In this document: in pieces, positions 1 to 64,000 of the stretch
Numbering within the stretch: position 1 is the first letter of the stretch
Layout: every line of letters begins with the position of its first letter
DNA from: Prevotella melaninogenica
Lineage (GTDB): Bacteria; Bacteroidota; Bacteroidia; Bacteroidales; Bacteroidaceae
Length of the DNA: 64,000 nucleotides
Direction: 5' to 3'
Assembly: GCF_018128065.1 (NCBI RefSeq)
Contig: NZ_CP072360.1
Span: 1,678,501-1,742,500 of the forward strand
Made by a program: the position numbers and the translations under genes
Notes under the pieces: model-generated
Database searches by the model: none
The model's input: the letters and a program-made list of their open reading frames with translations, nothing else
What the model was told of the DNA's origin: nothing

Positions 1-2
1 AC

Positions 3-1244
3 TCTATTGATGACCTTGCTCGTAATTTTCGCAACTCAGGACCTGTGGACACCTATTTCAGTGTAGAAACACCGAAACAGAACATTCAGGACCAGAAAAG
101 TTCGGGTCGTTGCTGGCTCTTTACGGGATTGAACGTGCTACGTGCTAACTTTGCTCATCGTCACAAGGATACGCTGAAGGTGGAGTATTCTCACGTTTAT
201 CTCTCTTTCTATGACCAGTTAGAGAAGGCAAACTTGATGTTGCAGGGGGTGATTGACAATGCTGGAAAGCCATTTGAGGATACACGCGTGCAGTTCTTCT
301 TTAAGAATCCTATCAGTGATGGTGGTACGTTCTGCGGTGTTTCGGACTTGGTTGAGAAGTATGGTGTTGTTCCAATGGAAGTGATGCCAGAGACTTATTC
401 GGCTGAAAACACCTCTCGAATGGCAAAGATTGTGTCATCAAAACTGCGTGAATACGGTCTCGAACTGCGTAAGATGGTTGCCGACAAGAAGTCAAAGGCT
501 GCTATCAAGGCACGTAAAACAGAGATGTTAGGCAGTATCTATCGCATTTTAGTGCTTTCTTTGGGCGAACCAGTAAAGACTTTCACCTTTGCTTTCAAGG
601 ATAAGAACGGTAAGCAGATTGGTAAGGCAAAGACCTATACACCGCAAGAATTCTATAAGGAGACTGTGGGTGGTCCACTCAATGGAACCTTTATTATGGC
701 AATGAACGACCCACGTCGTCCTTATTATAAGACATACGAAATTGAGTACGACCGCCATACATACGATGGTCATAACTGGAAATATGTGAATCTCCCAATG
801 GAAGATATTGCAAAGATGGCAATCGCTTCGTTGAAGGATTCAACAAAGATGTACACCAGTTATGATGTTGGTAAGCAGCTTGATCGTAAGCGTGGTTATC
901 TTGATCTTGATAATTATGATTATGCTACGCTTTTCGGAACAACATTCCCTATGAATAAGGCTGAACGTATTGCAACTTTCGATAGTGGTTCTACGCATGC
1001 AATGACACTCACAGCAGTAGACTTAGATGAGAATGGTCAGCCAAAGAAGTGGAAGGTGGAGAATTCTTGGGGTGCTACTTATGGTCAAAATGGCTGTTTA
1101 ATTATGAGTAATCCTTGGTTCAATGAATATACTTTCCGTTTGGTTGTAGACAACAAATATGTTCCTGAGAACATTATGAAGGTTGCCCAGCAGAAACCAA
1201 TTATGGTTGTTCCTGAGGACCCATTGTTCCAAGAGGATATGTAA
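3..1244 (+). CDS. pepC: C1-family aminopeptidase C / bleomycin hydrolase (5' end outside window)
   Basis: Papain-fold cysteine peptidase of the bleomycin hydrolase/aminopeptidase C group, which forms self-compartmentalised hexamers and trims peptides from the N terminus. The catalytic Cys is in QKSSGRCW, the His in GSTHAMTL and the Asn in VENSWG, in the family order. The reading frame is open to the first bases of the window, and residues before the GTG at 45 (SIDDLARNFRNSGP) fit the family, so the true start lies upstream. About 414 residues are present; the family is usually 440-470. No signal peptide can be judged. A GC-rich hairpin follows the stop codon. The family assignment is secure; cytoplasmic or periplasmic location is unknown because the N terminus is missing. 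Confidence 0.93.
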   Translation, partial: SIDDLARNFRNSGPVDTYFSVETPKQNIQDQKSSGRCWLFTGLNVLRANFAHRHKDTLKVEYSHVYLSFYDQLEKANLMLQGVIDNAGKPFEDTRVQFFFKNPISDGGTFCGVSDLVEKYGVVPMEVMPETYSAENTSRMAKIVSSKLREYGLELRKMVADKKSKAAIKARKTEMLGSIYRILVLSLGEPVKTFTFAFKDKNGKQIGKAKTYTPQEFYKETVGGPLNGTFIMAMNDPRRPYYKTYEIEYDRHTYDGHNWKYVNLPMEDIAKMAIASLKDSTKMYTSYDVGKQLDRKRGYLDLDNYDYATLFGTTFPMNKAERIATFDSGSTHAMTLTAVDLDENGQPKKWKVENSWGATYGQNGCLIMSNPWFNEYTFRLVVDNKYVPENIMKVAQQKPIMVVPEDPLFQEDM

Positions 1245-1247
1245 AGA

Positions 1248-1279
1248 CCTCCCCCGGCCCCTCCAAAGGAGGGGGAGGG
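1248..1279. terminator. GC-rich hairpin after pepC
   Basis: CCCTCC (1259-1264) and GGAGGG (1268-1273) pair around AAA, and a flanking C-run and G-run can extend or shift the stem. It lies three bases after the peptidase stop and probably ends transcription, although no T-tract follows directly. Confidence 0.5.
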
Positions 1280-1371
1280 CAGGATAGGATTAGAGAGAAA
1301 TGAGGATGTGTTAATAGGCACATTCTCATTTTCTTTTATTACCTTAACCTCCGAAAATTATGAAAAATGCT

Positions 1372-1379
1372 TATCTTTG
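1372..1379 (+). promoter_or_regulatory. Bacteroidetes -7 element for histidine phosphatase
   Basis: TATCTTTG matches the TAnnTTTG -7 consensus and lies about 80 bp before the preferred start at 1461. No clear TTG is found at the expected distance upstream, so only half of the promoter is supported. Confidence 0.5.
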
Positions 1380-1460
1380 TAGGATAGGATGAAATCACCC
1401 TGTACGTTCATGGCGTTTTGTTTTCGTCCTTATAAGAATATAAAACAAATTTATTACGAT

Positions 1461-2756
1461 ATGAGAAAACAAATCACTCTGCTGTGTATGATGGCTTTTC
1501 TGTCTTCGTTACATGTGACAGCACAGTCATTCAGAAAATATATTGATGCGAAGCCAGAACTATCTGCAAGTAATGGGGTAGCCTATCCTACGCCTTCAGG
1601 AAAACTTACGCCACCTCCTGCTGGCTATGTCCCAGTCTATATCTCTCACTATGGACGGCATGGCTCACGTTATCCTTTATCACGGCAAGACTATACTCGA
1701 CCGCTGCAGGTGCTTGAGCGAGCTGATTCGGCAGGCGTACTCAGTGAGAAAGGTAGGGAAACAATGGGTAAGATATGTCGTATGTATGCTGAGTCATACA
1801 AGCGTTGGGGAGAGTTGACACCATTGGGTGCTGAGCAGCATAAGCAGATTGCACGACGAATGTTTAAACGTTTCCCATCTGTATTTCGTGATTCTGTGTG
1901 GGTGGATGCCAAGTCAACGGTGGTTATCCGTTGTATTCTATCCATGGAGAATGCCCTACAGGAACTCTTGCGACAGAATCCTCATTTGCGAATTCGCCAT
2001 GATGCGAGTGAGCATGATATGTATTACATGAACTTTTCAGACAAGAAACTTGCTCAACAAAAGGAGAGTGAGGAGGTCAAAGAAACTATGAAGGATTGGG
2101 AGAAACGCAATATGAATTATCAGCCATTGATGTCCCGCCTTTTTAAAAATGCTGATTATGTTAACAAGAATGTCAATGCAGAGCAGCTGATAACCGACCT
2201 CTTTAGCCTTGCTGGTTTCGTGCAGAACTCGGATATACGTTATTCGTTATCGCTATATGATATTTTTACGCCTGATGAACGTTATCGTCTTTGGCAGCGA
2301 ACCAATGTTTGGTGGTATCTACACTTTGCAGGTGCACCTCAGAGTGGTGCTAAACAGCCTTTCTCTCAGCGTAATCTCTTGCGTAATATTATCACTGAAG
2401 CAGATTCTTGTCTTGCGCTTCCACATCCAGGAGCTACACTTCGCTTCGGACATGAAACAATGGTTATGCCATTGGCCTGTCTGCTCGATTTAAATGGAAG
2501 TTACGTACAAGTGTTTCAGGTTGATAGTCTTGAAGCAAAGGGTTGGATAGGTTCACGTATTTTCCCGATGGCAGCTAATATTCAGTTTGTGTTCTATAAG
2601 AACCCAAAGAACCCAAAGGCAGACGTTCTTGTAAAGGCACTGCTCAATGAGGAAGAAGCGACGCTACCATTGCCTTCGACCTCTAAATCTTATTACTATA
2701 AGTGGAGTGATTTCAGACGTTTCTTTTTGAATCTGATTAATAGTTATCATGATTAG
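1461..2756 (+). CDS. Secreted histidine phosphatase-superfamily protein (acid phosphatase / MINPP-like)
   Basis: Clade-2 histidine phosphatase of 431 residues. The N-terminal motif SHYGRHGSRYP carries the Arg-His-Gly (R66-H67-G68) phospho-histidine signature; a later FGHET supplies the proton-donor region typical of multiple-inositol-polyphosphate phosphatases and acid phosphatases. The frame is open from 1389, but the ATG at 1461 is preferred because it begins a classic signal peptide (MRKQITLLCMMAFLSSLHVTAQ region) ending in TAQ. The protein is therefore expected in the periplasm or outside. The substrate (phytate, inositol phosphates or sugar phosphates) cannot be told from sequence. The gene stands alone between two terminator-like hairpins. 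Confidence 0.85.
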   Translation: MRKQITLLCMMAFLSSLHVTAQSFRKYIDAKPELSASNGVAYPTPSGKLTPPPAGYVPVYISHYGRHGSRYPLSRQDYTRPLQVLERADSAGVLSEKGRETMGKICRMYAESYKRWGELTPLGAEQHKQIARRMFKRFPSVFRDSVWVDAKSTVVIRCILSMENALQELLRQNPHLRIRHDASEHDMYYMNFSDKKLAQQKESEEVKETMKDWEKRNMNYQPLMSRLFKNADYVNKNVNAEQLITDLFSLAGFVQNSDIRYSLSLYDIFTPDERYRLWQRTNVWWYLHFAGAPQSGAKQPFSQRNLLRNIITEADSCLALPHPGATLRFGHETMVMPLACLLDLNGSYVQVFQVDSLEAKGWIGSRIFPMAANIQFVFYKNPKNPKADVLVKALLNEEEATLPLPSTSKSYYYKWSDFRRFFLNLINSYHD

Positions 2757-2820
2757 TAACCTATTAGTTAGGGTTCTTCCGAATTATGAAGTGATAGTTT
2801 AAACCTATTATATAATAAAG

Positions 2821-2872
2821 CACACAGCGAGGCTCTAAGTTCCTTGCTGCAAACTTAGAGCCTCGCTGTGTG
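2821..2872. terminator. Strong bidirectional hairpin between convergent genes
   Basis: A perfect 21-bp inverted repeat (2821-2841 with 2852-2872; arm begins CACACAGCGAGGCTCTAAG) with a 10-nt loop. It lies between the end of the phosphatase gene (+) and the end of susD (-) and can serve both strands. Confidence 0.8.
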
Positions 2873-2974
2873 ATATTTCTTAAGATTCTAAACGCAGGAT
2901 GCAAACCTTATCACTCCAAACTCCTTTAGGTTTGTCCAGATTTTTTCATATATCGATTTTGTAAAGACCACCAA

Positions 2975-3075
2975 ATGGTTTGCAATTAACGCCCAATTGG
3001 CTTGCAAAAGGTGCCCTTTTGAGGTCTTACTAACGCCCTTTTAGGACCTTATTAAGCACCTTTTAAAACCTCTTT
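2975..3075. repeat. Degenerate tandem repeat in convergent intergenic region
   Basis: The stretch between the hairpin and the susD stop has no gene. It holds about four degenerate units of 22-24 bp of the form CTTTTGAGGTCTTACTAACGCC / CTTTTAGGACCTTATTAAGCACC, here quoted as CTTTTGAGGTCTTACTAAC and CTTTTAGGACCTTATTAAG. The flanking bases to 3230 show no other clear element. Confidence 0.5.
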
Positions 3076-3230
3076 TTACAACTACTTGATAACAAGTAAC
3101 TTACGAAGGTGCTAAAATAACTCGCTTTTAAGGCATTTTTCTACCTTTTTCTCGAATATTTTGTCAATATCTTTCTTAACCTTGCAGCGTTAAACCTCAC
3201 ACAGATGCATGGAGCTGCCAGAGGTTTTAT

Positions 3231-4850
3231 TTAGCGTTGATAACCTTTATTCTGTTTCAATTTTTCGTTGAGGTCTAATGCACGTGATGGGATAGGGAAG
3301 ACGATAGTATGACGGTCGGCTTCTGTTTCGGGTGCAGTACGAAGGTCATAGGACTGATGGAAACGATTGAAGCGGATGAGGTCATTACGACGCCAGCCCT
3401 CCCACATAAGTTCCATCAGGCGTTCAGCAAGAATGTTATCTAATGTAGCAGTTCTATTTCCCATGCCACTACGGCTGCGAACGAGGTTGAGTTCAGTATT
3501 ACCACTCTCTCCGTTGCGTACAGCAGCTTCAGCCTTCATTAGCAATACATCGGCATAACGGAAGAGAACAATGTCGTTGTCTGGGCTTTTACCATCGTTA
3601 AAGGCGTTGCGGTCCACCTCATATTTAGCCATTCTTGCCCCTGCCGTCTTAATATATGGGCTGTTAGTGAGATTTAACTCTACAGCAAGTGGCATATAAA
3701 CAAGTGGTTTGCCATCCTCTAAATATATGATATTTCCATCTACCCGAACAGTGTCAGAGTAGAGGTTATAAGCATATCGCTTATCAACATTACTGGTACC
3801 ATAGCCGAAAGTCTTCACTGTTGAAATAGTTGCGCAGGCTCCATTCTCAGAGCTTGTACCGAAGGCACCGCCATGTGAGTAGTGACGAGAGCGGAAGAGA
3901 TACTGGAATTGGCTCTTGTAAAGGTGTTTGTCGAGTGGGATAGTAAAGATATTCTCTGGTGAATTCTCGTTGTTAACAGAGAAGTTGCTGAGATAATTGG
4001 CTGCTAAGGTAAAGCCATCAGCAGTCACCTTATCGCAGTAATATTTGCAGGCTTGCCATATATTCATCTGCTGACCATTGATAGTAAAGTAGGTTTGCTT
4101 ACCATTAGGTTGTTGATTATCTGTCCAATCAGCATCAGAATAAACCTCCCCATTCAGCATCAACTTAGCAAGAAGGAAGTTGGCTACAGAACGTGTTACA
4201 CGTCCATAGTTCTTGCCAAGAAGGTTACTATGACCTGTCGGAAGCAGTGGGGTGACTTCTTGTAGTTCTTTTACAATAAACCGATATACCTCAGGGCGAC
4301 TTGCTTGTTCTACGTTTTCAGTACTTTCGTCAGCCGTAGTTACTAATGGTATATTTCCAAACATATCCATAAGGTAATAGTAGTATAAGGCACGGATAGC
4401 CCTAACCTCAGCCCTATAAGCCTTGTACTGCTCATCTGTAAGCAGTTGTTTATGTTTGTCGATAGTTGTAAGTGCATCATTACTGAATACAATTACTTTA
4501 TAGAGATATTTCCATGTATCGTAGAGCGGTTTACTGTCTTCTGCCCAGTTATGAGTATATAAATCAGCCCAAAACCCTCCATCATACCAGTCTCCACCAC
4601 GGACAGGTATGATTGCTTCATCGGTTGTGAACGTATTATAATCATATACACCACGATAAGTACCTTGTAATCCCTCACTGTCTTTATCACTTCCTATGTA
4701 GTTATACAAAGTAGCTACAGTATTGACATATACATCTCTATCTGTCGTGTAGGTATGTTGTTCATCGAGGCTGTCTTTGCTATTCTCGTCCAGACAACCA
4801 GTTAACGTGAGGATGCTAAAAAAAAGTAGAGGTCGAAGTAAGTATTTCAT
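3231..4850 (-). CDS. SusD/RagB-family outer-membrane glycan-binding lipoprotein
   Basis: Surface lipoprotein that lids a SusC-type TonB-dependent transporter and binds the incoming glycan or peptide. The 539-residue protein begins with a type II signal ending in the lipobox LTGC (Cys19). The body has TPR-like helices (RAIRALYYYYLMDMFGNIPLVT region) and the C-terminal WEGWRRNDLIRFNRF motif common to RagB/SusD proteins. The length is normal. It lies 32 bp downstream of susC on the same strand and surely shares its transcript. The neighbouring divergent GH2 enzyme suggests a beta-galactoside or related oligosaccharide as ligand; that is inference. Confidence 0.93.
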   Translation of the reverse strand: MKYLLRPLLFFSILTLTGCLDENSKDSLDEQHTYTTDRDVYVNTVATLYNYIGSDKDSEGLQGTYRGVYDYNTFTTDEAIIPVRGGDWYDGGFWADLYTHNWAEDSKPLYDTWKYLYKVIVFSNDALTTIDKHKQLLTDEQYKAYRAEVRAIRALYYYYLMDMFGNIPLVTTADESTENVEQASRPEVYRFIVKELQEVTPLLPTGHSNLLGKNYGRVTRSVANFLLAKLMLNGEVYSDADWTDNQQPNGKQTYFTINGQQMNIWQACKYYCDKVTADGFTLAANYLSNFSVNNENSPENIFTIPLDKHLYKSQFQYLFRSRHYSHGGAFGTSSENGACATISTVKTFGYGTSNVDKRYAYNLYSDTVRVDGNIIYLEDGKPLVYMPLAVELNLTNSPYIKTAGARMAKYEVDRNAFNDGKSPDNDIVLFRYADVLLMKAEAAVRNGESGNTELNLVRSRSGMGNRTATLDNILAERLMELMWEGWRRNDLIRFNRFHQSYDLRTAPETEADRHTIVFPIPSRALDLNEKLKQNKGYQR

Positions 4851-4882
4851 TTAGAATAGTATGCTTTGTTGTAATCAATTGC

Positions 4883-7618
4883 TTAGAACTTAATGCTTAC
4901 TCCGATAGAGTAAGTACGATAAGGGGGATAGGTGCGCTTGTCATCAATACCTAAGGTGTTATCCACTACATAGCTATTAATAATCGGTGTCAAACCACTA
5001 TAGCTTGTAATTGTTGCGAGGTTATTGATGCTGAAAGATACACGTAATGAGCTGATATATTTGTTTCTAACGGGTGTGTTCCAACCGATTGTAAGATAAT
5101 CGAAGTTCAGATAATCACCACGTTCCAACCAATAGTCAGTCACGTTTTGATCAACGATATTGCGTGCTGGAGCTTCTGCAAGGACGTTATAGTCTGGGAA
5201 ATTCGACATATTCAGATAAGAAAGGGCTGTACCATTAAATATCTTATGACCAAAAGCACCATTCATCTGCAAAGAGATGTCGAAGACTTTGTATCTGAAA
5301 CTTATGTTTGAACCCAAAGTCATCTTTGGTGTAGCCTGTCCTGCAACATATCTGTCACCATGGTCACTGAGGTCGATTACGTTATCATTATTCAAATCTG
5401 CAATGTCGTATTTGTTGTGTCCATGTCCGTTGTCAACGATTCCTTTGCAATGAGGAAGATAGAAAACACCTAACGGTTGACCTACTATCTGATAAATAAT
5501 ATCATTATAACCGCCATGGAAACCGGCACCATTCATGCCACCGATAGGAGTAATATCTGATGCTGTCATATCCCTTCCATTGAGTTTGCCATTGAGGGAG
5601 AGGAGTTTATTCTTTTGCCATGCCATATTAATGTTGACATTGAGTTCCATGTCTTTCTTTGAGATAGGAACGATGCCTATGCCCAACTCAAAACCACTAT
5701 TAGACATTGAACCGATATTTGCCAGCAGCTTATCAAAGGCAAAAGTTGGTACTGGTACGTCATATTCATAAAGCATATCAGTTGTCTTAGAATAGTAATA
5801 CTCTGCTGTGAGCAATAATCGATTTTTGAAGAAACCGAGGTCAGCACCAATATTAAAGGTGCTACGTGTTTCCCAACGTAGGTCAGGATTACTATTTCGT
5901 AGGGTACCCATTGTGACCGTTGGTGTTCCATTATATGGGATTAAACCAACCGGAATATACTGTTTTAAAGTCAGATAAGAACTGATTCCACCAAGGTTTC
6001 CTGACTGACCATAGCCTGTTCGTAAGTTCAGAAGACTAATGCTCTTATTGTTACGTAGGAAACTTTCTTTCTTCATATCCCAAGTCGCTGAGATAGAAGG
6101 GAAGATGCCCCATGTATGGTCTTTGCCAACCATTGACGAACCATCTGCACGTGTTGTCAGATTCAGTGTGTATCGGTCGAGTAGTGTGTAGGTAAGTGTA
6201 CCCATAAAAGAGGCAAGACTTGGGTCAGCATAACTACTACCAGTTCCTCCATAAGGACGGTCAGAAGCAGCCCCAAGATTGTCATAACCAAAGTAATTGT
6301 TGGTTAATCCCTTTACTTGTGTCCAAAAAGCTGCTATCTTTTTCTTCTGATATTCAGCAAGAATGGTGGCAGATAAATTGTTAATCCCCCAACGATATTT
6401 CCAATCAAGAGAGATGTTACCTAACATATCTTCGGTCTTTCGTTCTCCTCTATATGCTAATCCTTGCGCCCATACCCATGTCGGAGCAAATCGTCCGTTC
6501 TCCGTTGAGGTGTAAGAATAGGAACCTAAGGCTGCTAACTGAAGGTTATGTGTTAGCTGTAAGGACAACTGCAGATGTGAATTGAACGTAAGATTCTTTT
6601 CATCGTTACGCTCAAACAGCAATGGTTCTGTCGGTCCTATCTGTGATGCATTGCCATTCCTCTGCCAGCCGTTTCCTGTTTTGTGGAATGGGAGTGTTGG
6701 ATTCATTGCGGCGATAGAATAGGAAAGTGCCTGAAGATCGAATATCTTTTCATCTTGTTGGGATGATCCGAATACACCAAAGTCTATCTTTAACTTCTCG
6801 TCAAAGGCAAACTGCGAGATATCCAACTTAGCCATGAAGTTATTGTAATCCTTAGTTTTTATAACCGTCTGTCCACGCACATAGCCTAATGAGGCACGAT
6901 AGTTGGATTTGTCACTACCTCCACTAAAAGCCACATGATGTGAATTGACAAATCCTATTCGTACTATTTCTTTCTGAAAATCAGTGTCATAACCTTTGTC
7001 AACGTAATCTAACCCTAAAGCTTTTGCAGCACTAATATACTCTGCTGCATTCAGCATACGAAGACGTTTGTATACTTTATCAAAGCCTACTGCTCCATCA
7101 TAATAAATCTGGAACTTACTACCATTTCCACGCCTTGTCTTTACCTCAATAACACCCGATGCTCCTCGTGAACCATACTTAGATGTTTCTGACGCATTTT
7201 TAAGAATAGTAAAGCTCTCTATATCAGCTGGGTAAATAGTAGATAGCGTTGCCAAATCACTTGAAACACCATCAATGAGGACCAGAGGGTCGTTACCACC
7301 AGTAAGTGATGTGGTACCACGAACGCGCACACTCGTCAACATTGCCATACGGTCCTGACCATTCGTAACGACATTTACACCGACAGCTTGTCCTGAAAGG
7401 GCATTGATAGCAGAATTAACTAAACCTTTATTCATCTGCTTTTCACCCACTTTTGCCATTGAGCCGATAACAGGAAGGGTGTCATTGACGAGGAATAATG
7501 GCTGCCTTTGCTCTGTAGTGATCGCTTTATGTCGTCTCTGTGCATTGGCAACATCTGTAACACCAATTACCAAAAGGCAGCAAACAAGAGAGCGGGTTAG
7601 AATGTATTGTCTATTCAT
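4883..7618 (-). CDS. SusC/RagA-family TonB-linked outer-membrane transporter, short N terminus
   Basis: TonB-dependent transporter that imports the substrate captured by the adjacent SusD. The start is the ATG at 7618 (MNRQYILTR...), 12 bp inside a TTG-initiated frame; it gives a signal peptide ending ANAQ. The plug domain is clear (VRVRGTTSLTGGNDPLVLIDG and GSRGASGVIEVKTRRG), followed by a 22-strand-type barrel ending in Phe (SIGVSIKF). At 911 residues it is shorter than most SusC proteins, which usually exceed 1,000. The carboxypeptidase-like regulatory domain normally found between signal and plug is missing; only about 45 residues separate them. It is transcribed away from the GH2 gene. 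Confidence 0.93.
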   Translation of the reverse strand: MNRQYILTRSLVCCLLVIGVTDVANAQRRHKAITTEQRQPLFLVNDTLPVIGSMAKVGEKQMNKGLVNSAINALSGQAVGVNVVTNGQDRMAMLTSVRVRGTTSLTGGNDPLVLIDGVSSDLATLSTIYPADIESFTILKNASETSKYGSRGASGVIEVKTRRGNGSKFQIYYDGAVGFDKVYKRLRMLNAAEYISAAKALGLDYVDKGYDTDFQKEIVRIGFVNSHHVAFSGGSDKSNYRASLGYVRGQTVIKTKDYNNFMAKLDISQFAFDEKLKIDFGVFGSSQQDEKIFDLQALSYSIAAMNPTLPFHKTGNGWQRNGNASQIGPTEPLLFERNDEKNLTFNSHLQLSLQLTHNLQLAALGSYSYTSTENGRFAPTWVWAQGLAYRGERKTEDMLGNISLDWKYRWGINNLSATILAEYQKKKIAAFWTQVKGLTNNYFGYDNLGAASDRPYGGTGSSYADPSLASFMGTLTYTLLDRYTLNLTTRADGSSMVGKDHTWGIFPSISATWDMKKESFLRNNKSISLLNLRTGYGQSGNLGGISSYLTLKQYIPVGLIPYNGTPTVTMGTLRNSNPDLRWETRSTFNIGADLGFFKNRLLLTAEYYYSKTTDMLYEYDVPVPTFAFDKLLANIGSMSNSGFELGIGIVPISKKDMELNVNINMAWQKNKLLSLNGKLNGRDMTASDITPIGGMNGAGFHGGYNDIIYQIVGQPLGVFYLPHCKGIVDNGHGHNKYDIADLNNDNVIDLSDHGDRYVAGQATPKMTLGSNISFRYKVFDISLQMNGAFGHKIFNGTALSYLNMSNFPDYNVLAEAPARNIVDQNVTDYWLERGDYLNFDYLTIGWNTPVRNKYISSLRVSFSINNLATITSYSGLTPIINSYVVDNTLGIDDKRTYPPYRTYSIGVSIKF

Positions 7619-7658
7619 GTTAGGATGCAATAAATGTTATTTATACTGATTATCCAAG

Positions 7659-7666
7659 CAAATATA
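7659..7666 (-). promoter_or_regulatory. -7 element for susC-susD
   Basis: TATATTTG on the minus strand fits TAnnTTTG and lies about 40 bp before the susC ATG. The -33 TTG is not obvious. Confidence 0.4.
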
Positions 7667-7776
7667 CATATTTTTCGGGAGATAAATCGGTGATTACAGT
7701 TTTTTTTGTTAATTTTGTTGTGTTATCCTTTTATATACTCTTTTGTGAGTTGAGGAACTTAAAGATAGAAACCTAA

Positions 7777-10956
<3,180 letters not shown>

Positions 10957-10982
10957 GTTGATAGACATATCTTATAAAATAG

Positions 10983-11020
10983 AAAACGCCTTTGCAGGAG
11001 TTCTGCAAAGGCGTTTTTTT
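10983..11020 (+). terminator. Rho-independent terminator of GH2 gene
   Basis: A perfect 15-bp stem (AAAACGCCTTTGCAG at 10983-10997 with 11003-11017), a 5-nt loop and a T-run, 27 bp after the GH2 stop. Confidence 0.92.
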
Positions 11021-11068
11021 GTTTAATATCCATACAGTCAGCATACCTATCATTGGCAGTGTCTAAAT

Positions 11069-11153
11069 TCTTTTCATGAAAATAAATATTTTTCTTCACG
11101 TAAATAAATATTTTTCTTCATGAAAATAATTCTTTCTTGTCGTGAAAACAAAT
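11069..11153. repeat. TTCATGAAAATAA / TTCACGTAAATAA tandem repeat
   Basis: About four AT-rich units of roughly 22 bp alternate TTCATGAAAATAAATATTT and TTCACGTAAATAAATATTT. The core TTCACGTAAATAA recurs at 31252-31264. It lies between the GH2 terminator and the SprT gene, where nothing else is seen. Confidence 0.6.
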
Positions 11154-11177
11154 CGGTTTAGTATCCTTATCAGTTTA

Positions 11178-11825
11178 TTATCTTTGTAGTTTCATCTTCC
11201 CAATCATCGTTTTATAGACCTCTTCAGACACTTGTCTGCCACGCAAAGAGCGAACGCGTGGCATACTATTGAAGTATTCATCTTGTGACTGATACCATGC
11301 GTAATGTTTTATCTCATGAACGAGAGCAAGGGAGATTGCCAATTTTCCGGCAGCAGAGGGGTTGACGGAAGAGAGAAAATACTTGCCATCTTTCATTTCT
11401 AAAGCTAATATGAGATAGTCTTTGTGCTGTTGTAACGTACGTGGTTGGAGGTTACGTGTGCGCACGGAGATAGTGATGTGTCTATTGAAAGTACGGTTAA
11501 TCTTGTCCATCATACCACGAAAGACAATGCCATGTGCTGATGTGTCTTTCAGCCCTGTATAGGCGATAGAATAGTGTATCATCTCGTGGATGAGCACATC
11601 GTCTATCTCTTCTTTCGTAAGTTTGTAATAGTTGGAAACAGAAATGGTGAAGTCATAGTACTTTGTACGCCCCCAACTCATTTTTCTTTTGCATGCCATC
11701 TGTCCCAACCGAGTCTTAGCACGTGACCATTTTAGCTTTGGTACAGGCAGTTTGCCTTCAAAGATGAGGTCGTTGTAATGCTCAAACGCTTGTCGAAGAT
11801 AGTCTACTGTGAGTTCTGCATTCAT
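11178..11825 (-). CDS. SprT-like zinc metallopeptidase domain protein
   Basis: Small zincin-like protein of 215 residues. The zinc motif HEMIH (H80, E81, H84) with a third candidate ligand in TSAHG (H98) matches the SprT/SprT-like family, whose eukaryotic relatives (Spartan) act on DNA-protein crosslinks; the bacterial role is poorly known. The ATG at 11825 is chosen over a TTG at 11831. A C-terminal zinc ribbon with Cys pairs, found in classical SprT, is not visible. The gene lies 89 bp downstream of cdsA on the same strand behind a perfect hairpin, so it may be expressed at a reduced level from the rsfS-ftsH-cdsA operon. Confidence 0.82.
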   Translation of the reverse strand: MNAELTVDYLRQAFEHYNDLIFEGKLPVPKLKWSRAKTRLGQMACKRKMSWGRTKYYDFTISVSNYYKLTKEEIDDVLIHEMIHYSIAYTGLKDTSAHGIVFRGMMDKINRTFNRHITISVRTRNLQPRTLQQHKDYLILALEMKDGKYFLSSVNPSAAGKLAISLALVHEIKHYAWYQSQDEYFNSMPRVRSLRGRQVSEEVYKTMIGKMKLQR

Positions 11826-11856
11826 TGTCAAGATATGGCAGGTGTTATAAACAATA

Positions 11857-11884
11857 TAGGGACAGACGGTTCCGTCTGTCCCTA
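11857..11884 (-). terminator. Hairpin between cdsA and SprT-like gene
   Basis: A perfect 13-bp stem (TAGGGACAGACGG at 11857-11869 with 11872-11884) with a 2-nt loop. It may be a terminator, an attenuator or a small palindromic repeat. There is no strong T-run on the minus strand. Confidence 0.5.
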
Positions 11885-11913
11885 CACGTCTGTTATTTCG
11901 TTTTTATTAGAGT

Positions 11914-12780
11914 TTAATAGAATAGCGTCAGTGTATAGAGATACACAACAGCTGCTGGTATTGCTAAGAGTGAAGAGTCGAAACGGTCGAGCATTCCGCC
12001 ATGCCCTGGTAGGATATTACCACTATCCTTCACACCAACTGTACGCTTGAAAAGACTCTCTACAAGGTCGCCCCATGTTCCGAAGACCACTACAACGAGC
12101 CCAAGTCCTACCCATTCAGGGATGCTTAGCATGTGAGGTGAAGCACCATTGTTTGCAAAGTAGCCTATAACACCGGCTACAATCAGAACGAGGATACCGC
12201 CACCAATGCTTCCTTCCCAACTCTTCTTAGGACTGATGCGTGGGAAGAGTTTATGCTTTCCGAGGAGCGAACCACAGAGGTAAGCACCTGTGTCGTTAGT
12301 CCAAAGGAAGATAAATATGCTCAACGGAAGGAGGAAGTCGAACGTTATTTGTTCCCCTCCAACTTGCTGGAAAGCCAGTATGTTAATCATTGAGAAAGGC
12401 AATGCGATATACATCTGTCCTAACATCGTATATGCCCAGCTGTTGATAGGGTTCTCATTCTTCAAATACAGCTCTGCAATCAATAGATAGAGAATCGTCA
12501 GAACATAAGGTACAAGAATAATAAATCCTTCTGTTGGTGTCAGTCGCAGACCTGCAACCGCCAAGAAGAAATAGACTCCTGCTATGGTTGAGATGAAGCG
12601 GTTTACCTTGACTCCCTTGATATTGTTCACCAATCCTGTGTATTCCCAGATGGAAAGACCCGTGATGAGTGCGAAAAGCACAATCAAGGCGTGAGGGTGA
12701 AGAATGCCTAACACCATCACAACGACAAAGAATACGCCAGTAACGGTTCTGACAATCAGATTCTTTAGTTTATCACTCAT
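11914..12780 (-). CDS. cdsA: Phosphatidate cytidylyltransferase
   Basis: Integral membrane enzyme that makes CDP-diacylglycerol from phosphatidic acid and CTP, the branch point of phospholipid synthesis. The 288-residue protein has several hydrophobic segments and the CDS signature near the C terminus, SLFKRTVGVKDSGNILPGHG followed by GMLDRFDS, with the conserved Lys-Asp and the Pro-Gly-His-Gly-Gly and Asp-Arg-x-Asp residues. Length is normal. It follows ftsH by 14 bp on the same strand and belongs to the rsfS-ftsH-cdsA operon. Confidence 0.95.
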   Translation of the reverse strand: MSDKLKNLIVRTVTGVFFVVVMVLGILHPHALIVLFALITGLSIWEYTGLVNNIKGVKVNRFISTIAGVYFFLAVAGLRLTPTEGFIILVPYVLTILYLLIAELYLKNENPINSWAYTMLGQMYIALPFSMINILAFQQVGGEQITFDFLLPLSIFIFLWTNDTGAYLCGSLLGKHKLFPRISPKKSWEGSIGGGILVLIVAGVIGYFANNGASPHMLSIPEWVGLGLVVVVFGTWGDLVESLFKRTVGVKDSGNILPGHGGMLDRFDSSLLAIPAAVVYLYTLTLFY

Positions 12781-12794
12781 AACTGTATGTTTGT

Positions 12795-14825
12795 TTATAA
12801 ATCACTGGCTTTGTCGCTGCCTTCTTTAGCGATTCTTGCTTCGTGCTCAGCTTGTGCCTGTTTCACCTCTTCTGACATGTCCTCTAACTTAGGCTGAGAC
12901 TTCTCTTCCTGCGCAAGCAACTCCTGTGTGCGGCTAATCCAAGGACGCTTTCCGAAGATTTCCTCAACGTCTTCTGCCATGATTACCTCACGTTCAATGA
13001 GAAGCTGTGCCAAGCGGTTATGACCTTCTTTGTGTTCTGACAAGATTTGCTTTGCACGCTCATACTGTCCGTTAATCATCTTCAGCACTTCCTCATCGAT
13101 GGTTTTAGCTGTTGTGTCAGAATATGGTTTCTGGAAGTTATAGTCATCATTGTTATAATAACAAATGTTTGGCAACTTGTCGCTCATACCAGCATACGCA
13201 ATCATACCGTATGCACTCTTGGTCGCACGCTCAAGGTCGTTCATAGCGCCAGTTGAGATATGACCTGTGAAGAGTTCCTCTGCGGCACGTCCACCAAGCA
13301 ATGAACACATCTCGTCAAGCATCTGCTCCTTGGTTGTGATAGGACGCTCTTCTGGTAGATACCATGCTGCACCGAGTGCCTGACCACGTGGTACGATGCT
13401 CACCTTTACCAATGGGTTGGCATGCTCACAGAACCAACTGATGGTTGCATGACCAGCTTCGTGAAGGGCAATAGTGCGTTTCTCATCAGCTGTCATTATC
13501 TTTGTTTTCTTCTCTAAACCACCGATGATACGGTCAACAGCATCAAGGAAGTCTTGCTTTGTAACTTCTTTGCTATTGTGACGAGCTGCGATAAGGGCTG
13601 CCTCATTACATACGTTGGCAATATCTGCACCTGAGAAACCTGGGGTCTGACGTGCAAGGAGATCAATATCGAGGTTCTTCTCTAACTTCAAATTACGCAT
13701 GTGGACGAGGAAGATTTCCTTACGTTCAGGCAGGTCTGGCAAGTCAACGTGTATCTGTCGGTCGAAACGTCCAGCACGGAGGAGAGCCTTGTCAAGCATG
13801 TCAACACGGTTGGTTGCAGCAAGAACAATAACTCCTGAGTTCGTTCCAAAGCCGTCCATCTCTGTCAGAAGGGCGTTGAGTGTATTCTCACGTTCATCGT
13901 TTCCGCCCATAGCTGGGTTCTTTGAACGAGCACGTCCAACGGCATCAATCTCATCAATAAAGATGATACAAGGTGACTTCTCCTTAGCCTGATGGAAGAC
14001 ATCACGCACACGACTGGCACCGACACCGACGAACATTTCAACAAAGTCAGAACCACTCATTGAGAAGAAAGGTACACCAGCCTCGCCAGCGACGGCCTTA
14101 GCCAAGAGGGTCTTACCTGTTCCCGGAGGACCAACGAGCAGTGCTCCCTTAGGAATTTTACCACCCAAATCAGTATATTTCTTTGGATTCTTCAAGAATT
14201 CAACAATCTCTTGTACTTCCTGCTTGGCACCTGTTTGACCTGCAACATCTTTGAAAGTAATACCCATTTCATTGGCTTTCTCGTAGAGCTTAGCCTTGGA
14301 TTTACCTACGCTAAACACGCCTCCGCCGCCTCCAGCACCACCTCCCATACGTCGCATGAGGAAGAACCAGATTCCGAAGAAGAATATCCATGGTGCTATA
14401 GAGCCAAGGATGTCGAGAAAGGTGTTGCCTGATTGGTTGTCGTAGCTATAGCTAACAATTTTCTTCTGCGCTACAGCTTGATCGAGAAAAGTCTCTACCT
14501 TATCCACCGAGCCAATCTCCACGGTCACATAAGGGGCTGTACCCACATCCTTTGTACCTTTCTTGAAGATGTCACGAATATGATTTGGACTTACATACAT
14601 ACGTAGGGTATTGTCGTTTTTGTTGACAATGACCTTTGTCGCATAACCTTTAGCTACATATTGCTTAAATGTAGTATAATCCTTGTCTATGGCTGCATTT
14701 GATGGGAAAAACCCACCTCCCCCAGTAATGAGCACTACTCCGAGGGCAATAATAACGAATATGTAGAGCCAATTCATATTGAATTTTGGCATATTCGGCT
14801 TGTTTTTGGGATTTGAATTGTCCAT
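12795..14825 (-). CDS. ftsH: ATP-dependent zinc metalloprotease FtsH
   Basis: Membrane-anchored AAA+ protease that extracts and degrades membrane and regulatory proteins. The start is the ATG at 14825 ([12 protein letters not shown]); an in-frame extension to 14915 has no family support. Order: N-terminal membrane segment, periplasmic domain, second membrane segment before the Gly-rich GGGAGGGGG linker, AAA domain with Walker A GPPGTGKT (residues 232-239), Walker [13 protein letters not shown], the second-region-of-homology arginines, then the M41 protease site HEAGH (455-459). Length 676, normal. rsfS lies 47 bp upstream and cdsA 14 bp downstream, an arrangement common in Bacteroidales. Confidence 0.97.
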
Positions 14826-14872
14826 TTTGAAGTCTGTTTTTAATATTATAAGGTCGATAACCAGGTTACTTA

Positions 14873-15232
14873 TCAGTCTAAATCTGGCAGAGCAGTTAAT
14901 TTGGCATCTTCCCAAAGGTGTTCTATGTCATAGAATTCACGTGTCTCTGGGGTGAAGATGTGAACGATAACGTCCGCATAATCAATTGCCACCCACTGTG
15001 CGTTACCAAGTCCTACGCAGTTGATAGGCTTCTCACCGGTCGTTTCGCGAACATAATCGCTTACTGATCCAGCAATAGCTTCTACCTGTTGTGTTGAGCT
15101 ACCCTGGCATATAACGAAATAGCGGCAGATAGTACCATCGATCTTCGATAGGTCTGCAATAACTATGCCATGTCCTTTTTTATCTTGAATTCCTTTTGTA
15201 ATTAATTCTACTAAATTCTTTGTTTCTTCCAT
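14873..15232 (-). CDS. rsfS: Ribosomal silencing factor RsfS
   Basis: RsfS/Iojap protein of 119 residues. It binds ribosomal protein uL14 and blocks subunit joining when nutrients are short. The typical core is present: DLSKIDGTICRYFVICQG, then QVEAIAGSV and the C-terminal WVAIDYADVIVHIF. It is the first gene of the rsfS-ftsH-cdsA operon and follows a full promoter at 15259-15288. Confidence 0.95.
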   Translation of the reverse strand: MEETKNLVELITKGIQDKKGHGIVIADLSKIDGTICRYFVICQGSSTQQVEAIAGSVSDYVRETTGEKPINCVGLGNAQWVAIDYADVIVHIFTPETREFYDIEHLWEDAKLTALPDLD

Positions 15233-15258
15233 TAAATCACATTATAATATATGAACTG

Positions 15259-15288
15259 CAAAGGTAGCGCAAAAGGAATGAAGCACAA
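15259..15288 (-). promoter_or_regulatory. Promoter of rsfS-ftsH-cdsA operon
   Basis: On the minus strand a TTG (15286-15288) is separated by exactly 19 nt from TACCTTTG (15259-15266), a textbook Bacteroidetes promoter 26 bp before the rsfS start. Confidence 0.8.
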
Positions 15289-15405
15289 AATAAATTTTGT
15301 TTTATTTAGCAATTTGTTATGATTAGCCTTCTTTAGACTTCTACCTCATAAAAATCCATCTTTAAAAACATTTTTATCTCTTTTTATGAAAAAAGTCGGT
15401 AGAAG

Positions 15406-15437
15406 TTTTGGTAGTTCAAGAAAAAGTACTAACTTTG
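15406..15437 (+). promoter_or_regulatory. Promoter of tRNA-Gln
   Basis: TTTTG (15406-15410), 19 nt, then TAACTTTG (15430-15437) fit the -33/-7 consensus and end 32 bp before the tRNA. Confidence 0.8.
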
Positions 15438-15469
15438 CACTCGCAATTCAGAAATGAGTTGTAGGTCAT

Positions 15470-15540
15470 TGGGATATGGTGTAATGGTAACACTACAGAT
15501 TCTGGTCCTGTCATTCCTGGTTCGAGTCCGGGTATCCCAA
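15470..15540 (+). tRNA. tRNA-Gln (anticodon CTG)
   Basis: A 71-nt cloverleaf. Acceptor TGGGATA pairs with TATCCCA, the D stem is GTGT/ACAC, the anticodon loop TTCTGGT holds CTG at positions 34-36 (reads CAG, Gln), and the T arm is CCTGG-TTCGAGT-CCGGG. The 3' CCA is not encoded. The last base pair of the anticodon stem (A31 with C39) is mismatched. Confidence 0.93.
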
Positions 15541-15548
15541 CAAAGTGA

Positions 15549-15576
15549 GAGAGTTGAATTTTCAACTCTCTTTTTT
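15549..15576 (+). terminator. Terminator of tRNA-Gln
   Basis: GAGAGTTGAA (15549-15558) and TTCAACTCTC (15561-15570) form a perfect 10-bp stem followed by six T, nine bases after the tRNA. Confidence 0.9.
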
Positions 15577-15614
15577 ATTTCAATTAGTAACTTAAATATT
15601 TACCTGATTAAAAG

Positions 15615-16001
15615 ATGAAAAAGTTATTTACAGCCATTTTGGCAGTATTGGGAATAGGTATGGGAGCATGTGCGCAGAATCTTTATGAGGATGTAGACGT
15701 TAATCGTTTTGAACAGATTATTAAGTCAGACTCTGTTCAGTTAGTGGATGTCCGTAAACTTAATGAGTTCAGAGAAGGACATATTCCTGGTGCAATACAT
15801 ATTGATGTACTAACTCCTTCTTTTCTTTCTAATGCTCTTGCTAAACTTGACAAGAAGCGTCCTTGTGCGGTTTATTGCCGTTCAGGTAAGCGTTCTGCTA
15901 TGGCAGCAACACTTCTTGCTAAGGATGGTTTTACTGTTACCAATCTTTCGGGTGGTATCATTGCATGGACAGATGCAAAGAAAAAGACTGTGAGGGAATA
16001 A
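15615..16001 (+). CDS. Exported rhodanese-like domain protein
   Basis: Single-domain rhodanese of 128 residues. The active-site loop is YCRSGKRS with catalytic Cys88, after DVRKLNEFREGHIPGAIHI, the usual CH2A-type strand. Such proteins transfer sulfane sulfur or carry persulfide. The N terminus is a signal peptide; cleavage after GACA is likely, and the same stretch (GMGAC) could be read as a weak lipobox, so soluble periplasmic and lipid-anchored forms are both possible. The gene follows the tRNA-Gln terminator and appears monocistronic. No partner that would fix the sulfur acceptor is adjacent. Confidence 0.88.
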   Translation: MKKLFTAILAVLGIGMGACAQNLYEDVDVNRFEQIIKSDSVQLVDVRKLNEFREGHIPGAIHIDVLTPSFLSNALAKLDKKRPCAVYCRSGKRSAMAATLLAKDGFTVTNLSGGIIAWTDAKKKTVRE

Positions 16002-16221
16002 TTCACTGTCTTGCCCCTTTAACACTTTAAAGAATAATCTTACAATATGAGTTGCTGGAGCTTCTGAAAGAGTGTTACAGCAGACGACACCCCTACATTA
16101 TCACTTTCATTCACCACCTTTATATAGAGAGAACTATCCACCACAATAAAAGATAGCACATAGGAAGGAAGTTTGCAATCTTATTACTTTGACAAAACTT
16201 TCGGACATTTTCTATGTAAAA

Positions 16222-16267
16222 CATTTGCATATATTGTTTTTTTTTACGAATATTGCATATGCAAATG
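16222..16267. repeat. Inverted repeat CATTTGCATAT
   Basis: CATTTGCATAT (16222-16232) and its exact complement (16257-16267) flank a T-rich spacer. Function is unknown. It lies 221 bp after the rhodanese stop in a gene-free 422-bp gap. Confidence 0.5.
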
Positions 16268-16295
16268 GGTGGCTAATGAAAGTCGCATAAACTAA

Positions 16296-16411
16296 AGGTG
16301 GGTTCTATTAATTACCACCGAAATCAAATCAATAAATCATGGGGTTCGTTTTGTCATCTTTCGGACTCTCTTCGGTTCAAAAATGACAAAGCTAATTAAT
16401 AGAACCCACCT
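16296..16411. repeat. 116-bp element with perfect 19-bp terminal inverted repeats (MITE-like)
   Basis: The ends AGGTGGGTTCTATTAATTA (16296-16314) and its exact complement (16393-16411) enclose a short segment that holds a second, inner pair (TTTTGTCA with TGACAAA). It sits directly before the transglutaminase gene, 12 bp from the ATG. The form resembles a miniature mobile element or a structured 5' leader. No target duplication was recognised. Confidence 0.6.
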
Positions 16412-16423
16412 AAAAACAAATCT

Positions 16424-19021
16424 ATGAAAAAAATCTTATTGAGCCTGTTTCTTACTGTCATAAGCCTTTCGACCTATGCACAGCACTTTATTACAGACCC
16501 TAATTTTAGACAGAAGGTAGAAAATGCATTCCAAGCCAAGATGAAGGTTATTGGGAAAAAGTTCTATAATACAAAGGGACTTCGGATATCTCCTGAGGAG
16601 GAGGAAGCCTTACATTTCTTATATGCCTATATGCCAATCGCTGATGCAACGGATTATCCTACGGCATATCATCTTAAAAACATACGCACCGCCTTACAAA
16701 CAAGAAAGTCTATGGCATGGGGAAAAGATGTCCCTGAATTGCTGTTTAGACATTTCGTTTTGCCTATGCGTGTAAACAACGAACCACTTGATAGTTCTCG
16801 TGCTATATTCTATCGTGAACTGAGTGAGCGCGTGAAAGGACTTCCTATGAAGGAAGCTATCCTTGAGGTAAACCACTGGTGCCACGAACGTGTTACCTAC
16901 GAGCCTTCCGATGCTCGCACCTCTTCACCTCTTCAGTCTATTCGCACTGGTCGAGGTCGTTGCGGAGAAGAAAGTACCTTCACCGTAGCTGCTCTCCGTT
17001 CTATTGGTATTCCAGCTCGTCAGGTCTATACCCCCCGCTGGGCGCATACGGACGACAACCATGCTTGGGTAGAAGCTTGGGCAGATGGCAAATGGTATTT
17101 CTTAGGTGCTTGTGAGCCAGAACCTGTGCTTAATCTCGCTTGGTTCAACGAGCCTGCATCACGTGCAATGCTCATGCACACACGTGCCTTCGGTGATTAT
17201 GAGGGTCCAGAGGAGGTGATGTTACGTTCCAATAACTTCACCGAGATTAACCTCATTGACAACTATGGCAGTACGTCAAAGATTGATTTTAAGATTGTTG
17301 ATAAAGATGGTAAGCCTGTTGACAACGCAAAGGTAGACTTCAAGATTTATAATTATGCCGAGTTCTATACCGCTGTATCTAAGTACACTGGCGAGGATGG
17401 AACAACCTTCCTCTCTGCTGGTAAGGGTGATATGATTGTCTGGGCATCAAAGGATGGACAGTTTGGCTTTGCTAAAGCCACCTTTGGAAAGGATAAGTCA
17501 ATCACCATCAAACTGGATTATAACGAGCAAAATATGCCAAAGGAGGCTGACCTCGACATCGTTCCACCTGCTTCAAATACCACATTACCAGCCGTTACCA
17601 AGGCACAGCGTGATGAGAATACGCGTCGATTGACTTACGAGGATTCAATCCGTCATGCTTATATCGCTACCTTCCCAACGACAGAAAGCATGAAGGATTA
17701 TCACTATCCTGCAGCTACTCCTTATATTGTTAAGGCACGTGGTAACTGGAAGACGATCAAAGCATTTGTAGAGAAGTATGCTAATCAGCAGGAGCGTGCC
17801 ATCCAATTGCTCAGTACTTTGAGCGATAAGGACCTTCGTGACATGCCTATGTATATCTTAGAGGATAACATGAAGGCAAAGAGCAACCAACTTTCTCCAC
17901 GTGTTGAGAGCGAAATGATTCTCACACCGTTCAAACAATTCTTCGAGAAAGCCTTTGCAAAAGAGGCAGCAAGCTTCCGTAAGAACCCAGCTTTGTTGGT
18001 TGAGTGGATTCGCAAGAACATCAAAATGAATCCTGACACACGTGCAATGAGAATCCCACAGACACCAAGAAGTGTATGGGAGAGCCGTATTACCGATAGC
18101 CGTAGCCGTGATATCTTCTTCGTAGATGTTGCCCGTAGTTTAGGTATTGAGGCTCGTATGGACCCTATAGCGTGGAAGATTCAGTATAAACAAGATGGCA
18201 AATGGATGGATGTTGACTTTGATGCAGCAGCTCAGCAAACTGCCAAGATGGGTAAGTTGGTACTAACCTTCACCCCTGATGGTTTCCTCGATGACCCTAA
18301 GTATTATAGCCATTTCTCTATCAGTAAGATTGTTTATGGGCAGACATGGCTGATGAACTTTGACGAAGGACAGGTTGACATGGGTGGTGGTGCTACATGG
18401 TCGAACACCTTTAAGAATGGGGCTACACTTGATGAGGGTACTTATATCCTCGTGACCGGTCAGCGTATGGCTGATGGTAGTGTACTTGCACACAGCCGTT
18501 TCTTCCAGATTAAACCAGGCGAGACGACCACTCTCCCACTCGATGTTCGTCAGGAAAGTGAAGGCGTGAAGGTTATTGGTAGCTTCAACAGTGAAGACTT
18601 GTTTGATAAAGATGGTCAGAGCGTTTCTATCCTAAGTCAGACAGGACGTGGCTATTACGTTCTCGGCGTATTGGGTATCGGTCAGGAGCCAACGAACCAC
18701 GCATTGCATGATATTGAAAAGATGAAGGATAAGCTCGATAAGTGGGGTCGTCCATTCGTCTTACTCTTCAAGAATGAGGCGGAAGCTAAGAAGTTCCAAG
18801 CACAGAAGGGTGAGTTCCCTAACTTGCCAGAAAAGACCATCTTCGGTATTGATAAGGATGGAACCATCCAGCAGGAAATTGTAAAAGAGATGAAACTCCG
18901 CAATACTGAACAGCTGCCAATATTCATTATTGCTGATACCTTCAATCGTATTGTCTTCCTTTCTCAGGGATATACAATCGGATTGGGTGAGCAACTCGTT
19001 AAAACAAGTAGTAAACTTTAA
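16424..19021 (+). CDS. Secreted transglutaminase-like protein with second, Cys-less domain and thioredoxin-like tail
   Basis: Large exported protein of 865 residues. After a signal peptide (ends TYAQ), a transglutaminase-like fold has Cys180 in GRGRCGEES and His213 in DNHAWVEAW; the third acidic residue is probably in GACEPEP. A beta-rich domain follows (about 280-370). Near residues 530-600 a second transglutaminase-like stretch reads VWESRITDSRSRDIFFVDVA and SLGIEARMDPIAW; where the catalytic Cys would sit there is Ser. The last 120 residues look like a thioredoxin fold without CxxC. Bacterial members may act as peptidases or cross-linkers, and the substrate is unknown. It appears monocistronic, directly behind the 116-bp inverted-repeat element. 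Confidence 0.82.
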   Translation: MKKILLSLFLTVISLSTYAQHFITDPNFRQKVENAFQAKMKVIGKKFYNTKGLRISPEEEEALHFLYAYMPIADATDYPTAYHLKNIRTALQTRKSMAWGKDVPELLFRHFVLPMRVNNEPLDSSRAIFYRELSERVKGLPMKEAILEVNHWCHERVTYEPSDARTSSPLQSIRTGRGRCGEESTFTVAALRSIGIPARQVYTPRWAHTDDNHAWVEAWADGKWYFLGACEPEPVLNLAWFNEPASRAMLMHTRAFGDYEGPEEVMLRSNNFTEINLIDNYGSTSKIDFKIVDKDGKPVDNAKVDFKIYNYAEFYTAVSKYTGEDGTTFLSAGKGDMIVWASKDGQFGFAKATFGKDKSITIKLDYNEQNMPKEADLDIVPPASNTTLPAVTKAQRDENTRRLTYEDSIRHAYIATFPTTESMKDYHYPAATPYIVKARGNWKTIKAFVEKYANQQERAIQLLSTLSDKDLRDMPMYILEDNMKAKSNQLSPRVESEMILTPFKQFFEKAFAKEAASFRKNPALLVEWIRKNIKMNPDTRAMRIPQTPRSVWESRITDSRSRDIFFVDVARSLGIEARMDPIAWKIQYKQDGKWMDVDFDAAAQQTAKMGKLVLTFTPDGFLDDPKYYSHFSISKIVYGQTWLMNFDEGQVDMGGGATWSNTFKNGATLDEGTYILVTGQRMADGSVLAHSRFFQIKPGETTTLPLDVRQESEGVKVIGSFNSEDLFDKDGQSVSILSQTGRGYYVLGVLGIGQEPTNHALHDIEKMKDKLDKWGRPFVLLFKNEAEAKKFQAQKGEFPNLPEKTIFGIDKDGTIQQEIVKEMKLRNTEQLPIFIIADTFNRIVFLSQGYTIGLGEQLVKTSSKL

Positions 19022-19034
19022 TTAAGGAGGGAGA

Positions 19035-19157
19035 GGAGTTAAGGAGTGAAAGGGAGTTAAGACAATACTTTTATAGCTGTAATATATCAGACAATAAACG
19101 GTCATATATCACACTAACAGATAGTGCTGTCTTAACTCCCCTTCACTCCTTAACTCC
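19035..19157. terminator. 30-bp near-perfect inverted repeat after the transglutaminase-like gene
   Basis: Arms 19035-19064 and 19128-19157 match at 29 of 30 positions (arm starts GGAGTTAAGGAGTGAAAGGG) around a 63-nt spacer. It begins 14 bp after the stop. It may act as a terminator, but its size suggests a repeat element. Confidence 0.5.
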
Positions 19158-19160
19158 TTT

Positions 19161-19357
19161 AACCAAAATCGGTCATTAGAGCCTAAACAGATTTTGTTTT
19201 ATTGTCGAGCAGATTGCCTGTCTTTGTAACGCAGGCGTAGCGGGCTACGTCAAGTTGCAAAGATAGACAAGATGACGACAAGAAAATAAAAGATGTTAGG
19301 AAACAACACAAAAACAAGAATTCCTGAAACATTGTGGTCTAATGACCGATTTGGGTT
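19161..19357. repeat. About 197-bp imperfect palindrome before cutC
   Basis: Outer arms AACCAAAATCGGTCATTAGA... (19161-19183) and 19335-19357 match at 20 of 23 positions. Inside, further pairs nest towards a central CGTAGC/GCTACG hairpin, including GCCTGTCTTTGTAAC with GTTGCAAAGATAGAC and TTTATTGTCG with CGACAAGAAAATA. The whole can fold as one long hairpin. It resembles a MITE or REP-like element. No gene is present. Confidence 0.55.
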
Positions 19358-19378
19358 AAACTCCTCAAATAATCCAAC

Positions 19379-20140
19379 ATGAACCGAACTGATTTTGAGA
19401 TAGAAATATGTGCTAATAGCGTTGAAAGCTGCATAGAAGCACAGAAAGGTGGAGCTAATCGTGTAGAACTCTGTATGGGTATTCCCGAAGGTGGCACCAC
19501 TCCTTCCTATGGTGAAATAAAAATGGCGAGAGAAGTATTGACTGATACTCGCCTACATGTTATCATCCGCAACCGTGGGGGCGACTTCCTTTATACAGAA
19601 CAAGAACTTCAGCGCATGGCTATGGACATTGATCTTTGTCGTGAGTTAGGTGTAGATGGCGTTGTCTTTGGCTGCCTGACTGCTGATGGTGACATTGACA
19701 TGAAATCCAATGAATATCTGATGTCTCACGCAAAAGGAATGAGTGTTACATTCCATCGTGCCTTCGACCGCTGCCGTGAACCAGAGAAAGCCTTGGAACA
19801 GCTCATCTCTCTTGGTTTTGATAGAGTACTGACTTCAGGACAGCAACCCACTGCCGAGGAGGGTATTCCGCTGCTTATGCGATTGCACCAATTATCTAAC
19901 AACCGAATAAAGATTATGGCTGGCTGTGGAGTAAACGAAAAGAACATTGCTCATATACGCAAAGAGACAAACGTACCTGCCTTCCACTTCTCTGCACGTG
20001 AGCCACAAAAAAGTCGTATGACTTTCTCCAATCCTTCTGTCTATATGGGTGCTGAGGGTGCCGATGAAGACACAATTATGTTGACAACAGAGCGCAGAGT
20101 GAGGAATACCATCGATACTTTGATGAGAATGATGGCGTAA
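19379..20140 (+). CDS. cutC: CutC-family copper homeostasis protein
   Basis: TIM-barrel protein of 253 residues with the CutC signature ANSVESCIEAQKGGANRVELC near the N terminus and the conserved FHRAFDRCREPEKALEQL and RVLTSGQ segments. CutC has been linked to copper tolerance, but its biochemical activity is not settled. It is cytoplasmic, with no signal peptide. Length is normal. It seems monocistronic, just after the long palindrome. Confidence 0.94.
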   Translation: MNRTDFEIEICANSVESCIEAQKGGANRVELCMGIPEGGTTPSYGEIKMAREVLTDTRLHVIIRNRGGDFLYTEQELQRMAMDIDLCRELGVDGVVFGCLTADGDIDMKSNEYLMSHAKGMSVTFHRAFDRCREPEKALEQLISLGFDRVLTSGQQPTAEEGIPLLMRLHQLSNNRIKIMAGCGVNEKNIAHIRKETNVPAFHFSAREPQKSRMTFSNPSVYMGAEGADEDTIMLTTERRVRNTIDTLMRMMA

Positions 20141-20224
20141 GGTAATGCCATTAAGTAGCAGATCTCTTATATTGCAGAAGACACAAAATAAATATAGTAG
20201 ATTCGTCAATCGAAATAAACAGGT

Positions 20225-20806
20225 ATGGTAAATAAAGTTTTTTGTTTAGAAACGGAGTGGGAACAGAGTGTATACGATTTGAAATATGATTCTCAGGCAA
20301 AGCCTATGTTAGAGTTTTTAAGTAACTCCTGTGGTATAGACTTTTCTTTTAGACAAGTTGCAACTCCATCAGATTTTAAATACTATATAAGTCATTTAAA
20401 GCAGGCTTCATATAAGGATTTTTCTATTGTGTATTTATGCTTTCATGGCGAAAAGGGTATTATTACCTTTGCCGGGGCAGATAATAAGGGTAAGTACTCG
20501 ATATGCAGTTTGATGGATTTCGCTAACGAAAATGAAGGAATCTTTAGAGGAAAGTTTGTTCATTTTGGAAGTTGCAGAACTTTTAAGATGAATGATAGTG
20601 AGATTAAGCAGTTCAAGAAATTGACAGGTGCAATAATGGTCTCTGGCTATGAGAGGAGTGTTGAAATGACCACAAGTTTCATCTTTGAAGCATGGTTGTT
20701 AAACACTTTATATCTTTATCCGAACTTGAGAGCAACGTCACTGATGAATAGGGCACAGAAAGAAATGCCTTATTTTGTAGATAAGTTTAAATTTATCGCA
20801 TTATAA
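20225..20806 (+). CDS. Orphan caspase-fold (CHAT-like) protein
   Basis: A 193-residue cytoplasmic protein not recognised as a named family. Two motifs recall the CHAT/caspase-like cysteine peptidases: a hydrophobic strand ending in a His-Gly pair (FSIVYLCFHGEKG, His74) and a second strand ending in Cys (FVHFGSCRTF, Cys117), in the right order and about 43 residues apart. CHAT proteins usually read HATHG and LSACES. No partner domain, repeat or membrane segment is fused to it. It sits alone between cutC and the first merR copy with more AT-rich codons than cutC. CHAT peptidases often act in toxin or defence systems, but nothing beside it proves such a role. Confidence 0.6.
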   Translation: MVNKVFCLETEWEQSVYDLKYDSQAKPMLEFLSNSCGIDFSFRQVATPSDFKYYISHLKQASYKDFSIVYLCFHGEKGIITFAGADNKGKYSICSLMDFANENEGIFRGKFVHFGSCRTFKMNDSEIKQFKKLTGAIMVSGYERSVEMTTSFIFEAWLLNTLYLYPNLRATSLMNRAQKEMPYFVDKFKFIAL

Positions 20807-21408
20807 TTATGGAGGAAATTGTAATTTATGCTTATTACAAGGGGTAATTCAGGTGTAAAAGGAGTTTGGAGCAGTATAAGGAATTAATACAATAGTCTGT
20901 TGGCAGATGCTCTTCTTTGGCGCTTACCAGTAGCACACCTCGTGTTTACTGTTGGCACGGTTTGAGTTGGGCTGTAACACAAAGGAAAACGGAGACGTGA
21001 AGCAGTGGCTTGAAGATGATTAAAGCTGAAAATAAACACAGATGGTAGACGTCTCTAATCTTTTTCAACTATTTTATTAGCAGTGAACCGAATCCCAGAG
21101 TAAATTTCCTTCGTACTGGATAGCATGTCCGTTTGTGAAATAAAGCAGGCTTGAGGACGAATGGCAGCTCATGCTCGAAACGTAAGATAGAGTAGCGAAC
21201 TGTATGGAGGCGGTTTGAAAGTTGCTGTCACTCCTATCATAACAAACTACACTGTAAGTGATTTATTATAAACCTTTTACCACAAATGTTAAAAATGACA
21301 GCAACTAAAAACAAAAATAAAATAGGGGAAATAAGAATACAAAAGTCCTCTCTATGACTGCTAATTGGTGTGGCATATCTCCGAAGGCATCTCCCCTTGA
21401 TATGCCGT
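20807..21408. other. Gene-free 602-bp gap with repeat remnants
   Basis: No convincing gene on either strand. Around 20925-20975 there are pieces of the GTGTTTAC/GGCACG repeat family (seen better at 27570, 46271 and 53464), and the 85-bp TGCTGTCA element lies at 21221-21305. The 3' flank of merR copy 1 is related to that of copy 2. Confidence 0.6.
21221..21305. repeat. 85-bp TGCTGTCA element, copy 1
   Basis: Ends GTTGCTGTCA (21221-21230) and TGACAGCAAC (21296-21305) are exact complements. The interior matches copy 2 at 27759-27843 well (same length, shared CTCCTATCA and TGTAAGT). A third copy is at 46490-46575. Confidence 0.7.
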
Positions 21409-21747
21409 CTATACTAAACCGTCTAACTGTTTCTTAAGTTCTTTCAGTTGGTCACGCACAGAGAAGAGGGTTTCCATAACCTTTTGGCTCTTGTCAGCAC
21501 CGCTTCTGTTCTCCTGCAACATCTTTCGGGCAGCAGCAATCTTAAAGCCACGCACCTTGACAAGATTGTAAATAACCTTTATCTGTTCAATGTCTTTCTC
21601 CGTATATTGGCGTACACGATTGCCCGTCGTCTTAGGACGAAGGTGTGGGAACTCGGTTTCCCAGTATCTCAACAGACTCTCCGTAACGTTAATCTGCTGT
21701 GCCACTTCCTTAATAGAATAATACAGTTTGTACGGATTCTCTACCAT
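21409..21747 (-). CDS. MerR-family transcriptional regulator, copy 1
   Basis: Short MerR-type DNA-binding protein of 112 residues. The winged helix starts YYSIKEVAQQINVTESLLRY and contains RYWETEFPHLRPKT, followed by a short coiled coil (VRDQLKELKKQLDG) for dimerisation and no ligand-binding domain. It differs from copy 2 (27949-28287) at only three residues (V2A, Y6R and one E/D near the C terminus), and the DNA is about 95% identical by eye. Identity stops about 16 bases before the ATG. It lies at the 3' end of the island operon and 124 bp from the nearest lipoprotein gene. It was probably duplicated from the copy next to alaS. Confidence 0.9.
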   Translation of the reverse strand: MVENPYKLYYSIKEVAQQINVTESLLRYWETEFPHLRPKTTGNRVRQYTEKDIEQIKVIYNLVKVRGFKIAAARKMLQENRSGADKSQKVMETLFSVRDQLKELKKQLDGLV

Positions 21748-21871
21748 GTCTTAGTAACTTTTAAAAATAGCTACAGGGAAAAAGATAAGATGAGGTTGAA
21801 ATATTGACAATGCCACATAGCACTTGAGTTGATATATACCAGCCCAAGTGCCATGTATTGAATAGATACTT

Positions 21872-22402
21872 TTAATTTTCAGGTAAACCTACTTCTGGAT
21901 TGAATGTTACAGAGACTTTTTTATTCTGGGCAATATTTACCTGTCCATTATATGCAATATTAGATTCATCATATTTCATGTTTGGTCTGGCATAGTACAC
22001 TTTCAGGTTATAATTACCAGATGTCAATTTGCTAATCTTAAAATTAACGTCGTATTTGCAAATGCAATCGGCAAGTGCATCAAGTACATTATGGTACACG
22101 ACAAGGGTAATCTGATTGTTTTGATTAGCGATGTTCACATAAATATTTTTTACGGCACAGTTGGCTTTCACGTCTTCCAGCATACATTGAACTATTCCGT
22201 CTTTGCCCAGCTCCATGCTTAAAGTTGCCGGCACAATGTTGTTTTCAGCATAGGCATCGGGACGTGTCTCTGTTGGAGAGAGTGTTAACTTGCAAGTAGA
22301 ATTTGCAACATCATAAACTCTTAATGGCTCAAGAGCTACCTTCTCTGAGGAACATGCAGATAATCCACAGAAAAGGATTAGGCTGTAAAATACTTTTTTC
22401 AT
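21872..22402 (-). CDS. Small lipoprotein, unknown function (island, gene 5)
   Basis: A 176-residue protein with a type II signal and lipobox LSAC (Cys17), so it is probably anchored in the outer membrane. The rest is beta-rich with regularly spaced strands (TLSMELGKDGIVQCMLEDVK, QITLVVYHNVLDALADCICK) and no recognised domain. Four mature cysteines besides the lipid Cys are visible. It lies 84 bp downstream of a second lipoprotein gene on the same strand and is probably in the radical SAM operon. Function is not known. A surface or periplasmic partner of the sigma-fused barrel is one possibility. Confidence 0.75.
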   Translation of the reverse strand: MKKVFYSLILFCGLSACSSEKVALEPLRVYDVANSTCKLTLSPTETRPDAYAENNIVPATLSMELGKDGIVQCMLEDVKANCAVKNIYVNIANQNNQITLVVYHNVLDALADCICKYDVNFKISKLTSGNYNLKVYYARPNMKYDESNIAYNGQVNIAQNKKVSVTFNPEVGLPEN

Positions 22403-22486
22403 AATTACAAGGATTTTATATGTTGATATTTATATAAACGCAATTACAAGTTATTTCTTGCTTATATTATTACGTATTTCTGTTTA

Positions 22487-23014
22487 CTATTCAATCAACT
22501 TCCCGTGTTTTTTGAGTATTGAGAGAAACTCTCCCCATTCTGCCGCTCTTTTTTCTTTTGCTTTTTGAATGGCCTTGTTCTCTTTAACATATTGACTATT
22601 GTCCTCAATATTGCGTGGGTAACAGTCACTCAGATAAAACTTGCCAGATTCTGAAACTAATGATAAGTCTGTGAAGATTTGACTATTGAAAGATGACACA
22701 AACGTTGAGATATGGAGTAGAACCTTACCATACGAATGTATTTCTATGTTACGATAAATGGGAAAGAGCAGACTTGTCGGCTCAAAATCTTGAAAAATAA
22801 TCTCACGGGTCTGCGCGTTGAAAGACTTGATGTTGTCAAGTGTAAAGAGATAGGGGCTTGAAGCGGCTCTTGTCATTCGGGCTGTCCCTATAGCAAACAA
22901 TTCCGTTTTCGATGCTTGCACTGTGGGAGTTGAAGCAGACTCATCTTCATTGCTGCAACCAATAAACAGCAACGAGAAGATGAACGCCTGTAATACACAA
23001 AAATACCTTTTCAT
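22487..23014 (-). CDS. Small lipoprotein, unknown function (island, gene 4)
   Basis: A 175-residue protein whose signal peptide ends in the lipobox FIGC (Cys20), followed by SNEDES, typical of exported Bacteroidetes lipoproteins. The C-terminal third is charged and helical (KENKAIQKAKEKRAAEWGEF). No domain is recognised. The ATG lies 23 bp after the oxidoreductase stop, so the two are almost surely co-transcribed. Confidence 0.75.
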   Translation of the reverse strand: MKRYFCVLQAFIFSLLFIGCSNEDESASTPTVQASKTELFAIGTARMTRAASSPYLFTLDNIKSFNAQTREIIFQDFEPTSLLFPIYRNIEIHSYGKVLLHISTFVSSFNSQIFTDLSLVSESGKFYLSDCYPRNIEDNSQYVKENKAIQKAKEKRAAEWGEFLSILKKHGKLIE

Positions 23015-23037
23015 AATTTGTTGGATTTAATTAGTTA

Positions 23038-24117
23038 TTATAATATGTGGTCGTCAATTATGTTCATATACTTCTTTATTTCTGCCATTATGGAATAAAC
23101 ATGCTTAACACTTTCCAAGCAAAAGGCATGATTATCCTCGCATCTGTTTTCAACCATATCGGCAAACGCTTGAATCTCCGAGAAGAACCCTTGTGACACA
23201 ATCTGGTTATTCCCAACCGTTGGTACAAAACCATTCCTTCCGTATAGGCTGACAACGGTTGCATTATTTTGGAAGACCTTTTCCAAAGGGATTCCCCATA
23301 TAGCAGAGTGTCTTGGGGAAAAATCGAGTCTTTCCATTCTGTCCAATACATATTGTCCTTTGTCCGTACTAATACTTAATTGTTCCTGTGCATCCTGCCA
23401 AGAGTAATCTGTTGATAGTTCCAACATTCCTACTATATCTTGGTGTTCTAATATAAGGAATAAGGTCTGTCCACCATCTCTACTGAGAGTAATATCCAAA
23501 CCCTTTATCTTTGCCTCTCCAAAAAGGAATGTTACATAGTCAAGAGGATGGATGAACAGGTCAAGCAAAGTATCTCCTTCAGGGTATAATCCTGTCAGAT
23601 AGCGATAATGGTAATGCCGTTTGCCATCATCTTTCAATCGCTTTTTCAGAATTTGAGTGGCAGGGGCAAAACGTCTTTGCAGTCCGACAACGATATGCTG
23701 TGAGCCATATAGTTTGATAGTATCAGTCAAAGACATTAGTTCCCTTTCATCCTTACAGGGTGGCTTCTCTATGAACAAGGATTTACCTGCTTTTATAACT
23801 TCAGTTGCAATATGAAAATGTGAATGTGGATTAGCTGCCACGAAGACTCCTGAGATTGTATTATCAAGCAGGATATCTTGTAAAGAAGTTGTTCCTTTGA
23901 TCCCCTTGTACTTTTGAGAAATCAGATAGGCTTTCTTCTCCGAGGTACAGCAAATGTATTTCAGTGGTAGCTGAAGATACTGTATAACGGGCAGCAGGTT
24001 GTTTGCACAATGATTGCCAAACCCCACAAGAGCATACTGCTGTGTGTAGGTATATTGCAGTTCTCTCATGCTGCGTATGCGCCTATATCTGTCTATAATG
24101 TTATCTAAATATCCCAT
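23038..24117 (-). CDS. Gfo/Idh/MocA-family NAD(P)-dependent oxidoreductase (island, gene 3)
   Basis: A 359-residue cytoplasmic enzyme. An N-terminal Rossmann fold begins YALVGFGNHCANNLLPVI. The family motif EKP (Glu117-Lys118-Pro119 in GKSLFIEKPPCKDE) carries the catalytic Lys. A mixed alpha/beta substrate domain follows (GLQRRFAPATQ, then LFIHPLDYVTFLFGEAK with the usual His-x-x-Asp). Relatives oxidise or reduce sugars, inositols and sugar nucleotides. It starts 5 bp after the radical SAM stop, so the two are translationally close and probably act on one pathway. The substrate is unknown. Confidence 0.88.
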   Translation of the reverse strand: MGYLDNIIDRYRRIRSMRELQYTYTQQYALVGFGNHCANNLLPVIQYLQLPLKYICCTSEKKAYLISQKYKGIKGTTSLQDILLDNTISGVFVAANPHSHFHIATEVIKAGKSLFIEKPPCKDERELMSLTDTIKLYGSQHIVVGLQRRFAPATQILKKRLKDDGKRHYHYRYLTGLYPEGDTLLDLFIHPLDYVTFLFGEAKIKGLDITLSRDGGQTLFLILEHQDIVGMLELSTDYSWQDAQEQLSISTDKGQYVLDRMERLDFSPRHSAIWGIPLEKVFQNNATVVSLYGRNGFVPTVGNNQIVSQGFFSEIQAFADMVENRCEDNHAFCLESVKHVYSIMAEIKKYMNIIDDHIL

Positions 24118-24122
24118 TTTAG

Positions 24123-25190
24123 CTATGCTTTTATTTGCTTGAAATGTTTCTTATAGGTGGTTTGCCTATTGCTGGTCCATTGATACTTCCCATAAAACAA
24201 CTCTATCAGCCGTTTGGGGATTATTCTTTCTAAATTTCTTAACAGGATAATGTCATATTTTCGATGATAGTTGATCCAGCATTGATTGCATTCTTTGGAG
24301 TACTGACATTGAATTTTGCACGTATTCCTTGAATTGAATATCTCATCAAGCGTATTCTTATGAATATTACCCAAGGTTACATCTAAATTCTGGCACAAGG
24401 GAACGTCTCCATTAGAATGGATGACCAATTCACTGAAAATACTATGACACCGCAGTCTCAGTCTGTTATTTTTCCACTCGTCATACAAAGCTACAAAGTC
24501 AAAGTTCTCATATGTTTGATGTATGGAAGAGGGTATCTGGCTGATGAAATCAGCATCATTGGATTCCATTAAATCTTTGGTTGTGTCAAAGAATGACATT
24601 GTGCTGTAAATGCCAATACGTACATCAATGTTATATTGTTTGGCACAATCTATGACATGCCTCATATCCTCAAACGAGTTCCATGGAGAAAGACAGAACA
24701 TTAGGGAGATAGGCACGATGTCTTTACATGTTTCTATAACCTTAATCACCTTGTCATATCCATCTCTCCCACGCATATAGCGATAGGTTTCTCTATTGCC
24801 ATCAAGTGATATATATAGATGTTTGGGATGATGATTCTTTACGGAAGAAATTATCTTGTTCACTGCAAGGCAGTTGGACAGCAATGTATAGTTTGGGTGG
24901 TTAGTATCAAACCATCCTAATATCTTGTCTGCTTCGGGATGGAGGACAAACTCACCTCCTTCCAAGCCGACCATCGTGCGTTTAGTTACACATTTGCTGT
25001 TCATTATTTTGATGATGTCATCTAAGCTGAGATTTTCTATAGGTTTCTTCCAAATGGAACAGTGCTTGCAACGAGACTGACAGCTTGTTGTGGAATATAT
25101 CATCAGGGATGTGAGTTCCTTGTGCTGTCTGCGTACTACATTGTTGACAAATACAATTCCATTGTGGATGTAGTCATAAATACTGTACAT
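24123..25190 (-). CDS. Radical SAM / SPASM domain protein (island, gene 2)
   Basis: A 355-residue enzyme. The 4Fe-4S site is CQSRCKHC (Cys37, Cys41, Cys44; CxxxCxxC) with SAM-binding strands after it (GLEGGEFVLHPE in place of GGGEP). A C-terminal SPASM-type cluster region has NGDVPLCQNLDVTLGNIHK, then CKIQCQYSKECNQC, which can hold one or two extra clusters. SPASM enzymes modify peptides, proteins or carbohydrates. No precursor peptide is seen in the operon, and with the Gfo/Idh neighbour a sugar or small-molecule substrate is as likely as a RiPP. Upstream lies the promoter motif shared with the sigma gene. Confidence 0.88.
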   Translation of the reverse strand: MYSIYDYIHNGIVFVNNVVRRQHKELTSLMIYSTTSCQSRCKHCSIWKKPIENLSLDDIIKIMNSKCVTKRTMVGLEGGEFVLHPEADKILGWFDTNHPNYTLLSNCLAVNKIISSVKNHHPKHLYISLDGNRETYRYMRGRDGYDKVIKVIETCKDIVPISLMFCLSPWNSFEDMRHVIDCAKQYNIDVRIGIYSTMSFFDTTKDLMESNDADFISQIPSSIHQTYENFDFVALYDEWKNNRLRLRCHSIFSELVIHSNGDVPLCQNLDVTLGNIHKNTLDEIFNSRNTCKIQCQYSKECNQCWINYHRKYDIILLRNLERIIPKRLIELFYGKYQWTSNRQTTYKKHFKQIKA

Positions 25191-25220
25191 TCTTTCTTTT
25201 GAGTTTTGTCTTTTATTGTT

Positions 25221-25250
25221 AAGAGTAGAAAACTACTAAAAGACTGCACT
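25221..25250 (-). promoter_or_regulatory. Putative sigma-dependent promoter of the radical SAM operon
   Basis: On the minus strand AGTGCAGTCTTTTAG (25236-25250), 9 nt, ACTCTT (25221-25226). The same two boxes with the same spacing occur before the sigma gene at 27027-27056. It lies 30 bp before the radical SAM ATG. Confidence 0.65.
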
Positions 25251-25285
25251 GTATTCATGACTTTTCATTTACTCATTATCTCCAT

Positions 25286-26983
25286 TTACCAAGTAAGCCG
25301 CAATCCGAATGGTACTGTTATGATGAACGGATGCTCTGTGCGGTAGGTTTCAAGGCCGCTGCCATTCCCGAAGTAATAGAACATATTAGGTTCTAAATAC
25401 AGACTGAAAGGCTTGAATAGCCTATACTGAACACCGATACCTAAGTTCACAGACCATTGATAACGTGGCTTGATGTCACCCTTTAACGTGTAGGACGAGT
25501 CAGACGTTATGATATACTTCTTATCAAGTGAACTGTGAACTGGCATCTCGAATGTCACTCCACCGGTCGTATAGGCATTGAATCGTCCCTTGCTCCATAT
25601 ACGATAGGTCAATCGCAATGGTATGCCCACATAATCAATCTTCTGGGTCTTCAACAAGGTCGCACCATGAAACTCACTCTCAAAATCAGACTTCATTCTT
25701 GTGTAAGTCAATCCCGTGCCAAAAGTCCAATGGGAACTTAGTTGCTTGTTGAGCGACAAACTAAAGGTTTTGGGGCGGTAGTGGTGCGCCTTCTCACCTA
25801 AGGAAGCGTTGCCTTCTGTTGCATTATTCAGTGCTATCCATGACATTTTTGCCCTCTCGACAGAATCCATCAGTGCATTGTTCCGAACTAAATAATTTAC
25901 ATAATCATCCCATGTATATAATTTGGCCGCAGCCCCACCATTAGCGTAATCTACTACTGATAGGTAGTTCAAATTGGACATGGCTCCATTTGCACCGGCA
26001 TTAGATGAATAACCCAAATTGAATGTCCACGGATACTTCTTCTTATTGCAGACATTGAAGTTCTTTCTTTCATTCAATGCTATCATCTTATCTTGTGGTG
26101 TCTGTGGAATGCAGTATAAAGAATCGTTTGTTCCGATACCTATAGCCAAATGTTTTTGCAGGGAATCCACATTAAAGGGTAATGCTCGTTGTTCCGTTAT
26201 AGCACTGTCTGTTGATACTTGCAAAGCAATATTTCCTTCAGGGACAATCGCACCGGCAGAACCTCTTCCTGCATTACCAGAGATACTTGGCGAGGTAGAA
26301 TATCTTGACTTTTCTTTCTTCAGAGCTCCTAATCCTTTTTGCACATATTTTGATCGACTCTTATGAGTGTTTGTAGCAGTAGGTTCGTTATCGGAAGTCT
26401 CAACAGTTTTATCTCTCGTAGCGATATATATATAAACTGGTATAAGAATTGGAAGCAAGAAGAGCATCCAATAGTTAATCAACATTGCACGCAATGTTTT
26501 CTTTGCCCTGAACAACTGGGAAGAAGAACTGTGCGGATTGATGCCGAGCTGTTCTCCTATCTCCTTGTGGGAAAGACCTTCTAAGACTGAGAGCTTGAAA
26601 ACTTCACGATTCCCTTCTGGTAAGGACTCTATTGCTGACAATAATAGTCCGAACTCTATCTTTTTCTGTTCCTCACATGCTGCTTCCTGAATTTCTATAT
26701 TCAAGCAAGATAAGGGGGTATGGCTTCTTTTTTCTGTGTTTTGGATATATTTTAAGGATAGATTCCTTACGATTGTTATCATCCAACCTTCCAATTTTGA
26801 TTCATCTTTCAAATCTTGGATAGACATGAAGATTATAATAAATGCATCATGCAAAATATCGTGAGCTGAATTATCATCTTTTACATAATGCCGACATACG
26901 CCTAAAAGTCTATTAGCGTATGTCGTATAGAGTTCTCCGAGGGCTTCCTTATCCCCATTTTTGCAAGCGTCAATCTGTATCAT
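25286..26983 (-). CDS. ECF sigma factor fused to inner-membrane helix and outer-membrane beta-barrel (island, gene 1)
   Basis: A 565-residue fusion. Residues 1-80 are sigma region 2 (LYTTYANRLLGVCRHYVKDD, HDILHDAFIIIFMS, LEGWMITIVRNLSLKYI). Residues 110-166 are region 4 with the helix-turn-helix GLSHKEIGEQLGINPHSSSS. One hydrophobic segment follows (about 171-188, LFLLPILIPVYIYIA), flanked by Arg and Lys. A polar, low-complexity linker of about 125 residues could cross the periplasm. From about 318 to the end there are alternating amphipathic strands of an eight-stranded-type barrel, ending in FGLRLTW with a terminal aromatic. The chain could therefore touch DNA, span the inner membrane and sit in the outer membrane. 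ECF factors normally end near 170-190 residues. No anti-sigma gene is adjacent. Confidence 0.85.
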   Translation of the reverse strand: MIQIDACKNGDKEALGELYTTYANRLLGVCRHYVKDDNSAHDILHDAFIIIFMSIQDLKDESKLEGWMITIVRNLSLKYIQNTEKRSHTPLSCLNIEIQEAACEEQKKIEFGLLLSAIESLPEGNREVFKLSVLEGLSHKEIGEQLGINPHSSSSQLFRAKKTLRAMLINYWMLFLLPILIPVYIYIATRDKTVETSDNEPTATNTHKSRSKYVQKGLGALKKEKSRYSTSPSISGNAGRGSAGAIVPEGNIALQVSTDSAITEQRALPFNVDSLQKHLAIGIGTNDSLYCIPQTPQDKMIALNERKNFNVCNKKKYPWTFNLGYSSNAGANGAMSNLNYLSVVDYANGGAAAKLYTWDDYVNYLVRNNALMDSVERAKMSWIALNNATEGNASLGEKAHHYRPKTFSLSLNKQLSSHWTFGTGLTYTRMKSDFESEFHGATLLKTQKIDYVGIPLRLTYRIWSKGRFNAYTTGGVTFEMPVHSSLDKKYIITSDSSYTLKGDIKPRYQWSVNLGIGVQYRLFKPFSLYLEPNMFYYFGNGSGLETYRTEHPFIITVPFGLRLTW

Positions 26984-27026
26984 ATTATTTTAAGCAAAGG
27001 AACATCTCCTTTATTTAATATTTAAA

Positions 27027-27056
27027 AAGAGTCTATTTGCTCTAAAAGACTGCACT
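27027..27056 (-). promoter_or_regulatory. Putative autoregulated promoter of the sigma-barrel gene
   Basis: On the minus strand AGTGCAGTCTTTTAG (27042-27056), 9 nt, ACTCTT (27027-27032), 43 bp before the ATG. Both boxes and the gap are identical in layout to 25221-25250, while the 9-nt spacers differ. That is what is expected of a -35/-10 pair read by one sigma factor. Confidence 0.65.
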
Positions 27057-27569
27057 TATTTTTATAGATTTTCTTTATTTTAACTTTTGATAACTTTAAA
27101 AGGAACATACAGACATATTATGCTACTTCGAAAATCACCTTACAAAGGTACGAATATAATAACAAATATGCTTTTATTGAAAGATTATAAAAAGCAATAG
27201 TCCGTTTAATTTTGTGATTTGCGAATCTTTCGTCCCTAAGCCAACAGGAATTGTGACAGAAAGAAAACATGGCAGGTCTCTGAAAAAGAGATGATTTGGT
27301 AACCAAATGTAACATAATAAAATCGGCTATCTCATTGATATTCAGCAAGCTTATAGATGTAAAAAAACAATAAAGTTTATGCTGATAACCAACTTGATTA
27401 GCCGATATATGAGGCTCTGCAAAGCAGCTTTATCTTCATTACTTTAACAAAGTAAACTACTGTGTCGTAATAATTTGTAAACAAGAAAGTAAAGATTTTA
27501 GAAGTAATAGAAGCTTGACGGAGTGAAACTTATTATGGCAAGAGTTTGTCCAGAGTGTTCCGTACTTTG

Positions 27570-27630
27570 GTGTTTATGGTTAGCACGTCTTGTGCTCAGT
27601 ATTAGCACGAGGCGTGCTAACCGTAAACAC
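27570..27630. repeat. Long hairpin of the GTGTTTAC/AGCACG repeat family
   Basis: Arms 27571-27596 (TGTTTATGGTTAGCACGTCT...) and 27604-27629 pair at 23 of 26 positions around CAGTATT. The ends GTGTTTA/TAAACAC match the repeats at 46300 and 53464. Confidence 0.6.
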
Positions 27631-27758
27631 AATGTGTGATAATAGTTGTAAGTCACATAAAAAAGGACTTGTAAAAGCAAGATAATAGGCAGAAAACGGA
27701 TACTATTCAGCCTTGCTGTGTAAGACCGAGTGTGAAGTAGTATATATACAATCTGAAA

Positions 27759-27843
27759 GTTGCTGTCACTCCTATCACAACAAATTATGCTGTAAGTAAT
27801 TAGTTATGAGTGCTTTGCTAAAAGTGTTAAAACTGACAGCAAC
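27759..27843. repeat. 85-bp TGCTGTCA element, copy 2
   Basis: GTTGCTGTCA (27759-27768) and TGACAGCAAC (27834-27843) bound an element of exactly the length of copy 1 (21221-21305), 105 bp after the stop of merR copy 2. Confidence 0.7.
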
Positions 27844-27948
27844 TGAAAACAAAAATAAAACAGGGGAAATAAGGAAACGAAAACGTTCACGATAAATATA
27901 AAGAATAGTATGCGTTTTCTGTCGTCTTATCCTCGCTGCTAATAAGCC

Positions 27949-28287
27949 TTATACCAATCCGTCTAATTGTTTCTTAAGATCTTTCAGCTGATCACGCACA
28001 GAGAAGAGGGTTTCCATAACCTTTTGGCTCTTGTCAGCACCACTACGATTCTCCTGCAACATCTTGCGGGCAGCAGCAATCTTAAAGCCACGCACCTTGA
28101 CAAGATTGTAAATAACCTTTATCTGTTCAATGTCTTTCTCCGTATATTGACGTACACGATTGCCCGTCGTCTTAGGACGAAGGTGTGGGAACTCGGTTTC
28201 CCAATATCTCAACAGACTCTCCGTAACGTTAATCTGCTGTGCCACTTCCTTGATAGAATAATACAGTTTGCGCGGATTCTCTGCCAT
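27949..28287 (-). CDS. MerR-family transcriptional regulator, copy 2 (probable original)
   Basis: 112-residue MerR-type regulator with the same winged helix (KEVAQQINVTESLLRYWETE) and C-terminal coiled coil as copy 1. It stands divergent to alaS with a 178-bp gap, which suggests this is the native position. The target is unknown. MerR proteins of this length without an effector domain often respond through partner proteins or act as simple repressors. Confidence 0.9.
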   Translation of the reverse strand: MAENPRKLYYSIKEVAQQINVTESLLRYWETEFPHLRPKTTGNRVRQYTEKDIEQIKVIYNLVKVRGFKIAAARKMLQENRSGADKSQKVMETLFSVRDQLKDLKKQLDGLV

Positions 28288-28390
28288 GTCTTAGTAACTT
28301 TTATATCAATTATTTACACAAAGTTGGTGCTGATTGCGAAGACTATGTCCACCTCTAAAAGAAGTTTTTACGTATTCAGCAGTCTAATTG

Positions 28391-28422
28391 TTTGCAAAAA
28401 TACTCAAAAGTCAGTATCTTTG
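28391..28422 (+). promoter_or_regulatory. Promoter of alaS
   Basis: TTTG (28391-28394), 20 nt, TATCTTTG (28415-28422), 43 bp before the alaS start; a good Bacteroidetes consensus. Confidence 0.75.
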
Positions 28423-28465
28423 CAACACTTTTAGGTAGAAAAATTGAATTTTAAAAAAAATAAAG

Positions 28466-31132
28466 ATGATGACAGCAAACGAAATCCGCGACTCTTACTT
28501 GAAATTCTTTAAGTCGAAGGGACACGTTATCGTACCGTCTGCCCCTATGGTTATCAAGGACGACCCTACGCTGATGTTCACTAATGCTGGTATGAACCAG
28601 TGGAAAGATATTATTCTCGGAACAAAGGATCCAGAACCTCGTCGCCGTGCTGACTCGCAGAAATGTTTGCGCGTTAGTGGTAAGCATAATGACTTGGAAG
28701 AGGTAGGTCGTGATGCAGCTCTCAGCCACCACACGATGTTTGAGATGTTAGGTAACTGGAGTTTCGGTGACTATTTTAAAGAAGGAGCAATTGATTACGC
28801 CTACGAATACCTTGTAGACGTACTCCACCTTGATCCAAAAGACCTCTACGTAACTGTCTTTGAGGGTGATAAGGCAGAGGGAATATCACGTGATGATGAG
28901 GCAGCAAGCTACTGGGAGAAGCATTTCCCAAAGAATCATATCGTCAACGGAAACAAGCACGACAACTTCTGGGAGATGGGTGACACTGGTCCTTGTGGTC
29001 CTTGTTCAGAGATTCATATTGACTTCCGTTCAGAGGAAGAGAAGGCAAAGGTACCTGGTGAGGAACTTGTAAACAAGGATCACCCACAGGTTATTGAGAT
29101 TTGGAACATCGTGTTCATGCAGTTCAATCGTAAGGCAGACGGTAGCCTTGATCCATTAAAGATGCATGTTATCGATACTGGCATGGGCTTTGAACGTCTC
29201 GTTCGTCTCATGCAGGGCAAGAATTCTAACTACGATACAGATATCTTTGCACCAGTTATTGCAGAGATTGAGAAGATTTCAGGCAAGAAGTATAACCACA
29301 CCTTCCCTGAGGGTGATAATGGTGAAGGCATCAATGAAGAGCAGAAGGTAGACATCGCTATGCGTGTTGTAGCCGATCACCTTCGTGCTGTTGCCTTCTC
29401 TATTGCTGACGGTCAGTTACCAAGCAATGCTAAAGCAGGTTACGTTATTCGTCGAATCCTTCGCCGTGCCGTTCGTTACGCTTATACTTTCCTTGGTCAG
29501 AAGGAAGCTTTCATGTATAAGTTGCTCAACGTGTTGGTACGTGAGATGGGTACTGCATACCCAGAACTCACCGCACAACGTGAACTCATTGGGCGTGTAA
29601 TGAAAGAAGAAGAGGATTCTTTCCTCCGTACATTAGAAAAGGGTATTATGCTCCTCAATGGCGCGATGGATGAGTTGAAGGCACATGGCGAGACACAACT
29701 CGATGGTAAGGAGGCTTTCCGCCTCTTCGACACCTATGGTTTCCCACTCGACCTCACCGAACTTATCTGCGCAGAGAACGGCTATACCGTAGATGAAAAG
29801 CAGTTCAATGAGGAGATGGCACAGCAGAAAGCACGTGCTCGCAATGCAGCAGCTGTTGAGAATGGTGACTGGGAAATACTACGTGAAGGTGAGCAAGAGT
29901 TTGTTGGTTATGACTATACAGAATACGAATGCCACATTCTTCGCTATCGTAAGGTGACACAGAAGAAGAACAGCTTCTATGAGCTTGTACTCGATCATAC
30001 TCCTTTCTATGGTGAGATGGGTGGTCAGGTAGGTGACCAAGGTGTACTCGTTAGCGAGGACGAAACTATCAACGTCATCAATACCAAGCGTGAGAATAAC
30101 CAGAGTGTACATATCGTTAAGGAATTGCCAAAGAACCTTGAAGCTGACTTCATGGCTTGTGTAGACACTGACAAGCGTGATGCTTCAGCTGCCAACCATA
30201 CTGCAACCCACCTCCTCGACTATGCTTTGAAGCAGGTTCTCGGTGAGCATGCAGAGCAGAAGGGTTCATACGTAAGTCCTGACACCCTTCGTTTCGACGT
30301 TTCTCACTTCCAGAAGATTACCGATGAGGAACTTCGTCAAGTAGAGAAGCTTGTCAATGAGATGATTCGCAAGGATTATCCAATGGATGAGCATCGTGAA
30401 ACTCCAATGGAGGAAGCAAAGAAGATGGGTGCAGTAGCCCTCTTCGGCGAGAAGTATGGTGACAAAGTTCGTGTTGTTCGCTTCGGTCCAAGTTGTGAGT
30501 TCTGTGGTGGTATCCATGCCACATCAACAGGTCGCATCGGTTTCTTTAAGATTGTTGGCGAGAGTAGCGTGGCTGCTGGTGTACGCCGTATCGAGGCTAT
30601 GACCGGCGAAACTTGCGAAAACGCTATCTATGTTCTTGAAGATACTTTGCGTGACTTGAAAGCAATGTTCAACAATGCTAAGGACCTCAAGGCTGTTATC
30701 ACGAAGTTTGTTGAAGAGAATGACAGTATTAAGAAGGAACTTGAAAGCTTCCGTGCTCAGGCTGTTAGCCGTGCTGCAAAGAACATGGTTGAGCATGCTG
30801 AGACCGTAAATGGCGTGCATGTCGTAAAAACTGTACTGCCTATCGACCCAGCTTCTGCCAAGGATATCGTCTTCAAGGTACGTGAAGCATTACCAGAGAA
30901 ACTCGTTTGTGTACTCGGCTCTGTATACGAGAATCGTCCTCTCTTATCAATCATGCTTAGTGATGACATGGTGAAAGATTATGATCTGAACGCTGGTAAG
31001 ATTATTCGCGAGGCTGCTAAACTCATCCAGGGTGGCGGTGGCGGTCAGCCACACTACGCTCAGGCAGGTGGTAAGAATGCTGAAGGCATAAGCTCTGCAG
31101 TGGATAAAGTAATTGAATTAATTAGCTTATAA
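28466..31132 (+). CDS. alaS: Alanyl-tRNA synthetase
   Basis: Class II synthetase of 888 residues that charges tRNA-Ala. The N-terminal catalytic core has [15 protein letters not shown] and the motif [13 protein letters not shown]. The editing domain carries the zinc ligands HTATHLLD and, later, [13 protein letters not shown]. The C-terminal oligomerisation/C-Ala domain ends with the Gly-rich [14 protein letters not shown] segment. Length is normal. The first two codons are both ATG, so the start may be 28466 or 28469. It is divergent from merR copy 2 and is followed by a clear terminator. Confidence 0.98.
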
Positions 31133-31146
31133 AGTTATTAAATACC

Positions 31147-31187
31147 AAATAGGAGGAGGGCTTCTGGCTCTCCTCCTATTTTATTTT
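31147..31187 (+). terminator. Terminator of alaS
   Basis: A perfect 12-bp stem (AAATAGGAGGAG at 31147-31158 with 31170-31181), an 11-nt loop and a T-rich tail, 15 bp after the alaS stop. Confidence 0.88.
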
Positions 31188-31222
31188 TCTGTTAATCGCA
31201 AATTATTTTCATGAAGAAAAAG

Positions 31223-31266
31223 AATTATTTACGTGAACAGAAATATTTCTGTTCACGTAAATAATT
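31223..31266. repeat. Perfect 44-bp palindrome containing TTCACGTAAATAA
   Basis: Positions 31223-31244 (AATTATTTACGTGAACAGAA...) are followed directly by their exact complement (31245-31266), with no loop. The half-site TTCACGTAAATAA is shared with the tandem repeat at 11069-11153. It lies between alaS and the lpxB stop. Confidence 0.75.
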
Positions 31267-31337
31267 TGAATAGATAGACTTATTTGACTAAAACCAACGC
31301 ACAAATTAACTAACAAACATGGTTTCAAGCTGTCTAT

Positions 31338-32537
31338 TTATTCGTAAGTTTGTTCACTCATAAACTCGTTTTTTGGTTCACTTGACAACTCATAAACCTG
31401 CCTACTCAACAGCTTTTCAACCATAATTCTTGCTGCATTATCAGGAGCCACCTTGTCACCCAAACGCTCACGAACAAGCTGGTAATCAGCTAACATACGT
31501 TCACGAGATGTCTGACCGGGAAGAATACGATATAACTCGTTGGCAATGTTACGAATTGAAAAGCGATCAGCAAGAAGTTCCTGCACAATTTCCTTATCAG
31601 CAATAAGGTTGACAAGAGAGATAAAACGCACCTTAATAATATACTTAAAAGCAAAACGAATCAACTTTGGAACTGGCGTTTCGTAGCAGACAACCTGCGG
31701 AACATTCAGCAAGGCTGTTTCAAGCGTTGCAGTACCACTCGTTACGAGTGCAGCAGTGGCATGGGAAAGAAGTTCGTAAGTCTGAGTCTTCACCAACTTT
31801 GCCTCGCTCGTACCTAAGAACTTCTTATAATAACTTTCAGTGATAGAAGGTGCGGCAGCAACCACCATCTGATAATCTTCAAAGTGACGTGCAGCCTCAA
31901 GCATAGAAGGAAGATTATCCTTAATCTCCTGCTTACGACTACCCGCAAGAATTGCAATAATAGGTTTAGAAGACAAGCCGTTACGCTGACAGAACTCGTC
32001 TTTTGATTCCGAATAGACATGACGGAAATTATCAACCTCCTCGGCTGTTGGATTACCTACGTAATGTATTTTGTAATTATGTTTCTTCTCATAGAAAGGA
32101 ACTTCAAACGGCAGAATAGAGAACATTTCTCTCACATCACGTTTAATAGCTTTGATACGCCATTCCTTCCATGCCCATATCTTTGGAGAGATATAGTAAT
32201 AGACAGGAATATTGGTATTCTTCTTTACAAACTTTGCAATACTAAGATTAAAACCTGGATAGTCAACAAGAATAACAGCATCAGGCTTCCAACGCATAAT
32301 ATCCTCCTTACACATCTTCATATTCTTGAAAATGGTAGGCAGATGCAGCAATACTGGAACGAAACCCATATAGGCAAGCTCACGATAATGCTTCACACGT
32401 GTACCGCCCACTTTCGCCATCAGGTCACCACCAAAGAAACGAAATTCAGCTTCAGGATCATACTGCATCAACGACTGCATAAGGCGTGAGGCGTGCAGGT
32501 CGCCAGATGCTTCACCAACTATCAGGTAATACTTCAT
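31338..32537 (-). CDS. lpxB: Lipid-A-disaccharide synthase
   Basis: GT19 glycosyltransferase of 399 residues. It joins UDP-2,3-diacylglucosamine and lipid X to form the lipid A disaccharide at the inner membrane. The family start YLIVGEASGDLHASRLMQSL is present, as are the VDYPGFNLSIAKF and YISPKIWAWKEWR segments and the C-terminal TSGTATLETALLNVPQVVCY nucleotide-sugar region. Length is slightly above the usual 380 because of a short polar tail. It lies 12 bp downstream of surE, likely one operon. Confidence 0.96.
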   Translation of the reverse strand: MKYYLIVGEASGDLHASRLMQSLMQYDPEAEFRFFGGDLMAKVGGTRVKHYRELAYMGFVPVLLHLPTIFKNMKMCKEDIMRWKPDAVILVDYPGFNLSIAKFVKKNTNIPVYYYISPKIWAWKEWRIKAIKRDVREMFSILPFEVPFYEKKHNYKIHYVGNPTAEEVDNFRHVYSESKDEFCQRNGLSSKPIIAILAGSRKQEIKDNLPSMLEAARHFEDYQMVVAAAPSITESYYKKFLGTSEAKLVKTQTYELLSHATAALVTSGTATLETALLNVPQVVCYETPVPKLIRFAFKYIIKVRFISLVNLIADKEIVQELLADRFSIRNIANELYRILPGQTSRERMLADYQLVRERLGDKVAPDNAARIMVEKLLSRQVYELSSEPKNEFMSEQTYE

Positions 32538-32549
32538 AATATCAAAGAA

Positions 32550-33332
32550 TTAAAGAGATTCCCACGTTTTCATCTTATCAAGCACTTCATAATCAGTCAC
32601 GTCAATCTTAGATGGCGTAACAGTTACATATCCATGCGCTAATGCCCACTGATCGTTATCGGTAGCATCGGGCTCATCATTGCGATAATGCCCTGTCATC
32701 CAATAATAATCAAAGCCACGAGGATGCTTGCAAGGTTCAACTTCTCTCACCCAACTACCCCACCCCATACGGCACACCTTCAGTCCAGCGAACTTCTCTA
32801 CCTTTGGGAAGTTCACGTTCAGGCAGATACCCTTTGGTAATCCTTCAGCAAGAACTTTCTTGACAATAAGTCTTACGTAATCACGCAAGTAAGAAAGATC
32901 CGCATTAGGGTTGTAATCACAACTTGAAAAGGCGATAGAAGGGATATATTTCATACAACCCTCATACGCAATACCCATCGTTCCACTGTAATGATTATTC
33001 ACAGAAGAATTATCTCCATGATTGATACCTCCCAAGATAAGATCAGGCTTTCGATCGACAAGAATCTGGTCTAACGCTAACTTCACACAATCGACTGGCG
33101 TACCTGTACATGACCACACCTCACAGTCAGGGATGTTATGACGTTTCTTTAACAGCAGATAATCAACCACTGAGAACGCACGTGAGAAACCCGAACGTGC
33201 AGCCTCTGGAGCACAAACAATGATTTCCGCAAAGTCTGAGAGGAATGAAACGAGCATACGAATACCTTTAGAATGGTATCCGTCGTCGTTAGATATAAGT
33301 ATAAGTGGTTTCTTAGAATTCATAAATTTCAC
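32550..33332 (-). CDS. surE: 5'/3'-nucleotidase SurE
   Basis: Metal-dependent survival-protein phosphatase of 260 residues that dephosphorylates nucleoside monophosphates. The N-terminal motif ILISNDDGYHSKG gives the metal-binding Asp pair (Asp16-Asp17 from the first Met); CAPEAARSGFSRAFS and GGINHGDNSSVNNHYSGTMG are the other family blocks. The first Met (33332) and Met4 (33323) are both possible starts. It is transcribed with lpxB and diverges from parA. Confidence 0.96.
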   Translation of the reverse strand: MKFMNSKKPLILISNDDGYHSKGIRMLVSFLSDFAEIIVCAPEAARSGFSRAFSVVDYLLLKKRHNIPDCEVWSCTGTPVDCVKLALDQILVDRKPDLILGGINHGDNSSVNNHYSGTMGIAYEGCMKYIPSIAFSSCDYNPNADLSYLRDYVRLIVKKVLAEGLPKGICLNVNFPKVEKFAGLKVCRMGWGSWVREVEPCKHPRGFDYYWMTGHYRNDEPDATDNDQWALAHGYVTVTPSKIDVTDYEVLDKMKTWESL

Positions 33333-33345
33333 TTTGATTTCAGTG

Positions 33346-33353
33346 CAAAAGTA
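33346..33353 (-). promoter_or_regulatory. -7 element for surE-lpxB
   Basis: TACTTTTG on the minus strand fits TAnnTTTG, 13 bp before the surE start. No clear -33 TTG. Confidence 0.45.
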
Positions 33354-33396
33354 CGAAAAAAGGTTTATAAAGCCCTCCTATCTCATATAAAATATG

Positions 33397-33404
33397 TATC
33401 TTTG
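33397..33404 (+). promoter_or_regulatory. -7 element for parA operon
   Basis: TATCTTTG fits TAnnTTTG, 33 bp before the parA ATG, back to back with the surE element. No clear -33 TTG. Confidence 0.5.
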
Positions 33405-33437
33405 TAGCCTAATAAATGTATAGGATTAAATAGAAAA

Positions 33438-34205
33438 ATGGGAAAGATTATCGCACTTGCCAACCAAAAAGGCGGCGTCGGAAAGACGACTACCACCATC
33501 AACTTGGCAGCTTCTTTAGCAACGCTTGAGAAGTCTGTATTGGTGATTGATGCCGATCCGCAGGCGAATGCCTCCAGCGGTTTGGGCGTGGACATCAAGG
33601 AGGTGGACTGTTCGCTTTACGAATGTATCATTGACCATGCCGACATAAAAGATGCTATCTACACAACTGACATAGAAGGATTGGACATTGTTCCAAGCCA
33701 TATTGACCTTGTTGGAGCTGAAATAGAGATGTTAAAGCTTAATGGTCGTGAGAAGGTTATGAGCAGTCTACTTGCTCCTATCCGTGACGAATACGATTTC
33801 ATACTGATTGACTGTAGTCCATCACTTGGCTTGATTACTGTCAACGCCTTAACAGCAGCAGACTCTGTCATCATTCCTGTTCAGTGTGAATACTTCGCAT
33901 TGGAGGGTATCAGCAAGCTATTGAATACCATCAAGATTATCAAGAGTAAGCTGAATCCGAAGTTAGAGATAGAGGGCTTCCTGCTGACGATGTATGATAG
34001 TCGTCTGCGTCTTGCTCGCCAGATTTACGATGAGGTGAAGCGCCACTTCCAAGAGTTAGTTTTCAAGGCTGTTATTCAGCGTAACGTAAAACTCTCTGAG
34101 AGTCCGAGTCATGGTTTACCAGTTATTCTCTACGATGCTGACTCAACGGGTGCGAAGAATCACCTTAGCCTTGCAAAGGAAATCATTGAAAAGAATAAGA
34201 AATAA
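33438..34205 (+). CDS. parA: Chromosome-partitioning ATPase ParA/Soj
   Basis: ParA-type ATPase of 255 residues. The deviant Walker A is KGGVGKTT (residues 11-18), then VIDADPQANAS, and FILIDCSPSLGLITVNAL as Walker B. The length and lack of an N-terminal helix-turn-helix mark the chromosomal Soj type. With ParB it moves origin regions apart. It is the first gene of a run, parA-parB-DUF5683-transglycosylase-RelA/SpoT, that is common in Bacteroidales. Confidence 0.96.
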   Translation: MGKIIALANQKGGVGKTTTTINLAASLATLEKSVLVIDADPQANASSGLGVDIKEVDCSLYECIIDHADIKDAIYTTDIEGLDIVPSHIDLVGAEIEMLKLNGREKVMSSLLAPIRDEYDFILIDCSPSLGLITVNALTAADSVIIPVQCEYFALEGISKLLNTIKIIKSKLNPKLEIEGFLLTMYDSRLRLARQIYDEVKRHFQELVFKAVIQRNVKLSESPSHGLPVILYDADSTGAKNHLSLAKEIIEKNKK

Positions 34206-34415
34206 AGAGGATAAAGAAACGGAGCATAAAGGTGTGTTTTGAAACTTACAGATGTGCTGTTTTCTGAGTGCAAAATTATTGTTTCTAATCGCAGATGTAT
34301 CACCTTCCAAAAGATTGGAAACAAGGAATCGGAAACGAAGAGCAACACTGAATTTAACATACCAACCACTAACTCACCTATACTCCTTATCTCCATTAAC
34401 TCCCAAACAAAGACT

Positions 34416-35321
34416 ATGGCTGTACAAAAGAAATATAATCGAAACGCAAAGACCAATGCCCTCGGCCGTGGTCTGGATGCCTTAATATCTACTGAAGCTG
34501 TCAGTACACAAGGTAGTTCTACCATCAATGAGGTTGCCTTAGACCAGATTGAAGCGAATCCTAACCAACCACGTCGAGAATTCGACCCAGTTGCGTTGGA
34601 GGAGTTGGCGAATAGTATTCGTGAATTAGGACTCGTTCAGCCCATTACACTACGTCAGATAGATGATAATCGTTTCCAGATTATTGCTGGTGAGCGCCGT
34701 TGGCGTGCCAGCCAGTTGGCAGGTTTGAAGGCTGTTCCAGCCTACATCCGTACGATTAAGGACGAGAGCGTGATGGAGCTTGCACTGGTTGAGAATATCC
34801 AGCGTGAAGACCTAAATGCTATTGAGATTGCTTTGGCTTACGAACATCTGCTTGAAAAGAGTGGAATGACACAGGAACGTGTGGCAGAACGTGTGGGTAA
34901 GAGCCGTGCAGCTATTGCCAACTACCTCCGTTTGTTGAAGCTTCCTGCATTGGTACAGATGGGGCTACAAAAGAAAGAAATAGACATGGGACATGCTCGT
35001 GCATTGCTTTCTTTGGATAGCCCTTCACTGCAATTGAAACTCTATCGTGAGATTTTAAAGAACGGATACAGTGTTCGAAAGGTAGAAGGACTTTGTCAGC
35101 AACTCAATAATGGAGAGGATATACAGAGTGCAAAGAAGAAGATTTCAGCTCGCACTCGTCTTCCTGAAGAGTTTAATATCCTCAAACAGCGACTCTCATC
35201 ATTCTTTGACACAAAGGTACAGATGAGTTGTAACGCAGATGGTAAGGGTAAGATTAGCATTCCTTTTGCATCTGAAGAAGAGTTACTTCACATCATGGAA
35301 GTGATGGATAAGATGAAGTAA
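34416..35321 (+). CDS. parB: Chromosome-partitioning protein ParB
   Basis: ParB/Spo0J of 301 residues from the ATG at 34416 (MAVQKKYNRNAKTNALGRGL), the usual start; an upstream in-frame ATG at 34239 adds 59 residues without family character. It contains the ParB/Srx CTPase domain (QIEANPNQPRREFD, IIAGERRWRASQLAG), then the helix-turn-helix (MTQERVAERVGKSRAAIANY) and the C-terminal dimerisation domain. It binds parS sites and loads condensin. No parS site was recognised in the window. Confidence 0.96.
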   Translation: MAVQKKYNRNAKTNALGRGLDALISTEAVSTQGSSTINEVALDQIEANPNQPRREFDPVALEELANSIRELGLVQPITLRQIDDNRFQIIAGERRWRASQLAGLKAVPAYIRTIKDESVMELALVENIQREDLNAIEIALAYEHLLEKSGMTQERVAERVGKSRAAIANYLRLLKLPALVQMGLQKKEIDMGHARALLSLDSPSLQLKLYREILKNGYSVRKVEGLCQQLNNGEDIQSAKKKISARTRLPEEFNILKQRLSSFFDTKVQMSCNADGKGKISIPFASEEELLHIMEVMDKMK

Positions 35322-35491
35322 GCTTTCCACTCTGAAAGATAAAGGTATTAGTAAGTATAAGATAAGCAAGTCTTCTGGTTTAGAAGAACTATTCACAAGC
35401 AATAGGAAGCCTCAACAAGACGCTGACTACAAAGCAAAGAATAAGTAACAAAACCTTCAAACCAGCAACTTAAGCAAGATAACGGGTAGTG

Positions 35492-36271
35492 ATGAAGATG
35501 AATAATAGAATCCTCAAAGGACTGTTGATAGCCGGAATGCTCACCAGTATTACGGTCATGCAGGCACAAGATCTGCCCCATGACACGATAAAGGTGATGT
35601 ATCCAGGCGACTCTACCATCGTTGATATACCTACTTCGCAAGATAAATATATAGAAGAGAAAGCTATCCTTACACGAGATGATGAGGGCAGACTCACATC
35701 TGTTATGCGGAAAGATAGTATTGGCATGGTAAAGAAGCAGGGGCGAGACTGGGCAAGTTGGCGTCCTAACCCTAAGCGTGCTTTGTGGCTTGCACTCGTC
35801 ATACCTGGTGCGGGGCAAGCCTATAACCGTAAGTATTGGAAGCTACCAATCTTCTACGGAGGCTTTGTTGGCTGCGTCTATGCCATGACATGGAACAACC
35901 AGATGTATCACGATTATGCTCAAGCATACATGGACATCACGGATAACGACCCAACAACGCAGAGTTATAACAACTTCCTTCACCTTGGAGCTACTATCAC
36001 CCCAGCCAATGAAGAGCGTTACAAGAACATCTTCAAACAACGCAAAGACCGCTATCGTCGCTGGCGTGACATGAGTATCTTTGCCACGATTGCCGTTTAT
36101 GCACTATCGGTTATTGATGCGTACGTAGATGCTTCGCTATCCGACTTTGATATCTCAGATGACCTTTCACTGCACATTGCCCCAGCGGTCATATCAGATA
36201 AGAGTATCGCTACACCAAACAACCCTTTCCGTTCATCGGCAATTGGCATTGGATGTAGTCTGACATTCTAA
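35492..36271 (+). CDS. DUF5683 domain membrane protein
   Basis: A 259-residue protein with a signal peptide (MKMNNRILKGLLIAGMLTS, ending VMQAQ). The conserved block PNPKRALWLALVIPGAGQAY followed by NRKYWKLPIFYGGFVG is typical of DUF5683 proteins. One further hydrophobic stretch (MSIFATIAVYALSVIDAYVD) is present, and the end is beta-strand-like. The ATG at 35492 is preferred to a GTG three bases before. Function is unknown. The fixed position between parB and a lytic transglycosylase in Bacteroidales hints at an envelope or division role; that is inference. Confidence 0.85.
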   Translation: MKMNNRILKGLLIAGMLTSITVMQAQDLPHDTIKVMYPGDSTIVDIPTSQDKYIEEKAILTRDDEGRLTSVMRKDSIGMVKKQGRDWASWRPNPKRALWLALVIPGAGQAYNRKYWKLPIFYGGFVGCVYAMTWNNQMYHDYAQAYMDITDNDPTTQSYNNFLHLGATITPANEERYKNIFKQRKDRYRRWRDMSIFATIAVYALSVIDAYVDASLSDFDISDDLSLHIAPAVISDKSIATPNNPFRSSAIGIGCSLTF

Positions 36272-36311
36272 GCAGCAGCGCACTGTATTTGCGCCAATTA
36301 AATCGGACAGA

Positions 36312-37448
36312 ATGAGTAGAAAGAGATATATTGTTTCCTTCCTTATTACAACGGGAGCAACCTGCGGTCTATATGCACAACAACAGACTGTTGTCGATAA
36401 CCGTGGTAAAGCTGTGAGTGTGATGATTCCTACAGCATCTGAGACGATGGCAGGATATGTTGATGTAGACTATGTAGATGATAAGTTCTATAATAGTAGC
36501 ATACAAACAGGGTTCAGAAATACCCCCTCTACGAACGCAACAGAGCCTGAAAACAGCATGGAAATCATTGATCGTAAGATGCGTAATCTATCAGAAGTGA
36601 TGACAATGACCTGCAATGAGGAGGTTAAGAAATATATTGATCGCTACACAAAGGCAGGACGCCAATCAACTTCCTATCTCTTAGGACGTGCACGTTACTA
36701 TAACCCTATCTTCGAGGAAGCGCTGCGCTTCTATGGTTTACCCTTAGAGCTAAAGTATCTTCCTGTGATAGAATCAGGACTCAATCCCAATGCAACGTCA
36801 CGTGTAGGAGCTGCAGGATTATGGCAGTTTATGGCAACAACGGGAAAACAATACGACCTTCAGATTGACAGTTATATTGATGAACGTCGCGACCCAGAGA
36901 AGTCGTCCTATGCAGCAGCACGTATGCTGAGCGACCTTTACAAGCAATTTGGTGACTGGACATTAGCTCTCGCTGCCTATAACTGTGGACCAGGACGTGT
37001 CAACAGTGCTATCACGAAGGCTGGTGGTGGGACTGACTTCTGGGCTGTCTACCAGCATTTACCAAAGGAGACACGTGGTTATGTACCTGCTTTCATCGCT
37101 GCTAATTATGTGATGAACTACTATGCTGATTACAACATCACACCTTTGTCAACAGAACTACCTAACCGCTGTGACACGGTCATCGTAGAAAAAGACGTTA
37201 CTCTTGCTAAGGTAGCCAACGTTTTAGGTATGAATGTGGATGATTTGAAGACACTTAACCCACAGTATCGACAAGGTTTAATCAAGGCATTTGCAACCAA
37301 TGGCGTAGCTAAGTTACGTCTACCTTATGAAATGATAGAGAAGTTCAAAAAATACAAAGACCAGATTTATCAGAACGAAACAACCAATGAAGAACCTAAT
37401 ATGACTATTGCGGCTACTCATATAAGCCAAAAAGGCATACTATACTAA
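36312..37448 (+). CDS. Lytic transglycosylase (MltD-like, GH23)
   Basis: Exported peptidoglycan-cleaving enzyme of 378 residues. A signal peptide ends YAQQ. The SLT domain has the catalytic Glu154 in KYLPVIESGLNPNATS and the typical GAAGLWQFMATTGKQYDL, YAAARMLSDL and LALAAYNCGPGRV blocks. One LysM-like repeat follows (VTLAKVANVLGMNVDDLKTL). It lies 40 bp after the DUF5683 gene and 26 bp before the RelA/SpoT homologue, on one strand. Confidence 0.93.
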   Translation: MSRKRYIVSFLITTGATCGLYAQQQTVVDNRGKAVSVMIPTASETMAGYVDVDYVDDKFYNSSIQTGFRNTPSTNATEPENSMEIIDRKMRNLSEVMTMTCNEEVKKYIDRYTKAGRQSTSYLLGRARYYNPIFEEALRFYGLPLELKYLPVIESGLNPNATSRVGAAGLWQFMATTGKQYDLQIDSYIDERRDPEKSSYAAARMLSDLYKQFGDWTLALAAYNCGPGRVNSAITKAGGGTDFWAVYQHLPKETRGYVPAFIAANYVMNYYADYNITPLSTELPNRCDTVIVEKDVTLAKVANVLGMNVDDLKTLNPQYRQGLIKAFATNGVAKLRLPYEMIEKFKKYKDQIYQNETTNEEPNMTIAATHISQKGILY

Positions 37449-37474
37449 CAAGATACTTACACCTTATATATATA

Positions 37475-39784
37475 ATGGGAGGATGCAGAATGGAAAAGGA
37501 CAATATTGAAGTTAAGGAGATTGACTATGAGAAGATGGTAGATGATGCCTTTCAGCATCTCATCGACACCTATCTTGCTTCACGTCATCGAAAGAAAGTT
37601 GATATCATAACCAAGGCTTTTAACTTCGCACGACAGGCGCATAAGGGTGTGCGCCGACTATCGGGCGAACCTTATATCATGCACCCTATTGCCGTTGCTC
37701 AGATAGCTTGTGAAGAGATGGGACTCGGCGCAACAAGTATCAGTGCTGCTCTCTTGCATGATGTTGTAGAAGATACCGACTATACGGTGGAGGACATTGA
37801 AAATATGTTCGGTCCGAAGATAGCACAGATTGTTGACGGACTGACTAAGATTTCAGGTGGTATCTTTGGTGAGCAGGCTTCAGCACAAGCTGAAAACTTC
37901 AAGAAGTTGTTGCTCACTATGAGTGATGACATCCGTGTCATCCTCATCAAGATTTGCGACCGCTTACATAATATGCGCACCCTTGACTCGCAGCCAGCCA
38001 GCAAACAGTATAAGATTGCAGGTGAAACACTTTACATCTATGCGCCACTTGCTAACCGCTTAGGTCTAAATAAGATTAAGACTGAACTGGAAGACCTTAG
38101 CTTCCGCTACGAACATCCTGACGCATACGCCTCTATTGAGAAGAAACTCGCTTCAACACAAGCACAGCGTGACACCCTCTTTGAACAGTTCACAGCACCT
38201 ATTCGTGCTGAACTTGACAAGATGGGATTCAATTATGAGATTAAAGCACGCATAAAGAGCCCTTATTCTATTTGGAATAAGATGCAGAACAAACACGTCA
38301 CCTTTGAGGAGATATACGATATCCTTGCCGTCCGCATCATCTATAAACCGAAGTCACCTGATGAGGAAATCAACAACTGTTTCCAAATTTATGTGGCTAT
38401 AAGTCAGATTTATAAGAGCCATCCCGACCGTCTACGCGATTGGGTGAACCATCCTAAGGCAAATGGCTATCAGGCATTACACGTGACTTTGATGTCTGCC
38501 AAAGACCGTTGGATAGAGGTACAGATACGTTCAGAACACATGAACGAATTAGCAGAACAGGGCTTTGCAGCACATTGGAAATATAAAGATGGTGGTGAGA
38601 TTACTGAGGACGAGGGCGAATTGAACGAGTGGCTCAGTACGATAAAAGAGATTCTCGACGACCCACAGCCAGATGCTATGGACTTCCTCGATGCTATCAA
38701 ACTCAACCTCTTTGCATCTGAAATCTTCGTCTTTACACCAAAGGGAGAGATTAAGACAATGCCTGCAGGTTGTACGGCACTCGACTTTGCTTTCCAAATC
38801 CACACTTTCCTTGGTAGCCACTGTATCGGCGCAAAGGTCAACCATAAGCTTGTACCATTGAGCCACAAACTCCAAAGTGGTGATCAGGTAGAGATTCTAA
38901 CCTCTATGTCGCAACACGTCAATCCTTCATGGATTAACTTTGTCTCTACCGCTAAGGCAAAAGCGAAGATACAAGCTATCTTACGACGTGAGAGCCGTGA
39001 GTTGCAAAAGGCAGGTGAAGAACAGCTTTCAGCTTGGCTGAAGGCTCACGACCTTGAGATGACAACAGCCACACTGGATAAACTTTGTGAACTGCACGAC
39101 CTTCGTAAGCATGACAGTCTTTTCCTTGCTGTGGGCAATAAGACCGTTATCCTTGGAGATACTGATTTGGACGAACTTCGTGGAAAGTCAAAGTCAGAGA
39201 AGACTGTTACTTCACGTGGCTGGCGTCGTTATGTTCCTTTCTTAAAGTCAAATGGCAAGAAGACTACTGAGTCAATCGAAGCAAAGAACACAGAATCTAC
39301 CGAAGGCTTAATCGTTGTAACCAAAGAACTCAACAAAAAGAAGCCTATCTTTATCAACGAAGAAAACATACATCGCTATCTCTTCCCACATTGCTGCCAT
39401 GCTATTCCGGGTGATGATATCCTCGGATATATTGACAACAAAAACCATATCGAGATTCATAAACGTGCTTGTCCTGTAGCTGCAAAACTGAAGGCAAGCT
39501 ATGGTGGCAGAATCTTAGATGCCAAGTGGGATATGCACCATCAATTATACTTTGATGCAACGATTGAGATACATGGTATTGATCGTGGTGGTATGCTACA
39601 CGACATCTCTGATGTTCTCTCCGACCAATTAGGTATTAATATCCGCAAGATAACCATTACCAGTGATAAAGGAATCTTTGGGGGAATCATTGAGATGCAA
39701 GTTCACGACCGAAAAGAAGTTAGATTCATTGTTGAGAGCATGAAGAATATCAAGGATATGCAGGAGGTGCAGGAGGTGCTTTGA
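37475..39784 (+). CDS. RelA/SpoT-family (p)ppGpp synthetase/hydrolase
   Basis: Long RSH protein of 769 residues. Order: HD hydrolase domain (His70, His95-Asp96 in AALLHDVVEDTDYT), synthetase domain (RIKSPYSIWNKMQNK, GYQALHVT), TGS domain (IFVFTPKGEIKTMPAGCTAL), a zinc-finger-like region (HCCHAIPGDDILGY) and a C-terminal ACT domain. Both catalytic halves keep their key residues, so it is probably bifunctional. The start may be 37475 or the Met at 37490. It is the last gene of the parA run. Confidence 0.95.
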   Translation: MGGCRMEKDNIEVKEIDYEKMVDDAFQHLIDTYLASRHRKKVDIITKAFNFARQAHKGVRRLSGEPYIMHPIAVAQIACEEMGLGATSISAALLHDVVEDTDYTVEDIENMFGPKIAQIVDGLTKISGGIFGEQASAQAENFKKLLLTMSDDIRVILIKICDRLHNMRTLDSQPASKQYKIAGETLYIYAPLANRLGLNKIKTELEDLSFRYEHPDAYASIEKKLASTQAQRDTLFEQFTAPIRAELDKMGFNYEIKARIKSPYSIWNKMQNKHVTFEEIYDILAVRIIYKPKSPDEEINNCFQIYVAISQIYKSHPDRLRDWVNHPKANGYQALHVTLMSAKDRWIEVQIRSEHMNELAEQGFAAHWKYKDGGEITEDEGELNEWLSTIKEILDDPQPDAMDFLDAIKLNLFASEIFVFTPKGEIKTMPAGCTALDFAFQIHTFLGSHCIGAKVNHKLVPLSHKLQSGDQVEILTSMSQHVNPSWINFVSTAKAKAKIQAILRRESRELQKAGEEQLSAWLKAHDLEMTTATLDKLCELHDLRKHDSLFLAVGNKTVILGDTDLDELRGKSKSEKTVTSRGWRRYVPFLKSNGKKTTESIEAKNTESTEGLIVVTKELNKKKPIFINEENIHRYLFPHCCHAIPGDDILGYIDNKNHIEIHKRACPVAAKLKASYGGRILDAKWDMHHQLYFDATIEIHGIDRGGMLHDISDVLSDQLGINIRKITITSDKGIFGGIIEMQVHDRKEVRFIVESMKNIKDMQEVQEVL

Positions 39785-40401
39785 CATAGCGACCTCATTC
39801 CATCTCTTTTCCGAATGGGGGAGGAATAGTTTTTTTTCGTTAAAAGCATAGACAGGGAATAAGACTGAGGCTGATAGTATCCGGCAACAGCCGGCATTAT
39901 ACATCTGCAGTGACCGAGTCCCGATAAATATCAGTGCTGCCCGATGAACATTTGCCGTGCAAGGCAGCCATCAGCGTAATGCCGTATATGATAGCGACAG
40001 GAGTGGAACGGCCTTTTCTGCAGATGTGCTGATGCCCGGCACATCTTGTGTTGTCGGCAGACATCAGTCGTGTTGACGACCCGCTCCATGCCATATATTG
40101 TCTGGAGGGGAGCCTGCTTGTTGCCGGAGAAGAGCTGTGTGGGCAGAACTTATCTGAACAGGGGGGCTTTTCCGGAAACGATGCGGAATGGTCAGTTTAA
40201 AAGAAGTCATGGGAAATCTTGCGGTTTGAGTTTTATCGGACAGCATCAGATAAACATAAGTGCAGGAAAAGGGAATGTATGGTCTCGGTAATCCATCAGT
40301 CCCTCACGTCAAGCCCATGCGCTCTTCACGATAGCCATCTGCGCATTTAACGGAAGGGTCTGGAATATGCCGTTCGCCTGTAATCTGTTTTACAGGTAAT
40401 T
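39785..40401. other. 617-bp GC-richer gene-free region
   Basis: No ORF here resembles a real gene; the longest frames (about 60-80 codons) lack family character. Composition is richer in GC than the preceding operon and matches the ABC block to the right, so it may be the left edge or a decayed part of a transferred segment. Confidence 0.5.
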
Positions 40402-41070
40402 TCAGATGTTCTCTTTGAGTATGTATTTCTTTAAATCATCCTCAATGACTTTTGGAACGGCTTCTTTGCCCTCATAGGTCTTCATCATCTTACCTTGGTG
40501 GATGTATGCCAGAGTCTCGCAGATATCGGTCAAGGCAGAGATGATGTGAGAGGATATCAGGAATGTGCTTCCCTCTCTCTTTCTTTTGACTATCCAGTCT
40601 TTCAGTATGATGACACCTGCGACATCCAATCCGTTGAAAGGCTCGTCCATGATATAGAAGTCACACTTCTGCATCATCAGTGCCATGAGCATCAGACGCT
40701 TTTTCATTCCCAAAGAGTATTTCGACGGATAGCTGTTCAACGGAAGATGAAACAGCTTGTTGTACTGATTGATTTCTTCACCAGTACACGGAAGATGGGC
40801 AGCTTTCAGGCAGAATTCCAGAAACTCCTTGCCGGTAACCAGCGGGTAAAAGTAAGGCGTATCGGGCAGATAACCTATCCTGCAATGTTCTTCCATGATG
40901 ACGTTGCCCTGATAATGTTCCAGGCCCGCAAGACACCTGAACAATGTGCTTTTGCCGGCACCGTTCTCTCCTACGATGCCATACACTTTACTTTTCTCTA
41001 ACCGGAGGGTCATGCCATGAAGAATGACAGACGAGCCGTATTTCTTCCTTATATTGTTTATCTGAATCAT
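40402..41070 (-). CDS. ABC transporter ATPase (pair B)
   Basis: A 222-residue ATP-binding subunit. Walker A is GENGAGKST, the signature is YSLGMKKRL, and Walker B is FYIMDEPFNGLD. The signature LGMKK and the size fit exporters of the ABC-2/bacitracin-resistance type. It overlaps the upstream permease gene by 4 bp, so the two are coupled and probably form one transporter. Substrate unknown. Codons are GC-richer than in the core genes. Confidence 0.9.
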   Translation of the reverse strand: MIQINNIRKKYGSSVILHGMTLRLEKSKVYGIVGENGAGKSTLFRCLAGLEHYQGNVIMEEHCRIGYLPDTPYFYPLVTGKEFLEFCLKAAHLPCTGEEINQYNKLFHLPLNSYPSKYSLGMKKRLMLMALMMQKCDFYIMDEPFNGLDVAGVIILKDWIVKRKREGSTFLISSHIISALTDICETLAYIHQGKMMKTYEGKEAVPKVIEDDLKKYILKENI

Positions 41071-42035
41071 GCTGAATATTTGCTGTAGACCATAAAAGAT
41101 AACAGAAGGGTGGTGAACGCAGCCAAGGGAATCATCACGGTCTTCATATATCCTACGGCATCGACCATGAACAAAGCTGATAGCACAATCATGATTACAA
41201 TCGGATTGTCTATTTTGAAATACCTGATAAGTTCCGACTGGAAAAGAAAGAGCGTGGCAAGGATATATATCATGACGACTTCTCCGATAACAAGAGCGTC
41301 AGCTTTGTGTATCAGGAGGATAGCGAAGAAGGGACATAGCAGTGCGAATGTATTCCCGACAGCATATATTGACTGTAAATGAATCATTCTCAAAGGGGAA
41401 GAGTAAAACATCAGATGGCTCTTCCTGACAGGCTGACAGATGAGGAATCCAAGCAGATATACGAAGAGCAGTAGTGTGGCATAGGTGATATTGATATTAT
41501 GGTACAGCAGCCCCATGCAGGATGATAATATCCCCAGCAGGTAAGGGATAAGCAGCGTCCTCATACTGCCGGCATACTGATAAGAGCCTTTCAGCAGGAA
41601 AGGATAAGTGAACATTGTGAACTGCAGCCGGGGTCTGGGCAACATAGGCAGGACAATCGCTATTGCCACACAGACGAGAAGTGGCACCCAATAGAGGCGG
41701 AGCGCACAGATAGCTATTAATGGAGTGGAAAGAAGGACATACTCTGCCATCAGCAGCCTCTTCTCACTTCCGTACAATATCTGCAGGAGTTCCCTGTCGC
41801 CTCTGCTATAATGGAATCCGGCCACGAGAGCGGCATCAACCAGTATGATATTCGTCTGCGGAGCCAATGACAGTATATAGAGCAATAAGCCTGCGACACA
41901 CAGCAGAAGGACAGAGACGATTATTCCAAGTCCCTTCATCAGACGGTAAACGATTAGAAGCTGTAATTTCAGGAAATTCATGTGCTTTGACCAGATAGCA
42001 AGGAGTCGGATTCTACCTTGTCCTTTATGAACCAT
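41067..42035 (-). CDS. ABC-2-like multi-span membrane protein (pair B permease)
   Basis: A protein of up to 322 residues with about eight hydrophobic segments (GLGIIVSVLLLCVAGLLLYI, LLIPYLLGILSSCMGLLY, AVMFMVD-type ends) and no soluble domain. It is the membrane partner of the ATPase at 40402-41070. The first 18 residues are basic and unlike a membrane protein start, so Met19 (41981) may be the true start. No family name is certain. Confidence 0.72.
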   Translation of the reverse strand: MVHKGQGRIRLLAIWSKHMNFLKLQLLIVYRLMKGLGIIVSVLLLCVAGLLLYILSLAPQTNIILVDAALVAGFHYSRGDRELLQILYGSEKRLLMAEYVLLSTPLIAICALRLYWVPLLVCVAIAIVLPMLPRPRLQFTMFTYPFLLKGSYQYAGSMRTLLIPYLLGILSSCMGLLYHNINITYATLLLFVYLLGFLICQPVRKSHLMFYSSPLRMIHLQSIYAVGNTFALLCPFFAILLIHKADALVIGEVVMIYILATLFLFQSELIRYFKIDNPIVIMIVLSALFMVDAVGYMKTVMIPLAAFTTLLLSFMVYSKYSA

Positions 42036-42077
42036 TACATTGATGAGACCAAGGAGTGAAGCCGTTGCAGGCTGTCT

Positions 42078-42854
42078 TCAGAATTTTGACAGTGAACCGC
42101 TTTCTTTACTCTTGATGATTAAGAATTTCAGACAGAGATACCCTAAGAGCAAGTATAATCCATCATTGCAGAGAATGACCGTCAGGGTATTCGGTGTCAA
42201 AGATGATCCACGGAGCAACAACTGCTGTATGGCCGCATTCGCCTCTGCAAAGGGGAACAGCAACGTGAGTGCTGTCTTGGAAGAGATAAAGACTGCCCCG
42301 TAGGTCAGGATACCAAAGACGATGGAGGATACCATGCTGTAGAATGACGATATGCTCTTGTATTTTAATGCCAGTGAGGCGCACATGATTCCCAGACCTA
42401 TAAGGGAGAAGATGGATATGAGAAACAGCGGAAGTACAGAGAGCCATTGGATGAAAAAAACCGCTTGCACGGAAGGGACCAGAAGAACGCAGATAAACAG
42501 TGTGAGAACGGACTGGATGATGGTAATCACACTTGACACAAGCCCCTTGACCAGAAGTAATGTAAAGAAAGATCTTGAATTGAGATACAGCTGTTCTATT
42601 GTTCCCTGGACAGTCTCCGACACGATGGAATCCACCACGGAGATGAAAGAGTTGTTGGCGATGAGCCAGATCATGAACGAGCAGATAAACGCCCATGTCT
42701 TGACCTCTGGTTTGCCCCGGAGGAGGACATGGGAGAGCAATACCATGAGCACAGCCCAGAAGAGAATATTGAACAGCGTGTTGAATTTATACCTGAAAGT
42801 CAATTTGATGGATTTGACAAACTCTGCCTTCAAAAGTCCCCAGAAATATATCAT
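42078..42854 (-). CDS. ABC-2-type permease (pair A)
   Basis: A 258-residue membrane protein with six hydrophobic segments (TLFNILFWAVLMVLLSHVLL, GLVSSVITIIQSVLTLFICV, FFIQWLSVLPLFLISIFSLI). The topology and length match ABC-2 permeases. The segment ETVQGTIEQLYL in the first cytoplasmic loop is the kind of EAA-like contact seen in these proteins. Its ATG is 6 bp after the ATPase stop at 42861, so the two form pair A. Confidence 0.8.
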   Translation of the reverse strand: MIYFWGLLKAEFVKSIKLTFRYKFNTLFNILFWAVLMVLLSHVLLRGKPEVKTWAFICSFMIWLIANNSFISVVDSIVSETVQGTIEQLYLNSRSFFTLLLVKGLVSSVITIIQSVLTLFICVLLVPSVQAVFFIQWLSVLPLFLISIFSLIGLGIMCASLALKYKSISSFYSMVSSIVFGILTYGAVFISSKTALTLLFPFAEANAAIQQLLLRGSSLTPNTLTVILCNDGLYLLLGYLCLKFLIIKSKESGSLSKF

Positions 42855-42860
42855 GATGAA

Positions 42861-43769
42861 TCAGTTTAAATAAAAATCTTTTAGGTTCTCTCCTTCTATT
42901 TCCACGCTTGTCACCTCGTGTCCTTTTTGGTTCAGTCTGTCGATTTCCTTGCCCAATAGGAGTGCAGTGGTGAGAAGTCTGATTGTACAATAGAGGTCGT
43001 GCCGTTCCAGAATTTCATATCTGGCGGCCTGTAACTTGTCAATATCGGGATGCAGGATTTTAAGGATGAAAGAGTTGTCGAAGTTCACTGTATCTTCTTT
43101 CCTTTTCATGACTCCGTCTTGCAGCTTGAATATCTGCCGGGCGGTGCGTTCTATGAAGTTAAAGTCATGAGAAGTCATGATGATCAATCTGTTTGAAGTG
43201 ATTTCCGGGGATGACAGGAAACTGCTCAGCCCGAATGCACTCTCAATGTCCAGCCCAAGGGTCGGCTCATCAAGGAATACGACGGGGGTGTTCATGCTCA
43301 GCGCACAGATGATGGCGACCTTTTGCTGCATCCCGCGAGACAGATTCTCTACCAGCTGATTCCTTTTGTCGTATAATCCTAATTCGTTGAGGAGTTCCTT
43401 GCTCTGACTACTTACGGCATTGAACGGGATGCCACGCACGGCGGCGAAATACTTTATGTTTTCCCATGGCGTCAGCTTGTAGTAGATGTTCCGGCTGCCT
43501 TCAGACAGCAGCGCAAAGGTCCTGTTCTTTTCTTCCTTGCTCATTGTCTGGAGGTCTTTCCCGAAATATTCTATCTTCCCCTCTTCATAATCCAGCAGGT
43601 CTGTGCAGGATTTGATAAAAGTCGTCTTGCCTGCTCCATTCGATCCCAGGATGGCGACAACGCCTTTCTCCAAAACGATATTCACATCTTTCAGGACCTC
43701 ATTCCTATTGGATGAGGTCCTGAAAGTCTTTTTCAAATGATGCACGGAAAGTGCAGTTGTATTATTCAT
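42861..43769 (-). CDS. ABC transporter ATPase (pair A)
   Basis: A 302-residue ATP-binding subunit starting at the ATG at 43769 (MNNTTALSVHHLKK); a TTG at 43778 is less likely. Walker A GSNGAGKTT, signature LSRGMQQKV, Walker B VVFLDEPTLGLD, then the switch His in MTSHD. The extra C-terminal 70 residues are typical of drug or peptide exporters of the NatA/CcmA group. The start overlaps the end of the Cys-rich ORF by 8 bp, so translation is coupled to it. Confidence 0.9.
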   Translation of the reverse strand: MNNTTALSVHHLKKTFRTSSNRNEVLKDVNIVLEKGVVAILGSNGAGKTTFIKSCTDLLDYEEGKIEYFGKDLQTMSKEEKNRTFALLSEGSRNIYYKLTPWENIKYFAAVRGIPFNAVSSQSKELLNELGLYDKRNQLVENLSRGMQQKVAIICALSMNTPVVFLDEPTLGLDIESAFGLSSFLSSPEITSNRLIIMTSHDFNFIERTARQIFKLQDGVMKRKEDTVNFDNSFILKILHPDIDKLQAARYEILERHDLYCTIRLLTTALLLGKEIDRLNQKGHEVTSVEIEGENLKDFYLN

Positions 43770-44175
43770 ATACCTCAAGTATTTCTTGTCTGATATTTTG
43801 AGAAGCTTGATTAATACAATCCTGGAGTTTATACATGCCTTTTGTCAGACAATCATTAGTTAATTTACAATCTGAACATTTAGGACATAAAGGGATAAAT
43901 AAATCTTTGAATATATTTTCATCAGAAATATCGGCTTCAATCTTATCATTGTACTTTTGATGTTTAAGGCTATATTTGTGTTTAATCCGATAATTTAGAA
44001 TTTCTTTTATAGCCTGATAATATTCTTTGTTTGACACAAAGTCAAGAGACACAAAATCATTAAGATACGAGATAGCTTCTTTGTATCTTTTCAATTTAAT
44101 GCTAATTAAAGTCAAAAGATAGCTAATAGGAATATTACTATAAATACTGTCAGATTTGAAATCTATATCCAGCAA
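43762..44175 (-). CDS. Cys-rich helical ORF, possibly the tail of a peptide maturase
   Basis: A 137-codon frame with no ATG near its start; the first possible initiator is a TTG at 44175, just after a TAA. The first half is helical and TPR-like (KRYKEAISYLNDFVSLDFV). The second half has a tight Cys set, CPKCSDCKLTNDC, that looks like a metal or Fe-S site such as those of SPASM-type domains. Its end overlaps the ABC ATPase start by 8 bp and its beginning overlaps the 33-codon peptide gene by 26 bp. It may be a gene started by coupling, or the remnant of a longer radical SAM/SPASM protein. It is markedly AT-rich, unlike the ABC genes after it. Confidence 0.5.
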   Translation of the reverse strand: MLDIDFKSDSIYSNIPISYLLTLISIKLKRYKEAISYLNDFVSLDFVSNKEYYQAIKEILNYRIKHKYSLKHQKYNDKIEADISDENIFKDLFIPLCPKCSDCKLTNDCLTKGMYKLQDCINQASQNIRQEILEVYE

Positions 44176-44251
44176 TTAGTCCTGCCGCAGCTAAAGCTGC
44201 TCTTTTGCCCTCATTGGCTTGGCTAGCAATTGAATTTAAAAATAGTCTCAT
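44150..44251 (-). CDS. 33-residue peptide gene (candidate precursor or signal peptide)
   Basis: A short frame not called by length-limited ORF finders: ATG at 44251, TGA at 44150-44152. The peptide begins MRLFLNSIASQANEGKR, continues with an Ala/Gly-rich stretch (AALAAAGLIAG) and ends in YRFQI. It has no Cys and no Gly-Gly leader motif. A near-perfect promoter (44296-44325) points straight at it, and its 3' end overlaps the Cys-rich ORF that is coupled to the ABC genes. A secreted or modified peptide exported by the two ABC pairs is the simplest idea. A leader peptide for translational control is the alternative. Confidence 0.5.
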   Translation of the reverse strand: MRLFLNSIASQANEGKRAALAAAGLIAGYRFQI

Positions 44252-44295
44252 AAGCTTTAATTTTAAAAGTTATTTTTAATTATTTCAAAGCGATA

Positions 44296-44325
44296 CAAAG
44301 TTATTGTTTAAAATCTATGATACAA
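44296..44325 (-). promoter_or_regulatory. Promoter of peptide-ABC operon
   Basis: On the minus strand TTG (44323-44325), exactly 19 nt, TAACTTTG (44296-44303), 44 bp before the 33-codon ATG. It fits the consensus as well as the tRNA-Gln promoter. Confidence 0.75.
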
Positions 44326-44505
44326 TAAATTTCCGTTTATTTTAATTATAATTAACCAAATTGTTTGGGTTACACGCAAATAAGTAATAGATTGTTATTC
44401 AATCATGCTTGAATATCACTTTCTTCGCTTTTCTCTTATATCTAAAGTCCTGGGGATATTGTTTGTTCTATGTTTTACGATTTTTTCTGTTTAACCTCAA
44501 TTCCG

Positions 44506-46103
44506 GTAACTATTCAGCGATAACCAATATATACAGTGCATATCAATTTTTCAAACCTTAAAATAAGGCTTGAATCGCATTATATGGAGTTTTGTCGTGC
44601 TTCTTAGCTGTTTCTACAATCGAATGAAGTTCAAGAAAAGCGTCTGCTCCGAAGTCAGAACGAAATGTACACGAGTTCTTTAGTTTGATTTTTAGCTTGC
44701 GTATTCCCCGTTCGCTCCCATTATTATCCGATGGTATCATCGGATTTTCAAGGAAATTGAAAATGTAATCTCTGCATTTGACTATGCCTTTTTTGAACGT
44801 AATGAACTTTTTACCAAGCCCCTCTATATTCTGTTTGAGCAGATTGTCTAAACGTCGGGTCCATGACACCTTGTCTATAACGTCGTTTGGATTGGTATTT
44901 CGCTCGTGAATGGCTTCACGGAACAGATTGGTTACTTTCCCAGACCACTCTTGCTCAGTGTTCAACTCTGAGAGATATTGCAGTTCGCGGAGTAAGTGAG
45001 CAAGGCATACCTGATGATTGAGAAAATGGAGTGCAAAGTATGCGCTATGGCGGTCGGTAACGGCAGTCATTCGTTCCAAGCTATCGCCAAATTTGTCTGC
45101 TAATACCTTCGATCCTCTTCCATCAGCACGGAAAAGCAATGTGTAATAAACAGTCTGTGCAATCCATGCCCAGTCGAGTCTTTTGTTACAGTACAAGCCG
45201 CTCTCATCGAAACCAACAACTGCTGCTGACTTGATATATTCTTTAATCTTATCAATCACAGGTTGCGCATTTCTCTTTGCCTCATTTACCCAGTTCACCA
45301 GCGAGCCTTCGCTTGGAGTGAGACCAAATACCTCACGCAAAAAACTTGCTATGCGACCGTAAGGAAGAAATTGCACGACACTCAGATAAACCACCAGAGT
45401 CTTTACGCTTGAATCATATACCACGTTGTTTGACCGCCGTCTCGGTACCGTCCGAATACGTTCACCACAGTTCTTGCATATCATCACATAGTGTCGGATT
45501 TCCTTGATTACGGGCTTCAACTCAGGAATGGAAATAACTTGCGTCACATAATCAAGCACACGTTCTGCATCTGATAAAGATTCTCCGCAACGAGTGCAAT
45601 AGTTGGGTACCTCATCGATTATCTCGTCAGGTATGGAAGAGCAAGACAACTTATGCCCATCATGTCCCTTTTGTCCTCCCGGCTTCTTACCACTTGGCTT
45701 ACGGAGGCTTCGCGTTCTTCTGATAACCTCATCCTTTATACGCTCCTTGCTTGGCGGAGTACTGCTGTTATTAGAGTTCTTGTCAGGGTTTTCATACTTG
45801 GACAAGCGTTCCCGTAAGTTTGTAAGTTCCGTATCTTTCTTGCGGATTTGGAGGTTCAGAGCATTTATGTTACGGTTCAATTTGACATTCTCGGCATACT
45901 GCTGATTGACAGTTTCACGCAACAATCGCATCTCTTCCGTCATATCTTGTAATACTTTTGATATGTCCGTAACTTGCTCTTTCATAGGCGTAAAGGTACA
46001 AAGAAAATCTGAAATACGCAAGAAAAAATGAGCATCTTTATAGCCTTTATACGAAGATTTTAGAGGAGAGAATACAGACTGGACAATACCGCTGAATAGT
46101 TAC
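44506..46103 (-). mobile_element. IS66-family insertion sequence (ISBst12-like)
   Basis: Terminal inverted repeats GTAACTATTCAGCG (44506-44519) and its exact complement (46090-46103) bound 1,598 bp holding one transposase gene. IS66 elements start with GTAA, as here. The accessory tnpA and tnpB genes are absent, as in the ISBst12 subgroup. The expected 8-bp target duplication is not seen (left flank CAATTCCG, right flank GAAGGATG). Confidence 0.85.
44558..45985 (-). CDS. IS66-family transposase (TnpC-type)
   Basis: Transposase of 475 residues from the ATG at 45985 (MKEQVTDISKVLQ); a TTG-initiated extension lies before it. Order: N-terminal coiled coil (LNRNINALNLQIRKKDTEL), the DUF6444-like linker NSNNSSTPPSKE and PSGKKPGGQKGHDGH, a zinc finger (CTRCGESL...CKNCGERI), then the DDE core (VVGFDESGLY, AVTDRHSAYFAL, NNGSERGIRKLK) and the C-terminal IS66 segment. 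All blocks are intact, so it may be active. Confidence 0.93.
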   Translation of the reverse strand: MKEQVTDISKVLQDMTEEMRLLRETVNQQYAENVKLNRNINALNLQIRKKDTELTNLRERLSKYENPDKNSNNSSTPPSKERIKDEVIRRTRSLRKPSGKKPGGQKGHDGHKLSCSSIPDEIIDEVPNYCTRCGESLSDAERVLDYVTQVISIPELKPVIKEIRHYVMICKNCGERIRTVPRRRSNNVVYDSSVKTLVVYLSVVQFLPYGRIASFLREVFGLTPSEGSLVNWVNEAKRNAQPVIDKIKEYIKSAAVVGFDESGLYCNKRLDWAWIAQTVYYTLLFRADGRGSKVLADKFGDSLERMTAVTDRHSAYFALHFLNHQVCLAHLLRELQYLSELNTEQEWSGKVTNLFREAIHERNTNPNDVIDKVSWTRRLDNLLKQNIEGLGKKFITFKKGIVKCRDYIFNFLENPMIPSDNNGSERGIRKLKIKLKNSCTFRSDFGADAFLELHSIVETAKKHDKTPYNAIQALF

Positions 46104-46270
46104 GAAGGATGATTATATCGTGAATTCAACAAGCAAGCGCAAATTTACTTAATTTGTTCGTAAAAGCACTCATGCGGTGTTTTAAATTCGAACTTCAGCC
46201 GATATATGGAGTGATAAAGTTTACATCTGCAAGAGGAACTTCAATATAACAGATACAATTTATTATTAAC

Positions 46271-46335
46271 GTGCGGAGGCTCCGCACACATGGTGCGGAC
46301 GGTAAACACCAATGGTGCGGATGGTAGGCACCAGT
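46271..46335. repeat. GTGCGGA/TAAACACC repeat cluster
   Basis: GTGCGGA and TCCGCAC (46271-46287) form a small hairpin. They are followed by two direct units of the type TGGTGCGGANGGTANRCACCA. Related units occur at 53464-53530 in the other orientation and at 27570-27630. Confidence 0.6.
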
Positions 46336-46489
46336 CGCTTAAGTGGTTTAAATGCGTACAAAAATCTACTACTCTTAAAGCGTTAGGTAGCGTCTTTCCT
46401 TAAACCTTTTGACTTCTACGTGATGATTGAATGAATCTTGAATGCTCTGGCGCCATTACTATATACGAAACGATTCACCTAAAACAAAT

Positions 46490-46575
46490 TTTGCTGTCAT
46501 TAGTGTCATTCTAAGTAGCCACCTAACTCATTCTTCTGCAGTAGCCTTGCATGAAATGTTAAAAGTGACAGCAAC
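46490..46575. repeat. 86-bp TGCTGTCA element, copy 3
   Basis: TTTGCTGTCA (46490-46499) and TGACAGCAAC (46566-46575) bound it; the right part AAATGTTAAAAGTGACAGCA resembles copies 1 and 2, while the middle differs. Confidence 0.6.
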
Positions 46576-46729
46576 TTAAAACAAAACTATTTTTATAAGA
46601 TATGTAATTGTTTTGTTCTTGTATTATAATGGTCCTTATCACTCCATATATATCAGAAGAACCTTATCTAAAATGACAAAATCAATTTCTATTCATAGAG
46701 AAAAGCAAATAAATACCTATTTTTGAGTA

Positions 46730-46760
46730 TTGTAGAGTTAGTGGATTCGTCCTATCTTTG
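46730..46760 (+). promoter_or_regulatory. Promoter of TonB-receptor operon (leaderless-type spacing)
   Basis: TTG (46730-46732), 20 nt, TATCTTTG (46753-46760). The ATG follows only 6 bases later at 46767, so the transcript may have almost no 5' leader. Confidence 0.65.
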
Positions 46761-46766
46761 CAAATC

Positions 46767-49721
46767 ATGGACTTCACGAATAGGATAATAGCGTCTATTG
46801 TATTTTGCGGACTAAGTATCAATGGTATTGCACAGACACTTACAGGTTGTGTTGTTGGCAAAGATGATCGTAAGCCTATCGCCTACGCAACAGTCACATT
46901 GAAGGAGAATCGCTTATACGCTTTTACGGACGAAAAAGGTTGTTTCACGATAAAAAACGTACCGAAAGGAAAGTGTACAGCGGTGATTTCTTGTCTTGGT
47001 TATGCAGAACAAACAATAGTTGTCACCATTAATGCTGATGGTGCCACACTCAACGTGCGCCTTGCCGAAGACAATCTTCAACTTGATGAAGTACAAGTTG
47101 TTGCGCATCGAAAGAAGGATGAGATAACCACTTCTTACACCATTGATCGTAAGACATTAGACAATCAACAGATAATGACTTTGGGCGATATTGCTCAGCT
47201 TTTACCGGGTGGTAAGAGTGTGAACCCTTCTTTGATGAATGATAGCAAATTGACTTTGCGAAGCGGTTCATCAGAGCGAGGCAACGCGTCGTTTGGTACA
47301 GCCATAGAAGTGGATGGCGTTCGACTTAACAACAATGCTATGATGGGTGAAACAGCTGGTGTGAGCACACGGGGGGTAAGTGCTTCTAACATTGAAAGTG
47401 TGGAAGTTGTACCCGGTATTGCCTCCGTTGAATACGGCGATCTCACCAACGGTGTAGTAAAGGTAAAGACACGCAGAGGTAGTTCACCTTTCATCTTAGA
47501 AGGAAGTATCAATCAGCACACCCGCCAAATAGCCCTTCACAAAGGATTAGACTTGGGCAAGAATACAGGACTCATCAATTTCTCCCTTGAGCATGCACGC
47601 TCTTTCTCGGATGCTGCATCGCCATACACTGCTTATCAGCGCAATGTGCTATCACTGCACTATATGAATGTCTTTATGAAGAAGACACTGCCTCTGACCT
47701 TAGACATCGGTCTGAATGGAGGCATGGGAGGTTATGATTCAAAGGCAGACCCTGACCGCAACTTGAACAGTTACTATAAGGTTAAGGATAATAATGTGGG
47801 TGGTAATGTGCGCCTTGACTGGTTGCTGAACAAGTCATGGATAACCAACCTTAATTTTACAGCAGCCTTCACCTACGCTGACAAACGCTCAGAAAGTTAT
47901 AGCAACGAGAGTAGTAGTTCTACACAACCTTATATCCACACCTTGACGGAGGGATATAACATTGCTGAAGACTACGATAAGAACCCTTCTGCCAACATCA
48001 TCCTTGGTCCTACGGGTTATTGGTATCTACGTGGCTTTGGCGACTCAAAGCCATTCACCTATAGTTTGAAGCTAAAGGCTAATTGGAACAAATCATTTGG
48101 AAAGTTCCGCAATCGCCTACTTGTTGGTGCAGAGTGGACCAGCAGTAAGAACAAAGGAAAGGGAACATACTACGAGAATATGCGCTATGCACCAACATGG
48201 CGAGAATATCGTTTTGATGCCCTTCCCGCTTTGAACAATATGGCACTCTATGCCGAGGATAAGCTCTCAATGGCTATCGATACCAAACAGAATGTTGAAC
48301 TGACAGCAGGTGTGCGTGAGGATATCACCTCGATTCTCGGCTCAGAGTATGGAACAGTGGGTAGTCTTTCACCACGACTGAATATGCGCTATATGCTTCG
48401 CTTCGGACAAGAAAGTTGGGTAAACAGTCTTAGCTTACATTCAGGATGGGGCAAGAGCGTGAAACTTCCAAGTTTCCAAGTACTCTACCCTTCTCCATCT
48501 TATCGTGACATGTTAGCTTTCTCATCTACGAGTGATGCTAACAACCGCTCGTATTACGCTTATTACACCTACCCTTCAAAGGCACAATACAATGCTGCTT
48601 TGAAGTGGCAACACGCCAACCAGTGGGATTTAGGTATGGAGTTAAGAACAAAGATTGCTGATGTCAACTTGTCGTTCTTCCATAGTAAGGTATTCAATCC
48701 TTACATGGCGACGAATGTTTACTCACCTTTCACATATAAATACACATCACCTGCTAAACTTCAAGCGAGCGGTATTGATGCGGCTAATCGACTCTTTGCG
48801 ATTGACCCACAGACAGGTATTGTGACTGTGAGCGATGCCAGTGGTGCAAAAAAACCAGTTGTACTCGGTTATGACGAGCGCAACACCTACGTTACCAATA
48901 CAAAATATGTGAATGCTGACCCATTGAGTCGCTATGGCTTAGAATGGATTGTAGACTTCAAACAGATTAAGGCTCTCCGCACACAGGTACGTGTAGATGG
49001 TAAGTATTATCATTATAAGGCACAGGACGAAACACTCTTTGCGGATGTACCTGTAGGTCTGAACACACGCCAATCAGACGGAAAGCTCTATCAGTATATT
49101 GGTTATTATCGTGGTGGTGCAGCTACTTCAACCAACTATACCGCCAATGCTTCACCATCAAATGGCTCTGTTAGTGGGCAGGTAGATGTGAATGTCACAT
49201 TGACGACACATATACCAAAGATTCGACTCATCATTGCTTTGCGTATGGAAAGTTCACTTTATACTTACAGTAGAGCTACCAGTAGCCGAGGATATGTTGT
49301 GAATAGTGGGAATGAATACTTTGGTGAGCCATATAATGGTAAGACAAAGAACCAGACAGTAATCGTCTATCCAGAGTATTATAGCACATGGGATGCACCA
49401 GAAACATTGGTTCCTTTTGCTGAAAAACTACGTTGGGCAGCAACGAATGACAGAGGATTATACAACGACCTGACACAGTTGGTTGTGCGAACAAACTATC
49501 CTTACACGTTGAATCCAAATAAGCTGAGCGCCTTCTGGTCGGCTAATTTAAGTGTAACAAAAGAAATTGGCAAACACGTATCTATATCGTTCTATGCCAA
49601 TAACTTCTTCAACACACTTGCTCAAGTACACTCTTCCCAGACAGGACTTGAAACGAGTCTCTTTGGTAGTGGGTATGTACCGAGCTTCTATTACGGACTT
49701 TCATTAAGATTAAAGATATAA
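46767..49721 (+). CDS. TonB-dependent receptor with carboxypeptidase-like N-terminal domain
   Basis: Outer-membrane active transporter of 984 residues from the ATG at 46767 (MDFTNRIIAS), which gives a signal peptide ending GIAQ. Order: carboxypeptidase-D regulatory-like domain (GCVVGKDDRKPIAYATVTLK to LGYAEQTIVV), TonB-box-like LDEVQVVAH, plug (VDGVRLNNNAMMGE, VEVVPGIASVEYGDLTNGVV) and a 22-strand barrel ending in an aromatic-hydrophobic tail (GLSLRLKI). There is no SusD partner; instead small exported proteins and an M16 peptidase follow, suggesting import of a peptide, metal complex or haem-like ligand. The downstream lipoprotein gene overlaps it (TAATG). Confidence 0.93.
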   Translation: MDFTNRIIASIVFCGLSINGIAQTLTGCVVGKDDRKPIAYATVTLKENRLYAFTDEKGCFTIKNVPKGKCTAVISCLGYAEQTIVVTINADGATLNVRLAEDNLQLDEVQVVAHRKKDEITTSYTIDRKTLDNQQIMTLGDIAQLLPGGKSVNPSLMNDSKLTLRSGSSERGNASFGTAIEVDGVRLNNNAMMGETAGVSTRGVSASNIESVEVVPGIASVEYGDLTNGVVKVKTRRGSSPFILEGSINQHTRQIALHKGLDLGKNTGLINFSLEHARSFSDAASPYTAYQRNVLSLHYMNVFMKKTLPLTLDIGLNGGMGGYDSKADPDRNLNSYYKVKDNNVGGNVRLDWLLNKSWITNLNFTAAFTYADKRSESYSNESSSSTQPYIHTLTEGYNIAEDYDKNPSANIILGPTGYWYLRGFGDSKPFTYSLKLKANWNKSFGKFRNRLLVGAEWTSSKNKGKGTYYENMRYAPTWREYRFDALPALNNMALYAEDKLSMAIDTKQNVELTAGVREDITSILGSEYGTVGSLSPRLNMRYMLRFGQESWVNSLSLHSGWGKSVKLPSFQVLYPSPSYRDMLAFSSTSDANNRSYYAYYTYPSKAQYNAALKWQHANQWDLGMELRTKIADVNLSFFHSKVFNPYMATNVYSPFTYKYTSPAKLQASGIDAANRLFAIDPQTGIVTVSDASGAKKPVVLGYDERNTYVTNTKYVNADPLSRYGLEWIVDFKQIKALRTQVRVDGKYYHYKAQDETLFADVPVGLNTRQSDGKLYQYIGYYRGGAATSTNYTANASPSNGSVSGQVDVNVTLTTHIPKIRLIIALRMESSLYTYSRATSSRGYVVNSGNEYFGEPYNGKTKNQTVIVYPEYYSTWDAPETLVPFAEKLRWAATNDRGLYNDLTQLVVRTNYPYTLNPNKLSAFWSANLSVTKEIGKHVSISFYANNFFNTLAQVHSSQTGLETSLFGSGYVPSFYYGLSLRLKI

Positions 49722-50101
49722 TGAAAAAGATATTTAGTTTACTTGCAGTATGCGTGATAACGCTGTTAGTTTCGTGCGCTGACTATGACGAAGGACTTGA
49801 AGTAGTCAACTTTGATGTGAAGTTAGAATTCCCAAGCACTTATGATGGCTCGTATGAAGGATTGCGCGTGGAGTTACAAGATGCGGTGGCAAGTACCTTT
49901 GTTGATAGCACAGATACACAAGGAGTGGCTCACTTCAGCGTTCCTTCCGGCTTGTATAAGGTCAGCAGTTCTGCAAGAAAGGAGACCACAGACTATCGCT
50001 ACTTCTTCAATGGTGCCAAGTCGCAGGTGGTCGTTGCCGTAGACTCTCCTCGCATAGTAACCTTACCATTAGTTATGTCGAAGAAACGAATTGTGAATTA
50101 A
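49721..50101 (+). CDS. Small lipoprotein with beta-sandwich domain
   Basis: A 126-residue protein with lipobox LVSC (Cys19). The mature part is one short beta-sandwich (NFDVKLEFPSTYDGSYEGLR, then VAHFSVPSGLYKVSSSA) resembling carboxypeptidase regulatory-like or DUF4198-type folds. The ATG overlaps the receptor stop, so the two are translationally coupled. It is probably an accessory surface lipoprotein of the receptor. Function is not known. Confidence 0.78.
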   Translation: MKKIFSLLAVCVITLLVSCADYDEGLEVVNFDVKLEFPSTYDGSYEGLRVELQDAVASTFVDSTDTQGVAHFSVPSGLYKVSSSARKETTDYRYFFNGAKSQVVVAVDSPRIVTLPLVMSKKRIVN

Positions 50102-50139
50102 AAGAAAAATAAAGATAGTATAAATTAAAAACAATGTTT

Positions 50140-50655
50140 ATGAAGAAAATAAGTTTTATAGGGCTTATCGCTTTGGCACTGTCGTTCATACCCCTTAGTG
50201 GCTTTGCACAGACAGTACAAGAGAAGATAATCACCTACCTTGTCTTGACCGAAACGAATGGAACAAAGACCGAGTTTGCTTTGAATTCATACCCTGTTAT
50301 AACCATAGAGGCTAATGACCTTGTTATTACTTGTGAGGGTAAGAAGTTATCAACAGCACTGACAGGAGTACAGGACTACCATTTCATTGAGAAGAAAGTT
50401 ACAACAAGCATCAGTAGCGTTCCTGCAAATGACCCCAAAGGTGAGACAACAACTCCAAGTTTCTCATTCAATAATGCTGAGGTAAGTGGGTTGAAAGCAG
50501 GCGCAAGGGTTGTCATTTACAATCTTAATGGTACACAAATCAGCTCTGTAACAGCAGATGGGGAGGGACGAGTTACCCTTGACCTCTCGTCTTTACCAAA
50601 GGGTGTCTACATCCTTCGCACACCTACCAAGAGCTTTAAGTTTATGAACAAGTAA
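50140..50655 (+). CDS. Exported protein with T9SS-like C-terminal domain
   Basis: A 171-residue protein from the ATG at 50140; a Met two codons earlier is possible. The signal peptide ends SGFAQ. The C terminus (about 95-171) has the layout of a type IX secretion sorting domain: GARVVIYNLNGTQISSV, then SLPKGVYILR and a final basic KFMNK. The middle part has no known domain. It may be secreted and surface attached. It is co-directional with the receptor, 38 bp after the lipoprotein. Confidence 0.7.
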   Translation: MKKISFIGLIALALSFIPLSGFAQTVQEKIITYLVLTETNGTKTEFALNSYPVITIEANDLVITCEGKKLSTALTGVQDYHFIEKKVTTSISSVPANDPKGETTTPSFSFNNAEVSGLKAGARVVIYNLNGTQISSVTADGEGRVTLDLSSLPKGVYILRTPTKSFKFMNK

Positions 50656-50685
50656 GAATAACATTAGAAATTAAATAGAAAAGAT

Positions 50686-51801
50686 ATGAAGAAAATATTA
50701 CTTCTCCTTGTTGCTGTATTTGCTTTTGTCAGCAACATTAACGCACAAACATGGAATATGGTTGTGACACATAACGATGGTACTGTCCAAGTTATCAAGG
50801 CTTCAGATGTAAAGAACGTTACTTTCCAACTACCTGATCAGAATGCTGACCAAGTTATCATTAAGGAACTGTACACAACAGGTGTACCAGACGATAAAGA
50901 CCCCAAGAAGTTCTTCCAATCTGACAAGGGTTTTATCCTCTACAACAATGGTGGTAAGACAGCGGTAATCAGCAACTTGGCTATTGGTATATTAGATCCA
51001 TACAATGCACATGCTGCAAATGCATGGTATAGTGCAAGTGCGACAGAGCCATCTTATGTATCACAGGGATGGGTTCCAGCAGCTTGTGGTATATGGTACT
51101 TCCAAAATTCATTGGTGATTGAACCTTACTCACAGGTTGTTATTAACTGTATGGGAGCAATAGATAACACCAAGACCTATTCAAAGAGCGTTAACTATGC
51201 CAACAAGGACTACTATACAATGTATGATCCAGAGTCTGGTTTCAATAATACATATTATTATCCTACACCAGCTGATGTCATCCCAGCAAGCCATTATCTT
51301 AAAGCCGTAGAGTTTGGGCAAGCCAATGCTTGGCCACTTAGTGTATCTTCTCCATGTTTCTTTATCTTCCAAACAAAGGGTACAACACCTGCTGCTTTTG
51401 CAAACGATGCAAGCAATATCGTTTATGCACCGGGCAAACCACAGACAAAAGTTTTTGCTGTATTGAAGGTTCCTACAGACTGGATTCTTGATGGTGTTGA
51501 GGTTTATCAGGATATTAAAGAGAGTAAGAGTAAAAAGCGTTTCGGCTCTGACGTGGATGCTGGTTATGTGAAGCAGACTATCAAACTTGGTCACAGTGTA
51601 TACCGCAATGTGGATGCTGAAGCAACTAAGAAGATTGAAGGCAATACAGCTAAGTTGGTCTACGACTACAAGTATGGTACAGACCCAAGTGGTATCGATG
51701 CTGAAGCATCTATGAAGAAGGGAGCAAAGATTGTCTACATGGACACTAACAACTCTACTGCTGACTTCCACGAGCGCAAACAGTTCTCACTTAGAGACTA
51801 A
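50686..51801 (+). CDS. DUF4876-type exported protein
   Basis: A 371-residue protein with a signal peptide ending INAQ. The central segment (VIIKELYTTGVPDDKDPKKF, GFILYNNGGKTAVISNLAIG) matches the DUF4876 proteins found beside Bacteroidetes TonB receptors; it may adopt a lamin-tail-like fold. The last 80 residues are a separate stretch rich in Lys and Asp. It is the fourth gene of the receptor operon, and its role is not established. Confidence 0.75.
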   Translation: MKKILLLLVAVFAFVSNINAQTWNMVVTHNDGTVQVIKASDVKNVTFQLPDQNADQVIIKELYTTGVPDDKDPKKFFQSDKGFILYNNGGKTAVISNLAIGILDPYNAHAANAWYSASATEPSYVSQGWVPAACGIWYFQNSLVIEPYSQVVINCMGAIDNTKTYSKSVNYANKDYYTMYDPESGFNNTYYYPTPADVIPASHYLKAVEFGQANAWPLSVSSPCFFIFQTKGTTPAAFANDASNIVYAPGKPQTKVFAVLKVPTDWILDGVEVYQDIKESKSKKRFGSDVDAGYVKQTIKLGHSVYRNVDAEATKKIEGNTAKLVYDYKYGTDPSGIDAEASMKKGAKIVYMDTNNSTADFHERKQFSLRD

Positions 51802-51834
51802 TAATACAGAAGGTAAAAGAACATAACCTGTAAG

Positions 51835-53451
51835 ATGAGATATAGGTTCATGACACTTATACTGGCTGGAGCATCCCTCTCTACCAGCCTCAACGCACAG
51901 GAGCAGGCTAAGGATAGTCTGCTCCATCGTGATTTTAGCTTCGTTGCCAACAGCGATGCATGGCTGAGAAGTGACAATGCTGCAGCCTTGGCACGATTTA
52001 AGACTAAAAACATTTCTTTGGCTGAAGCGTATGTGCAGTATGGCAAGGGAGGCTTTGTCAACTATGACGAGTCGCCACGTACCGTGCAAGCGGGTGCCAA
52101 CGTGTCTTCATTCTATCGTTTGACGGACAGGATTGTCCTATTGGGAAGTATGCGTTATGACAACTTCTCTGGGCGCAACATGACAGGTTCAGCATTCATA
52201 CAGACCCAACGTCTGCCCTTTGATATCGTAGAAGACTCGCTAAACCATGCTGGCACAAAACATCGTGACACCTATAATCTTATGGGCGCATTGTCTTGGG
52301 AGATATATAAAGGACTTGCCATTGGTACAAAGGTGGACTTCACTGCGGCAAATGTTGCTAAGTATAAGGATTTAAGACATAAGACAAAGCTAATGGATTT
52401 AGCCCTCACTACTGGCGTCTATATACCATTACAGCCTTTTAGTCTTGGTCTTGACTATACTTACCGACGGAACACAGAAAGCATAATCTTTAGTACCTAC
52501 GCTTCAAATGCACAGGAGTTTACATCTTATATCAACTATGGACCGTGGATTGGTAAGACTGAACCCTTCAGTAGTTCGGGCTTTACAGACAGCAATAGGG
52601 AGCAACCGATGCTCAATGAATATCATGGTTTAGGACTACAATTTAGCTGGGACATCCTACCGAATCTCTCATGGTTTAACAACTTTGGCGGTACATATCG
52701 CAAAGGTTATTACGGCAGGAAGTCACCCTATACGATAGTTCACTCCGATCATCATAGCAACATCTATGACTATCAGACACACCTATCTTTGAAACTCGAC
52801 AAGCAGGTACATCATCTTTATTTCAGCTTTTCAAGTGAGAATCTTGTCAACGAGATGAATGCTTATCGCTCTAACAAAAACGAACAAGGGGCATACTTCT
52901 ATCAATATCTTGACCCTGTGAAGAGTGCTAACAAGGCTTGGAACGATGTGCATCTTGGCTATACTGGCTATTATGGCGTTATAAACGAGTTACCTCTCTG
53001 GACGATAGAAGCGGGCGCTAACCTCTCTCATCGCAAGCAGACTGGCTACAGCTACCCTTACCTCCGACGTCAAGACATCCACACAACAGAGGCTTATACA
53101 AGTCTTACACGTAACCTCCTTTTCCGAAAGGGAGTACTTTCACTACAAGCTGGCTTTGCCTACAAGAAGGGAAAGGGTGATGCTTTCGAGGAAGGAACAT
53201 TGACACAACCTTCTGACAAGCAGAATGGATTCCCAACGATGGACGTACTAATGTATCGTGAGTATAAGTATCTTACAGACCCGCAATACTCCCTCCTGCT
53301 TGGCATTAAGTATGCCTTTGTACTTCCGGGAACAAAGATGAAGACGTACACTGCCTTTGACTTCACCCATCGTCACACCAATGACGGAAATGCTTACCTT
53401 GTAGGTAGGAACTATTCAACGGGCAGACTGAATATTGGTTGTACGTTCTAA
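51835..53451 (+). CDS. DUF6850-type outer-membrane beta-barrel protein
   Basis: A 538-residue protein with a signal peptide ending LNAQ. Almost the whole chain is alternating amphipathic strands (VLLGSMRYDNFSGRNMTGSA, LSLKLDKQVHHLYFSFSSEN), ending in TGRLNIGCTF with a terminal Phe, the mark of a barrel. It matches the DUF6850 barrel family seen with DUF4876 genes. No plug is visible, so it is not a TonB receptor itself. It is co-directional with the receptor operon. Confidence 0.78.
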   Translation: MRYRFMTLILAGASLSTSLNAQEQAKDSLLHRDFSFVANSDAWLRSDNAAALARFKTKNISLAEAYVQYGKGGFVNYDESPRTVQAGANVSSFYRLTDRIVLLGSMRYDNFSGRNMTGSAFIQTQRLPFDIVEDSLNHAGTKHRDTYNLMGALSWEIYKGLAIGTKVDFTAANVAKYKDLRHKTKLMDLALTTGVYIPLQPFSLGLDYTYRRNTESIIFSTYASNAQEFTSYINYGPWIGKTEPFSSSGFTDSNREQPMLNEYHGLGLQFSWDILPNLSWFNNFGGTYRKGYYGRKSPYTIVHSDHHSNIYDYQTHLSLKLDKQVHHLYFSFSSENLVNEMNAYRSNKNEQGAYFYQYLDPVKSANKAWNDVHLGYTGYYGVINELPLWTIEAGANLSHRKQTGYSYPYLRRQDIHTTEAYTSLTRNLLFRKGVLSLQAGFAYKKGKGDAFEEGTLTQPSDKQNGFPTMDVLMYREYKYLTDPQYSLLLGIKYAFVLPGTKMKTYTAFDFTHRHTNDGNAYLVGRNYSTGRLNIGCTF

Positions 53452-53463
53452 CAGTCTTACTAT

Positions 53464-53530
53464 TGGTCCGCACGAATGGTGCTAAGCGTTCGCACGAGTG
53501 GTGTTAAGTATCCGCACCACTCGTGCGGAG
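53464..53530. repeat. GTGCGGA/TAAACACC-type repeat cluster, second site
   Basis: Three units of CCGCACGANTGGTGNTAAG; two of them form a perfect 13-bp stem (CGCACGAGTGGTG 53491-53503 with 53515-53527). It is the reverse-oriented relative of 46271-46335, now between the DUF6850 and M16 genes. Confidence 0.6.
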
Positions 53531-53652
53531 CACTTAAAAGAACGCAATATGCTATTAAGACGAAAGCAAATAATCGTTAGTGAGACAACACACTACCCTA
53601 AATAACATTCAAACAGACAGAGAAGAATAATTAAAAGAATCAATCACATATT

Positions 53653-56475
53653 ATGTTAATAAACAAAAGAATCATCAATGCGCTTGTGCTCCTGCTCCTC
53701 GTGACAGGTGCTATGGCGCAGAATGTCAGTACCGACAACAGCTTCCGTATAGGTAAGTTGAAGAACGGTATGACTTATTACATACGCCACAATGCCAAAG
53801 AGAAAGGGATAGCCGACTTCTACATTGCACAGCGTGTGGGGAGTATTCTCGAAGAACCTAACCAAAGAGGCTTGGCTCACTTCCTTGAACACATGGCTTT
53901 CAATGGTAGTAAGAACTTCAAGAATACACCTACCTCACCAAGTATCGTTCACTGGTGTGAGGCACATGGTATTAAGTTCGGTACCAACCTTAATGCTTAC
54001 ACCTCGATTGACGAAACCGTTTACAACGTCAGTTCCGTACCTGTAAAGCAGGATTCAACTATCGACTCTACCCTACTTATCCTCCACGACTGGAGTCATT
54101 ACTTGGACCTTGAGGACAAAGAGATAGATAAGGAACGTGGTGTTATCCACGAAGAGTGGCGTACACGCCGTGCAGGTATGGCTTCACAACGTCTAATGGA
54201 AGAGGCGTTGCCAATTATCTATCGTGGAACAAAGTATGAAGACTGTCTGCCAATCGGCAAGATGGAGATTGTAGACAGCTTCCCTTACAAGGCTCTTCGT
54301 GACTATTACCACAAGTGGTATCGCCCAGATTTGCAGGCTATCATCGTTGTGGGCGATATTGACGTAGACAAGATGGAACAGAAGATACAGTCTATCTTCT
54401 CAGCTATCCCAATGCCCGAGAATGCTGCTCGTCGTGAATATTTCCCAGTAAGCGACAACGACAAGATGATTGTGGCTTCGCTGAAAGATTCTGAACAGCC
54501 TATCATGCTCGTTACACTTTATATGAAGCGTGAGGCTACACCAGATGCAGAGAAGTCTACTGTGAAGTATCAGCGAGACGGATATGTTGACGACTTGGTC
54601 TCTTATATGATTGGCGAACGCCTCAACGAGATGCAGGACAAGAATCCAAAACCTTGTTTGAGTGCTTCTGCACGATTGGGACAATTCTTAATTAGCCGTA
54701 CAAAAGATGCTTTTGTTCTTTCTTTCGGTGCTCGTCAGGAAGATGTAAAGGGTTCATTTGATGCAGCTGTGGGAACAATTGAGCAGATTCGCCAGCATGG
54801 GTTTACTCCTTCAGAACTCACTCGTGCCAAAGCCTTCCGCCAGAAGGTGATTGACCGCCAATACAATGAGCGCAACGACCGTCGCAATTCATATTATGTG
54901 CGTCGTGCTAAGCAGAACTTCCTCGATAATGAACTCATCACCACCGAAGCATACGACAAACAACTCGACGACCAGTTCTTTAATGAGGTGACACTCGACG
55001 AGGTGAATGCTGCTATGCGTGAAGCTATCACGAATAAGAATCAAGTGCTTGTTGTCTATTCTCCAGACAAAGCAGGCGTAAATGTTCCCTCAGATGCGCA
55101 GTTTGAGCAAATGGTTCTCGATGCACAGGCAAAGACCTATCCTAAGTATGTTGAGAAGAAGTTGGACGATAAACTTATAGAGACGTTACCGAAGAAGGGA
55201 CGTATCAAGAGTGAGAAAGCAGGCTTGCACGGAACAACGGAAATCACACTGAGCAATGGTGTGAAAGTTTACTTCAAGAAGACCGACTATCAGAAGGATG
55301 CTGTGACACTGAACTTCTTTGCAGAAGGTGGTTCTTCCCTCTATCCTGTTAAGGACTTGATCAACACGCAGTTTATCTCAGCTGCTGTAAAGGAAGGTGG
55401 TGTAGGACGTTTCAGTGCAACAGAACTCAATAAGTTCTTAGCTGGCAAGACCGTTCGTATCAACGCAGGTGTAGGCAATGAAACACAGTCTATCAGCGGT
55501 AATTCATCTATCAAAGACATCCGTACACTCTTTGAACTTACTTACTTGTATTTTACGAACTTACGTCGTGATGACCAAGCTTTCCAGTCAGAGCTCAACC
55601 GTATGCGCTCTTTCCTCACCAACCGTGAGGCAAGTCCTAACGTTAGCTACAACGACTCTATCGCTGCCATCGTTTATGGTAATTCGCCACGTGTACAACC
55701 ACTCAAGGCTGCATCACTTGACAAGGTAAGCTATGACCGTGTTCTCGAGATTTACAAGGAGCGCTTCAGCAATGCCTCTAACTTCAAAATGATCGTCATG
55801 GGTAACATTGACATCGCTCAGTTGCGCCCTCTCTTAGAGCAATACATTGCTTCACTGCCATCAACAGGCAAGAAGGAAACCTTTGCGAAGACCTATCCTG
55901 ACGTGCGCAACTGCAACGAGACCCACCGCTTTGAAAAGAAGATGAAGACGCCATTGGCACGTGTAACCGTCTTCTACACATGGGACGAACCTTACACAGC
56001 TAAGACTGATTTGGAACTCGACGTCTTCAAGCGTGTATTGTCTATCGCCTATACCGACTCTGTCCGTGAGGAGAAAGGTGGAGTGTATGGTGTGAAACTA
56101 CAGCAGAGTTTGAACGCAACAAGCAACCCTCACGCCATGTTGAAGATTGCCTTTGATACCGACCCAGACAAATATAATATGGTTATGCCAATCATCACAA
56201 AGCAGATTGAGCATATTGCCAACAAGGGTCCAGAGGCAGTAAGTCTGCAGAAGGTGAAGGAATACCTCTTAAAGCAGTACGACCAATCTTCTGTTACCAA
56301 TGACTACTGGCTCTACGTGATATACAACCAGTTGCGCCACGGAGTTGACTTTGACAAGGACTACAAGGCTACTGTGCGCAACATCACAGCTGCCGACATC
56401 CAGCGTATTGCCCGCAACCTTATCAAGAGCAACCGCCGAATAGAAGTGACAATGCAGTCTGAAAAGGAGAAGTAA
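53653..56475 (+). CDS. Exported M16-family zinc peptidase (pitrilysin/PqqL type)
   Basis: A 940-residue double-length M16 peptidase with a signal peptide ending AMAQ. The inverted zinc motif HFLEH (His76, Glu79, His80) lies in RGLAHFLEHMAFNGSKNF, with the distal ligand Glu in EEWRTRRAGM. The second half lacks the motif, as expected. PqqL-type enzymes cut imported peptides in the periplasm. It is 201 bp after the barrel gene, separated by repeats, and may have its own promoter, but the context suggests it processes what the TonB receptor imports. Confidence 0.93.
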   Translation: MLINKRIINALVLLLLVTGAMAQNVSTDNSFRIGKLKNGMTYYIRHNAKEKGIADFYIAQRVGSILEEPNQRGLAHFLEHMAFNGSKNFKNTPTSPSIVHWCEAHGIKFGTNLNAYTSIDETVYNVSSVPVKQDSTIDSTLLILHDWSHYLDLEDKEIDKERGVIHEEWRTRRAGMASQRLMEEALPIIYRGTKYEDCLPIGKMEIVDSFPYKALRDYYHKWYRPDLQAIIVVGDIDVDKMEQKIQSIFSAIPMPENAARREYFPVSDNDKMIVASLKDSEQPIMLVTLYMKREATPDAEKSTVKYQRDGYVDDLVSYMIGERLNEMQDKNPKPCLSASARLGQFLISRTKDAFVLSFGARQEDVKGSFDAAVGTIEQIRQHGFTPSELTRAKAFRQKVIDRQYNERNDRRNSYYVRRAKQNFLDNELITTEAYDKQLDDQFFNEVTLDEVNAAMREAITNKNQVLVVYSPDKAGVNVPSDAQFEQMVLDAQAKTYPKYVEKKLDDKLIETLPKKGRIKSEKAGLHGTTEITLSNGVKVYFKKTDYQKDAVTLNFFAEGGSSLYPVKDLINTQFISAAVKEGGVGRFSATELNKFLAGKTVRINAGVGNETQSISGNSSIKDIRTLFELTYLYFTNLRRDDQAFQSELNRMRSFLTNREASPNVSYNDSIAAIVYGNSPRVQPLKAASLDKVSYDRVLEIYKERFSNASNFKMIVMGNIDIAQLRPLLEQYIASLPSTGKKETFAKTYPDVRNCNETHRFEKKMKTPLARVTVFYTWDEPYTAKTDLELDVFKRVLSIAYTDSVREEKGGVYGVKLQQSLNATSNPHAMLKIAFDTDPDKYNMVMPIITKQIEHIANKGPEAVSLQKVKEYLLKQYDQSSVTNDYWLYVIYNQLRHGVDFDKDYKATVRNITAADIQRIARNLIKSNRRIEVTMQSEKEK

Positions 56476-56556
56476 ATCACTTTGCTTTTTGGTAGTAGAA
56501 AACCTTAATCATGTGAGCAACTTGTAATACCAAAAATAAATTTAATATTAATTTTT

Positions 56557-56595
56557 CTTGCCTCCCTACGTTTCCTATAACATAAGGGAGGCAAG
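56557..56595. terminator. Hairpin between convergent M16 and HlyD-like genes
   Basis: CTTGCCTCCCT (56557-56567) and its exact complement (56585-56595) enclose 17 nt, 82 bp after the M16 stop. It probably ends both transcripts. Confidence 0.75.
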
Positions 56596-56676
56596 TCTTC
56601 ATTTTATAGGTAGACTAAAAGGACTTTTACCAAAAGAAGGAAGAACACTCCAATTTGAGTAGAATATTAAGCCAAA

Positions 56677-57156
56677 TTATATGATACTTGTTATTCTCTG
56701 AATAACTCTTTGAAATATACTTTCGTTGCTTACAAGTATGAAAGCAGTACCTGTCATTCCACTAATAATTTTATACCTGCAATCCAGCATACTTACCTGT
56801 GCCGTGAATACGCTGCCAGTTTCCGTTTGTAAGGGTATATGCGATGTGGCTGTTATTACACCATTTGCAACTCCGTATGTTTCCGCATCGTAACCCTCAA
56901 ATTCGATGTTTGCCGTCATTCCTCTTGCTATCGTATTCACATATTTGTATGGAACGGTTATTGTGCCTTGACGGGCATTTGTCATCTGTACCCTTGCACT
57001 GATGGTCTCGGGATAAGGTATAAAATATGCGCCTGTCAACAGTCCCAATATCACAATGGTGATGATTGTGATACCATAACGGACAATCCTTGACGGTATC
57101 TCGCCAATGATATGCCTTACTTTCTCGCTGCGGAGTTCTATCTTGTTGTCTGCCAT
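56677..57156 (-). CDS. Short HlyD-like membrane-fusion protein
   Basis: A 159-residue protein: a cytoplasmic N terminus (SEKVRHIIGEIPSRIVRYG), one membrane segment (ITIITIVILGLLTGAYFIPY), then a beta-barrel-like periplasmic part (RQGTITVPYKYVNTIARGMT). The lipoyl and coiled-coil hairpin domains of full HlyD proteins (about 400 residues) are missing; such short forms accompany C39-ABC exporters in Bacteroidales, so this is probably not a truncation. It is the last gene of the export cluster, 17 bp after the ABC gene. Confidence 0.75.
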   Translation of the reverse strand: MADNKIELRSEKVRHIIGEIPSRIVRYGITIITIVILGLLTGAYFIPYPETISARVQMTNARQGTITVPYKYVNTIARGMTANIEFEGYDAETYGVANGVITATSHIPLQTETGSVFTAQVSMLDCRYKIISGMTGTAFILVSNESIFQRVIQRITSII

Positions 57157-57173
57157 AATCTTCCTTTCTGCTG

Positions 57174-59362
57174 TTAGTTGCCCAATTCCAATTGATTCTT
57201 TACAAGGTTATAGTATGCACCTCGCTTTGCCGTGAGTGCTTCGTGGTTGCCAATTTCTACCACCTTGCCTTTATCCAATACCACTATTTGATCAGCATTC
57301 TTCACCGTACTTAATCGGTGCGCTACGATAACCACCGTCTTACCTTTGTAGAACTCATCCAGATGTTCCACAATCATACGCTCGTTGTTGGCATCAAGCG
57401 AGTTGGTGGCTTCATCAAGGAAAATGTAGTCGGGATTCTTATATACTGCTCTTGCTATCAGTATGCGCTGTTTCTGTCCCTGACTCAATCCCACACCATC
57501 GCGACCTATCTTGGTGTTGTATTTTAAGGGCAGTCCCATTACATAATCGTGAATACAAGCAATCTCTGCAGCCGTCTGCAATCGCTGTTTATCTATCTCA
57601 TTATCATCTACGGCTATATTGCGAGCTATCGACTCTGAGAATATCACACCGTCCTGCATAACAACACCACATTGTCTGCGCCACCACTTCTTATTGAGCG
57701 TATTTACACCTGTTCCGCCAATGGTGATTTGCCCTTCCAATACGGGATAATAGCCCAACATAAGTTTGATGAGGGTGGTCTTTCCGCTACCCGACGCTCC
57801 GACAATGGCAGTTACCTTACCTTTGGGGATTGTGAGGCTTACATCATCAATGATGGTTTTCAGTGCGTGTGGGTCGTATTTGAAGTTTACGTTTTCAAGG
57901 TCTATGCCCTTATCCTCTTCTTTCACAGAGGTTTCCAATCCTTGCTTTCCGTTCTCATCGTCCATACGGTGGATTTCGTTGATGCGTTCAAGGCTTATCT
58001 TTACATCTTGTATGGAGTAGAAGAAACTCATCAGCTGTTCCACGGGCGAGTTAAGCTGACCTATGATGTACTGTACGGCAAGCATCATACCCAGTGTGAG
58101 TTGTCCGTGAATGACGGCTGTTGCTGCCACCACCGTGATGACGATGTTCTTTAGTTCATTGATGAAGATGCCGCCTGCCTCCTGTGTCTGCTGGAGTTTG
58201 AGGGATTTCATCTGCACCCCAAAAAGGTCTGCCTGCACGTCTTCCCATTCCCAGCGTCTTCGCTGTTCACAGTCTTGGAGCTTTATTTCCTGCATGGAGG
58301 TGATAAACTCGTAAGTTTTATTGTTGTTGATAGCTTGTTGCTCAAAAGTTCGTAGTCGAGAACCTTTCTACGTCTTAGGAAGAGAGCAAGCCAACCGCCA
58401 TAAAGCAGGCTGCCGAGCATGAAAATGGCAAAGATAAGCCAATTATAGGATAGCAGTACGATGCTGAACACCACAAAGGTGAAGAGTGAGAATACGATAC
58501 TGAGCGTCTGTTGCGTCAGAAACGTGTTCACCCTACTGTGGTCGCCCATGCGTTGCATAAGGTCGCCCATCAATTTGGTATCGAAGAACGACATTGGCAG
58601 CTTCAAAAGTTTGATGAAAAAGTCGCTTACTAAAGAAATATTGATACGCAAAGAGATATGTAGTAAGAGCCAACGACGGATAAAGTCGATGGCAGTACGG
58701 CTAACCGTGAGCATCAGTTGTCCTAAGAGTATCAGCCATATAAAGCCAATATTTTGGTTTTTGATGCCCACATCCACGATGGATTGAGTGAGGAAAGGTA
58801 GAATGAGTTGTAACAGGCTACCCACGAGCAAGCCCAAGACAATCTGCCCGAAGTATTTGCGATATTGCTTGATGTAACCAAAGAGGAACTTAAACGAGCG
58901 TTCCTCTTTCAGTTCTTCTTCTATCTTTTTCTCATAAAACGCAGGTGTGGGTTCCAAGAACATGGCAATGCCTTTTTCCTCACCACCCGATTGTGTACTT
59001 ACCCAGTGCTTCTTAAACTCCTCAAGGTTGTACTTGATAAGTCCTTTCCCGGGGTCTGCAATGTAGAATGTCTTTCCCTTCTTAACCTTGTACAGTACTA
59101 CAAAGTGGTTTTGGTTCCAGTGGAGAATACAAGGAAGTGATTTGGATAATTCTTCCAAATCAGAAAGTCCACACAAACATTTAAACCCCAAATGTTCAGC
59201 TCCAAATTTAAGCGTTGCCAAAGAAATCCCTTCTGTTCCTTCTTGACAAAGTTTTTGGAGATAATCAGGTGTTAGACAAGCCCTATAGTATTTACAAATC
59301 ATTTGCAAACTAGTTATACCACAAAGCAGAGAGTCACGTTGTCGATAAAGTGGAAATTGCAT
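57174..59362 (-). pseudogene. C39-peptidase ABC exporter, interrupted by one-base frameshift
   Basis: Peptidase-containing ABC transporter that cuts double-glycine leaders and exports the peptide. The start is the ATG at 59362 (MQFPLYRQRDSLLCG). C39 catalytic residues: Cys14, His86 (NQNHFVVLY) and Asp103 (IADPGKG). Membrane helices follow, then Walker A GASGSGKTT, signature LSQGQKQR and Walker B YIFLDEATNSLD. The frame breaks at an A4 run (58344-58347 on the plus strand): one added base restores ELFEQQAINNNKTYEFITSM and a full 729-residue protein. Either a recent mutation or a homopolymer sequencing error. Confidence 0.88.
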
Positions 59363-59374
59363 AAACAATGGACA

Positions 59375-61926
59375 TCAAGGTTTATAATAGAAACTAAGCA
59401 TCAGTTCTCTTCCTCTAATGTCTTGATTACTAAAGCTACTTGAAAGAGTATTATTAATTCCATAGCTATAGCTTTTATTATTAAAGACATTATTCCAAGC
59501 AAGACTCAGGTCGAAGTGTTTGGCTTTGAATATCAAAGTGAAGTCTTGAAAGAACATATCCTTAAACTCCTTTTGTGCTATCTCGTTATGATAGTATTCC
59601 GTCAAAGTTTCCAAACTTAAAACCTTACAAAGAGGTATTCTAAGGCTTCCCTCATGCTTCCAACTATTTAGATTAGACGTTTTCCCGAAAGCAGGCATCT
59701 TCATCTGGTGAAAGCCATAAGTAAGTTTATAATTTAAATCTACACCCTTTATTAAACCTATATCAAGGTTAGAGGTTATATTTAAGTTCTTTGTGTCGTA
59801 AGGCATTCGTTGGCTATTCTGTACCATATAACTATTCATGGCATTATATAAAGCCTTTACATTTAGCTTTCCTTTCAAGAAGCCTATTCCTTGCGAAGCC
59901 ATTAGGAACATATTCCAGCTATTGTACTTCGTGTCTCCTTGTGTCAGTGATTCTACGATATAGTTGCCCACATAATCTTGGGTTGATGTATAAGGAGAGT
60001 TTCCAAACGACTTTGTTATGCGTAATCGTATAGAAGTACCTTTCAGAGCATCGCTATAAACAACTCCTATTCCTACGCTTTTCTCTTTGTTTAGATTATA
60101 GCCTCCCAGACCTTTATTCATATATTGATAATCTTGCAGTACCAAAGTTGGATAAAATTGGGCAGCGTTTATCTGCATTGTATTAATAGATGCATCAGCC
60201 GAGAAAGTCCATGTTGCTGTGGCTTTCCATCTTATACGGAGGTTAGGGGAGAATAAGACTTTAGACTGACCATTATCTAAACTATACTTATAATGATTGT
60301 ACGACATATCCCCCGATAACATAAAGTCTAAGTCTCTCACTATATATTCTACGCTTGGTGTGGCATAGAATCTCGCAAAGGTAAAACTACTTTTACCCAT
60401 CAGCAGTCCGATACTATCTGGAACTCCTACTAAATCAGAAGTGAAGCGGTGTTCTCCTGCATTTACTCCTATTTGTCCTGATAGAATAAATCTACCTATT
60501 CTAAGACTTCCTCTTACGTCCGTATTCGTTTCATAGTAATGTTGATTAATAGACTGCACCAGCGAATCGACATATAGTTGTTGCGGACGTATATCCATTA
60601 TATTCTTTGATTGCAGAGTAACAAGGCGTTTGCCATATTTCTTCATGATACTAAAATTGTCCTTTAGCGTATAAACTGGCAAGTTCCCCATCATCGTGTG
60701 CGGATTTGTCCCCTGTTCATTCAGCCATTGTTTGTTCCAAGAAAAGTCACCAGAAAGCTCATTTTTAAGATAATGATTTTTAGCGTTATTCTCGTATTTG
60801 ATCTTTGCAAAGAGGTCATTACTTTTCTCCAAATACTGTTTTCTGTTTTCTATTGTCTTTATGCCGCTATTCGTATAAAAGTCTGAATGGCGCAAAGAGG
60901 TAGCTTCATTGCGGTCATTGACAAATGTAATCTGTACGTTTACTTGAGAATTTTCGTCTATACGCTGTAGTGCATTCAAACTAACAGCATGTGAGCGGTT
61001 AAATAATGAACGTCCTTTGAGCAATAGAGTCGACGGAGAAGGAAGTGAGAGCATAGGTGTCAAGGGACTTTGTAGCTCATCAAAACTTAAAAGTTTGTCC
61101 GTCTCTCTCCTTATATTCTTACCTATATTATTTGTCTTATAGGTGAGAATTGTCTGAAAAGAAGGTTTCAGACGCATGGCAAAGGTTTCAAAATTCCCCA
61201 ATCCTCCATGACTTTTTAATCCTATACCACCGCTATAGGTCGTCATCCAGCGTGCCTTAGCTCCTTGTTTCATTCTGATATTGATAGCGTTATCGTCAGA
61301 ATAAGTAAAATCATCTAACACACGGATAGGTTGATGATGCTTCATTACTTCTACTGTTGCGACATCATCTTGAGGCAATGACTTTGTTGCCAAGCCATAT
61401 TTTCCTCCCATCAGATCCATACCTTCTATATAGAAGTTGCTGATAGACTTTCCCTCATATTGTATCTCGCCATTCTCTTTGTTCACCTCAAAACCAGGGA
61501 CACGCGCAAGAACATCAGCCAATGTTCGGTCTCCTTCTTTTTATAGGTTGTGAGTAGATACTGAATCGTATCGCCTTTTATCTTAATTGGTTTTGCTTTC
61601 ACCGTTATCTCCGATAACGTTTTCGTATCTTCCTCTAATGTAATATGCTGTGCAGGCATATCCATTGTAACCTTTAGTTCCTGCTTTTTATAGCTTATTG
61701 CTGAAATAGATAGAATATTACCTTCTTGTGCTGTAATGGTAAACTTCCCCTTTGTATCTGTCTGACAAAAATGTAATGTCTTTTTTGTGATGGCATCTAT
61801 AGTCTTGATAATAGCTGCAGACACAGGGTGTCCTCCTACGTCAGTAACGACACCTTCCACTATCCTCTGTGCACTTATTGACTGTACAAGTAGGATAAGC
61901 AAACATAAGGTAATATATTTCTTCAT
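59375..61926 (-). pseudogene. Outer-membrane receptor of the GLPGLI/peptide cluster, one-base frameshift
   Basis: Begins at 61926 with a signal peptide (ends ISAQ) and a carboxypeptidase regulatory-like domain (RIVEGVVTDVGGHPVSAAI). Then come a TonB-receptor-like plug (ADVLARVPGFEVNKENGEIQ, MDLMGGKYGLATKSLP) and a large barrel to 59375 (ending LMLSFYYKP). Two frames overlap near 61520: adding one base to the T5 run at 61538-61542 restores TYKKEGDRTLADVLARVPGF and one protein of about 850 residues. These proteins regularly stand beside GLPGLI genes; whether they import or export is not known. Confidence 0.82.
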
Positions 61927-61936
61927 TAGTAATGTC

Positions 61937-62692
61937 TTATTCTAACTCCATTTTGGGAATAAAGGTTGTATTCTTTGGATAGATCGTAGGGTCTGAAGCC
62001 TTTTTTAAATAAGAGAGCCGGTCTATATCCTTATACTTTTTCTCCCAGAAATTATAAAACTTGACAGGTGACAATTGTTCTCTTTTAATGCTACTAGCAA
62101 TTATGTCTAAATAGCCATCGCAATGTGCAGCTAAGATTAAACCTGGTAGTCCACCTAATTTCCACGGACCAAGCGGTAAAGGAATCTCCTCACTGAACCA
62201 TACCTTCCAGTCTCGTCCACGGAAATGGGTGGTCGCCATCGTACAATTAAAGCCTATGACACTTCGTGTACTGTCTTCGTGAATAGACCATTTTGGTGTG
62301 GGTATGTCTTCTGTTATCTTATAATAAGAGTCCCAGACCTGTGTGTAAGTTGTCATTTTTCCGTCTTCAAGATTTCTGTAAAGATAATCACGACTATTAG
62401 GACTTTTTACTGTCGGAATAGTCTTATTATTATTGCGAGCAGCTTTTATCTTTTCATTAATTATCGCCAAAGCTGTCTCAGGGTTGCTTCCTAAGGAATC
62501 GAAGCGCAAAGTATGATAGCTAAAGTATTCACTTACATTTTTCCCTATCCTAAGTGCATAGTCATCATAACTGTTAAGATACTTTGTGTGATAACTGATT
62601 TCGAGAATGCTCGGTTCAATGATATGTGTCTCTTGTCCAAAGCAACTAAGCAGTGACAACATGAATGTGATACAGAAAGAGTATAATTTCAT
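61937..62692 (-). CDS. GLPGLI-family exported protein
   Basis: A 251-residue protein with a signal peptide ending FGQ and the name-giving motif GGLPGLIL at residues 180-187, preceded by the aromatic and charged block DWKVWFSEEIPLPLGPWK. GLPGLI proteins are periplasmic or surface proteins of unknown role found in Bacteroidetes beside TonB-receptor-like barrels. The stop lies 11 bp before the receptor start, so the two are co-transcribed. Confidence 0.92.
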   Translation of the reverse strand: MKLYSFCITFMLSLLSCFGQETHIIEPSILEISYHTKYLNSYDDYALRIGKNVSEYFSYHTLRFDSLGSNPETALAIINEKIKAARNNNKTIPTVKSPNSRDYLYRNLEDGKMTTYTQVWDSYYKITEDIPTPKWSIHEDSTRSVIGFNCTMATTHFRGRDWKVWFSEEIPLPLGPWKLGGLPGLILAAHCDGYLDIIASSIKREQLSPVKFYNFWEKKYKDIDRLSYLKKASDPTIYPKNTTFIPKMELE

Positions 62693-62707
62693 AATAATTA
62701 TTTATTA

Positions 62708-62737
62708 ATTTGCATAGGGGAACTCCCCTATGCAAAT
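62708..62737 (-). terminator. Hairpin after the precursor gene (attenuator)
   Basis: ATTTGCATAGGGG (62708-62720) and its exact complement (62725-62737) form a 13-bp stem with a 4-nt loop, between the precursor stop and the GLPGLI start. It is followed by AT-rich sequence without a pure T-run. It probably lets part of transcription stop so that the precursor is made in excess. Confidence 0.65.
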
Positions 62738-62763
62738 ATTAATATTAAGTACGATTATAGACA

Positions 62764-62919
62764 TTAACAGTATTTGTCATAAAGACCACACCATTCCTCC
62801 CACTCTTCTTCAGTAGCCACCTTCTCAGAAAGAGCACAAGCTAAAGCTTGAACAGCCTTGCAATCAGATACTTGACCTCCCAAAATACTCATCATTTGCG
62901 ATAGTTCTAACTTTTTCAT
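62764..62919 (-). CDS. Double-glycine RiPP/bacteriocin-type precursor peptide (51 residues)
   Basis: A short gene too small for the usual ORF cutoffs. The leader MKKLELSQMMSILGG is the standard Bacteroidales natural-product-precursor leader ending in Gly-Gly at residues 14-15, the site cut by C39 peptidases. The core has 36 residues with four Cys (20, 28, 44 and 51) and an acidic EEEWEEW stretch; it ends in Cys. The C39 exporter in the same cluster is the natural processing partner, and the VKOR-thioredoxin gene upstream could form two disulfides. Activity (toxin, signal or other) is unknown. Confidence 0.85.
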   Translation of the reverse strand: MKKLELSQMMSILGGQVSDCKAVQALACALSEKVATEEEWEEWCGLYDKYC

Positions 62920-63074
62920 ATTCAAAAAATTAATGTTAGTAATATTCCTAAACCATGTATACCAAATGTCGACTCTAAGGTACCATGATATTTAAAGAGG
63001 AATTAGGCTATTTCCTCTATATACTCCATGTGAGCAAAAGGGTAGCTATGCCTTCGACAACATGCAGTTATATT

Positions 63075-64000
63075 TTATCCAAGTTTAATAATCTCATCTT
63101 GCATACACAGTAAATCTTTTATAGTATATTCTTTTGGAAAAATATAATCGTTTACCCAGATATGAGGATAATGACTAATATTTTCACTTTGGAGCATTTC
63201 AAGCTGATGCCTATAAGCGGCTATTAAATATGCGTCTTTAATATTATTTCTCATAATATTCCATCCCCTTAATGCTTTCATACACTGTTTCTTGTCTTGG
63301 TGATATAGTCTTAACAGATTTAGTTGACGAGCATTGATTTTAGCAAATACATCTTCAGGCATAGCAGGGTGATATACCCCATCTATTACAACTCTCCAAA
63401 GGAAGCGTTTAGGGAATTGTGTTAATAAATTTATGACATCGTTCACAACATTCCAGCAATGAGTGCAATGCAGGCTAATGAAGGTTGTGATAACTATGTC
63501 GGCATTTTTATTACCAAACTCCATCATATCGCTAATAGGATTTCCCAAGTGTTTTTTAGAGAAACACTCAGACATAATTATTTTATTTCGTTTTAATCTT
63601 AATAATTCAATCTCCTTTTCATCTAAGATACTATCAGCATATGCAAATTTATAAATTATTATGCTCAAAAGAACTGCTAATGAAAATGCACATATTAAGT
63701 TCGGAAATGTAACTAGTCTTATTGTTGCTAATGATGGCTTTAGCAGGAAAATCTTTATCATTACTATTATTGTTATACTCAAGCAATACACACAATATTT
63801 GCGAATCATGAACAATTGGTAACATGTTAGTATAAGCATGATAATAACAGCAACAAAGTTAACTGTCCATAAGATAAAATTTGTGTATTGAGTTAGCATT
63901 AAATAGCTTATGCAAAAAATGAAAAAGAATAATCCTAAAACAGGCAAATCGAATGGAATCCAGCGCCTAAATGGATTTCGGTCAGAAACATATTTACAAT
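63075..64000 (-). CDS. VKOR-thioredoxin-like disulfide-forming membrane protein (5' end outside window)
   Basis: The frame is open to the window end; the TTG at 63947 is not a real start, because upstream residues (CKYVSDRNPFRRWIPFD) continue the protein. At least four hydrophobic segments form a vitamin K epoxide reductase domain with the quinone-proximal CxxC in RKYCVYCLSI. A periplasmic thioredoxin-like domain follows with CTHC (FISLHCTHCWNVVND). Such fusions make disulfides in exported proteins. In related Bacteroidales clusters the missing N terminus is often a C39-like domain; that cannot be seen here. It is upstream of the four-Cys precursor on the same strand. Confidence 0.85.
   Translation of the reverse strand, partial: CKYVSDRNPFRRWIPFDLPVLGLFFFIFCISYLMLTQYTNFILWTVNFVAVIIMLILTCYQLFMIRKYCVYCLSITIIVMIKIFLLKPSLATIRLVTFPNLICAFSLAVLLSIIIYKFAYADSILDEKEIELLRLKRNKIIMSECFSKKHLGNPISDMMEFGNKNADIVITTFISLHCTHCWNVVNDVINLLTQFPKRFLWRVVIDGVYHPAMPEDVFAKINARQLNLLRLYHQDKKQCMKALRGWNIMRNNIKDAYLIAAYRHQLEMLQSENISHYPHIWVNDYIFPKEYTIKDLLCMQDEIIKLG

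Follow-up and report, generated by a model that had tools for sequence, protein, structure and literature searches.

Among the described systems closest to the protein analysed here are the Dma1/Das1 and Dma2/Das2 pairs, each consisting of an ECF21 sigma and a dual-membrane-spanning anti-sigma with a transmembrane (TM) helix, a disordered tether and a C-terminal barrel, according to the passages of PMC13088901 that deal with them. The same source describes Dma3 of Bacteroides thetaiotaomicron (the bt_2778-2779 locus) as a Dma protein with its own sigma as N-terminal domain, about which "very little is known", and its passages on Dma3 name neither a promoter nor a target (PMC13088901). PMC10434189 annotates BT2778 as a sigma-70 family factor and, in a species comparison that took in Prevotella intermedia, gives it as limited to B. 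thetaiotaomicron among the species compared. In P. vulgatus, the M0N98_03760-61 genes encode an ECF sigma and an anti-sigma whose C-terminal end is predicted to be a barrel; as reported in the relevant part of PMC9308784, they are induced by an envelope-attacking toxin, and their output includes longer O-antigen. That system is a split pair, whereas the protein considered here is fused.

A single-chain precedent comes from Pseudomonas putida, where IutY, an ECF243 fused sigma/anti-sigma, is described as being released by Prc and RseP (PMC8999054, PMC5411451), with variants that carry periplasmic residues needing RseP (PMC5411451). On these accounts, the release of a sigma from its own TM helix has an experimentally tested precedent in IutY, in view of which an earlier note's remark that normal ECF factors are free was too broad (PMC8999054, PMC5411451). 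The protein analysed here resembles IutY in joining sigma, TM helix and periplasmic part in a single chain (PMC8999054, PMC5411451), but IutY is described as sensing through a separate outer-membrane receptor, IutA (PMC5411451). The present protein instead has its own barrel and a disordered linker. IutY is not known to carry a barrel of its own.

Architecture and distribution of the fused protein

The window, by which we mean the whole 64,000-nucleotide stretch of Prevotella melaninogenica DNA that was analysed, carries at 25286-26983 on the minus strand a single intact frame of 565 residues, with the following parts.

25286..26983, minus strand: fused sigma-TM-linker-barrel gene, 565 aa
26735..26932, minus strand: sigma region 2 (residues 18-83)
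26492..26647, minus strand: sigma region 4 (residues 113-164), Pfam Sigma70_r4_2
26417..26473, minus strand: transmembrane helix (about residues 171-189), from hydropathy and conservation, a continuous helix in the models
26030..26416, minus strand: disordered periplasmic linker (about residues 190-318), pLDDT below 50 at 191-314
25289..26029, minus strand: outer-membrane barrel (residues 319-565), OmpA-like, C-terminal Trp

The earlier note had proposed that sigma, TM helix, linker and barrel lie in one chain, and Pfam, structure models and hydropathy bear this out: as predicted from its sequence, the fused protein is a single chain of these four parts, and structure prediction of the full chain places a barrel after residue 318 that spans residues 319-565 and ends in Trp. 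Pfam matches the protein to sigma-70 regions 2 and 4 with no region 3 match listed, which is the domain pattern of an ECF sigma, and lists no additional domain beyond the sigma and barrel parts. SigW and sigmaE chains are the sequence matches of the sigma part. Region 4 is modelled with low confidence in both structure models. The TM helix, which carries prolines at 178 and 182, is placed directly C-terminal to region 4, and the helix leading from region 4 into it is predicted as unbroken. Within the fused family, regions 2 and 4 are the most conserved parts, with 35% and 50% of their columns at least 90% conserved; the barrel reaches 23% and the linker, with 3 of 107 counted columns, 3%.

A homology search for the same domain order, the check that the earlier note had suggested, found plentiful relatives. 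In the same GTDB family, 97 of 399 genomes, in 16 of 30 genera, match the fused profile (E up to 1e-70). The whole profile, taken as a match that starts no later than position 9 and reaches at least position 555, lies in one stop-free stretch in 78 of the 97; three have one stop (G443, G393, G447), and the remaining 16 are partial or in two pieces, although nine of these keep one open frame of 496-576 residues. Of 7991 proteins scored in the first protein search, 763 matched at E up to 0.001, and the best 120 of the 763 are 88-98% identical to the window protein. A P. intermedia protein, P0065, is 89% identical to it, although the species comparison of PMC10434189 gives BT2778 as limited to B. 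thetaiotaomicron. Fused genes also occur outside that GTDB family, in G221 (two copies) and as named Parabacteroides and Muribaculum proteins. They are rarer in Bacteroides (genus g2), where they were found in nine of 99 genomes and are broken in two of the nine (G059, G365). Genome G511 holds two full fused paralogues (C131, C69), which share 77% and 64% identity with the window protein.

Frames of 590-650 aa formed a second class in genus g2 that resembled divergent fusions; the three that were translated (L160, L163, L168) are ordinary sigma and Dma genes, two ORFs having been counted as one open frame.

Among the loci from named genomes the frame is uninterrupted in 24 of 27, with L017 and L019 broken and L024 truncated at a contig end. 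Although some relatives are broken (L017 between sigma and TM helix; L019, L090, L094 and L095), the 24 uninterrupted frames, together with the 78 genomes uninterrupted across the whole profile, rule out an assembly or annotation artefact in which a missed frameshift or misassembly joined two genes; neither such a frameshift nor an absence of the fusion from all relatives, which the earlier note had regarded as fatal to its proposal, was found.

The broken copies are of several kinds. In L017, which comes from Alloprevotella sp. oral taxon 473 and shares its genome with L069, an in-frame TGA at 6514-6516 falls exactly at the junction of sigma region 4 and the TM helix, leaving a natural free sigma adjoining a TM-barrel frame with both copies of the motif described below retained. 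Given this stop, the tether is not universally kept. In L019, L090, L094 and L095 a frameshift or stop disrupts the fused gene within the TM helix, the linker or the start of the barrel, and in L101 the sigma frame contains a stop and is not followed by a barrel; decay or sequencing error may account for these five.

Relation to split sigma/Dma pairs and mosaic structure

The genome that contains the window also holds a Das/Dma-like split pair (L029, G000 C2 912673-914443), in which the sigma has 183 aa and its partner, which bears a TM helix and barrel, 422 aa. The sigma domain and barrel of the window protein are 35% and 30% identical, respectively, to the halves of this pair. A sigma-domain tree was built from 31 fused rows (99 fused ORFs reduced to 30 at below 80% identity, plus the window's own copy, L028), 23 split rows (reduced from 27) and five other ECFs of the genome; nine "split" rows were broken fusions and are excluded from the split counts. 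The fused rows form one clade, with support of 100/100, that groups with the split-pair sigmas and apart from the five other ECFs, as members of the ECF21 lineage do if this is recognised by grouping with sigmas encoded beside Dma-type proteins. The fused sigma domains probably derive from among split sigmas, although with long outgroup branches in this tree the nesting among split sigmas is less certain than the grouping with them. In the barrel tree, which was built without outgroup rows, a single fused clade was not recovered and three split rows lie on a very long branch inside; a constraint that keeps the fused rows together is not rejected (AU p 0.373). The simplest reading of these comparisons is a single fusion event.

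The fused and split proteins differ at the point where the cytoplasmic part meets the membrane. In Dma proteins, 46-62 residues precede the TM core (23 distinct TMs), whereas across 63 distinct TMs of fused proteins the sigma profile, which ends at residue 170 of the window protein, and the beginning of the TM core are -3 to +5 residues apart, within a range searched from -3 to about +30. This position of the TM core indicates that the fused proteins have lost the anti-sigma domain. The window protein shares with Dma proteins a cytoplasmic domain, a TM helix, a disordered tether and a C-terminal barrel, as in the Dma1/Das1 and Dma2/Das2 systems outlined in PMC13088901, but it lacks their N-terminal anti-sigma domain: a sigma stands there instead, with no room before the TM helix. 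Unlike the two-protein Dma/Das pairs, it is one chain without the domain of 46-62 residues. The earlier note had held that a sigma in that position would be a different arrangement, and so it is when set against the Dma anti-sigmas, whose anti-sigma domain the sigma displaces; it is not new, since Dma3 as described in PMC13088901 has an N-terminal sigma. By that description the layouts are the same, with the sigma N-terminal in a Dma-like chain, and by this domain order the window protein is placed with the Dma3-type sigma-fused proteins. Two further features also separate the classes. A TM proline is present in 54 of 63 fused proteins (absent in 9) compared with one of 23 split proteins, and a C-terminal Trp ends 97 of 99 fused chains compared with none of 27 split ones.

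The two halves of the fused gene show different similarities to other loci. Codons about 351-551 (window 25330-25933) are 94-100% identical at the DNA level to L005, L006, L008-L010 and L023, and the 300 bases 3' of the gene are 87-97% identical to the same loci, whereas identity to them over codons 51-300 is 56-80%. The contrast between the barrel and codons 51-300 points to recombination that swaps the barrel together with the operon; barrel and operon seem to be passed between species separately from the sigma half. Similarity to L001, L004 and L019 ends near window positions 21763-21870 and 27146-27201. Between the latter cassette edge and a MerR-type gene (27949-28287) lie some 750 bases (27201-27949) with no frame of at least 80 aa listed.

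A promoter-like motif and the downstream operon

Comparison of the DNA before and after the fused gene brought up a repeated motif, which is listed here together with the genes that follow the fused gene.

27044..27055, minus strand: motif GTGCAGTCTTTT upstream of the fused gene, the T of TGCAGTC lying 71 bases before the ATG
25238..25249, minus strand: second copy of GTGCAGTCTTTT, in the gap that separates the fused gene from the one after it
24123..25190, minus strand: radical SAM/SPASM protein (Pfam), 355 aa, family f1, downstream of the fused gene
23038..24117, minus strand: GFO/IDH/MocA oxidoreductase (Pfam), 359 aa, family f2
22487..23014, minus strand: putative lipoprotein, 175 aa, family f3, lipobox-like LFIGC read in the sequence
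21872..22402, minus strand: putative lipoprotein, 176 aa, family f3, lipobox-like LSAC read in the sequence

The 99 fused loci comprise 78 that are distinct and have sufficient upstream DNA. At the start of these genes, counted between -300 and +150 relative to the longest-ORF start, 71 of the 78 loci carry exact TGCAGTCTTT on the coding strand and 77 carry it when one mismatch is allowed, L104 being the sole locus without it. On the reverse strand the corresponding counts are 0 and 2 of 78, and dinucleotide shuffles give 0.00 and 1.55. Several longest-ORF starts fall inside the motif, and the counted range was therefore run 150 bases into the frame: in L005, L006, L008, L010-L012, L015 and L025-L027 the start ATGCAGTCTTT is the motif itself (M-Q-S), and 10 of 24 rows of alignment A4 begin inside the motif, with ATGCAGTCTTT read as M-Q-S. 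These longest-ORF N-termini starting MQS are probably wrong. With up to one mismatch allowed, only 42 of 65 loci have the motif strictly 5' of the longest-ORF start, and 54 of 65 have it within 260 bases after the gene; this set, like the 67-locus operon set used below, contains repeated genomes (e.g. L022/L192, L020/L195).

Across 115 distinct motif instances GCAGTC is almost invariant, in part by construction, as the instances were selected by up to one mismatch. The motif flanks are 36-37% identical over 90 pairs of genera g2/g3 loci with Prevotella-type loci, and conservation of the motif is therefore not mere shared ancestry of the region. An automatic search for a -10 element found no clean one, the alignment settling on an A/T-rich stretch further downstream; a loose ATC/ACT core can be seen by eye as part of a -10. 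Taken together, the motif is probably the -35 element of the fused sigma and part of its own promoter.

The window's own genome holds three copies of the 12-base RTGCAGTCTTTY, two at this locus and a third antisense inside a 670-codon frame, and in a control restricted to the window with one mismatch allowed the motif was unremarkable, with 4 hits against 1.72 expected, and as many in 12 of 100 shuffles. Among genomes of the same genus, 17 with the fusion hold 85 copies of the 12-mer and 16 without it hold 38, while the reversed pattern occurs 29 and 28 times, respectively. The excess in genomes with the fusion is two to three copies per genome, which matches the number of local sites. Motif copies away from the fused-gene locus are near chance, and a genome-wide regulon past the locus is unsupported by these counts.

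Split loci carry a related element. None of 27 has TGCAGTCTTT exactly, and the one-mismatch upstream hits in six of 27 are all of the TGCAGTATTT form, which differs from the motif of the fused genes by one base. Exact TGCAGTATTT precedes five of 24 distinct split sigma genes, all of genus g2 and mostly about 41 bases before the start. In the 150 bases upstream of the L029 sigma gene, no match to TGCAGTMTTT has fewer than three mismatches.

The fused gene is the head of a same-strand gene run. Across 67 loci, the window included, families f1, f2, f3 and f4 are present in 37, 37, 34 and 16, respectively, and the three f4 members tested are methyltransferases. Single-locus cargo includes a glycosyltransferase 2 and a PMT_2 protein in L174 and an acyltransferase in L177. 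Of the two putative lipoproteins in the window, that at 22487..23014 has no Pfam hit at E 0.01 and that at 21872..22402 yields a sub-cut-off hit only. Most of the downstream genes would fit a role in surface glycan or lipid modification.

A literature search with the motif strings found no related description among the papers listed. The literature listed on sigma fusions and membrane-bound sigmas likewise yielded no description of the fused family beyond Dma3, although the PNAS 2024 Dma1 paper and the ECF re-classification paper may hold an earlier one. Relative to the literature searched, the motif, the gene order, the loss of the anti-sigma domain and the exchange of modules appear to be new, as we have not seen them in print.

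Readings of how the sigma is controlled

We favor, with a probability of roughly 0.6, a tether-and-release mechanism in which the sigma is off while doubly anchored, is freed by two cuts, and then drives its own gene and the operon. The elements of this reading that sequence comparison establishes are the single chain, the single clade, the predicted loss of the anti-sigma domain, the TM proline, the motif and the gene order. With the chain anchored in both membranes, region 4 would be pinned to the inner membrane and the sigma kept off. The barrel would sense a disturbance of the outer membrane, exposing the linker to a site-1 protease, after which a site-2 protease would cleave the proline-containing TM helix and free the sigma. 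If the motif serves as a -35 element, the sigma would then drive its own gene and the operon behind it. The output would be one or a few cell-surface-modifying enzymes, in this window putatively the radical SAM/SPASM protein, the GFO/IDH oxidoreductase and the two lipoproteins.

By analogy with IutY, we infer that the tethered sigma is released by proteolysis. Candidate proteases in the genome comprise one M50 site-2-type match and five S41 matches, but the M50 and S41 families are also present in 14 and 10 of 14 control genomes, so their presence says little about release. More tentatively, at somewhat less than even odds, the locus may be a one-gene circuit without any anti-sigma, in which the sigma is held off solely by being stretched between both membranes via its own barrel, its own promoter TGCAGTCTTT stands at just two non-coding sites here (its own gene and one swappable surface-modification operon), and barrel and cargo are exchanged as modules between species, the whole being widespread.

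It is also conceivable, if rather unlikely, that the sigma is active while tethered, recruiting polymerase and local promoters to the membrane, with the barrel altering its accessibility or position and no cleavage taking place. Membrane-bound activators that work while tethered are known, for example ToxR and CadC. Predicted targets at the gene itself would make coupling at the membrane geometrically possible, and the continuous helix predicted from region 4 into the TM segment is compatible with it. The sigma nevertheless ends within a few residues of the TM helix, which would leave little room for core polymerase, and IutY, the one experimentally characterised case, is described as active in the form of a released sigma domain (PMC8999054, PMC5411451).

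We consider it improbable that the motif is recognised by a different sigma, such as the split one encoded in this genome, with the fused protein serving just as a target or in some other role. The closely related TGCAGTATTT carried by split sigma genes of genus g2 would fit such cross-reading, as would the raised expression of the dma3 locus in dma1 and dma2 mutants of B. thetaiotaomicron noted in PMC13088901. This reading sits poorly with the distribution of TGCAGTCTTT, which accompanies the fused gene in 77 of 78 loci and is exact in none of the 27 split loci, and with the conservation of regions 2 and 4, which is higher than that of any other part of the fused family.

Very improbable is a sigma-like domain that is an inactive decoy holding something else, with the protein acting as a Dma-type anti-sigma in the strict sense: the family is indeed named for anti-sigma factors and Dma3 is counted among them where PMC13088901 introduces it, but the fused protein has no anti-sigma domain, regions 2 and 4 exceed barrel and linker in conservation (35% and 50% against 23% and 3% of columns at the 90% level), and the gene retains its own promoter-like motif.

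The motif makes Dma3-type proteins a testable system in which a putative promoter, an operon and a sigma fragment are all named, and activation by release or in the tethered state is now decidable with a reporter. If the tether-and-release mechanism is true, one molecule could couple sensing at the cell surface to the activation of a small gene set, and the shortest path from surface to promoter would be one polypeptide, across many Bacteroidota genomes.
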